From Persicirhabdus sediminis (GTDB taxonomy: Bacteria; Verrucomicrobiota; Verrucomicrobiia; Verrucomicrobiales; Akkermansiaceae), in NCBI RefSeq assembly GCF_016595495.1, contig NZ_JAENIM010000009.1, positions 124,001 through 188,000 of the forward strand: a stretch of DNA of 64,000 nt. The letters run 5' to 3'. Each line of letters opens with the position of its first letter. The first letter of the stretch is position 1. Made by a program: the position numbers and the translations under genes. The notes beneath the pieces were generated by a model. The model searched no databases. It worked only from the letters and a program-made list of their open reading frames with translations, and had not been told where the DNA came from. This document shows, piece by piece, positions 1 through 64,000 of this stretch.

Positions 1-86
1 TCCAGCTGCGCCTCTGAATCCAGCGCTGTTGATTGAAGACGCTTGGGCTGCTCAGAGACATTCCAGAGAGTATTGGTGATAGGCAT
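1..86 (-). CDS. N-terminal fragment of a NucS/DUF91-like nuclease
   Basis: Reading leftward from an ATG at 84-86, 28 codons run off the window edge without a stop. The peptide begins MPITNTLW and continues into a segment with LDSEAQL. This resembles the start of DUF91/NucS-like PDDEXK endonucleases, which often open with a short M-x-I-x-x-x-L-W/Y segment and then an L-x-S-E-x-x-L-E helix. The catalytic core lies outside the window, so the assignment rests on a short N-terminus. Its neighbours on the same strand are a BECR-like gene, a DUF3800 gene and type I restriction debris, which fits a defence setting. It could be another protein with a similar start. Confidence 0.4.
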   Translation of the reverse strand, partial: MPITNTLWNVSEQPKRLQSTALDSEAQL

Positions 87-311
87 ATGATCGTTAATTA
101 GCTAGAAGTTATCAGTAGCTGCTTGGAGCGTTAAGAAAGGTATTAAGAAAACGAAATATAAATAATCCTGTTTACAATTCGGGGTTTTGGGTACAAGTTC
201 CTATTAATGCCGCAAGGCAGATCTTCCTAGCCTTATGGCTCAGGATTCGGTTTTTTCCTCGTTCGCCCGATAAGTAACGGGGATTTTTTGTGCCTATAAG
301 TAATGGTGCCA

Positions 312-830
312 TCACGTATTTGACCAAATTTTCTTTGCATTTTTGAGATAATGCGAGAGCTGCTGCCGGCTGACGCAGTAAGCGGTGGAAAATTTGAACC
401 CTCCACTTCTTAAAGGTTCCAGCCAAATAATATAGCCTTGCGCCCATGATACATATGCTCGCTTCCCGGGAAAAGGGCGACTGCCTTCTTCGGGCACGCG
501 GAGAGGAACTTCCCAGCATTCGGTTTTCAGCCCTCTGCCCTCTATAATAATTTTGATCCAATCGATTCGCTCGACACGCTTGCGGTCGACTTTATTTTTA
601 CTGAATTCAGAACGCTTTCTATCCTTTGATGTATTGAAGGCATGATGGTACCGATCTTCAAAAAAACGCACGGATAAGCCGTCATGAGAAGTAATGTCAC
701 CTGACCGCCGGCCTGACTCAAGGTAATCTTCTTTATAGATCCGCAGCCCCTCATCATAGACCTGCTCATCAGAGTAAGCTGAAAAGTCGAAGATTCCATG
801 AGCTTTCAAAGATACGCTGCCTTGCTTCAT
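312..830 (-). CDS. BECR-fold nuclease-like protein, possible toxin
   Basis: This is a 172-aa soluble protein without signal peptide or membrane segment. The C-terminal half (about residues 85-165) has an R-x-E-R-I-x-W-I segment, then an aromatic strand ending near FKFSTAY, then a basic tail. That order recalls the phage Barnase-EndoU-ColicinE5/D-RelE (BECR) nuclease-like domains, whose members cut RNA. The match is by eye and the catalytic residues are not assigned. The start codon overlaps the stop of the upstream DUF3800 gene by 4 nt, so the two are probably translationally coupled. Association with restriction remnants suggests an accessory defence or toxin role, which is inference. Confidence 0.45.
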   Translation of the reverse strand: MKQGSVSLKAHGIFDFSAYSDEQVYDEGLRIYKEDYLESGRRSGDITSHDGLSVRFFEDRYHHAFNTSKDRKRSEFSKNKVDRKRVERIDWIKIIIEGRGLKTECWEVPLRVPEEGSRPFPGKRAYVSWAQGYIIWLEPLRSGGFKFSTAYCVSRQQLSHYLKNAKKIWSNT

Positions 831-1519
831 CTCAACTGGATCTTGAAAAGATTTAATTTTGAAAGCGCTGGTGAGCTATCAGTACTAGTGAGGCTGTAGC
901 CACGTTTCTCTTCGATGTATTGAATTAGGTCAGCTTTGGGTGAGTCTGACTGGACGCCTGACCATTTGGCAGCCGTTGCCCCAGTAAGAAGGTCTGCAAT
1001 TTGGGCTAGCGGGCTGTCCTGCGAGTTAATTACATTCAGGCTTTTGAGCTTAGATCCATGTGCAAGTTTGGCGTCGATACAGCGCTTCAGAACCTTGTAT
1101 CGATCAAACACCTTGTTTTTTTTGAAATCCAGTAACACGGAATGCTCGCCAGGCAGCTCCAACCACTTGATCAACATCTCGTAATAGAATTTATAAAAAC
1201 CAAGCTCATCATCGCCACCTTGAAACTCGTCGTATTTGATTTGCTTCTTATCGATAATGATGCAACGAAAATGGATTGGATTTTCGAAGTAGTAATCGAT
1301 CAATGCCTTATAAGAGCCTAGCATCAACCTACTGGTCTTTGACCATTTAACCTCCGCCCCTATTGAATGTTCAGAGTAGAGGGCTCTGAGGCCTTTTAGG
1401 AGTTTACTTTTCTGGGCTGTAGGTACCCAGATACCGCCGATTGTCATATAACCATCAGATGAACCGCTGTCATGACGGCTCTCATCGCAGTAGATAGTGT
1501 AGTTCAAAGGTGTGGCCAT
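827..1519 (-). CDS. DUF3800 family protein
   Basis: This 230-aa protein begins with a strand carrying D-E-S (YTIYCDESRH, residues 8-17), then a Y-M-T-I-G-G-I strand. Near residues 165-180 it has Q-I-A-D-L-L-T-G-A. The early DES acidic motif and the late Q-x-A-D-L-x-x-G segment are the hallmarks of DUF3800, a family with a predicted RNase H-like fold and unproven biochemistry. The gene starts 7 nt after the hsdS remnant stop and overlaps the following gene by 4 nt. Position directly after hsdS suggests it was an accessory gene of a type I restriction operon that has kept an open frame while the restriction genes decayed. Confidence 0.75.
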   Translation of the reverse strand: MATPLNYTIYCDESRHDSGSSDGYMTIGGIWVPTAQKSKLLKGLRALYSEHSIGAEVKWSKTSRLMLGSYKALIDYYFENPIHFRCIIIDKKQIKYDEFQGGDDELGFYKFYYEMLIKWLELPGEHSVLLDFKKNKVFDRYKVLKRCIDAKLAHGSKLKSLNVINSQDSPLAQIADLLTGATAAKWSGVQSDSPKADLIQYIEEKRGYSLTSTDSSPALSKLNLFKIQLR

Positions 1520-1525
1520 GATAGA

Positions 1526-1660
1526 TCAGATGGTAGCTTTCTCGACGATGGTGTCGGTGAGGGTTCCTTGGGTGGTTTGGGCGGATTGCAGTTTGGCTTT
1601 GAGGCTGTCGCAGAGAGTAATAGGCTAGTCACCTTGTCTAAACGCTGCACTATTGGCGCT
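1526..1660 (-). pseudogene. hsdS C-terminal remnant
   Basis: Translating leftward, one frame gives TLCDSLKAKLQSAQ followed by TIVEKATI and a TGA at 1526-1528. This is the typical end of a type I restriction specificity subunit, where a long helix with L-C-D-x-L-K/E-A-x-L precedes a short tail. Just upstream, another frame reads RLDKVTSLL, matching the preceding part of the same helix, so a frameshift lies inside the remnant. The target-recognition domains are gone. It abuts an hsdR N-terminal remnant, so an internal deletion probably removed most of an R-M-S operon. The identification relies on one helix but is supported by the neighbour. Confidence 0.6.
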
Positions 1661-1814
1661 CAGAGGATTTAATTACCATTCGGTTACGTGTTGTAAATGT
1701 GACTTCACGGCGAATTTGCGTCATCTCATCCCAAGCAGCGTCGAGAATTGCAGGGGTGATAAATTTAGCGTCAATGTCTGACTCACTGAGTTCTAACTTA
1801 TCTTTCTTGTCCAT
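1650..1814 (-). pseudogene. hsdR N-terminal remnant
   Basis: The ATG at 1812-1814 opens a 54-codon frame. Its first 41 residues (to about 1692) match the start of type I restriction R subunits: L-S-E-S-D-I, then K-F-I-T-P-A-I, an A-W-D and T-Q-I-R-R-E-V-T-F-T. After that the sequence diverges and stops at 1650. The nuclease and helicase domains, roughly 95% of a normal HsdR, are missing. The truncated frame overlaps the start of the hsdS remnant, placing the deletion junction at about 1660-1692. No function is expected. Confidence 0.7.
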
Positions 1815-1940
1815 TATTGAGAGTTTCTGGGAGTTCACTGTTTTCAGCTAACACCGATAAAGCATTACTAATGAAAATCGATAGTAAAATAAGGAAATCT
1901 AATGAAATCACAGAGCTAGCAGGCTAACTAGCTAGACACA

Positions 1941-1975
1941 AAAAATGGCAGCCCACACACACGGGCTGCCATTTT
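1941..1975 (-). terminator. bidirectional hairpin terminator
   Basis: A perfect 13-bp stem (1942-1954 with 1963-1975) has an 8-nt loop and A/T runs at both ends. It lies downstream of the minus-strand gene ending at 2077 and separates it from the restriction remnants. Confidence 0.75.
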
Positions 1976-2076
1976 ATAATCTTCATGAAGGCTTCGGTTT
2001 ATAACATACACACATACATACCGATCGTTACCAGTCGCCTTCATGAAAGAAATCAACTTTCAACGAGCTAAGCGGA

Positions 2077-2811
2077 TCACGATCCGAGGCTCTTGAGCGC
2101 GTATTTGAATACGTCGCGCACATCGGCGTGGAGTTTTTCTAACTCGCTGGTAGAAACATTGCCGTCGCTCTTGGCGCCTTTTTCTTTGCCTTCTAATGAA
2201 TCGAGCTTGCGACGTAGGCTAGATGACTGTCCTGCGCTGAGCTTGTTGGTATCAACGCCAAGGCGGTTGAGCTCTTCTAGGCGTGATTGCATTCTGTTGA
2301 GACGTGGTGTTAGCATCTCGGCGGCGACGTCATTTTTACGAGCCTTTTTGATTTTCCCTCTGAGGTCTGAGATATTGCCGCTAACGGTATCTACTTGGTC
2401 TGCGCTGAGAGCAGCGGCGCCACCACGCATTTCTTTGGCATTTTCGCCGATAGCTAACAACTCGGCTACAAACTCGCGACCTTCTTCCTCGGTAATGCGA
2501 TCGTCAGCTAGTGATCGCTGAATGCTCTCGTAGGTTTCTTTGTGCTGGAATCTGATGTTTTTGTTAGCATCGACATAGTAGCGCATGCCGCCAGCAGTCT
2601 GTTTTTGATAAGCGGCAAATTGATCACGCAGGGCGCCTAGCTCATCAGGGTTCATGCCAGCAATGCTTTTGCCTGGTCCATCGCCGCGGCCTTTAGGTCC
2701 GTGAGGTCCGCGCTTGCCTTTGGCATCAAGATCGCCAATTCCAACAACAGCCACTGCGACTGCTAGTGAAAGGTTACGAGTGAGTTGTATCCATGGTTTT
2801 GTATTTTTCAT
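2077..2811 (-). CDS. secreted basic coiled-coil protein
   Basis: The chosen start (ATG at 2809-2811) gives 244 aa beginning MKNTKPWIQLTRNLSLAVAV, a signal-peptide-like N-terminus with a hydrophobic core; a longer frame to 3018 lacks such a start, and an ATG at 2820 is an alternative. After the signal comes a glycine- and lysine-rich stretch, then mostly charged helices with heptad-like leucines (about residues 90-230), consistent with an exported coiled-coil protein. I do not recognise the family. It is a single transcription unit ending at the hairpin at 1941-1975 and diverges from the ABC transporter operon. Confidence 0.6.
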   Translation of the reverse strand: MKNTKPWIQLTRNLSLAVAVAVVGIGDLDAKGKRGPHGPKGRGDGPGKSIAGMNPDELGALRDQFAAYQKQTAGGMRYYVDANKNIRFQHKETYESIQRSLADDRITEEEGREFVAELLAIGENAKEMRGGAAALSADQVDTVSGNISDLRGKIKKARKNDVAAEMLTPRLNRMQSRLEELNRLGVDTNKLSAGQSSSLRRKLDSLEGKEKGAKSDGNVSTSELEKLHADVRDVFKYALKSLGS

Positions 2812-3106
2812 TGTTTGCATATTGTTTGATTTTGTACATTGGATGCAACACGGCGAGTTTGCATGAGTTGTAAAAAATCTCTCCGCAATAGCCAATCCAG
2901 CTAACAAACTGGCATACAGATTCGGCTGCAAATCCCTGCAAATAAAACGATCGCGGCGGTTGACGAAAATTGAAAAATAATTTCGAAAAAACTCATCAGC
3001 GAGCATTCTAGCAGGCAAAAAAACACATGCATGAGGCGGCTGAAAAATGCTGATATCAAGTTGCCATGCAGTGAGATCTGACTATCTTGCAGCCAGTATA
3101 TTTATT

Positions 3107-3964
3107 ATGGCCAAAGAATACGCCGTTGAGATCCGCAATTTGATCAAAGAATTTCCATCGCCCTTCCGCCGCAAGAAACATCGCGCTGTGGACCAGGTCT
3201 CGCTGACTATTGAGCCGGGAGAAGTCTATGGGCTGATTGGTCCCAATGGATCGGGTAAGTCGACGACGATGAAGGCATTGCTTGGCCTGCTCGCACCTAC
3301 TGAGGGTGAATGTTTCATCTACGGGCGCAATTCGCTGAAGGTTGATTCCCGGCAAAACATCGGGTTTCTACCAGAAAATCCATATTTCTACAAACACCTC
3401 AGCGGTGAGGAAACGCTAGATTTCTATGGCAAACTGTGTGGCATGAGAGGAAAAATGCTGCGCAATCGTGTCGCTGAGTTGCTAGAACTAGTCTCACTAA
3501 CCGACGCCAAAGACCGCCAGCTAGGCGGCTACTCCAAGGGCATGCTACAGCGCATTGGTCTGGCACAAGCGATGATCCAGCATCCAAAACTGCTCGTGCT
3601 CGATGAACCAACAGCTGGCGTGGATCCGATTGGTTCACGGCAAATCCGCGACTTAATTCTCCAGCTCAAACAACAAGGCATCACGGTATTTCTTTGCTCA
3701 CACTTGCTAGAGCAGGTGCAAGATGTCTGTGATAAGGTGGGCATTATTTTCCAAGGGAAAATGATCCGCGATGGTAGGCTGGACGAGCTGATCAGCATGA
3801 AAGGGCAAAAAGAACTCATCATGTCTGGCGTGTCTGATGAACTGCTAGAACGCATAGAAAAAATGATAGCTGATGACCCACAAGCCAAGCTGCTGCAAGC
3901 TGGCAGCCCACGCACCACTCTCGAAAGACTATTCCTCAGTGAAGTAGAAAAAGCGACTGACTAA
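3107..3964 (+). CDS. ABC-2 type transporter ATP-binding protein
   Basis: This is a 285-aa ATPase. The Walker A motif GPNGSGKST lies at residues 45-53, the signature GGYSKGM around 139 and Walker B LLVLDEPTAG around 160, followed by the H-loop in LCSHLL. The ATG at 3107 was preferred because the N-terminal strand of the fold starts at once (EYAVEIRNL); the upstream extension to 3047 adds nothing conserved. It probably energises export through the membrane protein encoded 2 bp downstream. The C-terminal region after residue 225 is typical of CcmA/NatA-like ABC-2 exporters. The substrate cannot be read from the sequence. Confidence 0.92.
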   Translation: MAKEYAVEIRNLIKEFPSPFRRKKHRAVDQVSLTIEPGEVYGLIGPNGSGKSTTMKALLGLLAPTEGECFIYGRNSLKVDSRQNIGFLPENPYFYKHLSGEETLDFYGKLCGMRGKMLRNRVAELLELVSLTDAKDRQLGGYSKGMLQRIGLAQAMIQHPKLLVLDEPTAGVDPIGSRQIRDLILQLKQQGITVFLCSHLLEQVQDVCDKVGIIFQGKMIRDGRLDELISMKGQKELIMSGVSDELLERIEKMIADDPQAKLLQAGSPRTTLERLFLSEVEKATD

Positions 3965-3965
3965 G

Positions 3966-4877
3966 ATGTTTACTAACTATTTTTTCTCCTCAGCTAGAAT
4001 TGGCATCATCGCCAAGCATACGTTCACGCAGCTCTCGCGCATGAAGGTATTTTATTTTCTAGTAGCCTTTGCCCTGCTTATTGTTGGGGCTAGTTTTTTT
4101 GAAATGCCGGGTGGCCGCATCGCCTCAGATTCAGCCGAGCAAGACTTGCGCATGGTGAAGAGCACGGCGATGGGAGCTATGAGTTTGTTCTCGGTGATCT
4201 TTGCCATCGCGGCTACGGCTCTGCTGCTGCCTAAAGACGTCGAAGACCGCACGCTGTATACTATTCTTTGCAAACCAGTACCGCGCATCGACTACCTGCT
4301 AGGAAAACTGCTAGGTGTGCTGGCGCTGATTTTTCTCTCCATTGCGCTGATGGATATTTTGCTCACGGGGATTTTGTATTTCCGCACCGAGTCTATCATC
4401 AGCTCGGAGCTCGCTAATGCGGCGGCAGCTGGATTTTCTAGCGAACAAGTTGCCTATTACGAAAGCATCATCCGCCAGCAAGGTCCGACTTGGGATTTGC
4501 AATTTGGCGTTCTAGCTATCTTTCTGAAAGCAGCTGTGATTGCTTCTATCGCCTTGTTAGTATCCTCCTTTTCCACCTCCACACTATTCACCATCGCCAT
4601 CTCGGTACTGGTTTACTTTATTGGCCACTTCACCGCTGATGCTCGGGATTACTGGCTGTACATGATGGGTGATGATTTCAGCATGATGAGCAAGTGGATG
4701 AGCCAGCTAGCGGTGCTCATTTTTCCAGACTTCCAGCTATACAACATCATCGACCACAGCATTGAGGGGAAAAATATCCCCGCTAATGTGATTGGTAGAC
4801 TGTCATTGCTCACGGTATTTTATTGCGGTATCTACAGCATCTTAGCGTGGTTCTGCTTCCGCAAAAAAGAATTCTAA
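3966..4877 (+). CDS. ABC-2 type transporter permease
   Basis: This 303-aa integral membrane protein has about six hydrophobic segments (near residues 27-47, 75-95, 117-140, 180-200, 205-222 and 280-298). After the second comes LPKDVEDRTLYTILCKPVPR, which is the cytosolic coupling segment typical of ABC-2 permeases, with a large loop between segments 3 and 4. It starts 2 bp after the ATPase gene, so the two form one transporter. A third protein encoded 11 bp downstream probably works with it. The substrate is unknown. Confidence 0.88.
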   Translation: MFTNYFFSSARIGIIAKHTFTQLSRMKVFYFLVAFALLIVGASFFEMPGGRIASDSAEQDLRMVKSTAMGAMSLFSVIFAIAATALLLPKDVEDRTLYTILCKPVPRIDYLLGKLLGVLALIFLSIALMDILLTGILYFRTESIISSELANAAAAGFSSEQVAYYESIIRQQGPTWDLQFGVLAIFLKAAVIASIALLVSSFSTSTLFTIAISVLVYFIGHFTADARDYWLYMMGDDFSMMSKWMSQLAVLIFPDFQLYNIIDHSIEGKNIPANVIGRLSLLTVFYCGIYSILAWFCFRKKEF

Positions 4878-4887
4878 GGCTCAGAGC

Positions 4888-5814
4888 ATGCTTAAAAACT
4901 TCATCATCTGCCTAACGATCCTGTTGCTCTTTGGTTTTGCCAGAGTGCCATTTGAGGCGTCCCTAACTGAGGATATGCGTGAGCAGAATATCCTCCCCGA
5001 AAAAGTGGACCAGCTAACACGCGAGAAACTTGGCCAAACTGGCGCCGCCGTCACTCTGGGTGGCATGCGTTCGTTAGTAGCCAGCTTGCTCAACCTGCGT
5101 GCCTTTGTGGAAGGTGAAAAAGCTGAGTGGCAAAAGCTAGAAGACACCTACGAGCTGGTGACCACCTTGCAGCCACATACGATCATTTACTGGGACCTCG
5201 GCGGCTGGCAACTCGCCTACAATGCTGCGGCCAATGTGTCGCTGAATGCCGAGCTACCAGAATTTGAGAGAGAGAGACAAGCAAACCTCTACATCGAAAA
5301 AGGAGACGCCTTTTTGCGAAAAGGCTCCAAGCTCAACCCCGATGACTGGAAACTCGATAGAGAACTCGCTCGTCTTTGGTCGAACCCGTACAAAAAACCT
5401 GACCCTCGCCGAGCAATAAAACATTTAGACGACGCAATCGACTCTCCGGAGATCATTAAAAACGATAGAGACATCCTGCGACGGGCAAAATTTCGCGAAT
5501 TGGCCAAGCAACCACTGCAGGCCAGAGCGGCATTTGATTTTGGCCGCGAGCTGTTTGAGGAATCCGCACACCACCGCACTCCTGCCCTGTGCGCCACATT
5601 GTTCGCTCTGCAAAATGAACTGAGTCTAAACGAGTCAGAACAAATCCCATTTGCTGTTTTGTTCTCCAGCCCGGTCACCGCATGGCAGCATTTGAGTAAC
5701 TATTTCAACTCACAAGTCCCGCAGAAATTACCCGCTGCTGGCGTGGTTAACAAAATTCGCCAGCTAGAAAATCAGCTAGAAATTCCGCGCAATCAGAGCA
5801 TGATCAACCCGTAG
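4888..5814 (+). CDS. membrane-anchored TPR-like protein of the ABC operon
   Basis: This 308-aa protein has one N-terminal hydrophobic segment (residues 4-20), likely an uncleaved anchor. The rest is charged and helical with TPR-like patches, for example around IIYWDLGGWQLAYNA and the helices that follow. I do not recognise a named family. It lies 11 bp after the permease, making it the third gene of the operon. Its probable place is the periplasmic face of the inner membrane as an accessory to the exporter, which is inferred from context only. Confidence 0.65.
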   Translation: MLKNFIICLTILLLFGFARVPFEASLTEDMREQNILPEKVDQLTREKLGQTGAAVTLGGMRSLVASLLNLRAFVEGEKAEWQKLEDTYELVTTLQPHTIIYWDLGGWQLAYNAAANVSLNAELPEFERERQANLYIEKGDAFLRKGSKLNPDDWKLDRELARLWSNPYKKPDPRRAIKHLDDAIDSPEIIKNDRDILRRAKFRELAKQPLQARAAFDFGRELFEESAHHRTPALCATLFALQNELSLNESEQIPFAVLFSSPVTAWQHLSNYFNSQVPQKLPAAGVVNKIRQLENQLEIPRNQSMINP

Positions 5815-5937
5815 TTTTTCATGTAATAAAATAAAAATTGATCGATTTTGTAAGATTGAACACTTTTTTTGCTTTTACTTTATAAGACATCACGGCATGT
5901 CTTTTTACCAACAACTTTACCTCGTACTTACTCTCCA

Positions 5938-6660
5938 ATGAGAATCGCAATTTTCGGTGACATCCACGCAAACTTAGAAGGCCTTGAAGCCGTTTTGGCT
6001 GACGCCAAAGAACAGGGCTGCGACAGCCACATCTGCATGGGTGACGTCGTTGGCTACAACGCAAACCCAGCTGAGTGTCTTGAGATCGTTCGTGACTTGA
6101 ACTGCCCAGTGGTAAAAGGCAACCACGACCTCGACTGCGGATTTGATACCTCACTTGAGATGATGAACCCAGTGGCCGCTGAAGCACTTCAGTGGACTCG
6201 TGAGCAGCTCGCCCCAGACCAACGTCAGTGGCTAGCGCGCCTGCGCATGGTTCGCCAAGTGCACGATTTCACTATCGTTCACTCAACTCTGGATCAGCCA
6301 AATTCTTGGAACTACGTCACCAACCGCTTTGACGCGATGGCGAACTTTTTCTACCAAGTCACGCCAGTTTGCTTCTACGGTCACACCCACGTCCCACGTG
6401 TATTCGCCCGTACTAACAACGTGCTCGAAGTTCCAGCTGAGGAAGTGGAGATCGAGCCTAATGTAAAATATTTCATCAATACCGGATCAGTGGGTCAGCC
6501 ACGTGACGGTGACTGGCGTGCGTCCTACTGCATCTATGACATGGACGCCAAGCGCGTGATCTTCCGCCGACTCGAGTACGATCTCGAAGCCGCGCAGAAG
6601 AAAATCATCGCCGCCGGCCTGCCAGAGATGCTCGCCGAGCGTCTAGCATTTGGTCGTTAA
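5938..6660 (+). CDS. metallophosphoesterase (YfcE/diadenosine-type)
   Basis: This 240-aa cytosolic protein carries the full calcineurin-like metal site: FGDIHAN near residue 6, MGDVVGYN near 40, GNHDLD near 61, and GHTHVPR near 145, ending with a NTGSVGQPRDG strand. Those five blocks bind two metal ions and hydrolyse phosphoesters. The family includes bacterial protein phosphatases, diadenosine tetraphosphatases and phosphodiesterases, and the substrate cannot be chosen from sequence. The ATG at 5938 was selected because the metal motif begins five residues later; the frame extends to 5869 without conserved sequence. It is a single gene closed by a strong terminator. Confidence 0.88.
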   Translation: MRIAIFGDIHANLEGLEAVLADAKEQGCDSHICMGDVVGYNANPAECLEIVRDLNCPVVKGNHDLDCGFDTSLEMMNPVAAEALQWTREQLAPDQRQWLARLRMVRQVHDFTIVHSTLDQPNSWNYVTNRFDAMANFFYQVTPVCFYGHTHVPRVFARTNNVLEVPAEEVEIEPNVKYFINTGSVGQPRDGDWRASYCIYDMDAKRVIFRRLEYDLEAAQKKIIAAGLPEMLAERLAFGR

Positions 6661-6682
6661 TCAGCCAAAGCTAACCATTTCC

Positions 6683-6714
6683 GCTGAGCTAGTTATCTAG
6701 CTCAGCATTTTTTT
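6683..6714 (+). terminator. rho-independent terminator after the phosphoesterase
   Basis: A 10-bp perfect stem (6683-6692 with 6697-6706) with a TTAT loop is followed by a run of seven T. It closes the gene ending at 6660. Confidence 0.85.
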
Positions 6715-6781
6715 GTGTAAAAATCCAGTCATAGGTGAATTGATGATCGCCATGGCCGCAGAAATTTTCTAATCCTTGGGC

Positions 6782-7087
6782 ATGCTTAAAACTATCGTAT
6801 CCATGATAGCGACCGCCGCCACCTGCGCGGTGCTCATTCCATCATGCGCGCCTACCAATGCCAGCTCGCCCCAAGCAGCTTATGCCGACGCCGATAAATA
6901 CCCACTCGCGGTGAAATACGGTGACCCGAAAAAGCAACAAGTCATCAGCCCATTCCGTCCTCATAACTTAGTTGACGTTAGCGGCATGAAAAGTGGCCAG
7001 CTCGCCCGCGACCCAGCCACCGCCAGCGTGGATGCAAAAACCGGCAAGCCGGATATCAATACGGCAAAAATCTTCCGTATCCCATAA
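6782..7087 (+). CDS. small lipoprotein
   Basis: This 101-aa protein has a hydrophobic signal and the lipobox-like LIPSC, giving a predicted lipidated cysteine near residue 22. The mature part is small and polar with a KYGDPKKQQVISPFRPHN stretch. The ATG at 6782 fits a signal peptide better than the TTG at 6776. The family is not recognised beyond resembling short conserved lipoproteins. It is a monocistronic unit between two hairpin terminators and probably sits in the cell envelope. Confidence 0.7.
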   Translation: MLKTIVSMIATAATCAVLIPSCAPTNASSPQAAYADADKYPLAVKYGDPKKQQVISPFRPHNLVDVSGMKSGQLARDPATASVDAKTGKPDINTAKIFRIP

Positions 7088-7117
7088 TATCCAGCTAGAT
7101 TTTTCACGAGTTCAGTC

Positions 7118-7145
7118 AATGACCGCCGATGCGGTCATTTTTTTT
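7118..7145 (+). terminator. rho-independent terminator after the small lipoprotein
   Basis: A 9-bp stem (7118-7126 with 7131-7139) with a 4-nt loop runs into an uninterrupted T tract, ahead of dnaX. Confidence 0.85.
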
Positions 7146-7191
7146 CATTTCGCTATTTTCAAATCGACCAGCTCATCTAGATTCCTTGTCT

Positions 7192-9048
7192 ATGAGCTAT
7201 CAGGTTTTTGCCAGAAAATATCGGCCACGCACATTCAAAGACGTTCTTGGTCAAGATCACGTCGTGCAGACGCTGCGCAATGCGATCGAAAAGCAGCGCC
7301 TTGCTCATGCCTATTTGTTTGTTGGCCCGCGTGGCACCGGCAAAACAACCACTGCGCGAATTCTAGCCAAAGCACTCAACTGCCCAGATGGCCCGAGTGT
7401 TGACTTTGACCCTGACGCCATCATCTGTGAGGAAATTGCTAACGGCACATCGCTCGACGTGCTAGAAATTGATGGTGCCTCCAACAATGGCGTCGAACAA
7501 GTGCGCGAATTGCGTGACGATGTGCGCTTTGCTCCGTCACAGGGGAAATTCAAAATTTACTACATCGATGAGGTGCACATGCTTTCAACAGCGGCATTCA
7601 ATGCCCTGCTGAAAACTTTGGAAGAACCGCCAGAATACGTCAAATTCATCTTTGCCACCACTGAGCCTAACAAGATCCTACCAACTATCATTTCGCGCTG
7701 TCAGCGATTTGACCTGCGCCCAATCCCCACCGACATCATCGCCAACCATCTCAGCTACATCGCTACTGAAGAAGGGGTGAAACTAGATCAAGCTGCGGCC
7801 TGGGCCATCGCTAAGGGAGCAGACGGCGGCATGCGCGACGCGCAATCCATGCTCGACCAGTTAGTAGCCTTCTGTGGGGAGCAAATCACCGAGACTAACG
7901 TGCTCGATATCTTTGGTTTTACCTCACGCGAGACAGTGGCTGCCATTTCCACCGCCATTCTCAAAAAAGATACCGCCAAAGCGCTAGAGCTCGTTCACCA
8001 GCAATCACGCGGAGGCAAAGACCTCAGCCAGTTGCTAGCCGAGCTCATCAACTGCTTGCGAGCATTGCTGGTTGGCAAACTCGACCCATCAGCTAACAAC
8101 GATGGATTTTCCGTCGAACTCTGGCAACAACTCACCGAGAGCGCTGGGCCACTCACCCCTGACCGCCTACTATCATTGATAGATATTCTCGCGGATACAG
8201 AAGGGAAAATGAAATGGGCGAGTAACAAACGCCTACACTTCGAGCTCGGTCTAATCAAAGCTATCCAATCACTCAGCGAGCTCAGCATCTCAGATGTAGT
8301 CAAAGCGCTCGGTGGTGCGGGGCCGCTAGATAACATTAACGAGCTCACCGCACAAGCAGCGCCAGTAGCTAACACTAGCCAGCCAGCAGCAGCTCCAGCT
8401 AGCCAGCCAGCAGCTCAACAAGTTCAAACACCAGCTGCAGAACCAACTGCAGCCAGCCAAGCACCAGCTGAAACACCAGCTGAAACACCGGCCCCAACAG
8501 CCGCAGCAACACAGCCAGCACCTGCTCCGCAAGCGCCAGCAGAACCGACTCCAGAACCAGAACCTTCATTTGATTCAGCGGCCACTCTGACTAACACTGA
8601 GACAACGCCGCCAGAAGTCACCCCAGCTCCTCCAGTAACAGAAACGCCAGCTGAGCCTGTTGTGGAAACTCCCGCAGCACCAACAGCTGAACCAGCCGTA
8701 ACAGCCGAGGCCCCTCTCTTCTCAGATGCTCAAGACGGTGATGCTGATTCATTAGGCCTGCGGATCGAAGAACCACCTGCCGCCGCTCCTGCTAGAAGAC
8801 CAGCTAGCCAGCCAACCGCTGATTTCACCGACATGCTCAGTGGCCTCATCGAAGATGCGCCAGAAGAACCTGAACGTCCACCTGAGCCGGAAAAACCAAA
8901 AGCGCCACCAAAACAAGAAGTCGCCGCTGAGCCAGAACCGGAAACCAATGACAAAAACCCGCAGCTGGACGAAAGCTTTTACGATGACCCGCTAGTGAAA
9001 AAAGCACTAGAAATCTTCGAAGCCAAATTTGTTGAAACTCAAAACTAA
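7192..9048 (+). CDS. dnaX: DNA polymerase III subunit gamma/tau
   Basis: This 618-aa clamp-loader ATPase of the replisome has Walker A GPRGTGKT (residues 45-52), the sensor/box region IDEVHMLS, and the conserved IISRCQRFD and GGMRDAQSMLDQ blocks. The N-terminus YQVFARKYRPRTF fixes the start at 7192. Residues 390-560 form a long alanine-, proline- and glutamate-rich linker. The zinc knuckle after the Walker A helix is degenerate: only the cysteines in LNCPDG and IICEEI remain, whereas the usual module has four. No convincing dnaX slippery site for a short gamma form was seen. ybaB follows 10 bp downstream, the usual partner; recR is absent here. Confidence 0.95.
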   Translation: MSYQVFARKYRPRTFKDVLGQDHVVQTLRNAIEKQRLAHAYLFVGPRGTGKTTTARILAKALNCPDGPSVDFDPDAIICEEIANGTSLDVLEIDGASNNGVEQVRELRDDVRFAPSQGKFKIYYIDEVHMLSTAAFNALLKTLEEPPEYVKFIFATTEPNKILPTIISRCQRFDLRPIPTDIIANHLSYIATEEGVKLDQAAAWAIAKGADGGMRDAQSMLDQLVAFCGEQITETNVLDIFGFTSRETVAAISTAILKKDTAKALELVHQQSRGGKDLSQLLAELINCLRALLVGKLDPSANNDGFSVELWQQLTESAGPLTPDRLLSLIDILADTEGKMKWASNKRLHFELGLIKAIQSLSELSISDVVKALGGAGPLDNINELTAQAAPVANTSQPAAAPASQPAAQQVQTPAAEPTAASQAPAETPAETPAPTAAATQPAPAPQAPAEPTPEPEPSFDSAATLTNTETTPPEVTPAPPVTETPAEPVVETPAAPTAEPAVTAEAPLFSDAQDGDADSLGLRIEEPPAAAPARRPASQPTADFTDMLSGLIEDAPEEPERPPEPEKPKAPPKQEVAAEPEPETNDKNPQLDESFYDDPLVKKALEIFEAKFVETQN

Positions 9049-9058
9049 CTAATCACAT

Positions 9059-9364
9059 ATGGACCTACAAAAACTCATGGCACAAGCCCAGCAAATGCAA
9101 GCTGGTGTGCAACAAGCGCAAGAAGAACTCGCCCAGAAAACCGTTGAAACATCGGTAGGCGGCGGCAAAGTTACTGTCACCGCTACTGGTGCAGGTGACG
9201 TTCAGTCTATCAAAATTGACCCTAGCATCGTCGACGCTGAAGATGTTGATTTCCTAGAAGGCCTGGTACTCAAAGGTGTTCAAGAAGCCATCGCCAAAGG
9301 CAAAGACATGGCCGCTCAGGAAATGCAGAAGCTCACTGGAGGATTAAATATCCCAGGGCTATAA
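9059..9364 (+). CDS. ybaB: YbaB/EbfC family nucleoid-associated protein
   Basis: This 101-aa protein starts with a long helix (residues 1-35, KLMAQAQQMQAG), then strands with VGGGKVTVTATGAGDVQSIKIDPSIV, matching YbaB/EbfC, a small dimeric DNA-binding protein found next to dnaX in many bacteria. It lies 10 bp after dnaX and closes that operon just before a strong terminator. The cellular role is nucleoid binding and possibly recombination or repair, as known for the family. Confidence 0.93.
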   Translation: MDLQKLMAQAQQMQAGVQQAQEELAQKTVETSVGGGKVTVTATGAGDVQSIKIDPSIVDAEDVDFLEGLVLKGVQEAIAKGKDMAAQEMQKLTGGLNIPGL

Positions 9365-9390
9365 GCTCGCGATACAAACCTAACTTTATC

Positions 9391-9425
9391 AAAGCCCATC
9401 GCTCATTGCGGTGGGCTTTTTTATT
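9391..9425 (+). terminator. terminator after dnaX-ybaB
   Basis: A 12-bp stem with one G-T pair (9391-9402 with 9408-9419) is followed by a T run. It overlaps the stop codon of the convergent HAD gene (9421-9423) and may serve both strands. Confidence 0.85.
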
Positions 9426-10113
9426 TCAAAATATCTAGCAACTGATCGACTCGATCAATTTCGATGAACTTGTCAAACGCACCCGCGCCGTCGACTCGTT
9501 CGTGCGCCCAGCTCGTTTCATTTGGCAGATAGACAGCATGGCCGCCGAGTTGCAAAACTGGCAGGACATCTGATTTTAACGAGTTCCCCACCATCAACAA
9601 CTCAGCTGGCTGAATATCTAGGTGCTGGATCAGCTTACAATATTCGTGCTCGTTTTTATCCGATACAATCTCGATGTGGTGGAAGTATTTCTCTAATCCC
9701 GAATCAGCCAGCTTGCGCTCTTGATCTTGTAAATCACCCTTGGTGACCACCACCAAACGATACGATTTTTGTAACTCTGCTAGAACGATTTCAATCTCAC
9801 CAATCAACTCAACTGGATGCTCTAGCATCCATCTACCATAACTCAAAATTTCGCTGATAGACTCGTTATCAATCTGGCCAGCAGTCAGCTCTATCGCCGC
9901 TTCTACCATGGACAAGATGTAACTTTTCACCCCATATCCATAAAGCGGAATATTGCCAACTTCGATCTCAAACAGCCGCTTTTTCACGACTTCGTCAGCA
10001 AGCGGCAATCCTAGCAAATCACAGAATCGTTGTTCCACAGCATGGAAATACGGTTCATTCACCCACAAGGTATCGTCGGCATCAAAGGCGATGACTTTCA
10101 GACCATCAATCAT
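9421..10113 (-). CDS. HAD-superfamily hydrolase
   Basis: This 230-aa phosphatase-like protein carries HAD motif I FDADDTLW (residues 10-17, with nucleophile D and general acid D), motif II VVTKGD near 125, a motif III lysine in the following helix, and motif IV VGNSLKSD near 176. The cap between motifs I and II is helical, so this is a C1-type HAD enzyme. The closest functional class by layout is small-molecule phosphatases such as the YjjG or Gph types; the substrate is unknown. It is convergent with ybaB. The gene upstream on the same strand, an SDR, lies 58 bp away. Confidence 0.85.
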   Translation of the reverse strand: MIDGLKVIAFDADDTLWVNEPYFHAVEQRFCDLLGLPLADEVVKKRLFEIEVGNIPLYGYGVKSYILSMVEAAIELTAGQIDNESISEILSYGRWMLEHPVELIGEIEIVLAELQKSYRLVVVTKGDLQDQERKLADSGLEKYFHHIEIVSDKNEHEYCKLIQHLDIQPAELLMVGNSLKSDVLPVLQLGGHAVYLPNETSWAHERVDGAGAFDKFIEIDRVDQLLDILK

Positions 10114-10171
10114 GGTGCAAATACAAACACAGGCAGGTGGATTAGACAGCTAAAATCTAGCTGGCGCTAAC

Positions 10172-10894
10172 TCAAACACACAAGGTCGAGCGCCCACCAT
10201 CCACAGCAAAACATTGTCCTGTAATCCAGCTAGAGTCTTGACTGATCAGGTAGGCCACCATCTTAGCAATGTCATCACTAGTTCCCAGACGCTTCATCGG
10301 GTGCATCTTAGCTAGAGACTCAGCCATTTTTTCATTAGTGAGCAATGGTTCAGCTAGAGGCGTCGCCGTCAGTGATGGAGCAATCGCATTCACCCTAACG
10401 ACAGGTGCTAATTCAGCGGCGAGAGATAACATCAAGCCATTCACCGCAGATTTAGCCATACCTATCGAGCTATGCATATTGAATCCACTGCTGGCTGCCA
10501 CGCTGGAAAATAGAACTACCGAAGCCGTACCCGTCGCCATTTTCAAAGAAGGCAAACTCGCTTGCACCGCGAGCGCAGCTCCCAGAGCATTGAGGGAAAA
10601 ATCATCTAGCATCTGCTGACGAGTCAATCTAGCTAGCGGTGCTAGCCGAATCGACCCGACTGAATAAACTAAGCCTGCTAGCTGGCCGCTGGTTTCATCC
10701 GCCACTCTAGCAAATGTCTCATCGTCCATCACATCACCAACAGTGTAGCTAGCCCCGATCTCAGCAGCCTTAGCCTGTAGTCTAGCCTCGTCTCTAGCAA
10801 CTAGATGGAGCTGGTAACCTTGCTGGTGTAACAACTGCGCACTTGCCCAGCCAATGCCGCTGGAGCCACCGTAAATCAATACTTTACTAAGCAT
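10172..10894 (-). CDS. atypical short-chain dehydrogenase/reductase
   Basis: This 240-aa Rossmann protein has the NAD(P) motif GGSSGIG (residues 9-15), VNAIAPS after the active site, and a C-terminal WITGQCFAVDGGRST typical of classical SDRs. The active-site stretch reads HSSIGMAKSAV, so the position of the catalytic tyrosine of YxxxK is isoleucine while the lysine is kept. Other SDRs with this H-x-S-I-x-x-x-K version exist, so the change is probably a subfamily feature rather than damage. Catalysis may differ from ordinary SDRs. The gene starts directly at the first strand. The substrate is not predictable. Confidence 0.85.
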   Translation of the reverse strand: MLSKVLIYGGSSGIGWASAQLLHQQGYQLHLVARDEARLQAKAAEIGASYTVGDVMDDETFARVADETSGQLAGLVYSVGSIRLAPLARLTRQQMLDDFSLNALGAALAVQASLPSLKMATGTASVVLFSSVAASSGFNMHSSIGMAKSAVNGLMLSLAAELAPVVRVNAIAPSLTATPLAEPLLTNEKMAESLAKMHPMKRLGTSDDIAKMVAYLISQDSSWITGQCFAVDGGRSTLCV

Positions 10895-10961
10895 CCCCCA
10901 ATATAGGACTGATGATTAGATTCGCAAGTTTACTGTGATTTCAGCGACAGTTAGTTGCTCG

Positions 10962-12761
10962 TTAGTCGCGCACGCGCAGACGGAAAAATAGCTCCGCACA
11001 ATTATCTAAAGAACAACTAAGCTTCATGCCTGAGCTGTCACGTGTGCAGCCGATGCCCATATCGCCACCGTCCTCTTCAGCATCATACCAATCCGCTAGA
11101 TTCTCGGAAAACTCGATGCGTAGCGAGCTGGTATCCACAGCCGCATTTAACGGCACATCCATACTCACTGCGCCAGAGGCGTTAACCACGACACTTGGAA
11201 GTTCGTTAGGCTGACTCTTATCAAAGCCCAACATATCTTCGATCACGTTAGGAATTAAATCACCATCAGAATCATCTAGGTCATCCACACCGCTGGCACT
11301 CACGGTCAATGTCATTGGTTCCACAATAATATCTGTCTGGCCACCGTCATAAGTCACAAAAGCCCCCAAAGTATGCTCACCTTCAGCCAGATCAGTCAGG
11401 CTCGTTAGGTGGATATCTTGACCAGTCAATTCACTCGCTAGACTCGCACCAGTCACGGTATTTAAATCCGTATCTTCATGAATCACCGTCCACTTATCTT
11501 TCGACGAGTTGTAGCTAGATACGGTAATTTTCTCCACCTCACTATGCAGGCGTTTTGGCAGAATCCAATAAACATCAACTTTATCAACACTCGCTGTGGC
11601 TTCAAGAAACGCAGGAAACGCTAACATCCTAGGACGAATCATGAACTCCGTGCGAGTGAACCCGTAGGGATCACCTAGCAGTTCTGATTGCTCGTTAGCT
11701 TTCCACCAACCATCATAGTTACCATTCCAGCCGTAATTCATGTGGTAATACCAAACACCATCAACCTTCTTCAGACCATCAGCGACAATTTTATGCCCAG
11801 GAACTGAGACAGCACAAGGCAAGCCCGCTTTCAAACTAGTACGTACTTGGGAGGCAACTTGATTTTGGGTACCGCCAAAACCAGTTATGTCCTCATAAAA
11901 AAAGTGATTTTCTAACGCACGCGCAGAATCGTATCCATTCCCGCCAGTTGAACCATATTTGTAGATCACCTCAGAGGCAATACCGACGTCAGACAACAAC
12001 TGCCCAACAGAGTGCTCTTGCTCAGCTGGGAAATTTGAAAATGGATCATAATGCAAAAGCATATTCGCCCAGTCATAACGATGTTCGTAGTTTGCTGACA
12101 ATGATAGAGGAATCGCCTTATCGCCACCTGGGTTAGAATAACTACTCTCACCGTGTCCCCTAACCGGCCAGCGGTGGTAATACATAATCTGGGCAAATGC
12201 CAAGGGTACACAACCTACAGCCGCATGGCCACGATATTGCTCTTCTGACAAAGTTATCTTATTATGCGTGGGCGTATACAAGTTATACGGATGAGCCTGG
12301 TTCCACGTTGTCTCCATCATGGGCTCAACAACAATATTTTCCGCTAGTGTGCCGATTTCTGGCACCTCCGCCGCTAAGCTCAGCGTGGCCACGGAGGGAG
12401 CCAAGTCTAATTGAGCTAGATGGCTATCAAGCATGGCAAAAGCTGGTGATTCTGGCTGGCTGGTATCGTACATGCCTTGCTCGCTGAATGCCACCACCAG
12501 GCCAGTTGCATCATCACGGTTCAATACCATGTACCCAGCTGGGGAAAAGTTGATGATATAAACTGCCTTTTCTGCATCATCGTTAGGGTAAATTGATAGA
12601 GTGTCGACTTCACGATCCGCATCGTTCATAAGCGAATGTTTTTCCATCCATTCATAAGCACGAGCGACAGCAATGTCAGAGCTTAGTAGTTCCGCTGAAA
12701 CAGACAAATAGGGGGTTAATAATAGTGTGAGCGCTAGATATCTTTTCATACTAAATTTCAC
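10962..12761 (-). CDS. secreted C10-family cysteine protease (streptopain-like)
   Basis: This 599-aa protein has a signal peptide (residues 1-23), a Spi-type inhibitory prodomain (about 24-130), and a C10 peptidase domain. The catalytic cysteine is predicted at residue 184 in GCVPLAFAQ, and the histidine at 323 in PGHKIVADG, followed by YYHMNYGWNG. C-terminal to the protease are beta domains, an aspartate-rich calcium-type repeat near 500 (DDSDGDLIPN), and a terminal domain similar in style to those ending other secreted proteins of this group. It probably acts outside the cell on protein nutrients. An ATG at 12749 is an alternative start. Confidence 0.88.
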   Translation of the reverse strand: MKFSMKRYLALTLLLTPYLSVSAELLSSDIAVARAYEWMEKHSLMNDADREVDTLSIYPNDDAEKAVYIINFSPAGYMVLNRDDATGLVVAFSEQGMYDTSQPESPAFAMLDSHLAQLDLAPSVATLSLAAEVPEIGTLAENIVVEPMMETTWNQAHPYNLYTPTHNKITLSEEQYRGHAAVGCVPLAFAQIMYYHRWPVRGHGESSYSNPGGDKAIPLSLSANYEHRYDWANMLLHYDPFSNFPAEQEHSVGQLLSDVGIASEVIYKYGSTGGNGYDSARALENHFFYEDITGFGGTQNQVASQVRTSLKAGLPCAVSVPGHKIVADGLKKVDGVWYYHMNYGWNGNYDGWWKANEQSELLGDPYGFTRTEFMIRPRMLAFPAFLEATASVDKVDVYWILPKRLHSEVEKITVSSYNSSKDKWTVIHEDTDLNTVTGASLASELTGQDIHLTSLTDLAEGEHTLGAFVTYDGGQTDIIVEPMTLTVSASGVDDLDDSDGDLIPNVIEDMLGFDKSQPNELPSVVVNASGAVSMDVPLNAAVDTSSLRIEFSENLADWYDAEEDGGDMGIGCTRDSSGMKLSCSLDNCAELFFRLRVRD

Positions 12762-12871
12762 CCCTACCGAGCAAACCCTTCAGCTACAAGCACTAAAAGC
12801 ATAATCAAACAGATAATTCAGGCTAAAACGAGCAAGCTGAGTGGATTCATTTAGAAGTCCATTTCCAAGGC

Positions 12872-12923
12872 AAAAAAATACCCACAACATAGGCTGAAGC
12901 AAATTCAGTCCCAGTTGTGGGTA
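12872..12923 (-). terminator. terminator of the DUF1080 gene
   Basis: A 10-bp stem (12879-12888 with 12914-12923) encloses an inner 5-bp hairpin. On the minus strand it is followed by a run of seven T (12872-12878), ending transcripts from the gene at 13026-13670. Confidence 0.75.
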
Positions 12924-13025
12924 ATCAAGGGATGACACGGAAGCTAACAATTAGCTAAACCACTAGTCTATCCCCCTGTTAAAATTTGAATAAATATTCT
13001 GCTAGTTGCAGAGATTTACCAGCAA

Positions 13026-13670
13026 CTAGTTAGCTGGAAGTTCTTGAATGCGCAGGTTGCGGAATTTCACACCAGCACCGTGGCCGAGCAAGCCAAGACG
13101 GCCATTTTCATTCCAAACACTTTTGTGCTTAGGTTCCAATGTTGGTTTGATCTCAGCTAGGTTAACATCAAGAATCACTGTACCGTTCAGAGTCACTTTC
13201 AAGTCGTCTCCATTAACAGCAATTTCCTGAGAGTTCCACTCACCCGTTGGCTTGAGGTATCCTTGTTTTGCACCAGCCCAACCATAAGCACTACCGTGGT
13301 ACTGATATGGTTTCAGCTTTTTCTCTTGATAGGCAGGGTTATCCAAAATCTGGATCTCCATCATGTTTTTTGGATTCACCTTAAGTGGCGCGCGCAGCGC
13401 AATGCCATTATTTCCTTTTGCGGGAACGATGAAGTCAAAACGCAAAACGAAGTTTTTGTACTCCTTCTCCGTCATGAGGTTCTTTTTGCCATCACATGAA
13501 AGTACGCCACCTTCGATGGAATACCCTTCTCCATTGCCGTGCCAGCCAGAAAAATCTTTCCCATTAAACAGGGCCACAAATCCATCCTCTACCACAACGT
13601 TATCAGCTGATAGAGAAAGCGTGCCTAGCAGTGAGAACAACAATACAGACTTTTTGAATAATTTTTTCAT
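13026..13670 (-). CDS. DUF1080 secreted glycoside hydrolase-like protein
   Basis: This 214-aa protein has a signal peptide (MKKLFKKSVLLFSLLGTLSLSA) and then the 3-keto-disaccharide hydrolase/DUF1080 pattern: FVALFNGKDFSGWHGNG, a concanavalin-like fold with LRFDFIVPAKGNNGIALRA, QILDN, YGWAGAKQGYLKPTGEWN, and an ending with GHGAGVKFRNLRIQEL. The ATG at 13670 gives the signal peptide; the longer frame does not. The family is greatly expanded in Verrucomicrobiota and Planctomycetota and is thought to act on sugars in the periplasm or outside. It is transcribed alone, with a terminator downstream. Confidence 0.9.
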   Translation of the reverse strand: MKKLFKKSVLLFSLLGTLSLSADNVVVEDGFVALFNGKDFSGWHGNGEGYSIEGGVLSCDGKKNLMTEKEYKNFVLRFDFIVPAKGNNGIALRAPLKVNPKNMMEIQILDNPAYQEKKLKPYQYHGSAYGWAGAKQGYLKPTGEWNSQEIAVNGDDLKVTLNGTVILDVNLAEIKPTLEPKHKSVWNENGRLGLLGHGAGVKFRNLRIQELPAN

Positions 13671-13841
13671 AATTGAACAATCCGCAAAACTTAATACAAA
13701 AAACATATTTGCGGCACAACCACTAATACCTACAGGAAAACGAAAACTATCATCAAGTCCCCAATTTGGCACCTAAGGTCTAATTATCTGATAAAACCTA
13801 GCCATAATTGATAAATTCACGGCGATATGCTGAGCCACAGC

Positions 13842-14432
13842 TTACCGCTTAGGGGTGAAATAAACTGGCTCGTTACCAGTCTTCCACTTGATATTACATC
13901 CACTACTGAAGGAATTTTTGATTCCATCGATGCGCCCAGCTAACATCAAATCAACAGCTGCCCGCAACGATGAAGCAGTGACATCCACTCCATTCGTGGG
14001 CCGCGCAGGACAGAACTCACCGGCATAAGCCAGCTGGCCATCGCCATCAAAAAGATAGAAATCTGGCGTGCAGGCAGCGGCGTAGGCGTGGGCCACGTTT
14101 TGGCTTTCGTCGTAGAGATAGGGAAAATTCCAGCCATTTTGCACGGCAAATTCTACCATCTTCGCAGGTGAGTCCTGCGGGTAATTCGCCACATCATTAG
14201 AGTTGATAGCAATCGTACTGACCCCCAACTCAGCGAGCTCTTGGGCATACTCGCCCAGCTCTTTAGCTAACATAATAACAAATGGGCAATGGTTACAGGC
14301 AAATACCACAAGCGTGCCATTGTCGCCAAACAGCTCAGCAGATTGGTAATTTTTTCCCTCTGCGTCAGCCAGCTGGAACGCTGGCGCTTGCTGTCCTTTT
14401 TCTAATGTAAATGTGGATTTAACTTCAGCCAT
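13842..14432 (-). CDS. thioredoxin-family redoxin (AhpC/TSA-like)
   Basis: This 196-aa soluble protein has the redoxin fold: GQQAPAFQLADAEG, then a C-x-x-C in FACNHCPF (near residue 50), an INSNDVANYPQDS segment and a TPDFYLFD strand with cis-proline. Near the C-terminus is the conserved SSGCNIKWK, a third cysteine common to this thioredoxin/peroxiredoxin group. It probably reduces peroxides or disulfides in the cytosol. The ATG at 14432 was chosen because conserved sequence starts there; an ATG a few codons upstream is possible. It diverges from the bamD-like gene, and the shared upstream region is about 120 bp. Confidence 0.82.
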   Translation of the reverse strand: MAEVKSTFTLEKGQQAPAFQLADAEGKNYQSAELFGDNGTLVVFACNHCPFVIMLAKELGEYAQELAELGVSTIAINSNDVANYPQDSPAKMVEFAVQNGWNFPYLYDESQNVAHAYAAACTPDFYLFDGDGQLAYAGEFCPARPTNGVDVTASSLRAAVDLMLAGRIDGIKNSFSSGCNIKWKTGNEPVYFTPKR

Positions 14433-14555
14433 AATCAAAGTACTAAGCATGAACTTAGCTAGGTCAAGTGAGATTCCCAAGCAGCTGCCGCGCCGCTCGT
14501 CACCTTCTAAGCTGATATGACTTGGCATTTTAGAAGAATTGCCTAAGTTGCCCGT

Positions 14556-15485
14556 ATGCGTTTTCACAAGCTAGCCATTACAACCACATGTCTGACGCTA
14601 CTAGCCTCATGCAGTAGCGACCTCCCTCCAGCCGCTGGGTCCGTTACGAGCGCCACCATGGCAGCTGGTGAAGCCTTGTACCAAGAGGGCCGCAGCTATG
14701 AAGCCGCCGGCAATGACAAAAAGGCGATCTCTCGATATAAGGAGGTTTACAAAAAATACCGATACGCCGACTCCGCTCCAGAAGCAAAATTTCACGAAGC
14801 CGAATTGCTCTACAAACAGGGCAAGTTAGTGAACTCATTTGACGCCTATCAGGAGCTGATTGAAAATTTCCAAGGCAGCCGACACTATCAAACTGCCTTC
14901 GATAGACAGATCAAAATTGCCCATCAAGCTGCTGACGGCATCATCAAAAATAACTTCCTCGGTCTGAAATCTAAGATTGGACCCGAGCGTGTAGAGAAGA
15001 TGATGAGCAAAGTGCGCGACAACGCACCCAAAGCACCAAGTGCCTCCGCTGCGCAGTTTGCCATTGGAGCCAGCTGGCAGGAATCGAAGATTCCAGACAA
15101 GGCCATCGGCGCGTACCGCCAAGTTTCTCTCAACTATCCCGAGAGCAAAGAAGCTCCAGAAGCACTCTATCGTGTGGGTGAGTTGCTCATGATGAAGTCT
15201 GAAAAAGGCAACCAAAACCTAGCTAACTTGGACAGCGCACGCAACGTCTTTGAAGATGTGATTCTGCAATACCCGAATCACAAACGCGCCAAAGATTCAC
15301 GCGCTAACATAAAGATGATCCGTAGTCAGGACATCACTCGTAGCTTCGAAATTGGTAAATTTTACGAAAGTAAAAAAGAATACCAATCAGCCAAGTTTTA
15401 TTACAACGACGTCTTGAAGAAAGCGAAAAAAGGCAGTGATCTTGAAAAAGAAACCCGCCAGCGACTCGCTAACTTAGGTCAATAA
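14556..15485 (+). CDS. BamD/YfiO-like outer membrane assembly lipoprotein
   Basis: This 309-aa protein has a lipoprotein signal with lipobox LLASC, so the lipidated cysteine is near residue 19. The rest is a string of TPR repeats: EGRSYEAAGNDKKAISRYKEVY, then FHEAELLYKQGKLVNSFDAY, then KAIGAYRQVSLNYPESKEAPEALYRVGELL and more to the C-terminus. This is the BamD/YfiO layout, and BamD works in the Bam complex that inserts outer-membrane proteins. The length is somewhat above that of E. coli BamD. It is followed 20 bp downstream by an LptE-like lipoprotein gene, so the pair may serve outer-membrane biogenesis. Confidence 0.78.
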   Translation: MRFHKLAITTTCLTLLASCSSDLPPAAGSVTSATMAAGEALYQEGRSYEAAGNDKKAISRYKEVYKKYRYADSAPEAKFHEAELLYKQGKLVNSFDAYQELIENFQGSRHYQTAFDRQIKIAHQAADGIIKNNFLGLKSKIGPERVEKMMSKVRDNAPKAPSASAAQFAIGASWQESKIPDKAIGAYRQVSLNYPESKEAPEALYRVGELLMMKSEKGNQNLANLDSARNVFEDVILQYPNHKRAKDSRANIKMIRSQDITRSFEIGKFYESKKEYQSAKFYYNDVLKKAKKGSDLEKETRQRLANLGQ

Positions 15486-15505
15486 TTCATCTAGCTTCCG
15501 TGGCC

Positions 15506-16009
15506 ATGCGCTATCTGCTCACCGCGCTCATCGCGCTCGTTCTCTCCGCCTGCCAAGGCTATCACATCAATGGCACCAAACCTGATTATCTCAGCGAGAT
15601 CAAAACGGTGGCGGTGCCGCAGTTTGATAATGATACGCTAGAAGTGCGTCTAGGCTCTCTAGCAACGAACTCAGCTGTCGACTCTCTAACTCGCGATGCC
15701 ACTTTCACTATTGGCAATGCCGAGGACGCAGATGCCGTGCTCGTTGGTAGAGTAACTAACGTCAACTACGGCCAGGTGAGTTCATCACGCATTGACTCAC
15801 TGCGCTCAGAGGAACTCAGCGCCACCGTGATCATCCACTGGAAGCTGATAGACAATACGACCCAGCGCGTTCTTGATCAGGGATCATCCCGCGGAACCAC
15901 CAGATTTATCGCTGACGGCAACCTGCAAACAGCCAGACGCAATGGCATGCCTGACGCCACCAAACGAGCTACCGATAGCATGGTGCTCACTCTAGCTAAC
16001 GGATTCTAG
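15506..16009 (+). CDS. LptE-like LPS assembly lipoprotein
   Basis: This 167-aa protein has a short signal with lipobox LVLSACQG. Then come GYHINGTKPDYL and IKTVAVPQFDNDTLEVRLGSLATNS, typical of the LptE family in which a GY-x-x-x-G start precedes a strand with VAVPxFxNxT. LptE is the outer-membrane partner that plugs LptD during LPS export. An ATG at 15506 is preferred to the GTG at 15500. It follows the bamD-like gene by 20 bp and precedes rsmI by 19 bp, so all three are likely cotranscribed. It supports a diderm cell with an LPS-type outer membrane. Confidence 0.75.
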   Translation: MRYLLTALIALVLSACQGYHINGTKPDYLSEIKTVAVPQFDNDTLEVRLGSLATNSAVDSLTRDATFTIGNAEDADAVLVGRVTNVNYGQVSSSRIDSLRSEELSATVIIHWKLIDNTTQRVLDQGSSRGTTRFIADGNLQTARRNGMPDATKRATDSMVLTLANGF

Positions 16010-16028
16010 CCACTAGCAAATTACCAGC

Positions 16029-16733
16029 ATGATCACCTTTGTACCTACGCCTATTGGCAACCTATCAGACATCACTCTGCGCGCACTCGACTCACTGCGT
16101 GAGGCGGACATGATCTGCTGTGAAGATACCCGTCACTCGCGGCCACTGCTCAAGCACTTTGAAATTGATAAAACTTTGATTTCTCTGCACGACCACAACG
16201 AGGCTCAGCGTGTCGACGAGCTGATAGACAAAGCAACTAATGGAGCTAACATCGCCGTCATCTCAGACGCCGGCATGCCAATGGTCTCAGACCCCGGCTA
16301 CCGATTGATGCAAGCTGCGCTCAAACATGGCATTGCCGCCACCGTGCTGCCTGGTCCATCAGCAGTGCTCACCGCGCTCGCTGGCTCAGGATTCCCAACC
16401 CATGCATTTTTCTTTGGTGGCTTCCTTTCAGTAAAAAAAGGCAAACGTCGCACGGCGCTAGAAATTGCCTCACAGGCAGATTTTACCAGTCTATTTTTTG
16501 AGTCACCACATCGCATTGGCTCCACTTTAGAAATCATCGCTGACATCAATCCTGAATTGCCTGTATGTGTCGCCCGCGAGCTGAGCAAAAAATTTGAAAC
16601 CTACCACCGCGGCACAGCTGCTGAGGTGCATGCCTATTTCCAACAACGCAAAGCCAAAGGGGAAATTGTTCTGGTGATCAACAAAGAAGCCGAAGTCTTT
16701 CCAGCGGCCTCAGTCAATCCACCCGCTGTCTAG
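16029..16733 (+). CDS. rsmI: 16S rRNA 2'-O-methyltransferase RsmI
   Basis: This 234-aa SAM-dependent methyltransferase opens with VPTPIGNLSDITLRALDSL, followed by ADMICCEDTRHS, SDAGMPMVSDPGY and LPGPSAVLTALAGSG, all diagnostic of RsmI, which methylates C1402 of 16S rRNA. It ends shortly after the second half of the methyltransferase domain, at 234 aa against about 275-290 for the family, so the usual C-terminal extension is missing. The core active-site segments are present and the enzyme should be functional. It is the third gene of the lipoprotein operon and converges on the NUDIX gene. Confidence 0.9.
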   Translation: MITFVPTPIGNLSDITLRALDSLREADMICCEDTRHSRPLLKHFEIDKTLISLHDHNEAQRVDELIDKATNGANIAVISDAGMPMVSDPGYRLMQAALKHGIAATVLPGPSAVLTALAGSGFPTHAFFFGGFLSVKKGKRRTALEIASQADFTSLFFESPHRIGSTLEIIADINPELPVCVARELSKKFETYHRGTAAEVHAYFQQRKAKGEIVLVINKEAEVFPAASVNPPAV

Positions 16734-16751
16734 CTAATCACCAGCTAGGTG

Positions 16752-17171
16752 TTAGCTCAGTGGCTCAGTTTTCACCGGCGTGAGCCCACCGTCCTGCAGT
16801 ACTTCCTCCACAATCTTAGCGTCCGCCGCTGACCAATCGAGCCCGCTGAGTTGCTCAATTTCTAACCACTTCAGTTGTGCGTGTTCTAGCGCTTGCGGCT
16901 GGCTAGCTAGCTGACGACAATAATACGGCCACAGGCGGATTTTTATGTGTGGGTAGCTGTGAGTGACCGGCTGTAGTGGGCGGAAAATCGCCATATCACA
17001 GTCCAGTTCTTCAGCGATTTCTCTTTCCAGAGCAACTTGCTGGCTCTCGCCGTCATCAATTTTCCCACCGGGAAACTCCCAAGTACCCGCATTGCTTTGA
17101 TGGCTAGCACGTTGGCACGCTAGATATTGATTTTTTTCATTTACGATGATGGCACAAACAACCTCAACCAT
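16752..17171 (-). CDS. MutT-type NUDIX hydrolase
   Basis: This 139-aa protein contains a complete Nudix box: G-x5-E-x7-R-E-x-x-E-E-L at about residues 35-58 (starting GKIDDGE). VEVVCAIIVNEKNQYLACQR precedes it, as in MutT/8-oxo-dGTPases. The C-terminus holds TPVKTEPLS. Its likely job is cleansing oxidised nucleotides such as 8-oxo-dGTP. The ATG at 17171 is preferred over the GTG at 17177. It is a lone gene, convergent with rsmI and divergent from the MBL gene. Confidence 0.88.
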   Translation of the reverse strand: MVEVVCAIIVNEKNQYLACQRASHQSNAGTWEFPGGKIDDGESQQVALEREIAEELDCDMAIFRPLQPVTHSYPHIKIRLWPYYCRQLASQPQALEHAQLKWLEIEQLSGLDWSAADAKIVEEVLQDGGLTPVKTEPLS

Positions 17172-17285
17172 AAGCACAGTAACTACTGGCCAGCATTGCT
17201 AGACAAGGGAATTATCTTTCGGCAGCTGAAACTAGCCAAATCACCCAAATATAGGTATAGTATAAGTATCTCACCTACAACGACC

Positions 17286-18086
17286 ATGATTTTAGAAGAC
17301 GATCCACAGGACAGTTTGGCCAAAGCGATGCGCGGTCTCGCGCTCACGCCGGAGAGTTTATCGCAGCGCTCACACCTGTCGCTGGCTGACATCGAGCTGG
17401 CGCTAGCAGGCCAGGCACCGCTTGAGCTCATCAAGTCAGTCGCCGCTGCGCTACAGCTAAATACCACAGCATTTGACCGCCTAGCCCACCCCTATCCAGT
17501 GCCAGAGCTGCCTGATGCGGTGAAATGTTTCACCTCAGAATTTGGCCACCAAGGCGTCAATGCCTTCCTCATCCAGCTGGCGGACAAGGCGATATTGGTA
17601 GATACAGGCACCAGCGCCAGCGAGATTGCTAAATTCATGCGCGACCACAAGCTGGAGCTGCAAAACATCTTCATCACCCACCAACACCACGACCACATCG
17701 GCGGGCTCAAAGACCTGCCGCACGTGAATATTCAGTTCCCCGAGCACCTCAATGTTGGAGAGACGATTCCGCTAGATGATGACCATTCATTAGAAATCCT
17801 CGACGTGACAGGCCACGAAACATCTGGCCAGCTGGTCATTGCCCGCGCCTATCGCCTGCTAGGATTTGAAAAAGATATCTGCATTGTTGGCGACAGCCTG
17901 TTTGCTGGCTCAATGGGCGGCACGAGGAAAAATGAATTCTATCAAATGGCGGTGAAATCGCTCAATGACATGCTAGAAACCCTGCCCGCTGAGACTATTT
18001 TGTGCCCGGGTCACGGTCCACTAACAACGGTATTTGCCGAGCGCGAACGCAACCCATTTTATCGAGCAAAAGCCGTGTTATTCTAG
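17286..18086 (+). CDS. MBL-fold hydrolase with N-terminal HTH-like domain
   Basis: This 266-aa protein has two parts. Residues 10-60 look like an XRE-type helix-turn-helix (LTPESLSQRSHLSLADIELALAG). From residue 75 comes a metallo-beta-lactamase fold with the H-x-H-x-D-H variant HQHHDHIGGL, then D in VGDSLFAG and H in CPGHGPLT. These bind the zinc pair. The fusion with a DNA-binding-like domain is uncommon and the substrate cannot be predicted. The start at 17286 is the first ATG that gives the HTH-like start; the frame extends upstream to 17127. It probably acts in the cytosol. Confidence 0.8.
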   Translation: MILEDDPQDSLAKAMRGLALTPESLSQRSHLSLADIELALAGQAPLELIKSVAAALQLNTTAFDRLAHPYPVPELPDAVKCFTSEFGHQGVNAFLIQLADKAILVDTGTSASEIAKFMRDHKLELQNIFITHQHHDHIGGLKDLPHVNIQFPEHLNVGETIPLDDDHSLEILDVTGHETSGQLVIARAYRLLGFEKDICIVGDSLFAGSMGGTRKNEFYQMAVKSLNDMLETLPAETILCPGHGPLTTVFAERERNPFYRAKAVLF

Positions 18087-18167
18087 CCCAATAGCAATCA
18101 GCTAACTTGAACCTTGAATCCTCATGGCCGCCACCTAGCATGCCACTGCCAATCGCGCGCCATTACC

Positions 18168-19142
18168 ATGCCATTACTTGAGGTCAACCAGCTGAGTACC
18201 CGCTTCCATACCCGCAACGGAATTGTCCACGCGGTGGAAAACCTGTCCATGCAAGTCGGCCACGGTCAGACGCTAGGCATCGTCGGCGAATCTGGCTCGG
18301 GCAAATCAGTCTCCTGTTATTCGCTACTCGGGCTGATCCCCCAGCCTCCGGGAAAAATCCACTCAGGTAGCGCGATGTTTGATGGCACCGACCTGCTAAA
18401 AGCGAGCGAGCCCGAACTACAAAAAATCCGCGGCAAAAGGATCTCGATGATTTTTCAAGATCCCATGACATCGCTCAATCCCTACCTGAAGATTTCTACC
18501 CAGCTGATAGAGCCGCTAGAAATTCACCTAGGAATCACCGGCAAACCAGCACTAGAAGCCGCCATTGAATCTCTAGCTGAAGTTGGCATTCCCGAGCCAG
18601 AAAAACGCATCCACAGCTACCCACATGAATTTTCCGGTGGTATGCGTCAGCGTGTTATGATCGCCATGGCGCTGATCACCCGCCCCGAGCTGCTCATCTG
18701 TGACGAGCCAACCACCGCGTTAGATGTCACCGTTCAAAAACAAGTGCTAGACCTCATCAAGGCGCGGCAGAAAGAGCTCGGTACCGCTGTCATTCTCATC
18801 ACCCACGATCTCGCAGTCGTTAGCGAGTACTGCGATCACGTCAATGTCATGTACGCTGGCCGAGTCGTCGAAAGCGCGCCAGCTGACCTGCTTTTCAGCC
18901 ACCCACGCCACGCGTATACGCGCGCGCTGCTCAAGAGCATTCCAGCTAACCATAAGAAAGGTGAATCGCTCTACACCATCCCCGGCATGCCGCCTAACCT
19001 CAGTAACCCGCCAGCTGGATGTTCATTCCAGCCACGCAATACCTTAGGCAATGCCAAGCTCTGTGAAACATCTAGCCAGCCAGAATTGGTAGAAATTTCC
19101 CCACAACATTGGGTGCAAAACTGCCCAGGATGCCTCGCCTAA
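18168..19142 (+). CDS. OppD/DppD-type peptide ABC transporter ATPase
   Basis: This 324-aa ATPase starts LLEVNQLSTRFHTRNG as in the Opp/Dpp class. It has Walker A GESGSGKS, signature SGGMRQRV and Walker B LLICDEPTTALDVT. The C-terminal extension (from about residue 250) is the peptide-transport type, GCSFQPR with several cysteines and a final C-P-G-C. Such ATPases pair with OppF and two permeases, none of which is encoded nearby. The ATG at 18168 is chosen because the domain starts there. The transport partners may be elsewhere in the genome. Confidence 0.9.
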   Translation: MPLLEVNQLSTRFHTRNGIVHAVENLSMQVGHGQTLGIVGESGSGKSVSCYSLLGLIPQPPGKIHSGSAMFDGTDLLKASEPELQKIRGKRISMIFQDPMTSLNPYLKISTQLIEPLEIHLGITGKPALEAAIESLAEVGIPEPEKRIHSYPHEFSGGMRQRVMIAMALITRPELLICDEPTTALDVTVQKQVLDLIKARQKELGTAVILITHDLAVVSEYCDHVNVMYAGRVVESAPADLLFSHPRHAYTRALLKSIPANHKKGESLYTIPGMPPNLSNPPAGCSFQPRNTLGNAKLCETSSQPELVEISPQHWVQNCPGCLA

Positions 19143-19213
19143 CAAACCGATAGACTTTTACTTTCTAGCTTTTTAGCTGGCACCATGATAGATGCTGGCG
19201 CTAAATTGCTATC

Positions 19214-19915
19214 ATGTACAAGCAACTACTGTGCGGCTTGATCAGCTGTACGATTCTAACTCATGCTTCTGCAGAATACAGAACATGGACTAATAGCGAT
19301 GGAACCAAGACCTTCAAAGGTGAGTTCCAATCACAGGAAGGTGACAAAATCACCGTAAAAATGCATGGCGGTAAGAAGGTGACCTTCTCCGCTGACATGC
19401 TCAGCGAAGCCGATCTAGAATGGATCAAGCTAGCTAAAGAACAACAAGAGCTCAATGCCAAGCAAGATGCTGAGGTGGCCAAATACGCCAACTCAAAAAT
19501 GGGCACCGCGCTGAGCAAAAAGAAACTCAAAATCCTTGAAAGCAAGCGCTTTGCCTCCTACGAGATGACAAAATCTCCAGAGTACTTTCTACTCTACTTT
19601 TCTGCTAGTTGGTGAGGACCTTGCAAAACTTCAGCTCCACAGTTGGTGGAGAAATACAAAGAGTCTATCCAAAATAACAGTCAGGTTGAAATGATTCACA
19701 TCAGCCGCGACAGAGATAAATCAGCAGCCCTCGATTGGGCAAAACAAGAATCTTTCCCGTGGCCAACTTACCTTCCGGGCGATACGCCAGATGACATCTG
19801 GAATCTCAAAGCCACTTTTGTCCCATTTTATTGTTTGGTTGATAGAGACGGAAATAAATTAGCTGAAGGGTCAGCTGCCTGTTTCAAAAAAATCAAAGAA
19901 CTCAGCGGCAACTAA
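19214..19915 (+). CDS. secreted SHD1-thioredoxin fusion, probable selenoprotein (UGA at 19613)
   Basis: Read as one frame this codes 233 aa. Residues 1-20 are a signal peptide. Residues 22-75 are an SHD1-like domain (YRTWTNSDGTKTFKGEF then LSEADLEWI), followed by a lysine-rich linker and a thioredoxin domain. Codon 134 is TGA, and the context is S-A-S-W-(UGA)-G-P-C-K, so the stop replaces the first cysteine of W-C-G-P-C exactly. The two halves (19214-19615 and 19616-19915) share the frame and no other stop occurs between them. A hairpin at 19635-19651 fits a SECIS. The best reading is selenocysteine. A nonsense mutation or sequencing error is the alternative, with the cysteine-to-UGA match arguing against chance. 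Confidence 0.75.
19635..19651 (+). promoter_or_regulatory. candidate SECIS hairpin
   Basis: A 6-bp perfect stem (19635-19640 with 19646-19651) has a 5-nt loop AGTTG. The loop starts 25 nt after the UGA at 19613-19615 and has a G in its second position followed by U. Bacterial SECIS elements are small stem-loops within the coding region, whose loop is placed roughly 16-37 nt after the UGA with a G among its first two bases. The fit is good, though the stem is short. Confidence 0.6.
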
Positions 19916-19930
19916 CAAATGAGTTACTCT

Positions 19931-19960
19931 CTAGCCAGCTGGAAATTTCTAGCTGGCTAG
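19931..19960. repeat. inverted repeat built on CTAGCCAGCT
   Basis: CTAGCCAGCT at 19931-19940 pairs with AGCTGGCTAG at 19951-19960 around a 10-nt loop. It lies between the selenoprotein gene and the convergent recF stop codon. There is no T tract, so intrinsic termination is not shown. Confidence 0.6.
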
Positions 19961-19967
19961 CAATCCA

Positions 19968-21029
19968 TTATTCTATCAGCTCGCATACTCCTGAGCTCAC
20001 CCGATAGCGTGGTGCCTCAGTATAGGTGCCGTCTAACCAGTCTAGATTGGTAGTGGTGATCAACTTCTGCGCCTGCTCAGGAAGTCTAGCAAACACAGCA
20101 TTGCGCCGCTGAGTATCTAGCTCACCAAAGATGTCATCCAGCAGATAGACTGGCAATTTCCCCCGCGCCTGCTGCAGCAGCTCACCTTGGGCTAACTTGA
20201 GAGCCAGCGCAATTGTGCGCTGTTGCCCTTCGCTAGCAAAATCACCCGCCGGCATACCATTGATCGTTAGCTTCAGCTCATCACGGTGCGGGCCCACCAC
20301 CGTCTGCCCAAGCCGCCGTTCGCGCTGTTCTGTCATTTGTAAATTCTCCGCTAGATCATCACCAGATCCAGATTGATAGCTCAGCGCCAATGTCTCATTG
20401 CCCGCGCTGATGCTGCGCTGCACATCGCCAGCTAGCTCGCTGAGCCGCTCAACCATTTCGCTGCGTTGCTGGCTGATCAGCTGGCCATTTTCTATCAATA
20501 TCTGCGCGTAAGCATCCAACTCAGCCTGCGAGCTTCGCTGATCTTTGAGCAAGTGGTTGCGAGATTTCAGCGCACGCTGGTAGCGCACCAGCGCCACTCG
20601 GTATTCCAGGCTCAGCTGGCTGCCGATGAAGTCGAGGTAGCGACGACGCACGCTGCCACTGCCGCGGATCAGCTCGATGTCTTCATTGCCCATCCACACG
20701 ATCAGCCCGCCAGCGGCTAGATACTCAGCTTGGCGATCTACCGGCTCACCTTCCACCTGCAATTTCATGCCCGCATGCGACGAGTAGCGAATTTGCAGCT
20801 CAGAATCCCAACACGAGCCAGCCACTCCCAGCTCGTTATTTTCAAATTTCACCATGTGGGAATTTCGCCCCGCACGAGGTGAATGCAGCCGCACCAGCAT
20901 GCAAACTGCCTCCAGAATCGACGTTTTCCCCTGCGCATTATCCCCTACAAATAAGGCGCCAGACGCGTTCATTTCGAGCGACAAAGACTCAAAACAACGG
21001 AAGTTCATCAGGCGCAGTTGCGAAATCAT
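19968..21029 (-). CDS. recF: RecF recombination protein
   Basis: This 353-aa SMC-like ATPase starts MISQLRLMNFRCFESLSLEM and has the Walker A GDNAQGKTS (residues 29-37). A central segment with GSVRRRYLDFIGSQL follows, then VVGPHRDELKLTINGMPAGDFASEGQQRTIALALKLAQ, the RecF signature, and Walker B YLLDDIFGELD near residue 290. RecF loads RecA at gaps with RecO and RecR. The gene stands alone, not in a dnaA-dnaN-recF cluster. It diverges from the downstream ECF sigma gene, with starts 97 bp apart. Confidence 0.93.
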   Translation of the reverse strand: MISQLRLMNFRCFESLSLEMNASGALFVGDNAQGKTSILEAVCMLVRLHSPRAGRNSHMVKFENNELGVAGSCWDSELQIRYSSHAGMKLQVEGEPVDRQAEYLAAGGLIVWMGNEDIELIRGSGSVRRRYLDFIGSQLSLEYRVALVRYQRALKSRNHLLKDQRSSQAELDAYAQILIENGQLISQQRSEMVERLSELAGDVQRSISAGNETLALSYQSGSGDDLAENLQMTEQRERRLGQTVVGPHRDELKLTINGMPAGDFASEGQQRTIALALKLAQGELLQQARGKLPVYLLDDIFGELDTQRRNAVFARLPEQAQKLITTTNLDWLDGTYTEAPRYRVSSGVCELIE

Positions 21030-21125
21030 GCCCGAAGCTAGCCAGCTGGGAAAAAATTTACAGTCATGATTTCAAAAGATTCGAGCAACTTCTGCGTTGC
21101 CACGGTGTTCTTTCTAAATCATAAG

Positions 21126-21782
21126 ATGAGTGTAAGTTTAGCAAATACCCGTACGATAACTCAACCCATGATGTCCGCTCTCTCAGAATCTTCCAGCTCA
21201 AGCCCACGAGATCAGGAAAATGAGATAGACGTGGCATTGATGTTGCGTGTCAAAGACGGCGATGAAAATGCCTTTGCTCAGCTCATCGAGCGCCACCAGC
21301 ACGCCGTGGTAGGCACCGTGGCCAAGATGCTCGGTAATAGCTCAGAATCCGAAGACATTGCCCAGCAGGTATTCATCCGCCTGTGGAAAAGCGCCAGCCG
21401 GTACAAGGTGAAAGCAAAATTCACCACCTACCTGTACACCATCGCGCGCAACCTCGTCTTCAACGAAAGCCGGCGCAAAAGCCGCAAAAAAGAATTCTCC
21501 ATCGAAGAACGCGAAGACGAACACCACCTGCAAGCTGCCGACGAATCCAGCCTCGACCCCAAACAACAAGCTCTGCAAAACGAGCTGCAATCAGCCGTCG
21601 ACAAAGCCATTCAGAATTTGCCAGAAAAACAACGCCTCGCCGTTGTCCTGCGCCGCTACGAAAATATGCCCTACGAGGAAATTGCCGACATCCTCGAGCT
21701 CAGTATCTCCGCCGTCAAAAGCCAGCTGTTCCGCGCCCGCACCACCCTGCGCGACGAACTCGCCAAATATCTCGACCAATAA
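21126..21782 (+). CDS. ECF-type sigma factor
   Basis: This sigma-70 family protein of about 218 aa has region 2 (residues 40-115: ALMLRVKDGDENAFAQLIERH then IAQQVFIRLWKSASRY) and region 4 (about 160-215: IQNLPEKQRLAVVLRRYENMPYEEIADILELSISAVKSQLFRARTTLR). It lacks regions 1 and 3, so it is an ECF factor. The N-terminus is low in conservation, and ATGs at 21168 or 21171 are possible starts. No anti-sigma gene is adjacent. It diverges from recF and is followed by a repeat-rich gap. Confidence 0.88.
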   Translation: MSVSLANTRTITQPMMSALSESSSSSPRDQENEIDVALMLRVKDGDENAFAQLIERHQHAVVGTVAKMLGNSSESEDIAQQVFIRLWKSASRYKVKAKFTTYLYTIARNLVFNESRRKSRKKEFSIEEREDEHHLQAADESSLDPKQQALQNELQSAVDKAIQNLPEKQRLAVVLRRYENMPYEEIADILELSISAVKSQLFRARTTLRDELAKYLDQ

Positions 21783-22030
21783 GCTAGCTGGTTAGATAAA
21801 TTTACCAGCCTAGCTCTCTCTCGCCCCTTCAGGGCTTATTGCTTATTTTTGGGCAATCCCCCCAGACCTGCGGCTAGGCCTTCAGCCTTACCTTGCTCTG
21901 GGCTGCAATCTCTCGGTCCTTCGGACCTTTTCCCAGCAATCTAAACATCGTGATCGTTAGCAAAATCTAGCAGAAGAAGGGCCCTTCACTCCCATTATCT
22001 ATCCAGCTACTTCCTTCTAGCTCCTTGCTC

Positions 22031-22053
22031 ACCACTGGGCCGAAGGTCCATAA
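22031..22053. repeat. 23-bp direct repeat, copy 1
   Basis: The 23-bp block beginning ACCACTGGGCCGAAGG occurs here and again at 22152-22174, flanking the 13-bp tandem array. The preceding bases are also similar, which suggests the whole block was duplicated with the array. Confidence 0.7.
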
Positions 22054-22057
22054 ATCT

Positions 22058-22148
22058 CTCCAGCTACTTCCTCCAGCTACTTCCTCCAGCTACTTACTCC
22101 AGCTACTTACTCCAGCTACTTACTCCAGCTACTTACTCCAGCTACTTG
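22058..22148. repeat. 13-bp tandem array, seven units
   Basis: Units of CTCCAGCTACTTC/A begin at 22058, 22071, 22084, 22097, 22110, 22123 and 22136. A looser relative lies just upstream near 22010. All units carry CCAGCTA, the reverse complement of TAGCTGG seen in the 14-bp array at 36265. Confidence 0.85.
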
Positions 22149-22151
22149 CTT

Positions 22152-22174
22152 ACCACTGGGCCGAAGGTCCATAA
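22152..22174. repeat. 23-bp direct repeat, copy 2
   Basis: This is the second copy of the 23-bp block at 22031-22053, on the right side of the 13-bp array. Confidence 0.7.
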
Positions 22175-22327
22175 GAACAAAGCCCAGGGCTTCAGCCCTG
22201 GGAACCGCCCACCAGAAAATCAGCCTGCTGAAAGTAGGCCAGAAGCGCCGAATCTGAACCTCTTCTATCTAGCTAAGATCACTTGGGCTCCCCGCGAGTC
22301 CACTAGATAGGTAACCTGAGCTAGTAG

Positions 22328-23260
22328 CTAATCACTGCATGGATTTTTACTACCCTTGTTATCCCTATCAATGGTGACATCGTTTACATGATCATAAATA
22401 ACATTTGCGTCTTTGAAGTCTATCTCAAACTCGTTAGAATTCACTACAGCTTCTACAGTTAGACTTTGCAACTTTGTGCTTCGATTAACGGTTAACTCAT
22501 CCCCCATATAGGCCTGATATTTAATACTCTTTGGCAATTTAATCCCCCCCTCAACAGCTGGCACCTCATCCCAATCAGCATACTCGAATATTTGTGTAGA
22601 ATCATCAGACTCATAATGCTTCTTCATTTTAGAAATACTGAATGGGTCAAAAGTTCCAGTGAAATCATACCTAACTATTTTACCATTTGAATCTTTGCGT
22701 ATTACATAAAAACCACTTTCAGTCCTGACTATTTCAGGTGACTCAAATGACTCATTTTGTAAGCTGATACTAAACAGGTCAGGACTTGCATAAGTATAAA
22801 AGGCTTCTACAGCAGCATCTGGTAATAGGAATTCATACACAGACAGGGGATTACTGATCACCTCAAACTCAGGCTTTTTAAACAACGTTTTATCAGTGAT
22901 TGCGCCCCATGCATATCCGTCGTCCTCCCTATAAAAATAATAATTCTCACCGTTAAACGTTGCCTTACGATAACCTGAGCTGATCTTTGTATCTTCAAAA
23001 TACACTTTGATAGAAAACTTATCTCCAGAAAATATATGTTCACCAATTACATTGTACGAATCTGGTAGATGAGGAGAATTAATCAAATCTTTCATGTACG
23101 GCGACAATCTAACATCAGTAATAACCGTATACTTTAATGGTTTTATATTAGATAGATTTTTTAGCATCGACCTAGCTGATCCCTCATCTACTAGATCAGC
23201 ATTACAGCTAATATTCCCCACTAGCAGGCCCAATACAGAAATGCACCATTGTTTTGTCAT
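22328..23260 (-). CDS. secreted AT-rich protein of unknown family
   Basis: The ATG at 23260 gives 310 aa with a signal peptide (MTKQWCISVLGLLVGNISC-type start, cleavage near residue 22 or a lipobox-like cysteine). The mature part is beta-rich and polar, for example YRKATFNGENYYFYREDDG and KLPKSIKYQAYMGDEL, with no domain I recognise. A LolA/LolB-like sorting fold is conceivable from the strand pattern but is not supported by a motif. Codon use is clearly more AT-rich than in the neighbouring genes, suggesting recent acquisition or relaxed selection. It stands alone among repeats. Confidence 0.6.
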   Translation of the reverse strand: MTKQWCISVLGLLVGNISCNADLVDEGSARSMLKNLSNIKPLKYTVITDVRLSPYMKDLINSPHLPDSYNVIGEHIFSGDKFSIKVYFEDTKISSGYRKATFNGENYYFYREDDGYAWGAITDKTLFKKPEFEVISNPLSVYEFLLPDAAVEAFYTYASPDLFSISLQNESFESPEIVRTESGFYVIRKDSNGKIVRYDFTGTFDPFSISKMKKHYESDDSTQIFEYADWDEVPAVEGGIKLPKSIKYQAYMGDELTVNRSTKLQSLTVEAVVNSNEFEIDFKDANVIYDHVNDVTIDRDNKGSKNPCSD

Positions 23261-23420
23261 AATAATACATGCTGTCATACAGAACCAAGATTAGCCTAGC
23301 AAGTAAAACAAAATAATCCTACGCTAATTCGTTAGTAGTACTCACAGCAAGTTAACAACACATGTAGCTAACATTCCAGCTAGCTTGCTTTCTTTTCGTT
23401 GAGCTAGAGCAAGTAGCTCA

Positions 23421-23717
23421 GTAAACTTAGCAAAAAAAGTCCTCTCCCTGCTTCAACAAACAAAACCTAACACAAACGCTAAACTTCCAGCCACTGTCAT
23501 CCGCGCCAAAGCTTTGTTATCCCTGAATCACAATACTAGCCGACGTTACCTCTACGAACGCGTGGGCCTAGACGTCTCGCCGAATCCAATCAGCGCCCGC
23601 GGCAACAACAAAGTACCATGCTCAGGCATCTTCATTGGTGCCGATATCGATCCTGAAGAAATCCTCAGCATCACACGGGAATACCTCCACCCAGAGTGCT
23701 ATTTGGCAGTAAAATGA
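23421..23717 (+). pseudogene. CobW-like C-terminal remnant
   Basis: From about 23421 the frame reads through LPATVIRAKALLSL, then RRYLYERVGLDV, and GIFIGADIDPEEI before stopping at 23717. This order matches the C-terminal domain of CobW/G3E GTPases (P-x-x-V-I-R-A-K-G, then an F-I-G-x-D-x-D strand). The upstream GTPase domain is absent, since a stop lies at 23400-23402. Only TTG at 23514 could start the open part. It is probably the tail of a deleted gene; the identification is by motif and could be wrong. Confidence 0.4.
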
Positions 23718-23803
23718 ACTATCCCCCGATCTATCTCTTCAAGCGGCAGATCAGTTAGGCATCCTAACTTCATTTCACTGCGAGCCATGTCCAGATATAA
23801 CAA

Positions 23804-23916
23804 TACGCCGAAGGCGTGAAACAGCCTAGCCTATGGTAAGGCAGCCCCAAAGGGGCAACGCAACCATAGGGTATCGCAGGCCATGGCATAGGAGCTCTGC
23901 AAGAGCGAGACAGCGT
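23804..23916 (-). repeat. inverted, diverged copy of the 243-bp repeat
   Basis: Read on the minus strand it carries the same landmarks as the direct copies: TCTCGCTCTTGCAGAGCT, a middle palindromic block, TAGGCTAGGCTGTT and a TACGCC-type terminal palindrome. The central block differs, so it is an older relative. Confidence 0.55.
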
Positions 23917-24105
23917 TGCAATGATTTGTTAGCATCTTGGATACAGCTTGATCATTATCGCAAATTTACCTGTCTATTTTCCTCAACACTAAAATTAGGA
24001 TATCATCTATCAGCAAACAGATGAAGTCACACAGCTGGGACTATTTGGCCAAGCTTTAGAGACGAGCATCGTGTGCATGGGTTTTGCTCAAACATGGGCT
24101 TAACT

Positions 24106-24347
24106 GAGATGGAAAGCATGCTTAGCGTTAGGCTTTGCGCTGCGAGTTGTCTCGCTCTTTCAGAGCTGGCTGTTTGGTGTCGCTACCTAGGGGGGCGTTG
24201 TACCTGCGGCACGGCCTCCCCCTAGGCTAGGCTGTTGCACGCCTTTGGCGTAGGGCCATCTAGCAAACCAATGAGTTCATCAAATTCTTGCATGTAGTTT
24301 TTGAGTTATGATATACACGTTACTTCCATTCTAAGAATCCCCGACCT
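24106..24347 (+). repeat. 243-bp repeat, copy 1
   Basis: The unit begins GAGATGGAAAG and contains a CCTAGGGGG...CCCCCTAGG inverted pair, TAGGCTAGGCTGTTGCACGCC and a GCCTTTGGCGTA palindrome, then about 80 bp of AT-richer spacer. Copies 1 and 2 differ at only a few positions in the shared parts. Confidence 0.85.
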
Positions 24348-24590
24348 GAGATGGAAAGTAGGTTTAGTGTTAGGCCTTGCGCTGCGACTTGTCTCGCTCT
24401 TTCAGAGCTGCTGTTTGGTGGTGTCGCTTCCTAGGGGTGCGTTGTACCTGCGGCACGGCCTCCCCCTAGGCTAGGCTGTTGCACGCCTTTGGCGTAGGCC
24501 ATCTAGCAAACCAATAAGTTCATCAATTTCTTGCATGTAGTTTTTGAGTTATGATATACACGTTACTTCCATTCTAAGAATCCCCGACCT
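24348..24590 (+). repeat. 243-bp repeat, copy 2
   Basis: This is a direct tandem copy of the previous unit, starting at the same GAGATGGAAAG and including the same palindromes and spacer. Confidence 0.9.
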
Positions 24591-24740
24591 GAGATGGAAA
24601 GTAGGTTTAGCGTTAGGCTTAGCGCTGCGACTTGTGTCGCTCTTGCAGAGCTGGCTGTTTGGTGGTGTCGCTTCCTAGGGGTGCGTTGTACCTGCGGCAC
24701 GGCCTCCCCCTAGGCTAGGCTGTTGTACGCCTTTGGCGTA
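24591..24740 (+). repeat. 243-bp repeat, partial copy 3
   Basis: This copy carries the first ~150 bp of the unit and ends after the GCCTTTGGCGTA palindrome; the AT-rich spacer is absent. Confidence 0.85.
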
Positions 24741-24784
24741 TTATCATCAGCTAAACTAAATGTAGCTCAGCTAGAAAACTAACA

Positions 24785-26319
24785 TCACTTTACAGCTGGC
24801 ACTTGACCTTCAAATGAAATTCGGAATGCGTGTGCGTAGTCGCTGGCTGGTGCGGCTGGCAGGGAGATTTCTAGCCCTCTATCAGTCTGTTGCCATTGCA
24901 GCTCGCCGTCGCCGCCTAGCATCTCAATACGGGTGATCTTGTCAGCGTCAAATTTTCCCGCCTTGAAGCTCTCTATCACCAGCTTTTCATCTGGCCAATC
25001 AAGCACGGTGGCATAGAGCAGCGTATTAGCCTTATTGCGTGTGAAGCGTATATCTTTGGTGGTGCCGGTGATCATTTCTTTGTAGTTCTCCACTTTGATA
25101 GACTTGGTCGGACCTTCGCCGAAGATGACATAAGGACGAGTGGCATAGATCGCCTCGCCGTTTACTTTCAGCCACTTACCTAACTCTAGCAGGCGCGTGC
25201 GGTATTCATCCGGAATGGTGCCATCGGCCTTCGGCCCGAATGCCAGCTGCAAGCAGTAGTTTTTACTAACGAGATCTACAAAGGCATCCACTAGGAAATT
25301 GGGTGTCTTATAGTTATCGATTGTGGAATAACTCCACGACTTGATGCTGATTGCATCATCCAGCTGAGCGACGTGCGGGCTGATCTGCCATGCGCCACCA
25401 CGCTCCTGATCTGGCACGCCAATGACTTCGGGATGGAATTCTTTCCAACTCTTGTAGTTGATAACCACATTTGGGTCACCATAAGTTCCACTGCCCCAAT
25501 CGATTGCCTTGTTATAATAATAAGCAAAAAAATCGCGGCGGGCATTCACAAATGCATCGCCAGCTGACGGATGTGTCCAGCCCCAATCAAAATAATAAAG
25601 ATCCGGCTGGTATTTGTCGACCAGCTCCGTGGTGCGCTTCCACCACATGTCGACAAACTCAGGCGTGGCTCCCCGCCCATCGGTATAGAGCCCATGGGTA
25701 GCTGGGTCACTTGCATCAAAACCGTTAGCATGGTTGTGGTTGTAGAAATGGAAGTTGAAAGCAAGATGGTTAGAGATGCCAAATTTCATGCCGCGCTTAC
25801 GCACTGCTTCGGCTAGCTCGCCAGTCACATCTCGCTTCGGCCCCATGTTTTTCGAATTCCATTTGGTGTGGCTAGAATCGTACATCGCAAATCCATCGTG
25901 GAATTCTGAGAGTACGGTGAAATATTTAGCGCCGGCATCTTCCGCCAGCTGCACCCAATCATCCGGATCCCATTTCTCGGCTTTGAAAAGCGGAATCAGA
26001 TCCTTGAAACCAAAATCCTTCTGGTCGCCGAAGTTTTTTTATGGTGCTCGAAGTGCCAGTTAGCATTACTAGTATCATACATGTGCCACGCATACCACTC
26101 AGCCGCGTGGGTGCCGGCGTAACAAGGAACCGAATAAACACCCCAGATCGGCCAGACGCCCAGCTTGGCATCCTGATACCATTCCGGCGCCTGATAGTTG
26201 GCTAACGACTCATAGTCCGATTCATATTTCTGCTCAGCCTCTACCGTTAGAGCTGATGCAAACGCGACGCCCAGCGCGGCTGGTAGACAAAAGGTTCCCT
26301 TGGCTTGTTTCATCATCAT
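24785..26319 (-). pseudogene. secreted GH29 alpha-L-fucosidase with A7 frameshift
   Basis: The first frame (from ATG 26319) has a signal peptide and then YQAPEWYQDAKLGVWPIWGVYSVPCYAG and AEWYAWHMYD, a GH29 start. It goes out of frame near 26034-26040, in a run of seven A on the coding strand. The second frame continues exactly with the expected EDAGAKYFTVLSEFHDGFAMYDS, PDLYYFDWGW, whose aspartate is the likely nucleophile, and a C-terminal beta domain. One extra A would restore a 511-aa enzyme with FEHHKKNFGDQKDF. So it is either a one-base mutation, transcriptional slippage in the A-run, or a sequencing error. AGGGA lies 7-8 nt before the start. Function if restored: fucose release from polysaccharides. 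Confidence 0.85.
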
Positions 26320-26650
26320 CTTGATCCCTGATATTTATTCCTCCATTCAAAAAAATGCAGTGATGTGCACTTAATCATGCTCCTTTTAACCCGCAGCTAA
26401 TCGTACGACAAGATGGATTTAATAATCTAGAATATATGACAAAATGGACATGCCTATCTCTGTACAGCGGCCACTAACAAACCTACAATCTCCCGCCTCT
26501 CCCTCTGAAACCGAATCTAGCGGCAGAACTAACAAACCATCATAATTTATAAGCTATGATATTAATGAACGATTCCAGCTGGCTAGGATTCTGGCGTTTG
26601 CATCCAGCCAGCTCGCTAACAATCTAGCTAGATTTTCTACTAGAGCTTGC
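26320..26650. other. divergent intergenic region
   Basis: This 331-bp AT-rich stretch separates the fucosidase (minus) from the glycosylase-like gene (plus). It must hold both promoters, but no clear promoter pair or hairpin could be assigned by eye. Confidence 0.5.
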
Positions 26651-27568
26651 ATGCTAGAGCTGGGGCAAGTAAACCCTTTGGCGATGGACGCGGTAGGTGA
26701 AGCATTTCTTAGTGATGACCAATGGCGAGGTCTGGCTGCTAGACACCTGCAGCGGGCGCGAGAGATCACCGCGGGTGCACGCAAACGGCGCGACTCACGC
26801 CAGCCGCATCCGATATTGGATTTTCTCTTTATTTACTACCCGTTTCCCTTTGCCAAGATAGAGAAATGGCACCCGCAGCTAGGGCAGGTCTTGCAGCTGA
26901 CAGATGGAGGTGAGAATCCATTCACCAGGAAACACTACCAGCTGGAAAATGGGCTCATTAGGCTCCAGCCAGCGGCACTGGACGAGGCGGCTCGCGGGCG
27001 GTTGCAGTCGATTCTCGACCTGCAGCGGGCGATTTCCCAACGACCGGGGAAATTTGCCTGTGGCTTGATCCACGAATGGGCGATGGTTTACCGCGGCAAC
27101 CGCATCAGCTATCAGCTGGATACGCCGCTGCGGCTGAGCCAGGCGGAGATTGACCGCCATGTGGAATCGCAGCGCTGTGTGTGCACGCATTTTGATGCTT
27201 ATCGGTTTTTTGCCGAGGAAGCCAAGCCGCTGAATGCGCACCAGATGACTACGGCATCGCGCCACCAGCTAGAACAGCCAGGCTGCTTGCATAGCAATAT
27301 GGATTTGTACAAGTGGATCAGCAAGTGCATGCCGTGGATGGGATCTGAGCTGCACTGGCAAAGTTTCCAGCTGGCGATGAAGGCACGTGAGCTGGACATG
27401 CGGGCAAGCCCGTACGATGTTTCAGCTTACGGCTATGAGCCGATCTGCGTGGAAACTTCCGCAGGTCGAGCAGAATTCGAGCTTGAACAACGCGCGCTCA
27501 GCCATCATGCACAGGAGATCAGAAACTCATTCATCCACTCACTTAGCCAGCTCATCGCCACCAGCTGA
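26651..27568 (+). CDS. 3-methyladenine glycosylase-annotated family protein
   Basis: This 305-aa cytosolic protein has the landmarks of a family often labelled 3-methyladenine DNA glycosylase: HPILDFLFIYYPF near residue 53, then KIEKWHPQLG, FDAYRFFAEEAKPLN near 190, LEQPGCLHSNMDLYKW near 210 and ELDMRASPYDVSAYGYEPICVET near 250. I recall such proteins in actinobacteria and verrucomicrobia. The glycosylase function is an annotation label rather than an experimentally proven one here. The gene is followed immediately (GTG directly after its TGA) by a GreA/B-like factor, so the two are coupled. Confidence 0.65.
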   Translation: MLELGQVNPLAMDAVGEAFLSDDQWRGLAARHLQRAREITAGARKRRDSRQPHPILDFLFIYYPFPFAKIEKWHPQLGQVLQLTDGGENPFTRKHYQLENGLIRLQPAALDEAARGRLQSILDLQRAISQRPGKFACGLIHEWAMVYRGNRISYQLDTPLRLSQAEIDRHVESQRCVCTHFDAYRFFAEEAKPLNAHQMTTASRHQLEQPGCLHSNMDLYKWISKCMPWMGSELHWQSFQLAMKARELDMRASPYDVSAYGYEPICVETSAGRAEFELEQRALSHHAQEIRNSFIHSLSQLIATS

Positions 27569-28045
27569 GTGAGTACCACGCGTATGGAAAAACAAGATAT
27601 CGTTAAGCAGCTCATTGATCAACTTGAAGAAAAGCTCATGGTCATGGCGCAGGCAGCTCAGGAAACTCACGAGGCATCTACCGGCTCAGAAAATGCTGCT
27701 GAGGGGAAATATGATACACGCGGGCTAGAGGCATCGTATTTGGCCAATGCGCAGGCTGAGCAGGTGAAAGTGATGCAAAGCCAGCTGGACTCGCTGAAAT
27801 CTGTGACGCTGGAGAAATTTGAGCTGGGTGAGCCGATTGACATCGGTGCGCTGGTCGAGCTAGATCGCGAGGAAGAGCTGGAGTATTTCCTGCTGCTGCC
27901 ATCTGCTGGTGGCCTCACCTTGCCGTTTCGAGATTCTACGCTAACAACGATTGCGCCTGAGTCGGCATTGTTCCAGCAGCTATTCCACCGCGGGCTGGGC
28001 GATATGATCGAGCCGGGTGAAATGCTCATCCTCGGCATCAGTTGA
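27569..28045 (+). CDS. GreA/GreB-like transcription factor
   Basis: This 158-aa protein has an N-terminal coiled coil with a conserved acidic tip (AEGKYDTRGLEASYLANAQAEQ, about residues 45-67) and a C-terminal FKBP-like domain that includes VELDREEELEYFLLLPSAGGL. This resembles GreA/B-family factors that enter the RNA polymerase secondary channel, though it is a divergent type. The GTG at 27569 directly follows the stop of the upstream gene; an ATG at 27584 starts MEKQD and may be the real start. Confidence 0.75.
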   Translation: MSTTRMEKQDIVKQLIDQLEEKLMVMAQAAQETHEASTGSENAAEGKYDTRGLEASYLANAQAEQVKVMQSQLDSLKSVTLEKFELGEPIDIGALVELDREEELEYFLLLPSAGGLTLPFRDSTLTTIAPESALFQQLFHRGLGDMIEPGEMLILGIS

Positions 28046-28068
28046 TTTTTTCCCAGCTGGAAAACTTG

Positions 28069-28092
28069 CTAGCTGGCTAGCTGGCTAGCTGA
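28069..28092. repeat. 8-bp CTAGCTGG array, three units
   Basis: Three contiguous CTAGCTGG-type octamers (28069, 28077, 28085, the last ending GA) lie 23 bp after the GreA/B-like stop codon. This is the short-period relative of the 14-bp array at 36265. Confidence 0.85.
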
Positions 28093-28116
28093 ACCTGCGA
28101 GCTGGATGCGGTAGGC

Positions 28117-28155
28117 AAAAAGAAACCCCAAGCCTCCCGCGAGAGACCTGAGGTT
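28117..28155 (-). terminator. probable terminator of the PDZ gene
   Basis: An imperfect 13-bp stem (10 of 13 paired) between about 28125 and 28155 is followed on the minus strand by a T-rich tail. It lies just beyond the stop of the gene at 28192-29169. Confidence 0.5.
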
Positions 28156-28191
28156 GATGATCTGTAAATCAAATCAGCACTAAAAGCTATT

Positions 28192-29169
28192 TTAGCGGCC
28201 ACCTAGTAGCTGCATGCCACGTCCGGAGATGTCCATCTGTTCGATGAGCTCGCGCACGTCGTCTGGCACAGCGGCTTTGTCGATGTCGCTATTGTAGGGA
28301 CCTTCGAAGACCACTTCGCCTGAGGCATCACGCACACAAACGTCACGCCCGTCGTCGTTGACATTGATTTCTACTGATTTGCCATCTGGCCCTTGAAAGC
28401 GGATTTTGGCTTTGCCTGACTGGATGCCTAGGCGCATGCCTTTGTCGGCGCCACCGGGTGCAGCTTGTGCATCGGGCATGAACTCAAGTGCCTGGTCGAA
28501 CTGCTGATGCAGCTGGGCTAGGTCCCCTTGAAGCATGCGCTGGATGTGCTGGCGGTCAGCTTCGGGCAATCTTTCGAGAAAGCGATCAAACTGCGGCATT
28601 TCATGCACACCACGCTCAGCGACCTGAGGCATGGCACGAGCGCCTAATTTCAGCTTGAGCTGGCTAGCTTCGCCGCCGCGGATGATGTCCAGAGTGACCT
28701 CATTGTCTGGCTGGAATCCACTCACCGCTCGGCTCAGGTCATGCTGGCTGGAGACTTCTTGATCAGAAAATTTAAGCAAGACGTCGTGAACTTGCAGACC
28801 AGCGGCTTCGGCTGGGCTATTTGGGGCGACGTAGCGAATGACTAATCCTTGATTCGGATTCAATTTCAGCTGGGCGGCTAAGACCTGGGTCACAGGGCTG
28901 CCTGATACTCCCATCCACGCTCGCTGGTTTTGGATTTCCACAGCTGGAGCGGGTTCAGCGGCTTGGGCCAGATCGGCAGCTGGGGCCTGCTGTTGTGCTG
29001 CTTGAGCTTGCTGCTGCGCGATGGCATTGGCCTGCGCGGCGATAGCTGGAGGAGCAGCCTGTTTAGTTGGGCTCTCAATATCTGATAATGTTGAGGGTCG
29101 TTCTATTGCGGGAGCGGGCACTGCTAGCCACACGGAAGACAGGCCAATTAGCAATGATTTATTTTTCAT
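28192..29169 (-). CDS. secreted PDZ-domain protein
   Basis: This 325-aa protein has a signal peptide (MKNKSLLIGLSSVWLAVPAPA), an alanine/glutamine-rich linker (residues 35-85), and a PDZ domain (about 90-170: AWMGVSGSPVTQVLA, GLVIRYVAPNSPAEAAGLQVHDVLLKFSD, VTLDIIRGG). A helical charged segment and a C-terminal beta region (RFQGPDGKSVEINVNDDG) follow. No protease domain is attached, so it is probably an adaptor or regulator. It is downstream of the sigma/anti-sigma-like pair but separated by a terminator, so it has its own promoter. Confidence 0.78.
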   Translation of the reverse strand: MKNKSLLIGLSSVWLAVPAPAIERPSTLSDIESPTKQAAPPAIAAQANAIAQQQAQAAQQQAPAADLAQAAEPAPAVEIQNQRAWMGVSGSPVTQVLAAQLKLNPNQGLVIRYVAPNSPAEAAGLQVHDVLLKFSDQEVSSQHDLSRAVSGFQPDNEVTLDIIRGGEASQLKLKLGARAMPQVAERGVHEMPQFDRFLERLPEADRQHIQRMLQGDLAQLHQQFDQALEFMPDAQAAPGGADKGMRLGIQSGKAKIRFQGPDGKSVEINVNDDGRDVCVRDASGEVVFEGPYNSDIDKAAVPDDVRELIEQMDISGRGMQLLGGR

Positions 29170-29290
29170 AGACGATAGTTGATTAGAGTTTTACTTACTA
29201 ACTATGAGCGCAGTTCGCCAGCTAGTTTGTTTAATTATTAAGAAAATAATTCACCCCGCTACCAACTAAAACCATTAACTGGCATGTGCT

Positions 29291-29329
29291 AAAAAAAACT
29301 CTCTAGCTGAAATCGTTCAGCTAGAGAGT
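29291..29329 (-). terminator. terminator of the sigma operon
   Basis: A perfect 14-bp stem (29298-29311 with 29316-29329) has an ATCG loop. On the minus strand it is followed by a run of T (the eight A up to 29298). It ends the sigma factor/membrane protein operon. Confidence 0.9.
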
Positions 29330-29378
29330 GATAAATTTTCCCATCCAATGATGAGCCTGTGATGTATTTACTGAGAAA

Positions 29379-29948
29379 CTATTCAGTTTCTACAGGCAGC
29401 ATGATGTAGCGTACGCCTGGTCGCTCGACATCGTAAACTCTGCCGTTGCCGTCTTTGAGCTGGATGCGGTCGAGCACGTCAATTTTGAAGAATCGATGAG
29501 GCACTTTGCCATCTTCGGTGACGATGCCAGCATCGCTAGCGCGGACCACGTTCTGCTGAACAGAATCAGGTACAACTACGGTAGTCGCTGGAGTTGTCAT
29601 TGCGCCATTGATCACTGTCTGTGGCGGGCTGGCTACTTCAGGTACTGGAGGCAAAGCGGCATTCTTCTGTGCCATGCTAGCTGACGGGTCAGTATCACCA
29701 GTAAACATCAGAGCGGAAACGGCTCCCATGATTGCCACAGCGGCGGCGGCGGCGGACATGCCCATGCCCCATTTGAATTCTTGCTTGGTTGGGGTGTCCT
29801 GCGGGAAAGCAATTACTTTCTCCTCTTCTGCAGGAACATGATCTTGCCAACGGCACATCGCTTGCTCCATTCGGGCCAGCATGTCAGAGGGCATTTCCTC
29901 TGGTTTGAGCTGCTCGAGTTGTGATTCGAGTTTGCTGAGATCGTCCAT
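29379..29948 (-). CDS. membrane protein partner of the sigma factor (putative anti-sigma)
   Basis: This 189-aa protein has a soluble acidic N-terminus with a PEEMPSDMLARMEQAM helix, a single hydrophobic segment around residues 60-82 (GMGMSAAAAAVAIMGAVSALMF) and a periplasmic tail with a C-terminal strand set. It is encoded 24 bp after the ECF sigma factor. This layout is that of a cytosolic sigma-binding helix joined to a membrane segment, as in many anti-sigma factors, but no ZAS motif was seen. The function is inferred from context. Confidence 0.65.
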   Translation of the reverse strand: MDDLSKLESQLEQLKPEEMPSDMLARMEQAMCRWQDHVPAEEEKVIAFPQDTPTKQEFKWGMGMSAAAAAVAIMGAVSALMFTGDTDPSASMAQKNAALPPVPEVASPPQTVINGAMTTPATTVVVPDSVQQNVVRASDAGIVTEDGKVPHRFFKIDVLDRIQLKDGNGRVYDVERPGVRYIMLPVETE

Positions 29949-29972
29949 AATATCTAGTTGCTTGAATGCTTG

Positions 29973-30557
29973 TTAAAGATCACCACGTTTTCTTGCGGCG
30001 TCCAGATGTTTTTTCAGATGCTCCAGACCGTATCGGTATCTGGAAGCAGCTGTATTGAGTGTAATTCCAAGCGATTGCCCAATCTCTGCAAATGTCTGTT
30101 CCCCCCAAATTTTCATGGTGAGGACTTCTGCAAATTTCTCAGGTAGGTTCTTGAGTCCGTCTTGAAGAATCGCACTGGTTTCTTCGTTGACTTCATCACT
30201 ATTGAACCACGGTTGCTCGGCACCTCCCGTCATTACCTGACGGTCAGCTTCGACTTTTTCTTCTCGCAAGCGACGACGATCGTTTTTACGTCCGTAGTCG
30301 ATGGCGAGCCGACGGATGGCGGTATAGACGTATGGCAGCCATGCTTCTTGGCCACCTTCGAATGTTCCTTCATCCACTTTACGCGCTAGCTTGACCAGCG
30401 CGTCCTGCAGAATGTCTTCTGCATCTTGAGTCGACCTCGTCTGCTGCCGCGCAAACAATAACAACTTGGACCCGTGTTCGCTGAGCCAAGGTCTCCACTT
30501 AGTGGTGACTGATGCGTTATTTGCGTTGTTCGCAGAATCTGTCTCTTCTTCTATCAT
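29973..30557 (-). CDS. ECF-type sigma factor
   Basis: This 194-aa sigma-70 family protein has region 2 (about 25-100: LLLFARQQTRSTQDAEDILQDALVKLARK) and region 4 (about 130-185: LKNLPEKFAEVLTMKIWGEQTFAEIGQSLGITLNTAASRYRYGLEHLKK). The region 2.4 segment and helix-turn-helix look complete. The gene heads an operon with a short membrane protein (probable anti-sigma) downstream, followed by a strong terminator. Confidence 0.9.
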   Translation of the reverse strand: MIEEETDSANNANNASVTTKWRPWLSEHGSKLLLFARQQTRSTQDAEDILQDALVKLARKVDEGTFEGGQEAWLPYVYTAIRRLAIDYGRKNDRRRLREEKVEADRQVMTGGAEQPWFNSDEVNEETSAILQDGLKNLPEKFAEVLTMKIWGEQTFAEIGQSLGITLNTAASRYRYGLEHLKKHLDAARKRGDL

Positions 30558-30733
30558 AGCGTCGCCTTATGCTTATTTTTTGCTTATTTATTCACAAAAA
30601 GTAAAACATCATTTCGTTCTATTCTGGACCATTGCCTTGAGGGCGCGCGAAGCTAGCATCTTTGACAATTTTGTCACTTACTGAATACAACGAACTCACT
30701 GTGGCGCTAAACCATAATTTCAGCAAATCTTAA

Positions 30734-33604
30734 TTACAAATCTTTCAGCCAAGGACCGGTAATGGATTGGGGCTCATTTACGATGACATTTGGCGCCCCT
30801 TGAGCGACGACATTTCCGCCATGCACGCCCCCGCCAGGGCCCATATCGATGATCCAGTCGGCGGCCTTGAGCACGTCGCATTGGTGCTCGATAATGAGCA
30901 TGGAATGCCCGGCATCAACGATGCGGTTGAGCACAGCTAACAACACCTCCACATCTTGGTAATGCAGACCTCGAGTGGGCTCATCCAGCAAGTAGAGCGT
31001 GTGGCCATTGGGTGGTTTGGCCAGCTCGAGGGCGAGTTTGATGCGCTGCGCCTCACCGCCAGACAGCGTATTGGCTGCCTGTCCGAGTTTCAAGTAGCCG
31101 AGACCGACGTCGCAGAGTGCCTGCAGGATGGCATTTAGCTTGGGCACATTTTGGAAAAACTCTTGGGCGAACTGGCAGCTCATATCGAGCACATCGGCCA
31201 TATTTCTACCTTTAAAGGTTACCTCTAAAGTCTCGCGGTTGTAGCGTTTCCCTTGGCAGGCGTCGCAGGTGACAAAAACATCACTGAGGAAATGCATGTC
31301 GATGCGGATAGCACCGTCGCCCGCGCACTTTTCACAGCGGCCACCTTTGTTATTAAAACTGAACCTACCAGCTAGATAACCACGTTGTTTGGATAATGGC
31401 AGCTGGGCAAACAAGCTGCGCACCAAATCCAGCGCGCCAGTGTAAGTTGCCGCATTTGACCGTGGACTTTTGCCCAGTGGTTTTTGATTTACCACCACTA
31501 GTTTGTCGATCTGCTCGGCACCTTCGATGGCATCGTGAGCGCCCGGCTGAGCGGTCGCGCGGTGCAGCTGGCGCGCCAGAGCACGGCGCAGAATGCCGTC
31601 GATCAAGGTGGATTTTCCAGAGCCACTCGGGCCCGCCACACACACCATCAGGCCGAGAGGAATGGCCACGTCGATACCTTGCAAGTTGTGCTCACGAGCA
31701 TTTTTGATGACCAGCTGGCGACCATCTGGCTGGCGTCGCGGTGGTTCTAGCTGGCGACCACCGTGGGCAAACCACTTACCGGTTGGCGAATCCATTTTGG
31801 CAATCTCAGCGGGTTTCCCTTGGGCGAGGATTTCGCCGCCAAAACGTCCCGCCGCAGGCCCCATATCAATCACCCAGTCGGCAGCTTTGATGGTGGCCTC
31901 GTCGTGCTCAACTACCACTACCGAGTTGCCCAAATCACGCAACCTGAGCATCGCTTGAATGAGCCGCTCGTTGTCCGCCGCATGCAGGCCAATGCTCGGT
32001 TCGTCGAGCACGTAAATCACCCCAGACAGGCCTGCTCCCAGCTGGCTGGCTAGCCGGATCCGCTGGCTCTCGCCGCCAGATAAGGTATGGCTAGCGCGGT
32101 CTAAACTCAGGTAGGAAAGGCCCACGGCATCGAGAAAACTAATGCGCTGACGGGCTTCGCCCAGCACCCCGGCGAGCGCTTCGTTAGCCGCGCCTTGCAG
32201 CTGGAAATCATCCAGCCACTGACGCGCCTGCTCGACTGGCAGCGCACACAGTTCATCGATGCTCAAGCCCTCATCAGCGTCGCACATGAGCTTCACAGCG
32301 AGAATTTCTGGTTTCAGCCGGCGACCACCGCAGGCCGAGCACGACCGCTTGGTCATGAAGCGCGCCACGCTTTTCTTCACGCTATCGCTTTTACTTTCGC
32401 GGTAATGTCTTTCGGCAGCCACACAGAGCCCTTCGTAGGGTTTGAGCATGGGCACCTGCACACCATCTTTCTCCCAGTGCATGGGAACTTTTTCCTCACC
32501 CGTGCCGTAAAATAGCTGGCTCATGAATGACTTCGGCAGCTGGCTGACCGGCACGTCCATGGCCACACCATTAAACATCGCCAAGGCCTCAATCTGACGA
32601 CCATTCCAGCTAGGCTTTTTGGCTGAGTTGGGCCAAATTTTCACCGCCCCATCAGCTAGGCTCACGCTGGTATCTGGGATGACTAATGCGGGGTCGCAGA
32701 ACTGCTCGATGCCCAGACCGTGACAGCACGGGCAAGCGGCAAGGTGTGAGTTAAATGAAAAATGTTTGGGGGAAATCTCGCCAATTTCAAACCCCGTCGT
32801 CGGGTTGCGATAGCTGGTTTGGAATGCCAGCTCGCTCCAGTCGTCGTCATCTGGCTGCATCACCAGCGCGCGCACCTCGGTGCCACATAGGCGCATGGCG
32901 AGCTCAACGGAATCCGCCAGCCGGCTTTCTATCCCATCGCGTATCACCACGCGGTCGGCGACAATTTCCAGCTGATCGAGTTGCTCAGGCCATTGCTCCA
33001 CGGCTTCATCGAGCTCTTGCAGCTGGCCATTGACACGGATGCGCACAAAGCCTTGGCGCTGCAGATTCATCACCATGGCGGTGAGATCTTCCGCTTCACT
33101 CAGCGGAATGGGCGCCAGCAAAATGACTTTGCTGCGCTCTGGTTTGCCAGCTAGCGAGTTGATGATATCTGCTGAGCTCATGCGCTGCAGCCGCTCGCCA
33201 GTAGCTGGATCGTGCGGCACGCCTGCGGCGGCGTAGAGGATGCGCAGGTAGTCGTAAATTTCCGTCGATGTCGCCACCGTCGACCGCGGGTTGCTCGCCG
33301 AGGTTTTCTGCTCGATAGAAATCGCTGGGCTCAGGCCTTCGATCGAGTCGACTTGTGGTTTCTCCAGCTGCTCGAGAAACTGGCGTGCGTAGGCGCTCAG
33401 GCTTTCCACATAGCGCCTTTGCCCTTCAGCGTACAAGGTATGAAATGCCAGCGACGATTTGCCACAGCCGCTGGGTCCGGTGATCACAACCAGCTGGGAT
33501 TTTGGCAAGTCGACGTCTAGGTTTTTCAAATTGTGCTGACGCGCACCACGAATTTTAATCACATCCACAGGCCAGTTATTGTGCAGAATCCCCCGCTTGT
33601 CCAC
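30734..33604 (-). CDS. uvrA: UvrA excinuclease ATPase subunit
   Basis: This 956-aa DNA repair ATPase has two ABC modules: Walker A GPSGCGKSS at residues 43-51 and GPSGSGKST near 645, signatures SGGESQRIRLASQLG and SGGEAQRIKLALELAK, and Walker B YVLDEPSIGLH and YLLDEPTRGLHYQD. The second zinc module CEKCAGDG...CDACQGKR is complete. In the first, only the second C-x-x-C (CPCC) is present, because the segment before FSFN reads AFQTSYRNPTTGF rather than carrying a C-x-x-C. It acts with UvrB and UvrC on bulky lesions. A single gene. Confidence 0.95.
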   Translation of the reverse strand: MDKRGILHNNWPVDVIKIRGARQHNLKNLDVDLPKSQLVVITGPSGCGKSSLAFHTLYAEGQRRYVESLSAYARQFLEQLEKPQVDSIEGLSPAISIEQKTSASNPRSTVATSTEIYDYLRILYAAAGVPHDPATGERLQRMSSADIINSLAGKPERSKVILLAPIPLSEAEDLTAMVMNLQRQGFVRIRVNGQLQELDEAVEQWPEQLDQLEIVADRVVIRDGIESRLADSVELAMRLCGTEVRALVMQPDDDDWSELAFQTSYRNPTTGFEIGEISPKHFSFNSHLAACPCCHGLGIEQFCDPALVIPDTSVSLADGAVKIWPNSAKKPSWNGRQIEALAMFNGVAMDVPVSQLPKSFMSQLFYGTGEEKVPMHWEKDGVQVPMLKPYEGLCVAAERHYRESKSDSVKKSVARFMTKRSCSACGGRRLKPEILAVKLMCDADEGLSIDELCALPVEQARQWLDDFQLQGAANEALAGVLGEARQRISFLDAVGLSYLSLDRASHTLSGGESQRIRLASQLGAGLSGVIYVLDEPSIGLHAADNERLIQAMLRLRDLGNSVVVVEHDEATIKAADWVIDMGPAAGRFGGEILAQGKPAEIAKMDSPTGKWFAHGGRQLEPPRRQPDGRQLVIKNAREHNLQGIDVAIPLGLMVCVAGPSGSGKSTLIDGILRRALARQLHRATAQPGAHDAIEGAEQIDKLVVVNQKPLGKSPRSNAATYTGALDLVRSLFAQLPLSKQRGYLAGRFSFNNKGGRCEKCAGDGAIRIDMHFLSDVFVTCDACQGKRYNRETLEVTFKGRNMADVLDMSCQFAQEFFQNVPKLNAILQALCDVGLGYLKLGQAANTLSGGEAQRIKLALELAKPPNGHTLYLLDEPTRGLHYQDVEVLLAVLNRIVDAGHSMLIIEHQCDVLKAADWIIDMGPGGGVHGGNVVAQGAPNVIVNEPQSITGPWLKDL

Positions 33605-33787
33605 TCTGGGCTAACTAATTTCCCGCCACTACGGTGATAGATAAATGCGGTCTTTGCTAGTATTTTTAGGTTGTCGCTGAGGCAAATTCTAGCTCATGTT
33701 GATGAATCCCAAAGAATCATGGTTTAAGCTTATGTTTATTTTGCTCACTGTTTAAATTATAGAGTTCCTCCTATCCCAGCCACATCC

Positions 33788-34291
33788 ATGCCCACTACGC
33801 TCGAAGCACAGTTTCAGACTCACAAGATCCCGCTGTATGCGTTTATCCGCAAATCGGGCATTTCCCCTAGTGAGGCCGACGACATCGTGCAGGATACCTT
33901 CCTCCATATCGTGCAACATCAAGACGAGCTCGCGCAGATTGAAAATTTTCGCGCCTGGATGTTCAAAATCGCGCGCTTCAAGATACTGTCGTACTTCCGC
34001 GACCACCAGCGCTCCAAGGTCAGCCACCTGAGTGATGAGAACCTGCAGATGGTGCTCGATGAAGCGGAGTTTCAGAACGACCAGCAAATCTCCGACCGCG
34101 TCGACCAGCTGAAAAATTGCCTCAAAAAACTACCACACAAATCAAAAGTCATTCTCGACCAACATTACTATAAAGGATTTGCGCTGCATGAAATCGCCGC
34201 CAAAGCCGGTAAAAGCAATGGTGCCATCTACAATGCCGTGAGCCGGATTCGCCAGATGTTAAAACAATGTCTCGAATCAAATCTTTTTTGA
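33788..34291 (+). CDS. ECF-type sigma factor of the Rhodopirellula/Verrucomicrobium type
   Basis: This 167-aa protein has region 2 (SGISPSEADDIVQDTFLHIVQHQDELAQIENFRAWMFKIARFKIL, about residues 23-67) and region 4 (about 105-160: LKNCLKKLPHKSKVILDQHYYKGFALHEIAAKAGKSNGAIYNAVSRIRQML). Its short, compact form and its FecR partner 51 bp downstream are typical of the sigma factors expanded in Planctomycetota and Verrucomicrobiota. It probably controls envelope genes under the FecR protein's sensing. Confidence 0.92.
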   Translation: MPTTLEAQFQTHKIPLYAFIRKSGISPSEADDIVQDTFLHIVQHQDELAQIENFRAWMFKIARFKILSYFRDHQRSKVSHLSDENLQMVLDEAEFQNDQQISDRVDQLKNCLKKLPHKSKVILDQHYYKGFALHEIAAKAGKSNGAIYNAVSRIRQMLKQCLESNLF

Positions 34292-34342
34292 TAACTTTTA
34301 CCAAAGAAGTGGAACTACCCAGTATCCCCACCTCTCATCACC

Positions 34343-35785
34343 ATGAGCCATCAACAGAATCAACAGCTCACAGCAGAGTCCAAGCAGTTGCTTGACCTCG
34401 CCATTCTCGGATCTCTAGACGAAGAATACGAAGAGCAATTTAACCAGCTGATTAAAAATCCACATGCCCGTGCCTACTACCACGAGCAGATGGAAATGCA
34501 GGCGGTGATGGAAAGCCATTACGTGGCTACTCGAGCTAGCACTGCGGAAAATGTCACGCTGTTCCAGCACTACAAACCAGCCATCTATTCCGCCGCGGCG
34601 GTTGTGGCCATCGGTCTGGTCAGCCTGTCGGTCTTTAAATTTGTCACCTCAGCTGACGCGCCTGCCGCCCAGCAAAGTCTGGCCAGCTATTCCATTATCA
34701 GCCAGCAATCACCACAGTGGCTCAGCGAGCAGCCAGCGGAAAATGCGCTTGTTGTTGGCCAAAGTTACCAGCTGGAAAAAGGCTCCGTGGTTGTCAAATC
34801 ACCTGCTGGCGCCACCGTCACTATTTACCAAGATACCAGCTTCACGCTGAACACAGAAAATAGCCTGTCGCTCGAGCAAGGGAAAGTTTTTGCCCACACC
34901 AATGGTGCTAAGTTTGCCATCAAAACTGGCCAGCTAGATATTCAAAATATGGGCACCAGCTACGGCGTGCACTGCGCAGACGGACTCGTCAACATCGCTG
35001 TGGCCAGCGGACAAGTCAGCGCGTCTCCAGCTGGAGCTACTGGCAACCAGCAAATCATCAAAGCCAACGAGAGCCTAAACTATCACATTGACGACGGCTC
35101 ATTTGAAAATGTCATTTTCGACGAAAATGCCTACCCAGCCATCACTCCGGCAAAAGCGCTGGCGGTGAATTTCGACAATACTCGGCTGTCCAAAGGAATG
35201 CAGGGAGCTGAGCTCTACGGCGCTAGCTGGGTAGATACTTACAGCAAAAGTGGCACCATCATGCTGGACCCCAGCCCAGTGCGCTTTTCCTGGTTATCGT
35301 CGCTGCGCTACGTGCAAACAGCGGTCGACCTAAATACCGCTGAAGATCAAATGTACGGCACTCACATTCGCGCCAATGACATCATTTACCGCGATATTGA
35401 GGACGAGGAAGCCGCTACCATGTACCACCCAAACGACGGCTACGGAGTGAGCTTCAAGCTGCAAAACATGCAGCCGTGGCTCAAGCGCGTTGGCGCCAGC
35501 TCGTATACGATCACCCTGTACATGAGCAGCTATACCAATACCACTCCATTTGAAGATGTGGATGTTTTTTCATCATGGAATGGTGAAGAATCTCTGCTGC
35601 ACACCATCAGCGCAGCGACTCAACCATTTTCCTCACCTGGGCTCGACAACCCGCGTGGCCAGCACGCTCGCTTCCAGAGTGAGAACCTCACCGAAGACGA
35701 AGTGGTTGTGCGCCTCAAAGCAATTCGCCCAGGCGAAGAGAACTACAACAACCTGTCAGGAGTGATGATTACACCACACTTCTAA
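34343..35785 (+). CDS. FecR-domain transmembrane regulator
   Basis: This 480-aa protein has a cytosolic N-terminus (residues 1-75), a single TM segment around 77-100 (AIYSAAAVVAIGLVSLSVFKFV) and a FecR domain (about 140-250: VVVKSPAGATVTIYQDTSFTLNTENSLSLEQGKVFAHTNGAKFAIKTGQLDIQNMGTSYGVH). The long C-terminal region looks like a beta-sandwich (LamG/jelly-roll style), with DPSPVRFSWLSSLRY. It follows an ECF sigma gene by 51 bp and is its probable membrane-bound regulator. Confidence 0.88.
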   Translation: MSHQQNQQLTAESKQLLDLAILGSLDEEYEEQFNQLIKNPHARAYYHEQMEMQAVMESHYVATRASTAENVTLFQHYKPAIYSAAAVVAIGLVSLSVFKFVTSADAPAAQQSLASYSIISQQSPQWLSEQPAENALVVGQSYQLEKGSVVVKSPAGATVTIYQDTSFTLNTENSLSLEQGKVFAHTNGAKFAIKTGQLDIQNMGTSYGVHCADGLVNIAVASGQVSASPAGATGNQQIIKANESLNYHIDDGSFENVIFDENAYPAITPAKALAVNFDNTRLSKGMQGAELYGASWVDTYSKSGTIMLDPSPVRFSWLSSLRYVQTAVDLNTAEDQMYGTHIRANDIIYRDIEDEEAATMYHPNDGYGVSFKLQNMQPWLKRVGASSYTITLYMSSYTNTTPFEDVDVFSSWNGEESLLHTISAATQPFSSPGLDNPRGQHARFQSENLTEDEVVVRLKAIRPGEENYNNLSGVMITPHF

Positions 35786-35974
35786 ACACCTGTTTCATTT
35801 CTCTTTTGTAGTTTTTGTGAGGATTTAGCCGCCCAGTGGAATACCCTTTATGTCAGCAAGGTGACGGCAGCGTTACCTTGATCTGGCCACCAATAATGAT
35901 CACGCTAGGCTGTGAAACATTGGCGGAGAAGTAAGCTGCTTAAACGCACATATCAGCAACTTACCTCAGCCGCT

Positions 35975-36009
35975 AGCCTGCGCTGACCCGTAGGGAGTCA
36001 GCGCAGGCT
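35975..36009. repeat. perfect 13-bp inverted repeat
   Basis: AGCCTGCGCTGAC (35975-35987) pairs fully with 35997-36009 around a 9-nt loop. There is no T run, so it is unlikely to be an ordinary terminator and resembles a REP-type palindrome. Confidence 0.75.
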
Positions 36010-36173
36010 GGGACCCACCCAAATACCATTCCTACCAAATATCACCACAAGAGCTAAATCGATACTTCAAACCAGCACTACAACTTCACATATCCCTGCT
36101 GGTTTGGATCATTGATTAAACAGCCCTATTCCCATGATTACAAATGGCCACCATGCACAAATTAGGTGGCTAC

Positions 36174-36203
36174 GAAAATGCTCTGCATCGCAGAGCATTT
36201 TCT
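36174..36203. terminator. bidirectional terminator
   Basis: A perfect 13-bp stem (36174-36186 with 36190-36202) with a 3-nt loop and A/T-rich bases at the stem ends. It lies between convergent genes. Confidence 0.75.
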
Positions 36204-36264
36204 GTGTCTAGCTGGCTGAGCGGCAAAGAAGACATGCCGCCAAATGTATTAAAACTCTGCCCAG

Positions 36265-36432
36265 CTAGCTGGAAACTCCTAGCTGGAAACTCCTAGCTGG
36301 AAACTCCTAGCTGGAAACTCCTAGCTGGAAAACCCTAGCTGGAAAACCCTAGCTGGAAACTCCTAGCTGGAAACTCCTAGCTGGAAACTCCTAGCTGGAA
36401 AACCCTAGCTGGAAAACCCTAGCTGGAAATGG
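36265..36432. repeat. 14-bp CTAGCTGG tandem array, twelve units
   Basis: Twelve head-to-tail units begin at 36265 and end at 36432. Each starts CTAGCTGG and ends AAACTC (type A) or AAAACC (type B), in the order AAAABBAAABB plus a terminal variant ending AAATGG. The pattern shows a duplicated A-A-A-B-B block. The array ends 4 nt before the stop codon of the M23 gene (TAA, 36437-36439 on the minus strand). Confidence 0.95.
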
Positions 36433-36436
36433 CTAG

Positions 36437-37078
36437 TTACAGCCCTTTGAATACGCCGTAGTCGCGGTAGGTGCCGATAGGCATCGGGTATTTGCGCCAT
36501 TCTCTGGGCAGCACACGGTGCTCGTAGATAAACTGCGTTGGATCAGCCCAGTTGGCAATGGTTGCAGGCACCGAGCTGCGATGCATGCCAATCGTCAAGT
36601 TGTGGCGCATTTCAAAATGCAGATGAGCTGAGTACATGCCACGGTTATTGCCGATGGTACCAATTTTCTCACCGCGTTTGACGACTTGGCCATTTTTCAC
36701 GGACATGTCACGCAGGTGACCGTAAAGGGCATCGATAAATTTCACCTCGCCGCTGTCTTTATCGCGATAGCCATAGCGGATGATGGCTACTTTCCCCCAA
36801 CCACGGCGCAAGTCGTGAGCAAAGGTCACCACACCATCGGCGATGGAATAAACGGGATCTCCGAGGTCGCTATCACCGCCACCGCGGCCGTTCCAGTCTT
36901 CGCCAAAATGGCTAGGCGCACGCAACCTCAACCCTCGCGCTTTGTAATAGCCAGTCGCATCCGGTTTCCCTACGGGAAAATCAAAGCCATCCGCTAAGCG
37001 CACTTTGATTTCTTCGGCTGAAACAAGCGGGCTAAAAAGCGACAAAAATAGACCAACGAGGAGGATCAGAGGTTTCAC
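36437..37078 (-). CDS. M23 peptidase
   Basis: This 213-aa protein has a signal peptide (residues 1-22) and a LytM/M23 metallopeptidase domain: HFGEDWNGRGGGDSD with the H-x(3)-D zinc site near residues 58-62, and HLHFEM near 153 with the H-x-H pair. The intervening strands GDPVYSIADGVVTFA and GQVVKRGEKIGTIGNN are typical. It probably hydrolyses peptidoglycan cross-links in the envelope. Its stop codon abuts a large tandem repeat array. uppP follows upstream on the same strand, so cell-wall genes are grouped here. Confidence 0.9.
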   Translation of the reverse strand: MKPLILLVGLFLSLFSPLVSAEEIKVRLADGFDFPVGKPDATGYYKARGLRLRAPSHFGEDWNGRGGGDSDLGDPVYSIADGVVTFAHDLRRGWGKVAIIRYGYRDKDSGEVKFIDALYGHLRDMSVKNGQVVKRGEKIGTIGNNRGMYSAHLHFEMRHNLTIGMHRSSVPATIANWADPTQFIYEHRVLPREWRKYPMPIGTYRDYGVFKGL

Positions 37079-37099
37079 GTGCAGGGGTTTAACGCATTT

Positions 37100-37957
37100 T
37101 TACGCGTTCATCGAGAAATAAATGATGCCAGAAATGCCAGCTGCGTAACAATAATATGAGAAATACTCGAGACGCCCGCGCTTCACTGCTTGCAGCACAA
37201 CGTAGATGGCAAATAAGCCCACGACAGCTGATGTCACCGCGCCAGCCATGTAGGCAGGATTCACGCATGACAGGCACGCTTCGATGAAGGCATCTTTAGT
37301 TTCCATGCCCTCAGCTGCATATTCTTTGGTACGATCTTTCAGCGCCATCACCAAACCACCAGCAATCGCCGGAATGGACATCAGGAAGGAAAACTCAGCT
37401 GCGCGCTCAGGTTTCACACCAGAAACCAAACCCGCTGCGATGGTAGAACCAGAGCGTGAGATACCAGGCAGGATCGCACACGCTTGGCCGATGCCCATGA
37501 TCAGCGAAGATCCAAGACCTTCTTTGCGCTCGCGACCTTTCAGCACACGTGGGGCAAATAGCACCGTGCCTGTCACCAGCAGCAAGCTAGAAACCATCAC
37601 TGGGTTGTTGTACGCTGCCTTAAACCAATCGCCAAATAACAAGGCCGCAATCACTGCAGGAACGGTAGCAATGCCCAGCCACATGATGCGCATGCGGTCG
37701 TCGCGCAGGCTCTCGTCGCGGAATGTCAGCAAAGATTGTGTCATGCGCCACAGCTGGGCGCGGAAGTAAATCAATACTGAGACCAGAGTACCAACATGCA
37801 AAATCACCTCAAAAGCAACATCTTCAATGTGCTCACCACCCTGCTCGCGGATGCCTAAAAGAAACTGCGTCAGCACGATATGTCCCGATGAAGAGATCGG
37901 TAAAAATTCTGCTAGTCCCTGAACGATACCGACGATGATTGCTTGCCAAATTTCCAT
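37100..37957 (-). CDS. uppP: undecaprenyl-diphosphatase UppP
   Basis: This 285-aa integral membrane protein starts MEIWQAIIVGIVQGLAEFLPISSSGH and has PGISRSGSTI near residue 160, the two active-site loops of the BacA/UppP family. Eight or so hydrophobic segments follow the usual plan. It recycles undecaprenyl pyrophosphate, the lipid carrier of peptidoglycan and O-antigen building blocks, by removing a phosphate. The ATG at 37957 is used because conserved sequence starts there. Its neighbours are an M23 peptidase and a MauE-type protein. Confidence 0.93.
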   Translation of the reverse strand: MEIWQAIIVGIVQGLAEFLPISSSGHIVLTQFLLGIREQGGEHIEDVAFEVILHVGTLVSVLIYFRAQLWRMTQSLLTFRDESLRDDRMRIMWLGIATVPAVIAALLFGDWFKAAYNNPVMVSSLLLVTGTVLFAPRVLKGRERKEGLGSSLIMGIGQACAILPGISRSGSTIAAGLVSGVKPERAAEFSFLMSIPAIAGGLVMALKDRTKEYAAEGMETKDAFIEACLSCVNPAYMAGAVTSAVVGLFAIYVVLQAVKRGRLEYFSYYCYAAGISGIIYFSMNA

Positions 37958-37990
37958 AAAATCAATCCCTATAACAGGGTGGCGCAAAAA

Positions 37991-38470
37991 CTAGGCAGCA
38001 ATCTCATCTGCAGCAAGAGATTTCCCCTTCAAATTATACAACGCTAGTACCAATAAAATCAGTAATACCAGCACGTTGAGACCAATGTGTAAGGGGTAAT
38101 TTGTCGGTTCGTCGCTAGCGCCAAAACAGCCACAGTTGATGTTCAATCCTCGCGCCCACGCGCTGGCTATCATGCCAATAAATCCAGCAAACATCACCGC
38201 CGTCACCAGCAGCGCGCCAGCGTAAAAACGACGGAAAATCAGACACACGCCAAGCAAAATTTCCAGACTCACGGTGAAATACGCCGCCAGCGCATCCCAC
38301 GGCGGCGCATCAAATGGCGCCAGCCGGTAGTTCATGATCGACTGCGAAAACGCCTTGATATCCAGCAATTTCACCCCAGCAAAATAAATCAAATACACAC
38401 CCAAGCTGACGCGCAGCGCCAAACATAGCCATTGAAATTTGTCCAATTTCTCTTCCATCACCAGTGACAT
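37991..38470 (-). CDS. MauE/DoxX-family membrane protein
   Basis: This 159-aa protein has four hydrophobic segments and, near residue 112, N-C-G-C-F-G, the cysteine-bearing motif typical of MauE/DoxX-type redox membrane proteins. Members are linked to disulfide chemistry. Its start overlaps the mutL stop by one base (TAATG), so it is cotranscribed with mutL. A role in thiol or redox homeostasis at the inner membrane is likely but not proven. Confidence 0.82.
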   Translation of the reverse strand: MSLVMEEKLDKFQWLCLALRVSLGVYLIYFAGVKLLDIKAFSQSIMNYRLAPFDAPPWDALAAYFTVSLEILLGVCLIFRRFYAGALLVTAVMFAGFIGMIASAWARGLNINCGCFGASDEPTNYPLHIGLNVLVLLILLVLALYNLKGKSLAADEIAA

Positions 38471-40422
38471 TATTTTCCAAATTTTCTATCCAACTCAGTC
38501 AGCGAAATCTGCACCAAAGTAGGGCGCCCGTCTGGCGTGCAATACGGCAAGTCGCAGGCAAATAGCTGGCTCAACAATGGCTCCACCAGCTCGAGACGAC
38601 AGGTTTCTAAACGACCCGCGCGCCGCGCCAAACGCGCCGCAAAAATCTCGTAGGTCATCGCCTTGGCTCGCCGTTGGCCCACCGCCGCGTGTAGCTCGTC
38701 GATCAACTCAGTGAGAAATGCGCGGCTGTCTTTCACTTCAAAAATAGCCGGCAGCGAGCTCACCTGCATGGTATTGCCACCAAAAGAATCTAGCTGGATG
38801 CCCGCCTCCAGAAAATGGTCGCGGTAGCGCATCACCAGCTCAGCATCCAGTGCGTCCAGCTCGAGCAACTCAGGCACCAGCAATCCCTGCGATGGCACGT
38901 GATCTTTGTCGTCGGCATTCACCAGCGCCTCGTAAACGACCCGCTCTCTGGCCGCTTTGGGGTCGAGCAAAACCAGCCCATCGTCGCCCTGTAGCATCAC
39001 GTAGCGATCGTGCAATGCAGACAAAACCACAAAGTCAGGTTTCTGGATCATGCTGCGTCCAGCCACCTCTTCCATCTCTTGTTGATGTTCGGTTTGCGCG
39101 GGGAAATTTTTCCCGCCAGCTGGTGATGGCGCGCTAGTTGGGTTTTTCTTTGCCGCAGGGATTACCTTGTCATCCAGCTCTGGCTGGCTGGATGACGATT
39201 TATTGGTCGCAGATTTTTCTGTCTGGCTCGCCGACCGCGCTTTACTAGCTGGTTTCTCCAAAACACCAGTACCTCCACCGGCGGGACCATCTGCTTTTTC
39301 ATGCGCACTGGATTTTCCAGCTGGACTCGGAGCGGATGATTGTGGCGCCAGCACCTCATCGGCATCATTTCCCAGCCGCTGGCTGGCAGCTCCATCCGCT
39401 GGTTTTTTCACCACCACATCGGGCTCAGCCGCTGGCGGTCGCAGTCCAGCCTCCACCGCTTTGGTGATGGTATCGCGCACTTCGTGAGGTCGGTGAAACC
39501 TCACCTCACGCTTAGCTGGGTGCACATTCACATCTACCAGCTGCGGGTTCATCACCAGCCACAGCCAGGCCGTTGGGTAAAGACCATCAGCCACCGCACC
39601 GCGGAAACCATCTTTCAGCGCACGAGAAATCGCCGCGTCTTCCACTGGCCGACCATTCAAAAAGACATACTGAGATTTCCTTCCCTTGCGGGCAAACTCA
39701 GCGGGCAAAACGTAGCCGTAAACTTCCAGCCCACGCAGCTCACTGCGCGGCACTTCAATCAGCTTGCGGCTCATGTCATTGCCAAATAATCCCGCAATGC
39801 GCACACGCGCATCATGGGTAGCGGGCAAATCAAAAACCACCCGACCATCTTTGCGGAAGGTAAACCTCACCGCAGGAGTGGCCAAAGCATGCAGCTTGAT
39901 CTGGTGCTCAACATGCGCCGACTCCGTGGTCTCAGTGCGTAAAAATTTCCGCCGCGCTGGGATATTAAAAAATAACTCGCGCGCCTCCATGCAGGTTCCC
40001 GCAGCAATGCCCGCTTCACGCACGTCTTTCACCGTGCCGCCAACCACAAGCGCTTCCACCCCCTGCACCGCATCGTGCTCGCGCGAGCTGATCTTAAACC
40101 GCGACACACTGGCAATACTCGGCACCGCCTCACCGCGGAACCCCAAGGTGGCAATCGCCGCCAAATCTTCCGTCGTGCGCAGCTTACTCGTGGCATGGCG
40201 CTCCAGCGAGAGCAGCGCATCTTCACGGCTCATGCCGCAGCCGTCGTCCTGTACTTTGATCAATGCCGTGCCGCCGCGCTGGATCTCCACTTCTACATGG
40301 GTCGCCCCAGCATCCAGCGAGTTTTCCACCAGCTCTTTGACCACACTAGCTGGGCGCTCGACCACCTCACCCGCCGCCACTTGGCTGGCGAGTGTATCAG
40401 AAAGTACTTGAATTTTTGCCAT
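38470..40422 (-). CDS. mutL: DNA mismatch repair protein MutL
   Basis: This 650-aa protein has the GHKL ATPase motifs: VAAGEVVERPASVVKELVENSLDAGA (residues 13-38), DDGCGM near 60 and ATLGFRGEA near 90. After a long charged linker rich in K, S and A (about 330-450) comes the C-terminal domain. The usual endonuclease motif DQHA-x2-E-x4-E reads DPKAARERVVYE, and the C-P-H-G-R-P motif reads CTPDGRP, so key residues are changed. MutL couples mismatch recognition to incision. The ATG at 40422 is the start; the frame runs upstream to 40524. Confidence 0.93.
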   Translation of the reverse strand: MAKIQVLSDTLASQVAAGEVVERPASVVKELVENSLDAGATHVEVEIQRGGTALIKVQDDGCGMSREDALLSLERHATSKLRTTEDLAAIATLGFRGEAVPSIASVSRFKISSREHDAVQGVEALVVGGTVKDVREAGIAAGTCMEARELFFNIPARRKFLRTETTESAHVEHQIKLHALATPAVRFTFRKDGRVVFDLPATHDARVRIAGLFGNDMSRKLIEVPRSELRGLEVYGYVLPAEFARKGRKSQYVFLNGRPVEDAAISRALKDGFRGAVADGLYPTAWLWLVMNPQLVDVNVHPAKREVRFHRPHEVRDTITKAVEAGLRPPAAEPDVVVKKPADGAASQRLGNDADEVLAPQSSAPSPAGKSSAHEKADGPAGGGTGVLEKPASKARSASQTEKSATNKSSSSQPELDDKVIPAAKKNPTSAPSPAGGKNFPAQTEHQQEMEEVAGRSMIQKPDFVVLSALHDRYVMLQGDDGLVLLDPKAARERVVYEALVNADDKDHVPSQGLLVPELLELDALDAELVMRYRDHFLEAGIQLDSFGGNTMQVSSLPAIFEVKDSRAFLTELIDELHAAVGQRRAKAMTYEIFAARLARRAGRLETCRLELVEPLLSQLFACDLPYCTPDGRPTLVQISLTELDRKFGK

Positions 40423-40518
40423 CTTGAGAAATTTGGATGGTACTGCGAATTTTCCCATCGTAGGGTTCGCGCACCGCTGCCACCTTTGGCTAATTGAATC
40501 TAATCTGCAAGACTCGCT

Positions 40519-41304
40519 TTGCAATCCGAACCCAAGAAATCCTGGCTGGAAGAATATCTAGACCGCAGACCACCATATTATTGGTGGTTTCTGGGGCTTG
40601 TCCTCGCCTCATGTTTTACCCTCATCAGCTGGTCCATTTGCCTAGAAGTTTTCCATAAACCCGAAAACCCACGCTATTATAGGTGGCTTGGAAATATCAA
40701 CCGCAGCCCAATCCTGCAAGAATACAGCCCGCAAAATGCGCCCAAAATCGCCGTCCAAGACGTCGAGCAAATGCGCAAAAGCTTCCTCCTGCTCAACCAC
40801 TACGACCGCGAGGTGCTCAACCGCCGGCTGCTCCACTACTACCTGATCAACTACAACGAAAATACCCTCGCATCCTACCTGCGTGGAGAATTTCGCATCA
40901 CCAAAGTGCGCCAGCTAGGCGACAACGATTTCATCACCCACGGCATTGTCATCGAAGCCCAAGCCTACCACCAGTTCGACGACGATACTCCAGCCGCCCC
41001 ATACCCGCTCACCGCCACTCTCTACCTACCCACCCCCCTTGCCGATGCAGACGACGAAGAGGCCACCCCGCCTGAGCCACCAGCCAAACAAGTCAACAAA
41101 TTCAAAGTGGGAGATAAACTCAACATCAACAAATTCCCCCACTTCTTCTCGCTGCTCAACGTTCACACCATCCCGCGCGAAGGTGATGATACCATCTATC
41201 ACATCAGCGCAGTCTCACTAGCCCAGTCATTCAATCCCCCACACGGTAAACGATTCAACCTCGCACCTCCCAAAAAACTCAATCTCAAATATCTTGGTAG
41301 GTAG
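40519..41304 (+). CDS. membrane-anchored conserved protein
   Basis: This 261-aa protein begins with a short basic segment, then one hydrophobic segment (about residues 22-43: YWWFLGLVLASCFTLISWSICL), then a long soluble part containing LRRLLHYY-type helices and an acidic segment rich in D, E and P. No domain was recognised. The start codon is TTG at 40519, since no ATG offers this N-terminus. It diverges from mutL by less than 100 bp between starts. It probably sits in the inner membrane facing the periplasm. Confidence 0.55.
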   Translation: MQSEPKKSWLEEYLDRRPPYYWWFLGLVLASCFTLISWSICLEVFHKPENPRYYRWLGNINRSPILQEYSPQNAPKIAVQDVEQMRKSFLLLNHYDREVLNRRLLHYYLINYNENTLASYLRGEFRITKVRQLGDNDFITHGIVIEAQAYHQFDDDTPAAPYPLTATLYLPTPLADADDEEATPPEPPAKQVNKFKVGDKLNINKFPHFFSLLNVHTIPREGDDTIYHISAVSLAQSFNPPHGKRFNLAPPKKLNLKYLGR

Positions 41305-41766
41305 AGAAGGGGGAAAAGAGTAGAGGGAAGTTTTCAGTTTTCAGTTTTCAGTCCTTTGCATTGAAACTAGCTGCGCCACGCGTGTCCGCGCCCCGACCTA
41401 ACACTGCCAGCTAGAGCAGGTTTGTAACCAGCTAGGTATTAGAAGTTAGAAACTCGCTCTCACCCCCGAGGGCTAGACTGCTTGAATAGATTTAAAACTA
41501 GCTGGGCTTCATCAGTTAGAAACTCACTCTTCTCACTTCACCATTCACTCTTCCCCGCAGTGGCTCCAGCCCGTAGGGCTAACCAGACTTTAGCCGCGGG
41601 TGAGCGAGCCCAGCGAGCGCAACCCGTGGAGCGCCAGCTAGATGAATCGTTCCCCGGAGGGGAAATGGAATGTCGACTCCACTAAGCCTCCGAGTGGCGG
41701 GTGGGCTGTGAGTTTAGGCAATAAATAACTGCTGGTGAAAGCAGTGGTATAGAGTATAATAGCCAC
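41305..41766. other. low-complexity intergenic stretch
   Basis: These 462 bp hold short repeats (three TTTTCAG units near 41330-41350, two related TTAGAAACTCxCTCT blocks near 41446-41462 and 41515-41531) and hairpin-rich GC blocks. A TATAAT box lies at 41755-41760. No gene is apparent. Confidence 0.55.
41755..41760 (+). promoter_or_regulatory. -10 element of the toxin-antitoxin module
   Basis: A perfect TATAAT sits 6 bp before the antitoxin ATG at 41767, so transcription should start at or next to the start codon (leaderless or nearly so). A good -35 box was not seen; a GTATAGAG-type extension precedes the box. Confidence 0.5.
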
Positions 41767-41976
41767 ATGAGCATCTCTGAAATTACCCATCTTCCCTTGC
41801 GCGAGAAGTTTCAGATAATGGAGCTTTTGTGGGATGATATGCGCTCAAGCGTTGACTCCGCAGGAACCCCCAAAGAGCACCAAGAGCTACTTGACTCCAG
41901 ACGGAGCCGTGTTGCTAGAGGTGAAGCTTCATTGATGGATTGGGATCGTGTTAAGAATACAATCGGCCAAGTATGA
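41767..41976 (+). CDS. PF09720-type addiction module antitoxin
   Basis: This 69-aa protein starts MSISEITHLPLREKFQIMELLWDDM and ends with a helix that carries LLDSRRSRVARGEASLMDWDRVK. This is the addiction-module component (PF09720-type) pattern, typically an antitoxin of ParD-like or RelB-like systems. The gene overlaps the toxin gene by 4 nt. It probably binds the toxin and represses the operon. The upstream TATAAT supports a leaderless start. Confidence 0.88.
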   Translation: MSISEITHLPLREKFQIMELLWDDMRSSVDSAGTPKEHQELLDSRRSRVARGEASLMDWDRVKNTIGQV

Positions 41977-42275
41977 TTCGTATTAGAGTTTCCGAGGATG
42001 CCTTGGAGGATTTGAATAACGGTTTTTGGTTCTACGACTCTCAGGAGGCAGGTTTAGGTGATTATTTTGCCACCAATCTAAAGGCAGATATCGAGGGTTT
42101 GAAGATTACTGGTGGGATTCATCGCCAAGCGTATAAGGATTTCTACAGATTACTGAGCAGAGTTTTTCCCTACGCTGTGTATTATACGATGGATGATGAG
42201 GGTGTCATTGTATGGGCAGTTGTCGATTGTAGACGGCATCCTGAATGGATACGCCAGCATCTAGAAAATAAATAA
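41973..42275 (+). CDS. ParE/RelE-type toxin
   Basis: This 100-aa protein starts IRIRVSEDALEDL and has FWFYDSQEAGLGDYF, then KDFYRLLSRVFPYAVYYTMDDEGVIVWAVVDCRRHPEWIRQHL. This is the ParE/RelE fold with the characteristic F-P-Y-A-V-Y-Y strand and the C-terminal V-V-x-C-R-R-x-P. It overlaps its antitoxin by 4 nt. Targets of the family are DNA gyrase or ribosome-bound mRNA; the choice cannot be made here. Confidence 0.9.
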   Translation: MIRIRVSEDALEDLNNGFWFYDSQEAGLGDYFATNLKADIEGLKITGGIHRQAYKDFYRLLSRVFPYAVYYTMDDEGVIVWAVVDCRRHPEWIRQHLENK

Positions 42276-42694
42276 ACCTAATCGGCTAGCAGCTAAATTT
42301 TAACCTGATCCCCCCTACCGCCAATCGTACGGATCGCATAAGTGGCGGTTCAGAATAAACCACCTAGCTCTGAGCTTTGCGATTCGCTATCGCTACTATT
42401 CCAGCTCAGGCTATCAAACAGCGGCCCAACTTCTAACACACAGGAACAGCTACCAATTCCTAACACACAGGAACAGCTGCCAATTCCTAACACACCGGGG
42501 CACCTACCTCCACCACCCAGCCACGGAGTGGCGACCTTTCGAAGCCTTGGGCATCGCCCAAGGTCCAGCCCATCTCGAATGCAGAGCCACGGAGTGGCGG
42601 CCACCCGCCAGCTAACACCCCCGCATCCTAACTAAATCATTGACTCATTAGAGATTTCTAAGGGGATCTCGACCTCGTCCAGCTGCCTGACTCA
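42276..42694. repeat. short tandem and palindromic repeats after the toxin
   Basis: This stretch carries two near-perfect copies and one partial copy of a 24-bp unit with AACACACAGGAACAGCT (around 42430-42500), and two AGCCACGGAGTGGCG palindromes near 42521-42535 and 42585-42599. Open frames here consist of translated repeats and are not treated as genes. Confidence 0.7.
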
Positions 42695-42994
42695 GTGCTC
42701 CGTTCTCTTTACGAAGATCTGCGAATCGAATTGGGTGATAGTGATCTCGTCGTTGTCGCCATTAGCGAAACTATAGAGAAACGGCAACGATTTCGATCCT
42801 CCCTGCCCGAGCGAACTCTACTGTGCGCTCTACTGTGCGCTCTACTGCGTGGCAGCCCCCGAACGGAGCGAGAGGCTAAATGCGGTGGAAAACTCTATGC
42901 ATCATCAGTCTACCAGTGGGCTAGCCGCCAGCACGCTGTTCACTATCTACAGTGGCTAATCGAAGATATGTTCGAGCCGTTTGATAGATTGTGA
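42695..42994 (+). CDS. weak ORF, possible gene remnant
   Basis: A GTG-started frame of 99 aa contains three copies of a short CTACTGTGCGCT-type duplication coding LLCALLCALL. Its end (SSVYQWASRQHAVHYLQWLIEDMFEPFD) looks like genuine protein, but no family is recognised. The frame opens only from 42662 after a stop at 42659. It may be the tail of a decayed gene with an internal repeat expansion. Low confidence. Confidence 0.2.
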   Translation: MLRSLYEDLRIELGDSDLVVVAISETIEKRQRFRSSLPERTLLCALLCALLRGSPRTEREAKCGGKLYASSVYQWASRQHAVHYLQWLIEDMFEPFDRL

Positions 42995-43230
42995 GATCTC
43001 CCAACAGAAACCTGATCATCCGTGGATGCCTACCGGCTGATCGAATCAGCCTAGAACAGCTTGGGCCTAACACGAAAACATAGTTAGACCTGATACAGCC
43101 CCGATTACATTGACTTCACGGCTTCGTAAACCTAACCTGCAAACAAGAGACCGCGACTAGAGAAGACCGCCTGGTCATAGTCCTTTATGATCAATCACCA
43201 GTGCTCTGTAACACTCTAAGCTATTGAAAT

Positions 43231-43485
43231 ATGTCACCTAAAAACACTGCATTACTGTCTATAGCGTGGATTATTCTATGTCTTATACGTATTGGCTCAA
43301 GGTGGGATGACCTCTATTGGTTCTTTGTGACTATCAGCAGCTCAGACCCTAGAAGTTTAGGCGTGATCAAAGGCGACCTCGTCTGGAGCGCCAGTGATGC
43401 CTCATTGTGGTTTATCGGACTCATTATATGGTCAATTTCCCTAAGCTATGCACTCTTTAAGCTAACTAGTAAACATGCTGACTAG
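43231..43485 (+). CDS. small two-TM protein
   Basis: This 84-aa protein has hydrophobic segments near residues 7-22 and 55-77 and is probably in the inner membrane. It overlaps the start of the next gene (SanA/YdcF family) by 11 nt, suggesting coupled expression. No family is recognised. Confidence 0.55.
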   Translation: MSPKNTALLSIAWIILCLIRIGSRWDDLYWFFVTISSSDPRSLGVIKGDLVWSASDASLWFIGLIIWSISLSYALFKLTSKHAD

Positions 43486-44086
43486 CTACATAGACATGAA
43501 TAAATTCCGCATCCGCAAGCTGTTATTCCTATCTGGCTTAAGTGCCTTGGCGCTCATTATTGTTAGTATTCTAGCAATAGTGTGGGACGGGCTGAATGAT
43601 CATGTTGATCACGCCGACGTCTGCTTAGTGTTAGAAAATACAGTCCACCCAGATGGAACACCTTCAGACCGCTTGGTGGCTCGCCTAGACCGGGCAGTTG
43701 AACTGTATGAAAAGGGCTTGTATAAGTATGTTATTGTCAGTGGCGCTTTAGGCAAAGAGGGCCACGATGAGGCTGTGGTAATGCAGAGCTATATGATTTC
43801 TCGTGGCCTCCCCCCAGAGCGAGTGATTGCCGATAGCTTAGGCTACACTACCTACGACTCGGCTGCCAATACGATGGCGTTTATGCGCGATCATGATTTG
43901 GAAAAAGCTTTGGTCGTGACCCAATATTTTCATATTCCACGAGCAAGGCTTGCGTTGAAGAAGTTTGGAGTAAAGCAGGTATTCACAGCTCACGCCTATC
44001 ACTTTGAATGGAGAGATCTATATTCTGCTCCTCGCGAGATTCTAGGAATTGCGAAATACACCTTCCGTTCATATGATACACAATAA
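43475..44086 (+). CDS. SanA/YdcF (DUF218) family protein
   Basis: This 203-aa protein has an N-terminal TM segment (about residues 13-35) and then a DUF218 core: DVCLVLENTVHPDGTPSDRLVARLDRAVELYEKGLYKYVIVSGALG (residues 50-95), AVVMQSYMISRGLPPERVIADSLGYTTYDSAANTMAFM and KALVVTQYFHIPRARLALKKFGV. The family (YdcF, SanA, ElyC) affects envelope integrity, and an ATG at residue 8 (43496) is an alternative start. It follows a small two-TM gene with overlap. Confidence 0.88.
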   Translation: MLTSYIDMNKFRIRKLLFLSGLSALALIIVSILAIVWDGLNDHVDHADVCLVLENTVHPDGTPSDRLVARLDRAVELYEKGLYKYVIVSGALGKEGHDEAVVMQSYMISRGLPPERVIADSLGYTTYDSAANTMAFMRDHDLEKALVVTQYFHIPRARLALKKFGVKQVFTAHAYHFEWRDLYSAPREILGIAKYTFRSYDTQ

Positions 44087-44194
44087 ATTTGCCCGACGAG
44101 GCACATCACCCAACCGCTTCCCCTCGACTAACTAACTTAACCAACAATGTTGCTGGTAGAGTAGTTAGTAATTAGAAGTTAAAATTAAAAAACA

Positions 44195-44812
44195 ATGGAA
44201 ACCCAGACCGCGCCATTCACAAAAAAGCAGCTGAAGGAACTTGAAGGGTACGTTGCGCTATCAACTAGTATCACTCGATCCATTGGATTTCTAATTACTC
44301 TCATTTTAGTTGGAGGCATTCTTAATGCAATTCAGCGTAACTTCCCCCCCACACTTCCCCCGCTTTGGCTCATTCTAACGATCGCCATTGGTATCATCAT
44401 TTACGTTAAGGCAGGCAAGTGGACAGGAGGAAGAAAGTTAAGGAACAAAATCAGACAAGACCTGAAAAATGGAAGCTGCAACTATCTAATCATCGAGCCA
44501 ACTGATGTTATTGAATATGCTGAACTAGAGGATGAAGGTCCTTCCTACCTAATCAAAACCATTGATAAGGAAACGATTTTTTTGTCAGGTCAGTTCCTAG
44601 AGCGCCACAAACGTAGAAAATTCCCATGGGAGAAATTTGCACTCCAAGAAGCCCCTGCATCAAAGATCTCATTTGGCATCCAGAAAATGGGTGATCCCAT
44701 TTCTGTTACAGAACAGCGCCCCCCTTTGGAATACTGTGTTTTGAAGCAAATTGGAGCATTCAACGGTGACTATGTTGTATTAAGCTCCCAAGAACTGGAA
44801 CTACTAAGCTAG
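44195..44812 (+). CDS. two-TM protein of unknown function
   Basis: This 205-aa protein has TM segments about residues 30-47 and 58-74, a basic stretch (AGKWTGGRKLRNKIRQDLK) and a soluble C-terminal domain with DVIEYAELEDEGPSYLIKTIDKETIFLSGQ. I do not recognise a family. AT-rich composition is shared with its neighbours through 47454, suggesting accessory DNA. Confidence 0.5.
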   Translation: METQTAPFTKKQLKELEGYVALSTSITRSIGFLITLILVGGILNAIQRNFPPTLPPLWLILTIAIGIIIYVKAGKWTGGRKLRNKIRQDLKNGSCNYLIIEPTDVIEYAELEDEGPSYLIKTIDKETIFLSGQFLERHKRRKFPWEKFALQEAPASKISFGIQKMGDPISVTEQRPPLEYCVLKQIGAFNGDYVVLSSQELELLS

Positions 44813-44950
44813 CGAAAGACGGTCTATACGAAGAAACATCCCTAGACTAAACTTAGGCACAATCACATTATGATCTTCCCCTCAAAGCCTACATATATTG
44901 ATACACTAGAAAATATTATCGCTTTACCAGACTAACGCTAAACAAATCAA

Positions 44951-45313
44951 ATGAACTCCGAATCACACGAACTCTCTCTGCTTAAGGCATACAGCTCATT
45001 ATTCGAGAAACCTCAACAGCATCAAAAAAAGGTGAAGCTATGGTCGTCCGTGATCATCCTAACTTCTTTCATCGGCTTTGCTGTGGTTTGGTCACTAGCT
45101 GGAAAAGAACAAATCACCACGCAGAACGCATCAGCTGTCTCGTTAGTGATAGGTATCATCATCGGCGGAGCTGCATTTTACCGATATTCGGTAGATCAGA
45201 TCTCCATCCTAACAAAATACTTTGAACCTAAAAAAGAACTCATTGAATCAAGAATGCGCGAACTCAGTGAGGAATCCGACTCAGCCAAACATCAAAACCC
45301 AAGCAGTCAGTGA
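44951..45313 (+). CDS. small two-TM protein
   Basis: This 120-aa protein has a basic N-terminal part and hydrophobic segments around residues 30-47 and 60-76, then a charged tail. It resembles no family I can name. It lies in a run of short membrane proteins with no shared operon signal visible. Confidence 0.45.
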   Translation: MNSESHELSLLKAYSSLFEKPQQHQKKVKLWSSVIILTSFIGFAVVWSLAGKEQITTQNASAVSLVIGIIIGGAAFYRYSVDQISILTKYFEPKKELIESRMRELSEESDSAKHQNPSSQ

Positions 45314-45403
45314 ATGGCGGCTCCAAGTAGCGCAGGCAAACGTATTCCTATCATCAGCCAAGTCACGCCCCACTAGCACTGAGCACAAAAAATCGCTAAC
45401 AAC

Positions 45404-45874
45404 ATGAAGATACGAACTTCTAGATTTATCAATACATCAAGTGAGCGACTGTGGCCATTGTTGACAAATTCTCGCATGGACGTTCCTGGCTGGTTTTGTC
45501 TCGGAGTCCCACAACCAAAATCGTGTGAACTACCTAACACCAACGGCGAGGTTGGAGCTGAACGCCGATGTATTTCAGACCGAGGCACGGTAATTCAGAA
45601 AATAACAGAATGGGATCCCCCTGTCAGATTGCGCTTCAAGATGCTTACTACTGATCATACTTGGGGGCCATGTGTGGAATCACTAGAAGAGGACTTTCAT
45701 CTGGAGGTCCATGGCAGCGGAACACGTATCACAAGAACAACAACCATCACAGCTAGCGGCATATTTCCATGGCTCAAGGAGTTAGGGTTTTATTCAGGAT
45801 TGAAACGAGTCCATCTGTACGTATTCCACAACTGGAAAAAACACTCCGAAGAAGGTCTCAACCCAAATAGCTAA
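45404..45874 (+). CDS. SRPBCC-fold protein
   Basis: This 156-aa protein starts MKIRTSRFINTSSERLWPLLTNSR, then VGAERRCISDRGTVIQKITEWDPPVRLRFKM, a typical START/Bet v1-like (SRPBCC) order of helix and antiparallel sheet, with a C-terminal helix ending near YSGLKRVHLYVFHNWKK. The family binds hydrophobic ligands in a central pocket. The ligand is unknown. It stands alone. Confidence 0.7.
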   Translation: MKIRTSRFINTSSERLWPLLTNSRMDVPGWFCLGVPQPKSCELPNTNGEVGAERRCISDRGTVIQKITEWDPPVRLRFKMLTTDHTWGPCVESLEEDFHLEVHGSGTRITRTTTITASGIFPWLKELGFYSGLKRVHLYVFHNWKKHSEEGLNPNS

Positions 45875-46341
45875 TCACCTGCACAACTTACAATAGCTCC
45901 AGATTGCAGCAAAGGTTGATGTTGCTAAAAATCTAAACCGAACAAGACCTATCTAAACGAAGGGCCGCTAACCTTGTAGATCTGGTATTCGATATTTCTC
46001 GCAGAGCTATATTATATTACTCTGGTCCGCAAAAATATGTATTGGGCCTCTACCGTAGCAGTTATTATTATAGTGATTGGCATACGGGCAGCCTTAACTG
46101 AAGCCATTGTTAGGGCAACTGTAACAAACAAGTGAACCCTGTCGATTTAACCGACAAGCTTGTAGAAAAGGGTGCATAAAATCGATAGACACAAGTCAAA
46201 AAACTAAACCCATCAAGCTGTTTGCCGTGCGCCTGACTCAACAAACGAACGTACCACCCACTACTGCAATACAATGACATTTCCTCTCAGCTAGGTTCGT
46301 AATAAGTATCATTGCTAGACTAACAATGAGAAAATTTCACC
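45875..46341. other. AT-rich stretch without a clear gene
   Basis: The 467 bp contain a 32-codon frame at 46037-46135 coding a hydrophobic peptide (MYWASTVAVIIIVIGIRA start) without an evident ribosome site, and no other structure. A promoter for the acyltransferase should lie here. Confidence 0.4.
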
Positions 46342-47454
46342 ATGGAACAAAGAGAGAGAATTGATTATTTAGACACCCTTCGTGTCATTGCTTGTTTCCT
46401 AGTTGTGCTCTGTCACGCAGGAGACAACTACGCAGCCAGCGGACCTAACGGCACCTTCGGAGAAGCATGGAGCCAGCTCATCACCCTAACTAGGCCCTGT
46501 GTTCCCCTATTCATTTTGCTCTCGGGCACCTTATTGCTCCCATTAAAAAACGATACTGGAACTTTCCTCAAAAGGCGATTCACCAGAGTTGTCATCCCCG
46601 TACTCATCTGGTCTATCCTCTATGTAGTTATGCCAATTCCAGCCGAAGTCGTTTTTGGTGGCCCACCTAACGCCTTTACCGGCGAGATGGATCCTCTTGT
46701 CTATAATGCCATGATGATACCAATAAACTTCACAGCAAGTAATGTTCATTTTTGGTTCATTTACTCTATCATTGGCATCTATCTGTTCATGCCCATTATT
46801 TCACCGTGGGTAGAAAAGGCATCCAAAAATGAGATACTAGGATTTCTAGCTATTTGGGGTGTCACTCTATTTTTTCCCTACATTCGCCTCTGGTTCCCAC
46901 AGATTCATGGTGAATGCACGTGGAATTCTTTTGGCATGTTAGTCTACTTCAGTGGCTATTTAGGCTACATCATACTGGGCATCTACCTGCACCGTTACAA
47001 TAAGCTAAAACCAATGGGCTCGTGTGCCCTTGGCGCCGCATTATTCGTCATTGGGGGTTACCTAACCTATGAAGGTCTATGGTTTGATATTGGTCGCCTA
47101 AACTCACAAGTCGTCTCTGAGGTCAATTCAGCTGGCTGGGTCGACATTGAGTCATCTATCAACTTCCTAACCATCAATGTTGCCATGATGACAGCTGGCG
47201 TCTTCATCTTCTTCCAGAAACTGCAGCTCCCTGAGGGCATGAACAAAATCATGAGTGAACTCTCGAAACTAAGCTTTGGCATCTTCCTCGTTCATTACAT
47301 CCTTTGTTTGTGGATTAGCGACCAACTCGTTAGCCGATTGACATTTAGCCCAGGTGTCTCTGAGGTGCTAGTCGCCATCATTATATTTGTCGCCTCATAT
47401 ATCGTCGTCAAGCTGCTCTCATTGTTGCCAAAATCAAAATACTTGATTGGCTAA
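46342..47454 (+). CDS. acyltransferase family 3 membrane protein
   Basis: This 370-aa polytopic protein begins YLDTLRVIACFLVVLCHAGDNY, the hallmark of acyltransferase-3 enzymes, with the catalytic histidine in C-H (residue about 25). About ten hydrophobic segments follow, including ITLTRPCVPLFILLSGTLLL and a late FGIFLVHYILCLWI. Such enzymes O-acetylate polysaccharides or other surface molecules, with WecH/OafA as examples. The acceptor is unknown. A lone gene. Confidence 0.88.
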   Translation: MEQRERIDYLDTLRVIACFLVVLCHAGDNYAASGPNGTFGEAWSQLITLTRPCVPLFILLSGTLLLPLKNDTGTFLKRRFTRVVIPVLIWSILYVVMPIPAEVVFGGPPNAFTGEMDPLVYNAMMIPINFTASNVHFWFIYSIIGIYLFMPIISPWVEKASKNEILGFLAIWGVTLFFPYIRLWFPQIHGECTWNSFGMLVYFSGYLGYIILGIYLHRYNKLKPMGSCALGAALFVIGGYLTYEGLWFDIGRLNSQVVSEVNSAGWVDIESSINFLTINVAMMTAGVFIFFQKLQLPEGMNKIMSELSKLSFGIFLVHYILCLWISDQLVSRLTFSPGVSEVLVAIIIFVASYIVVKLLSLLPKSKYLIG

Positions 47455-47615
47455 CAATCTGAATCGTCGCATCAGCGTGGTGCGACAATCCCCCTTAAAT
47501 AAGACAGGCAAATAAAAAACCCACAAAAACAAGCTCAGACCTTTCTATGTAATACACTTGCAGCATTAACTATAGATTGACCCCAGCGCCCACTTCGCCG
47601 TATATTCATACGGAT

Positions 47616-47999
47616 ATGAATCTCAAAAAAGCACTTTTGCTAGTATCCTTTGCTACCATCTCGGTAATTGCCTTGATCTATGGAGTCTCGCCAGCATGGT
47701 TCAGCAAAACCTTCTTGCTAGAAGCTAACACACCAAGCGTCGATCAGTCGCATATTCTCAGAGCGGTGATGATGCTCTACATCGCGCTTGGTGGCTTCTG
47801 GCTCTACTCAGCCTTCTCTGACAAATTCCGTGATGCGGGCATCATCGTGCTCGCACTGTTTTGCGGTGGACTCGTTTCTGGCCGCCTGATGAGCATCATG
47901 CTCGACGGATGGCCATCTCCACTGCTCTTGCTCTACGTGGCGATGGAACTCGCTATTGTGCCCATTTGTATATGGCTACTAAAATCAGATAAGCACTAA
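47616..47999 (+). CDS. DUF4345-like membrane protein
   Basis: This 127-aa protein has four TM segments. It contains SPAWFSKTF, DQSHILRAVMMLYIALGGFWLYSAF, FRDAGIIVLALFCGGLVSGRLMSIMLDGWPSPLLLLYVAMEL, which matches DUF4345 by its R-x(2)-M-x-L-Y and G-R-L-x-S pattern. The function is unknown. The ATG at 47616 (MNLKKALLL) fits best. It is followed 32 bp later by a thioesterase gene. Confidence 0.75.
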   Translation: MNLKKALLLVSFATISVIALIYGVSPAWFSKTFLLEANTPSVDQSHILRAVMMLYIALGGFWLYSAFSDKFRDAGIIVLALFCGGLVSGRLMSIMLDGWPSPLLLLYVAMELAIVPICIWLLKSDKH

Positions 48000-48031
48000 C
48001 AGACTCGCGACAAACTCCATCCAAACTAGTA

Positions 48032-48496
48032 ATGACCGTAGAAGAACTAACTGAATACATCAATGAGCACATTCCTGTAACTGCTCATCTGGGAGCTAAA
48101 GTCACATTTTATGATGGTGAAAAATTAGAAATTCATGCGCCGCTGGAGCCAAACTTAAATCACCGAAATACAGCCTTTGGTGGCAGCCTCTCCGCTCTGG
48201 CCATTCTCTCAGCTTGGGCATTGTTATTTATAAAAATGAAAGAACACAAGCTGCAAGCTCAGCTAGTGATTCAAAAGAGCTCATTTGATTTTACCGAACC
48301 CATCGAGGATGATTTCACAGCTAGCTGCCTAGCCCCTAACGAAGCTGACTGGAATAAGTTTTTAACCACGCTAAACAAAAGAGGCAAAGCAAGGATCCAG
48401 CTAGATTCATCAATCGTCACAGCTCACAATGAAGGCGGTAATCACAGCGGCAGCTATGTCGCTATCCTGCAGCCACAGAGTGATGAATCATCCTAA
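48032..48496 (+). CDS. YiiD_C-type hot-dog thioesterase
   Basis: This 154-aa protein has the hot-dog pattern LEPNLNHRNTAFGGSLSALAILSAWALLF, typical of the YiiD C-terminal/thioesterase family (PF09500-like), with the central helix carrying N-x-x-x-F-G-G-S. It probably hydrolyses acyl-CoA or acyl-carrier thioesters in the cytosol. The surrounding genes do not reveal the pathway. Confidence 0.75.
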   Translation: MTVEELTEYINEHIPVTAHLGAKVTFYDGEKLEIHAPLEPNLNHRNTAFGGSLSALAILSAWALLFIKMKEHKLQAQLVIQKSSFDFTEPIEDDFTASCLAPNEADWNKFLTTLNKRGKARIQLDSSIVTAHNEGGNHSGSYVAILQPQSDESS

Positions 48497-48562
48497 AGCA
48501 AAAACTAGGCTTCCATGATCTTCGAACAGATGTACGAATACATTGTCTGATATTATGCACCT

Positions 48563-49435
48563 ATGAGCCAGCCACCTTCAGCCCCACCAGCTAGACGATT
48601 CAGCCGACGTAAATTTCTCGGTCTTTCTGCGCTCACCGGTGTAGGCAGTATAGCTGGAGTTTCAGCCTACGCCCACTTGCTAGAACCAGAGCAGCTATCT
48701 ATCACCGAAAAAGACATCCAGCTGCCTAACTTGCCTGATGATCTCGACGGCATTCGCATTGCCCAGCTGACCGATTTCCACTACAAACCCGAAGACCACA
48801 AAGTGCTCGCCGACGCCGTGGCGTCTATCAACCAAATCACGCCAGACATCATTTTTCTCACTGGCGATTACGTCGACGAGCCTAGCAATCTAGCTGAGCT
48901 AGTTAGCCACTTTGAAAAACTCCACGCGCCCTATGGCATCTACGCGTGCATCGGCAACCACGACCACTGGAAAGGTGCGCCGAGAGTTCTCGGCAAAGCA
49001 TTACGCTCAGTGGGTGTGCGAATATTGGTCAACGAAGGTACCGTGCGCAGAATTCGCGATACCCCCGTGTATATTCTAGCCACCGACTCTATCTGGGCGG
49101 GCAAGCCAGATCTGGATAAATGTTACGCTAACCACAATGGCGAACCCGTCATCGCGCTGGTTCATGAGCCAGATTATTTTGACGAATTCACCAGCAAATA
49201 CCCGCTAGACCTGCAGCTCTCGGGCCACACACACGGTGGCCAATGCCGTATTCCTCTGGTCGATGTTGCTCCCTTCTCCGTCCCCTACGGTCGTAACTAC
49301 GTCTACGGTGAATTCCCTCATCCAACCCAACAAAACGCCCGCTTGTTTGTCAGCCGCGGGCTTGGAACTACAGCCATCAGAGTGCGTTTCGCCTGCCCGC
49401 CAGAACTCGCAGTGCTAACATTGCGAAAGAGCTAG
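48563..49435 (+). CDS. Tat-exported metallophosphoesterase
   Basis: This 290-aa protein starts with a twin-arginine signal (SRRKFLGLSA near residues 14-23). Then come QLTDFHY, FLTGDYVD, GNHDHW, HEPDYF and GHTHGGQ, the five calcineurin-like metal-site blocks, here of the YkuE/YaeI type. It is probably a folded periplasmic phosphodiesterase exported by the Tat system with its metal in place. No operon partner is seen; the GH3 gene follows 140 bp later. Confidence 0.88.
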   Translation: MSQPPSAPPARRFSRRKFLGLSALTGVGSIAGVSAYAHLLEPEQLSITEKDIQLPNLPDDLDGIRIAQLTDFHYKPEDHKVLADAVASINQITPDIIFLTGDYVDEPSNLAELVSHFEKLHAPYGIYACIGNHDHWKGAPRVLGKALRSVGVRILVNEGTVRRIRDTPVYILATDSIWAGKPDLDKCYANHNGEPVIALVHEPDYFDEFTSKYPLDLQLSGHTHGGQCRIPLVDVAPFSVPYGRNYVYGEFPHPTQQNARLFVSRGLGTTAIRVRFACPPELAVLTLRKS

Positions 49436-49574
49436 CTGGATTTAGCGTAGTGGTAATGACGCATCCAGCTGGGAAATATCAACTAAGCAGTTCATCACGA
49501 TTAGCTTAGATGATTGCAATCTCAGCGGCACTGGCTATCGTCACCAATCTCATAAATTAGCACTATCAATACAC

Positions 49575-51800
49575 ATGGATCTGAAAACTAAGATTGTAGC
49601 TTCTGTTGGAGCCCTAACTGTAGCTACGACGCCGCTCACTACCCTCGCCGAAGAAAAAGATGAGCACATTGAAAAACTCATCGCCCAGATGAATGTCGTG
49701 GAAAAAGTCGGCCAGCTCAACCTGCCTGGGGTTGGCGCGGCGCTCGCCAAACAAGACCAACTGGCAAAGCTCAAGAAAGACATCCACAGCGGACGTATCG
49801 GCAACTTATCTAACGTTTTCAATTTCGAAGGCAAACGCATGCTACAGCGCGAAGCGGTGGAAAACTCACGCCACGGCATCCCGCTGTTATTTGCTACCGA
49901 CGTCATCCACGGATACAAAACCATTTTCCCCATCCCGCTAGGTGAAGCCGCTTCGTGGAATATTGAGGCGATGGAACAAAGTGCTAGAGTAGCTGCTAGA
50001 GAGGCCTCTGCAGCTGGTGAAGCTTGGACCTACGCACCTATGGTGGATGTATCTCACGATCCACGCTGGGGACGCAACATGGAAGGTGCTGGCGAAGACC
50101 CGTATCTATCATCATTGGTAGCCGCCGCTCGAGTACGAGGATTCCAAGGCGACGATCTATCACAACCTGATACCATCCTCGCCTGCATGAAACATTACGT
50201 TGGCTATGGCGATGTGCAGGCTGGCCGCGACTACCACGCCGTGGACATGTCTGAGCGCCGGTTGCGCGAATTCCACCTACCGCCATTCAAAGCCGCTGTG
50301 GAAGCTGGCGTGGAAAGTACCATGTCAGCCTTCAACGAGATCAATGGCATTCCATCAACAACTAACAGCTACCTACTGCGCGACATCCTGCGCGACGAAT
50401 GGGGCTTTGAAGGATTTGTGGTTTCCGACTACACCGCCATCGAAGAACTGATCCACCACGGCACCGTAAAAGACGCTGCCGACGCAGCTCTGCAGTCATT
50501 AGAGGCGGGCATCGATATGGATATGGTCTCCGATGTTTATGTCGACGAGCTACCAGCTCTGGTGAAATCAGGCAAGGTGGACATGAAACTGCTAGATGAC
50601 GCAGTACGCAATGTGCTGCGCGTGAAAAAGAAACTGGGTCTGTTTGACGACCCATACCGCTACCTTGACACAGCCCGTTTCAAAGAGCTCAATGAAGCAT
50701 CAATTGACAGCGATTTAGCCTATCAGCTAGCTGCCGAGTCATTAGTGCTACTGCAAAATGAAAATCAAGTTCTCCCTCTATCAGCTGGCAAAAACATTGC
50801 CGTTGTTGGTCCGCTAGCTGAAGCCAAACGCGACCTGCTAGGCTGGGCTATCTGCACCGGCAAGTGGGAAGACATGGAGACAGTAAAAGAAGGCATCGAG
50901 CGCAATAACAAAGGCGGCAATGTCATCTATGCCAAAGGCTGTGACTTTGACGATGATGACCGCAGCGGATTTGCCGAAGCGCTCGAAGCAGCCAAACAAA
51001 GCGACGTCGTTGTCATGGTACTAGGTGAAGCCTGGGCAATGAGCGGTGAAGCTACTAGCCGCAGCGACATCACCATTCCCGGCGTTCAGACCGAGTTGTT
51101 AGCTGAAATCAAAAAACTCGGCAAACCAATCGCCCTAGTAGTTATGAACGGACGCGCACTCGCGCTGCAAGATGAAAGTGAACTGGCTGACGCCATCCTC
51201 GAAGCTTGGTATCCAGGCAACGAAGGCGGCAAAGCAGTAGCTGATACACTCTTTGGCCACAACAACCCACAGGGTAAATTGCCAGTCACCTTCCCACGTT
51301 CTGTTGGCCAAATTCCTATCCACTACGATATGAAAAATGGTGGCCGCCCACAAGATCCTAACGATCTCAAGAACCGTTGGGTTTCACGTTATACCGACAT
51401 CCTCAATACCCCACTCTATCCATTTGGTCACGGCTTGAGCTACACCACCTTTGAATATGCAGATGCCAAGATGTCTAGCGAGACCATGGACTCAGGTGGC
51501 AGTGTGGAGCTCACCGTGCAACTCAGCAATACTGGCGAGCGCGAAGGCACCGAAATCGCCCAGCTGTATATCCGCGACCTCGTTGCTAGCGTCACGCGCC
51601 CAGTGCGCCAGCTCAAAGGCTTCCAGCGCGTTGCCCTCAAGCCAGGTGAAAGCAAAACGCTCAGCTTCACCATCGACGAAGAAATGCTCTCATTCTACCG
51701 CCGCGACATGAGCTGGGGAACTGAACCCGGCGAATTCCAGGTCTTTGTTGGCGGCTCTAGCGATGCCGAGCTGATGACCAGCTTCACGCTCACTGAGTAA
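49575..51800 (+). CDS. secreted GH3 beta-glucosidase (BglX-like)
   Basis: This 741-aa enzyme has a signal peptide (residues 1-25) and the three-domain GH3 plan: an (alpha/beta)8 domain with CMKHYVGYGDVQAGRDYHAVDMSERRLREF and the nucleophile aspartate in FVVSDYTAIEE near residue 290, a second domain with NIAVVGPLAE, MVLGE and AWYPGNEGG, and a C-terminal fibronectin III-like domain (VELTVQLSNTGEREGTE). It probably releases glucose or xylose in the periplasm. A perfect terminator follows the stop codon. Confidence 0.92.
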   Translation: MDLKTKIVASVGALTVATTPLTTLAEEKDEHIEKLIAQMNVVEKVGQLNLPGVGAALAKQDQLAKLKKDIHSGRIGNLSNVFNFEGKRMLQREAVENSRHGIPLLFATDVIHGYKTIFPIPLGEAASWNIEAMEQSARVAAREASAAGEAWTYAPMVDVSHDPRWGRNMEGAGEDPYLSSLVAAARVRGFQGDDLSQPDTILACMKHYVGYGDVQAGRDYHAVDMSERRLREFHLPPFKAAVEAGVESTMSAFNEINGIPSTTNSYLLRDILRDEWGFEGFVVSDYTAIEELIHHGTVKDAADAALQSLEAGIDMDMVSDVYVDELPALVKSGKVDMKLLDDAVRNVLRVKKKLGLFDDPYRYLDTARFKELNEASIDSDLAYQLAAESLVLLQNENQVLPLSAGKNIAVVGPLAEAKRDLLGWAICTGKWEDMETVKEGIERNNKGGNVIYAKGCDFDDDDRSGFAEALEAAKQSDVVVMVLGEAWAMSGEATSRSDITIPGVQTELLAEIKKLGKPIALVVMNGRALALQDESELADAILEAWYPGNEGGKAVADTLFGHNNPQGKLPVTFPRSVGQIPIHYDMKNGGRPQDPNDLKNRWVSRYTDILNTPLYPFGHGLSYTTFEYADAKMSSETMDSGGSVELTVQLSNTGEREGTEIAQLYIRDLVASVTRPVRQLKGFQRVALKPGESKTLSFTIDEEMLSFYRRDMSWGTEPGEFQVFVGGSSDAELMTSFTLTE

Positions 51801-51821
51801 ATCTACCATCCATCTATCAAT

Positions 51822-51855
51822 AAAAAAAGCACCGCCAGCTGGCGGTGCTTTTTTG
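51822..51855 (+). terminator. strong rho-independent terminator
   Basis: A near-perfect palindrome (51822-51854) with a 14-bp stem, AGCT at its centre and A/T runs at both ends follows the GH3 stop codon. Both strands could use it, including the retropepsin-like gene. Confidence 0.9.
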
Positions 51856-51912
51856 TGACTAGATCTAGCTGTGGATCAATATCCAGCCAGCTAAGCTGAC
51901 TAACATTCTATC

Positions 51913-52422
51913 TTAGTCTTCAGAAATATCGACATCGACGTAAAACTCTTCAGCCAGCCAGTCGCGGCCTAGCAGCAGCTTGTAGGTCATTGCTGAGCGG
52001 TCGCGCAGGTTGACGTCGATGGTTTTGCTGACGCCACCCCAATTTAACGTTAGAGGCACCTGATAGCGAGTCTCGCTACCTTGAGCATTACGCACGTGAA
52101 CTACCCCTGAGATCTTAGATTCAAGGGCAAATGATTCGCCATCGGCATTGATGACATTAAAGCTTACAGCTTTGCCGATATTTTCTTTTTCTTCCTCGGA
52201 GGCGTCTTTGATCACCACATCCACGGCATTGATAGATGTTGTTCTCGCTCCCGTATCAGTACGCGCGAGCAGCGATTGACCGAGCTCAGTCACTTCAACC
52301 AAGGCCGTTTCACCAATGATCACACGATCACTGGTGCCGCCAGTTGATTGTTGTTCACAGCTGTTGAATACGAATAGGGCTGTCACAGCTATTGCTGATA
52401 GAGATAATTTCTTAATTTTCAT
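51913..52422 (-). CDS. retropepsin-like (RimK-associated) lipoprotein protease
   Basis: This 169-aa protein has a lipoprotein signal with a cysteine near residue 22 (VFNSC). Then come LLARTDTGARTTSINAVDV (residues 50-68) with the D-T-G-A aspartic site, and YKLLLGRDWL near residue 145. This is the Zn_protease/DUF785-type family, often annotated as ATP-dependent zinc protease and thought to have a retropepsin fold. A lipidated envelope version is likely here. It is followed on the minus strand by the terminator near 51822-51855. Confidence 0.78.
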   Translation of the reverse strand: MKIKKLSLSAIAVTALFVFNSCEQQSTGGTSDRVIIGETALVEVTELGQSLLARTDTGARTTSINAVDVVIKDASEEEKENIGKAVSFNVINADGESFALESKISGVVHVRNAQGSETRYQVPLTLNWGGVSKTIDVNLRDRSAMTYKLLLGRDWLAEEFYVDVDISED

Positions 52423-52481
52423 AATAAATGAATGTTGGGAGCTTCGTTATTAGCGAAGCTATTGATTAATAATTTGACGGT

Positions 52482-54188
52482 CTATTTATCCTGATCCTCA
52501 CATTGTTTGAGCCCAGCTGCAGAGCGATAGTTATTGGGATACAACTCAATAGCCTTGGCAAAGGCATCGCGGGCTTTTTCCACTTCACCAAGCTCTAAGT
52601 ACGCTTCGCCAATTAGGTTTTCCATCGGGGTACTGATAGATGAAGGCATCATCATAGATGGACGAGCCTGGCGATCAGCCGCAGAGCGCAGCCAGTTGAT
52701 AGCAGCCAGCTTGCTGTCATCGTTAGCTTCTAAGGCAATCTGGCCAGCCAGACACATATCTAATACAGCTAAAGTTGAGCCAGCACGGTGAAACTCTGAT
52801 AATGAGCTAAAGTTATTGGTAAAGCGCACCGATTGTTCCATCGAGGCAATCTTGGAGATCATGCCGCGGAATGCTTGATGGATCCCTTTCGCGGCCGGAT
52901 AGTCTTTAGCTGCTAGTGCTTTATGCGCACCACAATAATAGGCCAATGCTTCGACGTAGCCGCCAGCTAGGCTTTTCTCGCCAAAAATCTGTTTATCCCC
53001 TTTCTTAGGCAGAGTCTCTAATGCCTTCTGATAGTCGCCTGGCTGTCCGCGCCCGATGTACATTCTAGCAGGCAAGGTACGGGCATCCCAAAGCACCATC
53101 TGGGCAGTGGCAGAAGCGAGGCGATCTTCTGAAATATTCAGCTTGCTGATTGGGCTCGCCAGTTTGATGGCGAGATCAAACTTACCCATATCATACAGGC
53201 AGCTTGAGCGATAGAGATAGGATTTAAGTTCTGTCTGGCAGTCGAAGAATGATACCCCTTGGGCTTTGCGGTATTCTTTGAACAACCTGCTAGAGTTGGC
53301 AAATGCTTTGTCCGCTTCTGCTAGTTTGCCGGACCGCCAGAGGAAATGACCTAGCAAATGCTGCCATGGCGCAAACTCAGGATTGATTTCAGCGAGCTTA
53401 CGCGCATACGGCAGGTATTGTTTTTCAAACTCAGCCATACTAGCTGGCGACTCAGCAACGAGCGCGAGATAGTACTCGATAATCATCAGATCGTTAGGGT
53501 TTTTCTCCATCAGCGCCTTCATGTCCTTGATTGCCGCCACCTGAGTTGGCCTCGCGTCACCAAATTCATCGTAACCACCACGCAACAGAAAGATGCCAAA
53601 CAAACGAGCTAGGGATTCGTTAGGGTAAAAATCAGCTATGCGATAGAACATCTCTCCCGCCTTACGGGGGCTATCCACTAACAATGTCGCCACAGCTGTG
53701 GCAAAACGGCATTCGTAGTCAGGAAATACAGCTTCATTGAGCTCATCAACGGCCTCTACCAGATCGAGCATTCTCTCCATCGCCACGTTTCTGTAGGCGA
53801 GGTCTTCGTTAAATGGACGAGCTAGAGCCAAACACATACCAGCGTAGGCCATCAGGCATTCAGGGTCTTGCTGAATAGCGGCTGCAAAATGTCGATACGC
53901 TTCAAAATCCCACTGCGCGCTGACTAACGCAAAGCCGTGTTCAACGTGTTTTTGTGCCAGCTCTGAGTTGGTAGCCACCATCATGCTCGGCACCGCTGCT
54001 TCCAGCTGGAATTTTGGTGGACCAAGTTTTGCCACGCGTGGAGCAATGCAAAATTTAGCATCAAATTTACCTTCTACTTTGATCGCATCAGCAGCGGCCA
54101 CCGCATTGGCAGGCTTCTCATCAGCCACCAGCGGCAGCGAAGTCATTAGTAATGAGATCAATGGGGGGATGGCAAACAGCTTGTTCAT
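52482..54188 (-). CDS. secreted TPR protein
   Basis: This 568-aa protein has a signal peptide (residues 1-22). The mature part is built from TPR-like helical repeats, for example NSELAQKHVEHGFALVSAQWDFEAYRHFAAAIQQDPECLMAYAGMCLALA, and near the end ENLIGEAYLELGEVEKARDAFAKAIELYPNNYRSAAGLKQC. It probably acts as a scaffold in the envelope. No enzyme motif was found. Its stop is 60 bp from the start of the retropepsin-like gene on the same strand. Confidence 0.75.
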   Translation of the reverse strand: MNKLFAIPPLISLLMTSLPLVADEKPANAVAAADAIKVEGKFDAKFCIAPRVAKLGPPKFQLEAAVPSMMVATNSELAQKHVEHGFALVSAQWDFEAYRHFAAAIQQDPECLMAYAGMCLALARPFNEDLAYRNVAMERMLDLVEAVDELNEAVFPDYECRFATAVATLLVDSPRKAGEMFYRIADFYPNESLARLFGIFLLRGGYDEFGDARPTQVAAIKDMKALMEKNPNDLMIIEYYLALVAESPASMAEFEKQYLPYARKLAEINPEFAPWQHLLGHFLWRSGKLAEADKAFANSSRLFKEYRKAQGVSFFDCQTELKSYLYRSSCLYDMGKFDLAIKLASPISKLNISEDRLASATAQMVLWDARTLPARMYIGRGQPGDYQKALETLPKKGDKQIFGEKSLAGGYVEALAYYCGAHKALAAKDYPAAKGIHQAFRGMISKIASMEQSVRFTNNFSSLSEFHRAGSTLAVLDMCLAGQIALEANDDSKLAAINWLRSAADRQARPSMMMPSSISTPMENLIGEAYLELGEVEKARDAFAKAIELYPNNYRSAAGLKQCEDQDK

Positions 54189-54363
54189 GGCAAACTTTTA
54201 GCGCATATCCGAGCTAGTTCCAGAGTAAAAAACGTGCGCTTTGTAGTTCGCGTTTGTCAGACTCAATGGGTTCAGCTAGATGCGCCACTCAGGAGCCGAC
54301 GATTTACTGATATGCGCCGTATTAGGCTCGACAGCGAGCGTGCTCGTACGCATGTTTTGCGGC

Positions 54364-55167
54364 ATGAAACTCGGACTTATCGGATGTGGAAAAATGGGCA
54401 CCGCTTTGGTGCAAGGAACAATTCAAGCGGGAGCTGTAAATTCAGCTGATGTGTTCTGTGCAGATCACTTTGCCGAAGCTACCCAGGCAGCCAGCGAGAA
54501 AATGAACGCCATAGCTTGCCAGTCAAATAGTGAAGTTGTCGCCAAAGCTGATGTTGTTCTGTTATGTACCAAACCAGCGCAAATCCCTGACGTTCTAGCT
54601 GAAGTAGCTGACTCTATTCACGCCAATACCCTTTTCATCTCTGTGGCAGCTGGCGTGAAAATTCAGGCCATGGAAGCTGCTAGCCCAGCGGGCACACGCA
54701 TTGTTCGCTGCATGCCAAATACTCCGGCGCTAATCGGCAAAGGAGCTGGCGCCTACGCTGCTGGCAGCCAGGCCACCGCTGATGATTTGGAAATTGCTCA
54801 CCGCATTCTTGGATCTGTTGGAGAAGCCATTGAAGTCCCTGAAAACCTGCTCGATGCCGTCACCGGTCTATCAGGATCTGGCCCCGCTTACACCTATACC
54901 TTCATCGAATCTCTAGCAGACGAGGCGATTGAGCAAGGACTCGAGCCGGATCAAGCGGTCAAGCTCGCCGCCCTCACCGTCCTTGGCGGAGCTGCCATGG
55001 TGCTGGAAACTGAGTTCACTCCAGCTGAACTACGCCAACATGTCTCATCACCTAACGGCACGACTGTAGCAGGTCTGCAGGCAATGGGTGAAGCGGGCTT
55101 TGTTGAGGCATCTCGCGCAGCTGTCAAAGCTGCCACCGCTAGATCTATCGAGCTGGGCAAAGCCTAA
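54364..55167 (+). CDS. proC: pyrroline-5-carboxylate reductase
   Basis: This 267-aa enzyme starts with a dinucleotide-binding motif MKLGLIGCGKMGTALVQG. It has VLLCTKPAQI, MPNTPALIGKGAGAY and VTGLSGSGPAYTYTFIESLADEAIEQGL, then the terminal ELRQHVSSPNGTTVAGL, all diagnostic of ProC. It makes proline by NAD(P)H-dependent reduction of pyrroline-5-carboxylate. The ATG at 54364 is chosen for the GxGxxG start; the frame runs upstream to 54280. Confidence 0.95.
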   Translation: MKLGLIGCGKMGTALVQGTIQAGAVNSADVFCADHFAEATQAASEKMNAIACQSNSEVVAKADVVLLCTKPAQIPDVLAEVADSIHANTLFISVAAGVKIQAMEAASPAGTRIVRCMPNTPALIGKGAGAYAAGSQATADDLEIAHRILGSVGEAIEVPENLLDAVTGLSGSGPAYTYTFIESLADEAIEQGLEPDQAVKLAALTVLGGAAMVLETEFTPAELRQHVSSPNGTTVAGLQAMGEAGFVEASRAAVKAATARSIELGKA

Positions 55168-55176
55168 GGATTGAGG

Positions 55177-55217
55177 CAAAAAAATTCGCAAGACTCCAGC
55201 TGGAGCCTTGCGAATCA
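55177..55217 (-). terminator. terminator of the KPEKPQRP protein gene
   Basis: A stem of 9 plus 4 bp (55184-55192, then CTCC/GGAG, with 55207-55215) is followed on the minus strand by a run of seven T. It lies 41 bp beyond the stop of the gene at 55258. Confidence 0.8.
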
Positions 55218-55257
55218 CACACGGACTATGGACAAAAATCTTTAGCTACTAGGCCAG

Positions 55258-56217
55258 TTAGCGGCCTGGTCGCTGTGGTTTTTCAGGCTTTTCTGGGCGC
55301 TGTGGTTTCTCTGGCTTTTCAGGTTTTTCTGGTCGTTGTGGTTTTTCTGGCTTCGCAGGTTTCTCGGGCTTGCTAGGTTTCTCCACCTTATTGGGGCGCT
55401 GAACTTTGTTCACCTTATTACTTTGCGCGCGCTCAGCTTTAGCCGTTTGCCCTTTATTTTGTTTCTCATTGGCGGCCACTCTATCATTACCTTTGGCTGA
55501 TTTGTTATTCCCCTTGCCATTAGATTTCCCCTTCTCTGATGCTGCATGTGGCTCTTTTTCTATCTCGGCCTCACCGTCTGAGCCGATGCGCTTTTTATTT
55601 TTCGCTGACATCAAAGTACCCATCTTCACACCTAGCAGCTCTTGGCTAATCTCACCCCAGCCAGCTCCGGCAGCACGCATTTCTAGTACCCCTGTACCTA
55701 GCTCTGCATTACCACCAAACAAGGCACCTGATAGGTTATCAATATTACCATCAAAGCCATTTTGCTTCAGCATCTCTTCAGCTAACAACAGGCTGATCTT
55801 GACGTTACCAAAGCCCATCCCGCCGTTAGTATTTTCTATGGTCACGGTTTCAGAGCCAGATTCAATTTCGATTCTAGTCTCCTGCACAGGATTGCCATTA
55901 ACATCAACAATCTGTTGGCCGTTGTCGTCTACTTTATAGACGGGATTACCATCAACATCAAAAACTGGTACCTCAACTTCAATCTCAACATCCCTATCGT
56001 AGGTAAAATCACTACCATTGCGCAGTGAGTCCACTAATGATTCAGCATGTTCACCAGCCATTTGATCAAAGTCACCAGCTATTTTCTGCGTGACCTTCTC
56101 CTGCCCAGGCGATCTAACTCCTCCTTCGATTTCATCCTGCGCTGGCGCTAACAATTGGCCACCACAAAAGGTAAATCCCATCACTGCTGACACAGCAGCT
56201 AGTTTATTTGTTTTCAT
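55258..56217 (-). CDS. secreted protein with C-terminal KPEKPQRP repeats
   Basis: This 319-aa protein has a signal peptide, an N-terminal region with an acidic duplicated strand (VFDVDGNPVYKVDDNGQQIVDVNGNP), a helical middle, and a basic low-complexity tail: runs of N-K-x-x-K and K-P-E-K-P-Q-R-P repeats from about residue 265 to the end. The tail could bind nucleic acid or cell-wall polyanions. It lies 44 bp after the outer-membrane-like gene, so the two are probably one operon. The family is not recognised. Confidence 0.6.
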   Translation of the reverse strand: MKTNKLAAVSAVMGFTFCGGQLLAPAQDEIEGGVRSPGQEKVTQKIAGDFDQMAGEHAESLVDSLRNGSDFTYDRDVEIEVEVPVFDVDGNPVYKVDDNGQQIVDVNGNPVQETRIEIESGSETVTIENTNGGMGFGNVKISLLLAEEMLKQNGFDGNIDNLSGALFGGNAELGTGVLEMRAAGAGWGEISQELLGVKMGTLMSAKNKKRIGSDGEAEIEKEPHAASEKGKSNGKGNNKSAKGNDRVAANEKQNKGQTAKAERAQSNKVNKVQRPNKVEKPSKPEKPAKPEKPQRPEKPEKPEKPQRPEKPEKPQRPGR

Positions 56218-56261
56218 CTCTATTCTCTATTCTAATGATTAGAGGGTATTTTCAGGGGTCA

Positions 56262-57137
56262 TTAGAGGGTAATTCTAATCTGCAGCCCGCCACCAAAGTC
56301 TGGGCTCCCATCACTTAAACCAAAATACATGTATGTGGTAAGCAGTCTGTCCTCAGGCAGTCGATATCCAAGGTAGCTGAAGATTTCTAAGGAATCGTCA
56401 GATGTGTCTGTACTAGCTTGTTGAAAATCTAATGACGCACCAAAATTAATCTTCTCACTGTAGCGGTAATCGCCCCCAACAGAAGTATAAAAAACATTAT
56501 CGAGCTTGTATTCATCTGGGCTGCCTTTGACTTTGTAGGCCAGCGTGACCATGGGGCTAAATTTCCCCATAGCTTTGAAATAATCGATCTGCAGTGTGTA
56601 ATCAAATTCACCAGTGCCTAAGCCTTTATCAGAATCAGCTGTTGGAAGTTTGACTTTACCTACTAAGTCTAGGAATCCCCAATCAGAAGGAAAAGAATCT
56701 AGGCTATATGCGGCTGTCGCCCAAATATCACCCAGACCTTCTTCAGTCTTTGTATCCCCTCCCTTAGGGCCAACAATCACGCCTCCTTCACCGCCGCCAA
56801 TGACTGAGCCATCGCCCGACATGCGAATCCACGGAACTGTTAGTTTGAAGTTCCACGGGCCATTTAGATAGCTGAGATTAAGTGGCAGATAGAGAATTTC
56901 CGTTTTCTCAGCATCACCGTATTTACCTGAGCTAAAGTCGATGCCGGTACCAAACCGCCATGTTCCTTCTTCCTCTGGATAGAAACGATCAAAAACGGGT
57001 GATAGAGATTCGACAGCTCGAGAAAATGAGAACTCATCGGATGATCCTGATGTCTGATTGGACTGGATGCCAGACTGTGCGCATAGGGGTACCATCATAG
57101 CACCAATAAAGGCGCCAGAGACTATGGCTATATACAT
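56262..57137 (-). CDS. outer-membrane beta-barrel-like protein
   Basis: This 291-aa protein has a signal peptide (ATG at 57137, MYIAIVSGAFIGAMMVPLCA). Then comes a series of short alternating strands such as WRFGTGIDFSSGKYG, LPLNLSYLNGPWNFKLTVPWIRM, WGFLDLVGKVKLPT and FDYTLQIDYFKAMGKFSPMVTLAYKVKG, ending FGGGLQIRITL. This is typical of 10-14 strand outer-membrane barrels of the phenol MetA-pathway type. It ends with an aromatic/leucine C-terminus as barrels do. It heads a two-gene operon with a repetitive basic protein. Confidence 0.7.
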   Translation of the reverse strand: MYIAIVSGAFIGAMMVPLCAQSGIQSNQTSGSSDEFSFSRAVESLSPVFDRFYPEEEGTWRFGTGIDFSSGKYGDAEKTEILYLPLNLSYLNGPWNFKLTVPWIRMSGDGSVIGGGEGGVIVGPKGGDTKTEEGLGDIWATAAYSLDSFPSDWGFLDLVGKVKLPTADSDKGLGTGEFDYTLQIDYFKAMGKFSPMVTLAYKVKGSPDEYKLDNVFYTSVGGDYRYSEKINFGASLDFQQASTDTSDDSLEIFSYLGYRLPEDRLLTTYMYFGLSDGSPDFGGGLQIRITL

Positions 57138-57496
57138 GACTAAATCGGTAATACAAAAGTGGACTACCGCAGTCAAAAATAAACACCAGCCTAACAAATA
57201 GCTCAAATGCCTACCTCGCACACCAATAAACCACCCACACATTGACTTCGAGTCAATTAGACATCACACAAGCTCAGCTACCTATCAGAACAAACGTTCC
57301 CAGCCGCGCTGGTAAAATTTATCTAGCTAACTACAATTGATCTGATGGTTCCCGCTAAAGCTGACATTTATCTAATCAAAATTGATAAACGCTGAGCGGA
57401 TTATGACACAGAAAACCTACGTCTTAGCTACAGTGAGAAAAAAAAACTGAAATCAACTTTGCACATTGTCCATCATCTGACTACATAAAAAGACGT
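57138..57496. other. divergent promoter region of parB
   Basis: These 359 bp separate the outer-membrane gene (minus) from parB (plus). They contain the parB promoter below. No other structure was recognised. Confidence 0.5.
57459..57487 (+). promoter_or_regulatory. sigma-70-type promoter of parB
   Basis: TTGCAC (57459-57464) and TACATA (57482-57487) are separated by 17 bp. The expected start of transcription is near 57494, only a few bases before the ATG at 57497, so the mRNA is leaderless or nearly so. Confidence 0.5.
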
Positions 57497-58378
57497 ATGG
57501 CGAAGAAAGCACTCGGGAAAGGATTGGGCGCACTGATCAAGACACAATCGAACTCAGCTGGAGCAACAAATTCATCAGCTGGAGACAAAGTGCTTCACGT
57601 GGCAATTGACAAAGTCATTCCCAGCCCACTCCAACCCCGAAAACATATCCCCGAAGGTCACCTAGACGAACTGCTAGACTCGATCCGTGAGCACGGCATC
57701 ATTCAGCCGCTTATCGTTCGCAAGGTAGATAACAAGTACGAACTCATTGCAGGTGAACGCCGTTGGCGTGCCTCCACCAAGTTAGGTCTGAAGACCGTAC
57801 CTCTAATCATCCGCGAAGCTGGCGACCAAGAGGTGCTAGAGATGGCTCTCATCGAAAACCTTCAGCGCGAAGACCTTAACCCGATAGAAGAAGCTGCCGG
57901 TTACGTCCGTCTAGCAAAAGAATTTGGCATGAAGCAAGAAGCCATTGCCAAACGTGTGGGTAAATCCCGCGCCAGCGTGGCCAATGCCATGCGCCTGCTC
58001 GACTTACACCCAGATATTCAAATCTACGTTGCCAATACCAAGCTCAGTGTCGGCCACGCCAAAGCGATCCTTTCTCTGAAAAAACATGAACTTCAGCTCA
58101 TGGCTGCAGATCAAATTCTCACCAAGAAACTCACTGTGCGTGCCGCTGAAAAGTTAGCACAAACGCTCAACCGCGGACCACTTGAGCAAAAGGCTAACGA
58201 TGAGAGTAATCGCGAAATGGATGCCACCATCCAGAATATTCAGACAAAACTTCAAGCTAATTTTTCCACCAAAATCAACATCTCGCACGGCGCTAAAAAA
58301 GGCAAAATCGAGCTGGAATACTACGGGCAAGAGGACCTTCACCGCATCATCGAACTCCTTGGTATTCAAGTAGATTGA
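57497..58378 (+). CDS. parB: ParB-type chromosome partition protein
   Basis: This 293-aa protein starts [13 protein letters not shown], as ParB/Spo0J do. It has [11 protein letters not shown] and [18 protein letters not shown], the GERRWRA box (residues about 90-96) that binds [17 protein letters not shown], and a helix-turn-helix near 150 ([23 protein letters not shown]). The last part is the dimer domain. ParB loads at parS sites and helps segregate origins. No parA lies next to it in this window, which is unusual. Confidence 0.93.
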
Positions 58379-58577
58379 TCATTGCGCAGAGACATTAGTT
58401 CGCTTATCTTACACACATCCAGCCAGCTGGAATTCCATCAGCCCACCGTGCAAACCCTGCTGCGATGGGCAATTTCTCGTATCCCAAAATTCGCTTTCAC
58501 AGCTTTGGGGTTGCCAAGTAGCCCAATCTGTGTCAATCCCAAACTTGCTCTGCCAGCAAGGCATCTACTTATTCATC

Positions 58578-60350
58578 ATGACAGAAACTAAATTTTCCGA
58601 CCTCGGGCTTAAGCCAGAGCTCCTCTCTGCCGTACAAGCCCTTGGTTTTGAAAGCCCGTCCCCAATTCAAGCCAAAGCCGTGCCAGCTATTTTAGAAGGT
58701 GGCGACATTATTGGTTTGTCTGAGACTGGCTCAGGGAAAACTGCCGCCTTTACTCTACCTGCGCTTCAGATGATCGATCTGCAAGCCCGTCACCCCCAAG
58801 TTCTCATTCTCTCCCCTACTCGCGAGCTCTCTGTACAGGTATGTGAAGAAGCTCACCGCCTCGGCAAAGATCTCGACGGTCTGCGCACCGTACCTGTTTA
58901 CGGTGGCACACCTATCGACCGCCAAATCCGCTCACTCAAGGGTGGTGCGCAGTTGGTTGTTGGTACTCCTGGCCGCTTGCTAGACCACATGCGTCGCCGC
59001 ACGCTCAACCCACGTAACATCCAGCTAGTCGTTCTCGACGAAGCTGACCGCATGCTCGACATGGGCTTCCGTGAAGAAATGGAAGAGCTACTCTCTGCAA
59101 TGCCTGAGAGCAGACAGACATTGTTCTTCTCCGCTACCATGAACAAGCACGTTGAGCGCTTGATCAAAAAATTTGGCAAGGATCCAATCCCTGTTAGCGT
59201 GGAGCGCAAAACCAAAACCGTTTCCACCATTTCACAGTGTTACTACGAAGTACGTAACCGCTCTAAGGTTGAGGTTCTATCTCGCCTGCTAGACATCGAG
59301 CCACCACGCTTGGCTGTCATTTTCTGTAACACAAAACGCTCAGTAGATGAGTGTACTGAATCATTGTTAGCCCGCGGCTACACAGCTGATCGCCTACACG
59401 GTGACATTAGCCAGCAACTGCGTGATCGTACCATGCAACGTTTCCGCGAAGGCAAAATCGAACTGCTCGTAGCTACTGATGTGGCTGCTCGTGGTCTCGA
59501 CGTCGACGACGTGGAAGCAGTATTCAACTACGACCTGCCTCAAGATCCTGAAGATTACGTTCACCGTATCGGCCGTACAGGCCGTGCTGGCCGCAAAGGT
59601 CGCGCAATCAGCTTCATCTACGGTCGTGACGTTTACCGCTTGCAGAGCATCGAGAAATACACTCGCCAGCAGATCCAGCGCATGGACATCCCTAGCCAAG
59701 AGCAAGTGGAAGGTCACCGCGCTGACAAGCTGTTTGAAGAAGTTAAAGAGCAGCTAGCAGCTAGCCCTAACCAAACATTCCGTCACTACATCGACCGTCT
59801 GCTTGACCAAGGATACGCACCTACTGAAATCGCCTCTACTCTCTTTGAGATGCTGCGCAAGAAGTTGGGCCGCGAAGGTGAATTCATTGCTGAAGACTCA
59901 CCTAACTACACTAGCAAAAAGCCTACTCGTCCAAACAAGCGCGATCGTGAAAGACGTGGTCGCCGTGACGACGACCGTGGTGGTAGAGAGCGCCGCGAAC
60001 GCCGCGACTTCGACAAAGACCCACGCTCAGAGCGTGGTGAGGGAGATCCTCGCCCAAGAATGAGCCGCGACAAGCCAGGTGGCCGCCAGAACCGTATCGG
60101 CAACCGCCCAGGTTCATCATGCCTCTTCCTCGGTGTTGGTAAATCTGACGGTGTTCAGCCAGGTGAAATCATCGGCATGATCTACCGCGAAAGCAAAATT
60201 GAAGACGGCGCCGTTGGCCAAGTTCTTCTCTTTGAACGTCACACTCTCGTGCAGATCAAAGAAGAATGTGCTCCTAAAGTCATCAAAGCATGCCGATCAA
60301 GCAAACTTGCTGGTCGCAACTTCAAGATCGACTTCGACCGCCAGACATAG
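58578..60350 (+). CDS. DEAD-box RNA helicase (CsdA/DbpA-like)
   Basis: This 590-aa helicase shows the Q motif [26 protein letters not shown], Walker [22 protein letters not shown] at about residue 153, SAT, and later RGLDV and [12 protein letters not shown] basic, arginine- and glycine-rich linker (about 450-505) is followed by a DbpA-type RNA-binding domain with [16 protein letters not shown] and LAGRNFKID. It probably remodels ribosomal or cold-stress RNAs. The ATG at 58578 is used since the frame extends uninformatively to 58530. Confidence 0.95.
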
Positions 60351-60373
60351 TCTGACTAATAATTCTATCAATC

Positions 60374-60408
60374 AAAAAGCCGCAGCTATCAGCTGCGGCT
60401 TTTTTTGT
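60374..60408 (+). terminator. terminator of the helicase gene
   Basis: A perfect 14-bp stem (60374-60387 with 60391-60404) with a 3-nt loop and a run of seven T closes the helicase transcript. Confidence 0.9.
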
Positions 60409-60453
60409 GTCGCTAGCCCCCTAGCCGCCCATCTAGAATCCAGCTAGCTGAGC

Positions 60454-60491
60454 AAAAAAATCAGCTGCTATCTATTCAAGACAGCAGCTGA
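60454..60491 (-). terminator. terminator of the giant protein gene
   Basis: A 9-bp stem (60461-60469 with 60483-60491) is followed on the minus strand by seven T (60454-60460). It lies 42 bp beyond the stop of the giant gene. Confidence 0.8.
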
Positions 60492-60532
60492 TAGTAGGTC
60501 ATATTAGATTCCTCTAGCTACAGCTCCAGTCA

Positions 60533-63500
60533 TTATGGTAGCGATGCCTCCACCTTGATGAAGTAGCTTTCAGCTGGCTCAGTGAGCTTGAGATCATAGC
60601 TATTCTCAGGAGAAGTCGCTGTAATGTTAGTTTCAGCGGCAGTCCAATCTACCATATTGCTAGAAACCATCACCGCATAGCTACGACCATCCGCACTAGT
60701 CCATTTCAATGGAATGCTCACGCCGCTAGCCTCACCTGTGATTTCCACTAAGAAACGTGAGCTCGGGTCTCTAGGATTGGTCCCCGTGATGAATTCATCA
60801 TAGTTGCTCACTCCATCGCCATCGCTATCGAGCTCAGAGTCATCTGCACCTTCGTCTAAATTGTACATTTTCTCGTAGCTATCAGGCATGCCATCATTAT
60901 CGCTATCAATAGCTGCGCTAACACTAACGGTCACCGTGTCTGAGGCAATCCCGCCAGCGTCATCGGTCACCTGCAGAGTGAAAGTGTATACACCATCAGC
61001 AACGATGAGCTCAACTTGCTCGCCTGAGGCGATCAACTCACTTCCCAGTAACCATCTATAGGAAACAATAGAGCCATCACTATCGCGGCTAGCAGAACCA
61101 TCCAAAGTGATCCGCTCACCAGAAATGCCATCTGTATCAATCACCACTTGATCTCTCCCAGCGTCTGCTATAGGTGCCGTGTTTCCATTGCTAGGCAGAA
61201 TGTTATAATCCATCAAAGATCGAATTTCTTCTGTGCTGAGTGCGGAGCTAGTGATCCAAACTTCGTCCACGGCGCCGTTAAATAAGGCCAGCGCGTTGAT
61301 CACCATTGCCGTATCATCAGCGCTGTCCCAATCGTCATACGCAACGCCATCTTCATAAAAGGTTAGCTTGTTGCTAGATCCATCACAGCTGATAGCAATA
61401 TGATGCCACACATCTGTATCCAGCGCTCGCGGAGCAGTGGTCGACCACCATGTGACTTCATCACTGTAATGGCTAGCACGCAGGTAGTAATTTCTATCAC
61501 CACCACGGTGATAGTTATACTCGAAGCTATTGTTCACCTTATTACGTTGATAGGCCAGTTCGTAAGACTTACTTGTATCCCTCTCATCACTCTTGATCCA
61601 CATGGCTATGCTCCAATCATCACTGGTAGAGAATTGGAATGTTCCCACTGAAATGTAGGCACTGCCGGTAGATTTGAAGCTACCTGCTCCAAAGCGTCCG
61701 TCGTTAGATAATCCTCCGCCACTCCCAGCCAGACTGCCGTGACGACCATTACCTGATACATCCGCATAGTCTGCATCAAAGGCATAATGAGCGAGAACAT
61801 CATCTCTAGCGGCATAAACCATCACTTCTACCGAAGCTGAATCCTCATAAACGCCATCCGATACCGCATAGGTGAAATGATCTATTCCACCAACACCTAG
61901 CTCAGCTGTGTAATAAAGAATATTGCCTTCTACACTAACCATGCCTTTTTCTCCATTCGTTACATTGACAATGCGTAGTTCATCACCGTCAGGGTCAACA
62001 TCATTAGATAGCACAGCTATCGCTGTTTTTACCCCTGCTGTCACTGTGAAACCAAAATCATCATTAGCTACTGGAGCCTCATTGCCATCTAGTAAATCGA
62101 CAGCCACGGTAGCTATGTTGGAATAATAGATTCCATCGTCGACGCGGAATGTGAAAGTATCTACGCCTATATAACCTGGCACTGGTGTATAAGTCACTAC
62201 ATTGCCTGACAACCTAACTGACCCTGTCAAAGGCTGATCAACAATACTGTATTCGAATGATCGACCAGTAGGGCTAGATGCAGATAGATTGATAACAATG
62301 GGCCCGCCATCTTCCAGAGTAGATAAAGACCGGCTATTAGCAACAGGCGCATCAGCGGAACCTTCAACTTGTACTAAGACGGTTGCTTCCACCTCGTTAC
62401 CATTTTCATCGCTTAGGATATAAGAAAAAATATCCTTCCCCTGGAAGCGTTTGCCCGCTGTATAAACAATCGTCATCGTATTTCTATCCAGACTCACTTG
62501 CCCCTGCTGAGCAGGGCTGACGGATACAATCGTCAGGGCGTCGCCATCATCATCTTCGTCATTTGCTAGAACATCAATGACAACTGAATCCCCCTGAACG
62601 ACAGTGGCATTATCATCTACGCCAACTGGTAGGTCCTCTACTGGATGCACCGTAATCGTTACCGTTGCCGGCGGTGAAGTTAGTCGCAAATCTGATCCCT
62701 GATAGACAAAACGATCAACACCATAGAAGTGGTTATCTGGTTTGTAGCTAAATGTTCCATCTGCCTTCAAACTCAACTGACCGTGGCTAGGTGGAGTAAT
62801 CACCGTGGCAATACGAAAGTCATACTCGCCATCATAGTCATTCGCTAACAGACCTAGATAGGGATCGGTAACAGATAGAATGGTATCTTCATCCATCTCG
62901 TAGCTATCATCAGTTGACTGTGGCGCCGTATTTTCAATAGGCACCCCTAAGACCTTAATATTATCCAGTCGGCATTTTGGCCCGTTGCTATCAGACTTAA
63001 AATAAAATCTCAGCATGAACCTTGAGTTGCGATCAGCACTCGCGGGAAGATCAAATTTCACAAGCTCCCAATCCATATGACCGTCCTCATCATCTGGGCT
63101 TGGTGATTCATTAAGATTGCCGCCGGCAGGAACAACAGAATTATCTAGCGGCACAAACTGGCTACCCGCAAACGCATTCCCTGCAGTCGGACCGCCAATA
63201 GATGAATAATCGACACCAGCACCAGCGTTAGTGATTACATAGAGTTGACCGTCTACCAGTGAAGATCCAGACGACAAGGTGGTAACAGTCTCAGTTGCCT
63301 GCTCCAACAGACTCCACGACGAGCCCCCGTTATCACTCCAATAAGTATACAAAACGCGGCCATTGGGTAATACATCAGTGAGCTTGCGCGCATATTCTAC
63401 TGAGATCGTATGATAATTAGAAGTGTCGACCTTTACATCTAGACTGTCTTTAGACGCATCTTGAGTACCACGATTGATCTGTATCGCATGATTATTAAAA

Positions 63501-64000
63501 TCACCTTCTTCAGCTGCCTCTGAAGGCTCATAAGTGTAGTTTAGAAAAGATCCCGCGATCCAGTTCTGAGCGCTGAGCGACCTACTGCTCCAATTCTCAG
63601 TGAAAAAAGCACGCTGAGATGAGAAGACTTTTTTCACATTGATATTCACTCTAGCTGGCTGGCTCGTCGATGTTCCATCGGTGATCGTATAGGTAAATGA
63701 ATCAGCCCCGGCAAAATCACCATCAGGCGTGTAGCTGAAAGTACCATCTGCATTCACCCTAACTATACCACCTTCCACACTACGGCTATCATAGCTAGAT
63801 ACCCAGAAATCTTCACCTTCCGGATCGTAATCATTGGCTAACAATCCATCAGTGGCGTCAGCAATTTCAAAGGTGAGTGTTTCAATCGCCTCATAATAGC
63901 CAGAAGTATCATCCACAGCAATAGGCGCGTCATTCACCGTATCATTCACAGTAATGACGACCTTCACGATATTGCTGCGTCCTTCACTACCAATCGCTAG
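60533..64000 (-). CDS. giant secreted tandem-95/LamG protein, 5' end outside window
   Basis: No stop or convincing start occurs before the window edge, so the true N-terminus is beyond 64000. The visible 1150-plus residues contain repeated cadherin-like/tandem-95 domains of the type A-V-D-D-x-x-x-V-x-x-D-x-x-L-x-V-L-A-N-D-x-D (several copies), an approximately 140-residue beta domain, a LamG-like domain (about residues 760-930: ...LAHYAFDADYADVSGNGRHGSL), a PKD domain (IADAGRDQVVIDT then SYRWLLGSE), a calcium-binding TSP3-like repeat (DSDNDGMPDSYEKMYN, DSDGDGVSNYDEF) and a terminal beta domain. It is probably an exported adhesin or polymer-binding surface protein. Confidence 0.85.
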   Translation of the reverse strand, partial: LAIGSEGRSNIVKVVITVNDTVNDAPIAVDDTSGYYEAIETLTFEIADATDGLLANDYDPEGEDFWVSSYDSRSVEGGIVRVNADGTFSYTPDGDFAGADSFTYTITDGTSTSQPARVNINVKKVFSSQRAFFTENWSSRSLSAQNWIAGSFLNYTYEPSEAAEEGDFNNHAIQINRGTQDASKDSLDVKVDTSNYHTISVEYARKLTDVLPNGRVLYTYWSDNGGSSWSLLEQATETVTTLSSGSSLVDGQLYVITNAGAGVDYSSIGGPTAGNAFAGSQFVPLDNSVVPAGGNLNESPSPDDEDGHMDWELVKFDLPASADRNSRFMLRFYFKSDSNGPKCRLDNIKVLGVPIENTAPQSTDDSYEMDEDTILSVTDPYLGLLANDYDGEYDFRIATVITPPSHGQLSLKADGTFSYKPDNHFYGVDRFVYQGSDLRLTSPPATVTITVHPVEDLPVGVDDNATVVQGDSVVIDVLANDEDDDGDALTIVSVSPAQQGQVSLDRNTMTIVYTAGKRFQGKDIFSYILSDENGNEVEATVLVQVEGSADAPVANSRSLSTLEDGGPIVINLSASSPTGRSFEYSIVDQPLTGSVRLSGNVVTYTPVPGYIGVDTFTFRVDDGIYYSNIATVAVDLLDGNEAPVANDDFGFTVTAGVKTAIAVLSNDVDPDGDELRIVNVTNGEKGMVSVEGNILYYTAELGVGGIDHFTYAVSDGVYEDSASVEVMVYAARDDVLAHYAFDADYADVSGNGRHGSLAGSGGGLSNDGRFGAGSFKSTGSAYISVGTFQFSTSDDWSIAMWIKSDERDTSKSYELAYQRNKVNNSFEYNYHRGGDRNYYLRASHYSDEVTWWSTTAPRALDTDVWHHIAISCDGSSNKLTFYEDGVAYDDWDSADDTAMVINALALFNGAVDEVWITSSALSTEEIRSLMDYNILPSNGNTAPIADAGRDQVVIDTDGISGERITLDGSASRDSDGSIVSYRWLLGSELIASGEQVELIVADGVYTFTLQVTDDAGGIASDTVTVSVSAAIDSDNDGMPDSYEKMYNLDEGADDSELDSDGDGVSNYDEFITGTNPRDPSSRFLVEITGEASGVSIPLKWTSADGRSYAVMVSSNMVDWTAAETNITATSPENSYDLKLTEPAESYFIKVEASLP

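Follow-up and report, generated by a model that had tools for sequence, protein, structure and literature searches.

In this study, we analysed a 64,000-nucleotide stretch of the Persicirhabdus sediminis genome, referred to below as the window, and propose that the gene at 19214–19915 encodes an exported selenoprotein, in which a SECIS-directed selenocysteine at residue 134 would form part of a thioredoxin-fold thiol/selenol-disulfide oxidoreductase. Judging from the sequence evidence laid out here, we assign this reading a probability of roughly 0.96. Its individual parts differ in strength. Decoding of the UGA as selenocysteine appears strongly supported, the redox chemistry of the thioredoxin domain would follow from its fold and motif, and any statement on the substrate, the reductant or the direction of the reaction (as a reductase, an isomerase or a partner of a peroxidase) is conjectural.

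Translation of the frame on the forward strand yields a single internal TGA at codon 134, in the context Y-F-S-A-S-W-*-G-P-C-K. The stop thus takes the place of the first cysteine of W-C-G-P-C, as the preliminary description of this DNA had stated, and its further statements that both halves share one frame and that this frame is otherwise intact hold as well. The thioredoxin fold that it saw on both sides of the TGA is borne out by Pfam, since in the read-through protein Thioredoxin_8 matches across this codon with 43.9 bits (cut-off 27), and the Thioredoxin and AhpC-TSA models, with matches likewise spanning the TGA, score above their cut-offs. The gene is solitary between an oligopeptide-type ABC transporter ATPase upstream (18114–19142) and an SMC/RecF-like ATPase on the opposite strand (19968–21029). 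In the window and in 15 relatives no conserved neighbour genes were found besides tandem copies of the gene itself, and the neighbourhoods therefore point to no substrate. Coordinates of all features are collected in Table 1.

Table 1. Features of the candidate selenoprotein gene in the window, and of selD from the same genome.
Feature	Position	Strand	Details	Basis
Putative selenoprotein gene	19214..19915	+	233 aa, predicted Sec at residue 134, stop TAA	translation, Pfam, homologues
UGA predicted to be read as selenocysteine	19613..19615	+	codon 134, residue 1 of the W-U-G-P-C active site, N-terminus of helix 135–151	homologues, synonymous sites, model
Probable Sec-pathway signal peptide	19214..19273	+	residues 1–20, ...THASA|EYRTW	read from sequence; low pLDDT at residues 1–20
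SHD1-like small beta-barrel	19271..19441	+	residues 20–76	Pfam SHD1, model strands
Helical linker	19406..19519	+	residues 65–102	model helices 65–92 and 95–102
Thioredoxin-fold domain	19526..19906	+	residues 105–231	Thioredoxin_8, model, Foldseek
Resolving Cys137	19622..19624	+		invariant in alignment
Pro204, probable cis-proline facing the active site	19823..19825	+		invariant in alignments; cis presumed
Bacterial SECIS hairpin	19635..19651	+	5' arm 19635–19640 CUCCAC, loop 19641–19645 AGUUG, 3' arm 19646–19651 GUGGAG	
selD	L010:1480-2532		also a selenoprotein gene, with its UGA in SCGGUASK and its own hairpin, loop AGUUU	

The preliminary description had made its reading depend on selenocysteine machinery and proposed a genome search for selA, selB, selD and tRNA-Sec. 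In the P. sediminis assembly (4.17 Mb, 47 contigs, 96.7% complete) all four are present. Profile searches found selA with 504 bits against a cut-off of 267.9 and selB, of 637 aa, above its cut-off; selD, likewise above its cut-off, carries one in-frame TGA of its own in S-C-G-G-U-A-S-K, and the tRNA-Sec scores 51.8 bits (cut-off 47) with the anticodon TCA (UCA) according to ARAGORN. The set by which a bacterial selenoprotein can be recognised, SelA, SelB, SelD and tRNA-Sec(UCA), is thus encoded in the same genome as the gene.

Homologues holding a TGA occur in 35 of 98 related genomes. For 30 copies read from fetched loci the TGA lies at the aligned codon in every case, while the remainder were counted by a tally of genes with one TGA inside. 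The surrounding motif is W-U-[GPV]-P-C in 29 of these 30 copies and W-U-P-S-A in one. With the UGA feature recurring in dozens of relatives, we consider this a real family. The alignment of homologues that had been suggested as a check places Cys at this position in some members and UGA in many, with coding maintained on both sides, and the UGA tracks selA, which was detected in 34 of the 35 genomes with a TGA homologue compared to 9 of the 63 without (Fisher p ~7e-17, with relatedness ignored). The single exception, G059, has both selB and tRNA-Sec above cut-offs, so that a gap in the assembly is the probable reason for its missing selA. G059 also holds the W-U-P-S-A copy (L045), in which the resolving Cys has been lost while the SECIS is kept; it is possibly decaying or repurposed, and some copies may therefore be inactive. 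At L023, L024, L034 and L035 (G064, G026, G036, G042), thioredoxin genes with a UGA stand in tandem in groups of two or three.

A fresh nonsense mutation would also look like a single TGA in an open frame, and a pseudogene of this kind or a sequencing error therefore had to be weighed. However, the TGA is found at the aligned codon in 30 homologous copies from many separate assemblies, and selection acts on the protein past the TGA and on the hairpin behind it. We reject mutation or error as refuted by this conservation, its remaining probability being close to nil. This agrees with the earlier argument that a chance nonsense mutation was unlikely to hit this codon, and because the TGA recurs across assemblies, resequencing of 19613–19615, which had been named as a check, is not critical any more. 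If UGA coded for one of the standard amino acids, such as Trp or Cys, throughout the genome, the frame would equally be open, but 6 of the 42 long ORFs in the 64-kb window end at TGA, among them ParB, whose C-terminal domain finishes just before its TGA although the frame behind it is open. Furthermore, homologues have Cys at the UGA position while the adjoining Trp codon is TGG, and the UGA is linked to selA and SECIS. With UGA still serving as a stop elsewhere, as in ParB, genome-wide recoding is rejected as extremely improbable.

The hairpin directly behind the UGA has a stem of 6 bp and a loop AGUUG with G at position 2, lies 25 nt from the UGA (counted to the loop) and has an energy of -9.1 kcal/mol in the window copy. 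The rules for bacterial SECIS elements in a 2026 review ask for an apical loop of 3–9 nt, a stem of 4–16 bp, a G in loop positions 1–2, a distance from UGA to loop of 16–37 nt and an MFE <= -7.5 kcal/mol (PMC13188914), all of which the window hairpin satisfies; some relatives with a C.A mismatch miss the energy rule. In the 30 copies the codons +7 to +11 after the UGA, encoding A-P-Q-L-V, are nearly uniform, with GCT in 24/27, CCA in 25/29, CAG in 30/30, TTG or TTA in 28/28 and GTG in 30/30. At these codons the observed synonymous identity exceeds expectation by 0.27 to 0.68; synonymous constraint covers codons +7 to +13, and background is reached again past +19.

Covariation in the stem was measured by pair counting in place of RNAalifold, which gave no consensus structure for the 30 hairpins, probably because of a C.A mismatch in mid-stem, at the third pair from its base, in one copy out of four. 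By this count 91% of cells are paired and double-sided changes occur in three of the six pairs; the covariation score was reached by none of 500 shuffles, and all slid controls were lower. Compensatory variants are CGCCAC/GUGGCG (L047) and UUUCAC/GUGAAA (L051), and a pattern search allowing one mismatch added a further double change, CCGC-AGUUA-GCGG, in G008 and G020. Compared to shuffles of the 51-nt stretch, the window hairpin shows no excess stability (z -0.56). The hairpin of the genome's own selD has a different stem and lies 32 nt from its UGA; its loop also starts with AGUU, which fits recognition of both hairpins by a single SelB. When the genomes were searched with the hairpin pattern, nearly all exact matches looked like copies of the gene, judged by sequence and place, with few apparent background hits (e.g. 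in G018, G092 and G093), and in the own genome the window copy is the only exact match. Constraint and covariation on the hairpin thus join the in-frame UGA where homologues have Cys, flanked by coding on both sides, the association with selA and the machinery in supporting the selenoprotein proposed at the outset, and the UGA at 19613–19615 is, on these comparative data, almost certainly a selenocysteine codon.

As a side observation, codons in front of the UGA are also conserved. At 19586–19597 (codons -9 to -6; L022–L051), Tyr at -9 is TAC in 22/25 and Leu at -7 is CTC in 20/22 copies. Synonymous conservation at -9 and -7 lies above expectation in the UGA copies and is weaker in the 11 Cys homologues inspected. 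CUCUAY could pair with GUGGAG, the 3' arm of the hairpin, so that a competing helix is possible, as is a codon preference.

The AlphaFold2 model of the window protein, calculated from a 28-row alignment with U entered as C, has a pLDDT of 90.5. Most family members have an A-x-A then R-T-W-T-S boundary where the probable signal peptide of the window protein ends, and the modelled barrel that follows comprises strands 22–27, 33–42, 45–50 and 55–59. The earlier label "SHD1-fused" is borne out in part: the model shows a separate N-terminal beta-barrel, Pfam SHD1 (PF03983) scores 20.9 bits in this protein, short of its 23.7-bit cut-off, and E<=0.001 is reached in 7 of 23 family members. We speak here of an SHD1-like barrel. 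Residue 134 is placed immediately before the start of the active-site helix, and Pro136 is invariant in the alignment. Foldseek and sequence searches gave thioredoxin 4fyu, tryparedoxins, ResA and StoA as nearest folds to the thioredoxin part, and the NCBIfam models for thioredoxin (28.9 vs 96.8), ResA (24.5 vs 170), StoA (24.3 vs 210) and DsbE (24.4 vs 123.15) stayed below their curated cut-offs. With WUxPC at a helix N-terminus, a thioredoxin fold and a conserved Pro nearby, the protein displays the hallmarks of a thioredoxin-fold oxidoreductase.

In known systems termination is in competition with decoding directed by a SECIS, and selenocysteine insertion could accordingly be conditional and mainly regulatory, with low selenium yielding only the 133-residue SHD1-like part, which is a separate domain in the model. 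However, the C-terminal thioredoxin domain is the most conserved part of the protein, and the N-terminal barrel is missing from some of the TGA copies in tandem. Selection therefore keeps the full-length product, and we regard a mainly regulatory role as very improbable. Some of the copies lacking the barrel start like lipoproteins; in G026 and G036 the shorter copies of the tandem begin with lipobox-like sequences (L-G-G-C, L-A-S-C), so that lipoprotein forms probably exist. A selenoprotein with a peroxidase or selenium-handling role instead of disulfide exchange is a more serious contender, given that the Redoxin and AhpC-TSA models match too and that the nearest folds include tryparedoxins, which act as partners of peroxidases. 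Against this, W-U-[GP]-P-C together with the invariant second Cys and the conserved Pro is the pattern of a dithiol oxidoreductase and not the TxxU/TxxC pattern of peroxidases, which makes such a role unlikely.

For the favoured reading as a disulfide oxidoreductase, we propose a model in which, with selenium available, SelA and SelD would produce Sec-tRNA(Sec), which SelB, bound to the hairpin behind the UGA, would bring to the ribosome. Instead of halting at residue 133, the ribosome would then complete the 233-residue protein. Once exported, its thioredoxin domain would act as a thiol/selenol-disulfide oxidoreductase, with Sec134 as the attacking residue and Cys137 resolving the intermediate. 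Re-reduction would probably be carried out by a DsbD/CcdA-like electron carrier in the membrane; two DsbD_TM proteins are encoded in the own genome and could be the electron source.

A scan of named genomes gave Cys in all 82 motif matches at 80 loci; its pattern, in which Sec is written as Cys, reaches Cys homologues only. Those Cys forms that were inspected have no SECIS hairpin or a changed one. L055, for instance, retains A-P-Q-L-V-E, written GCTCCGCAACTCGTGGAA, without the hairpin. The Cys forms L048 and L049 keep a stem CUCCGC/GCGGAG with a loop that starts with AUCU, not AGUU, and has no G at position 2, which is possibly a SECIS remnant. In the maximum-likelihood tree all Sec forms fall into a single clade (99/97), within which Cys rows are nested, and at least three Sec/Cys changes are forced by well supported branches. 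For the nested Cys group L052–L055 (support 98/91 and 97/85), a Sec-to-Cys reversion is the best reading of the tree; for the two remaining switches the direction depends on rooting. selA is still present in the genomes of the Cys forms L052, L053, L055 and L057, while no selA match was obtained in the genomes of L054 and of the Akkermansia isolate L063. The nested Cys rows are of interest since, according to the review, bacteria seldom change Sec to Cys, the known cases being mainly FdhA and SelD (PMC13188914).

Thioredoxin-like selenoproteins as such are known, as the preliminary description had noted: among the UxxC families listed in the review are Trx, thiol-disulfide isomerase-like proteins and a Prx-like thiol:disulfide oxidoreductase (PMC13188914). 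Like them, the window protein has a thioredoxin fold in which Sec replaces the leading Cys of CxxC, and a SECIS directly 3' of the UGA, but no listed family was seen to have an N-terminal SHD1-like barrel, going by the family descriptions. In line with the earlier remark that an exported, SHD1-fused version is little described, part of the table and a term search of this catalogue of 119 selenoprotein families returned no SHD1-fused family, the review makes no mention of Verrucomicrobiota (PMC13188914), and a literature search for selenoprotein plus SHD1 gave nothing relevant. A Sargasso Sea survey reported a "thiol-disulfide isomerase-like" UxxC family of four sequences (PMC1088965). Membership of the window protein in a family of this name is possible.

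Other relatives differ more clearly. ResA/StoA/TlpA-type extracytoplasmic oxidoreductases are likewise exported thioredoxin-fold proteins of the CxxC type, and StoA and ResA are among the best matches, but they are Cys-based and lack the SHD1-like barrel, whereas the window protein combines predicted Sec with the barrel. The tryparedoxin/nucleoredoxin-like thioredoxins (Thioredoxin_8), which supply its best Pfam and PDB matches, are eukaryotic, cytosolic, Cys-based and partners of trypanothione. SHD1-Trx proteins of Akkermansia and other Verrucomicrobiota have the two-domain layout in common and WCxPC at the matching place, but use a Cys codon, with the SECIS hairpin absent or altered where inspected. 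The exported two-domain UGA proteins, with their tandem copies and probable Sec-to-Cys reversions, thus apparently represent an uncatalogued family of selenium enzymes, as far as can be read from the sequences. A broader picture, which we offer tentatively and with the odds somewhat against it, is that uncatalogued envelope selenoproteins run selenium-based disulfide exchange in Verrucomicrobiales, using tandem copies of two UGA-containing forms, a soluble SHD1-like-Trx protein and a Trx lipoprotein of shorter length, and undergoing repeated Sec/Cys switching, with erosion of the SECIS after each return to Cys.

Annotation of UGA as a stop would shorten such genes, and an envelope redox enzyme in about one third of the sampled related genomes may consequently be recorded as truncated or as a pseudogene. 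The Verrucomicrobiales, little discussed in the selenoprotein literature searched, are added to the selenium-using groups. Within the family, Sec forms can be aligned with Cys forms, the SECIS is unusually uniform, and the machinery is present in some genomes and absent from others, so that it can be tested directly how selenocysteine is gained and lost. Elsewhere in the window, at 26651–28045, a 305-aa ORF ending in TGA is followed directly and in the same frame by a 158-aa ORF with a GTG start; neither has a Pfam match, and the pair probably represents two coupled genes, with readthrough being possible as well.
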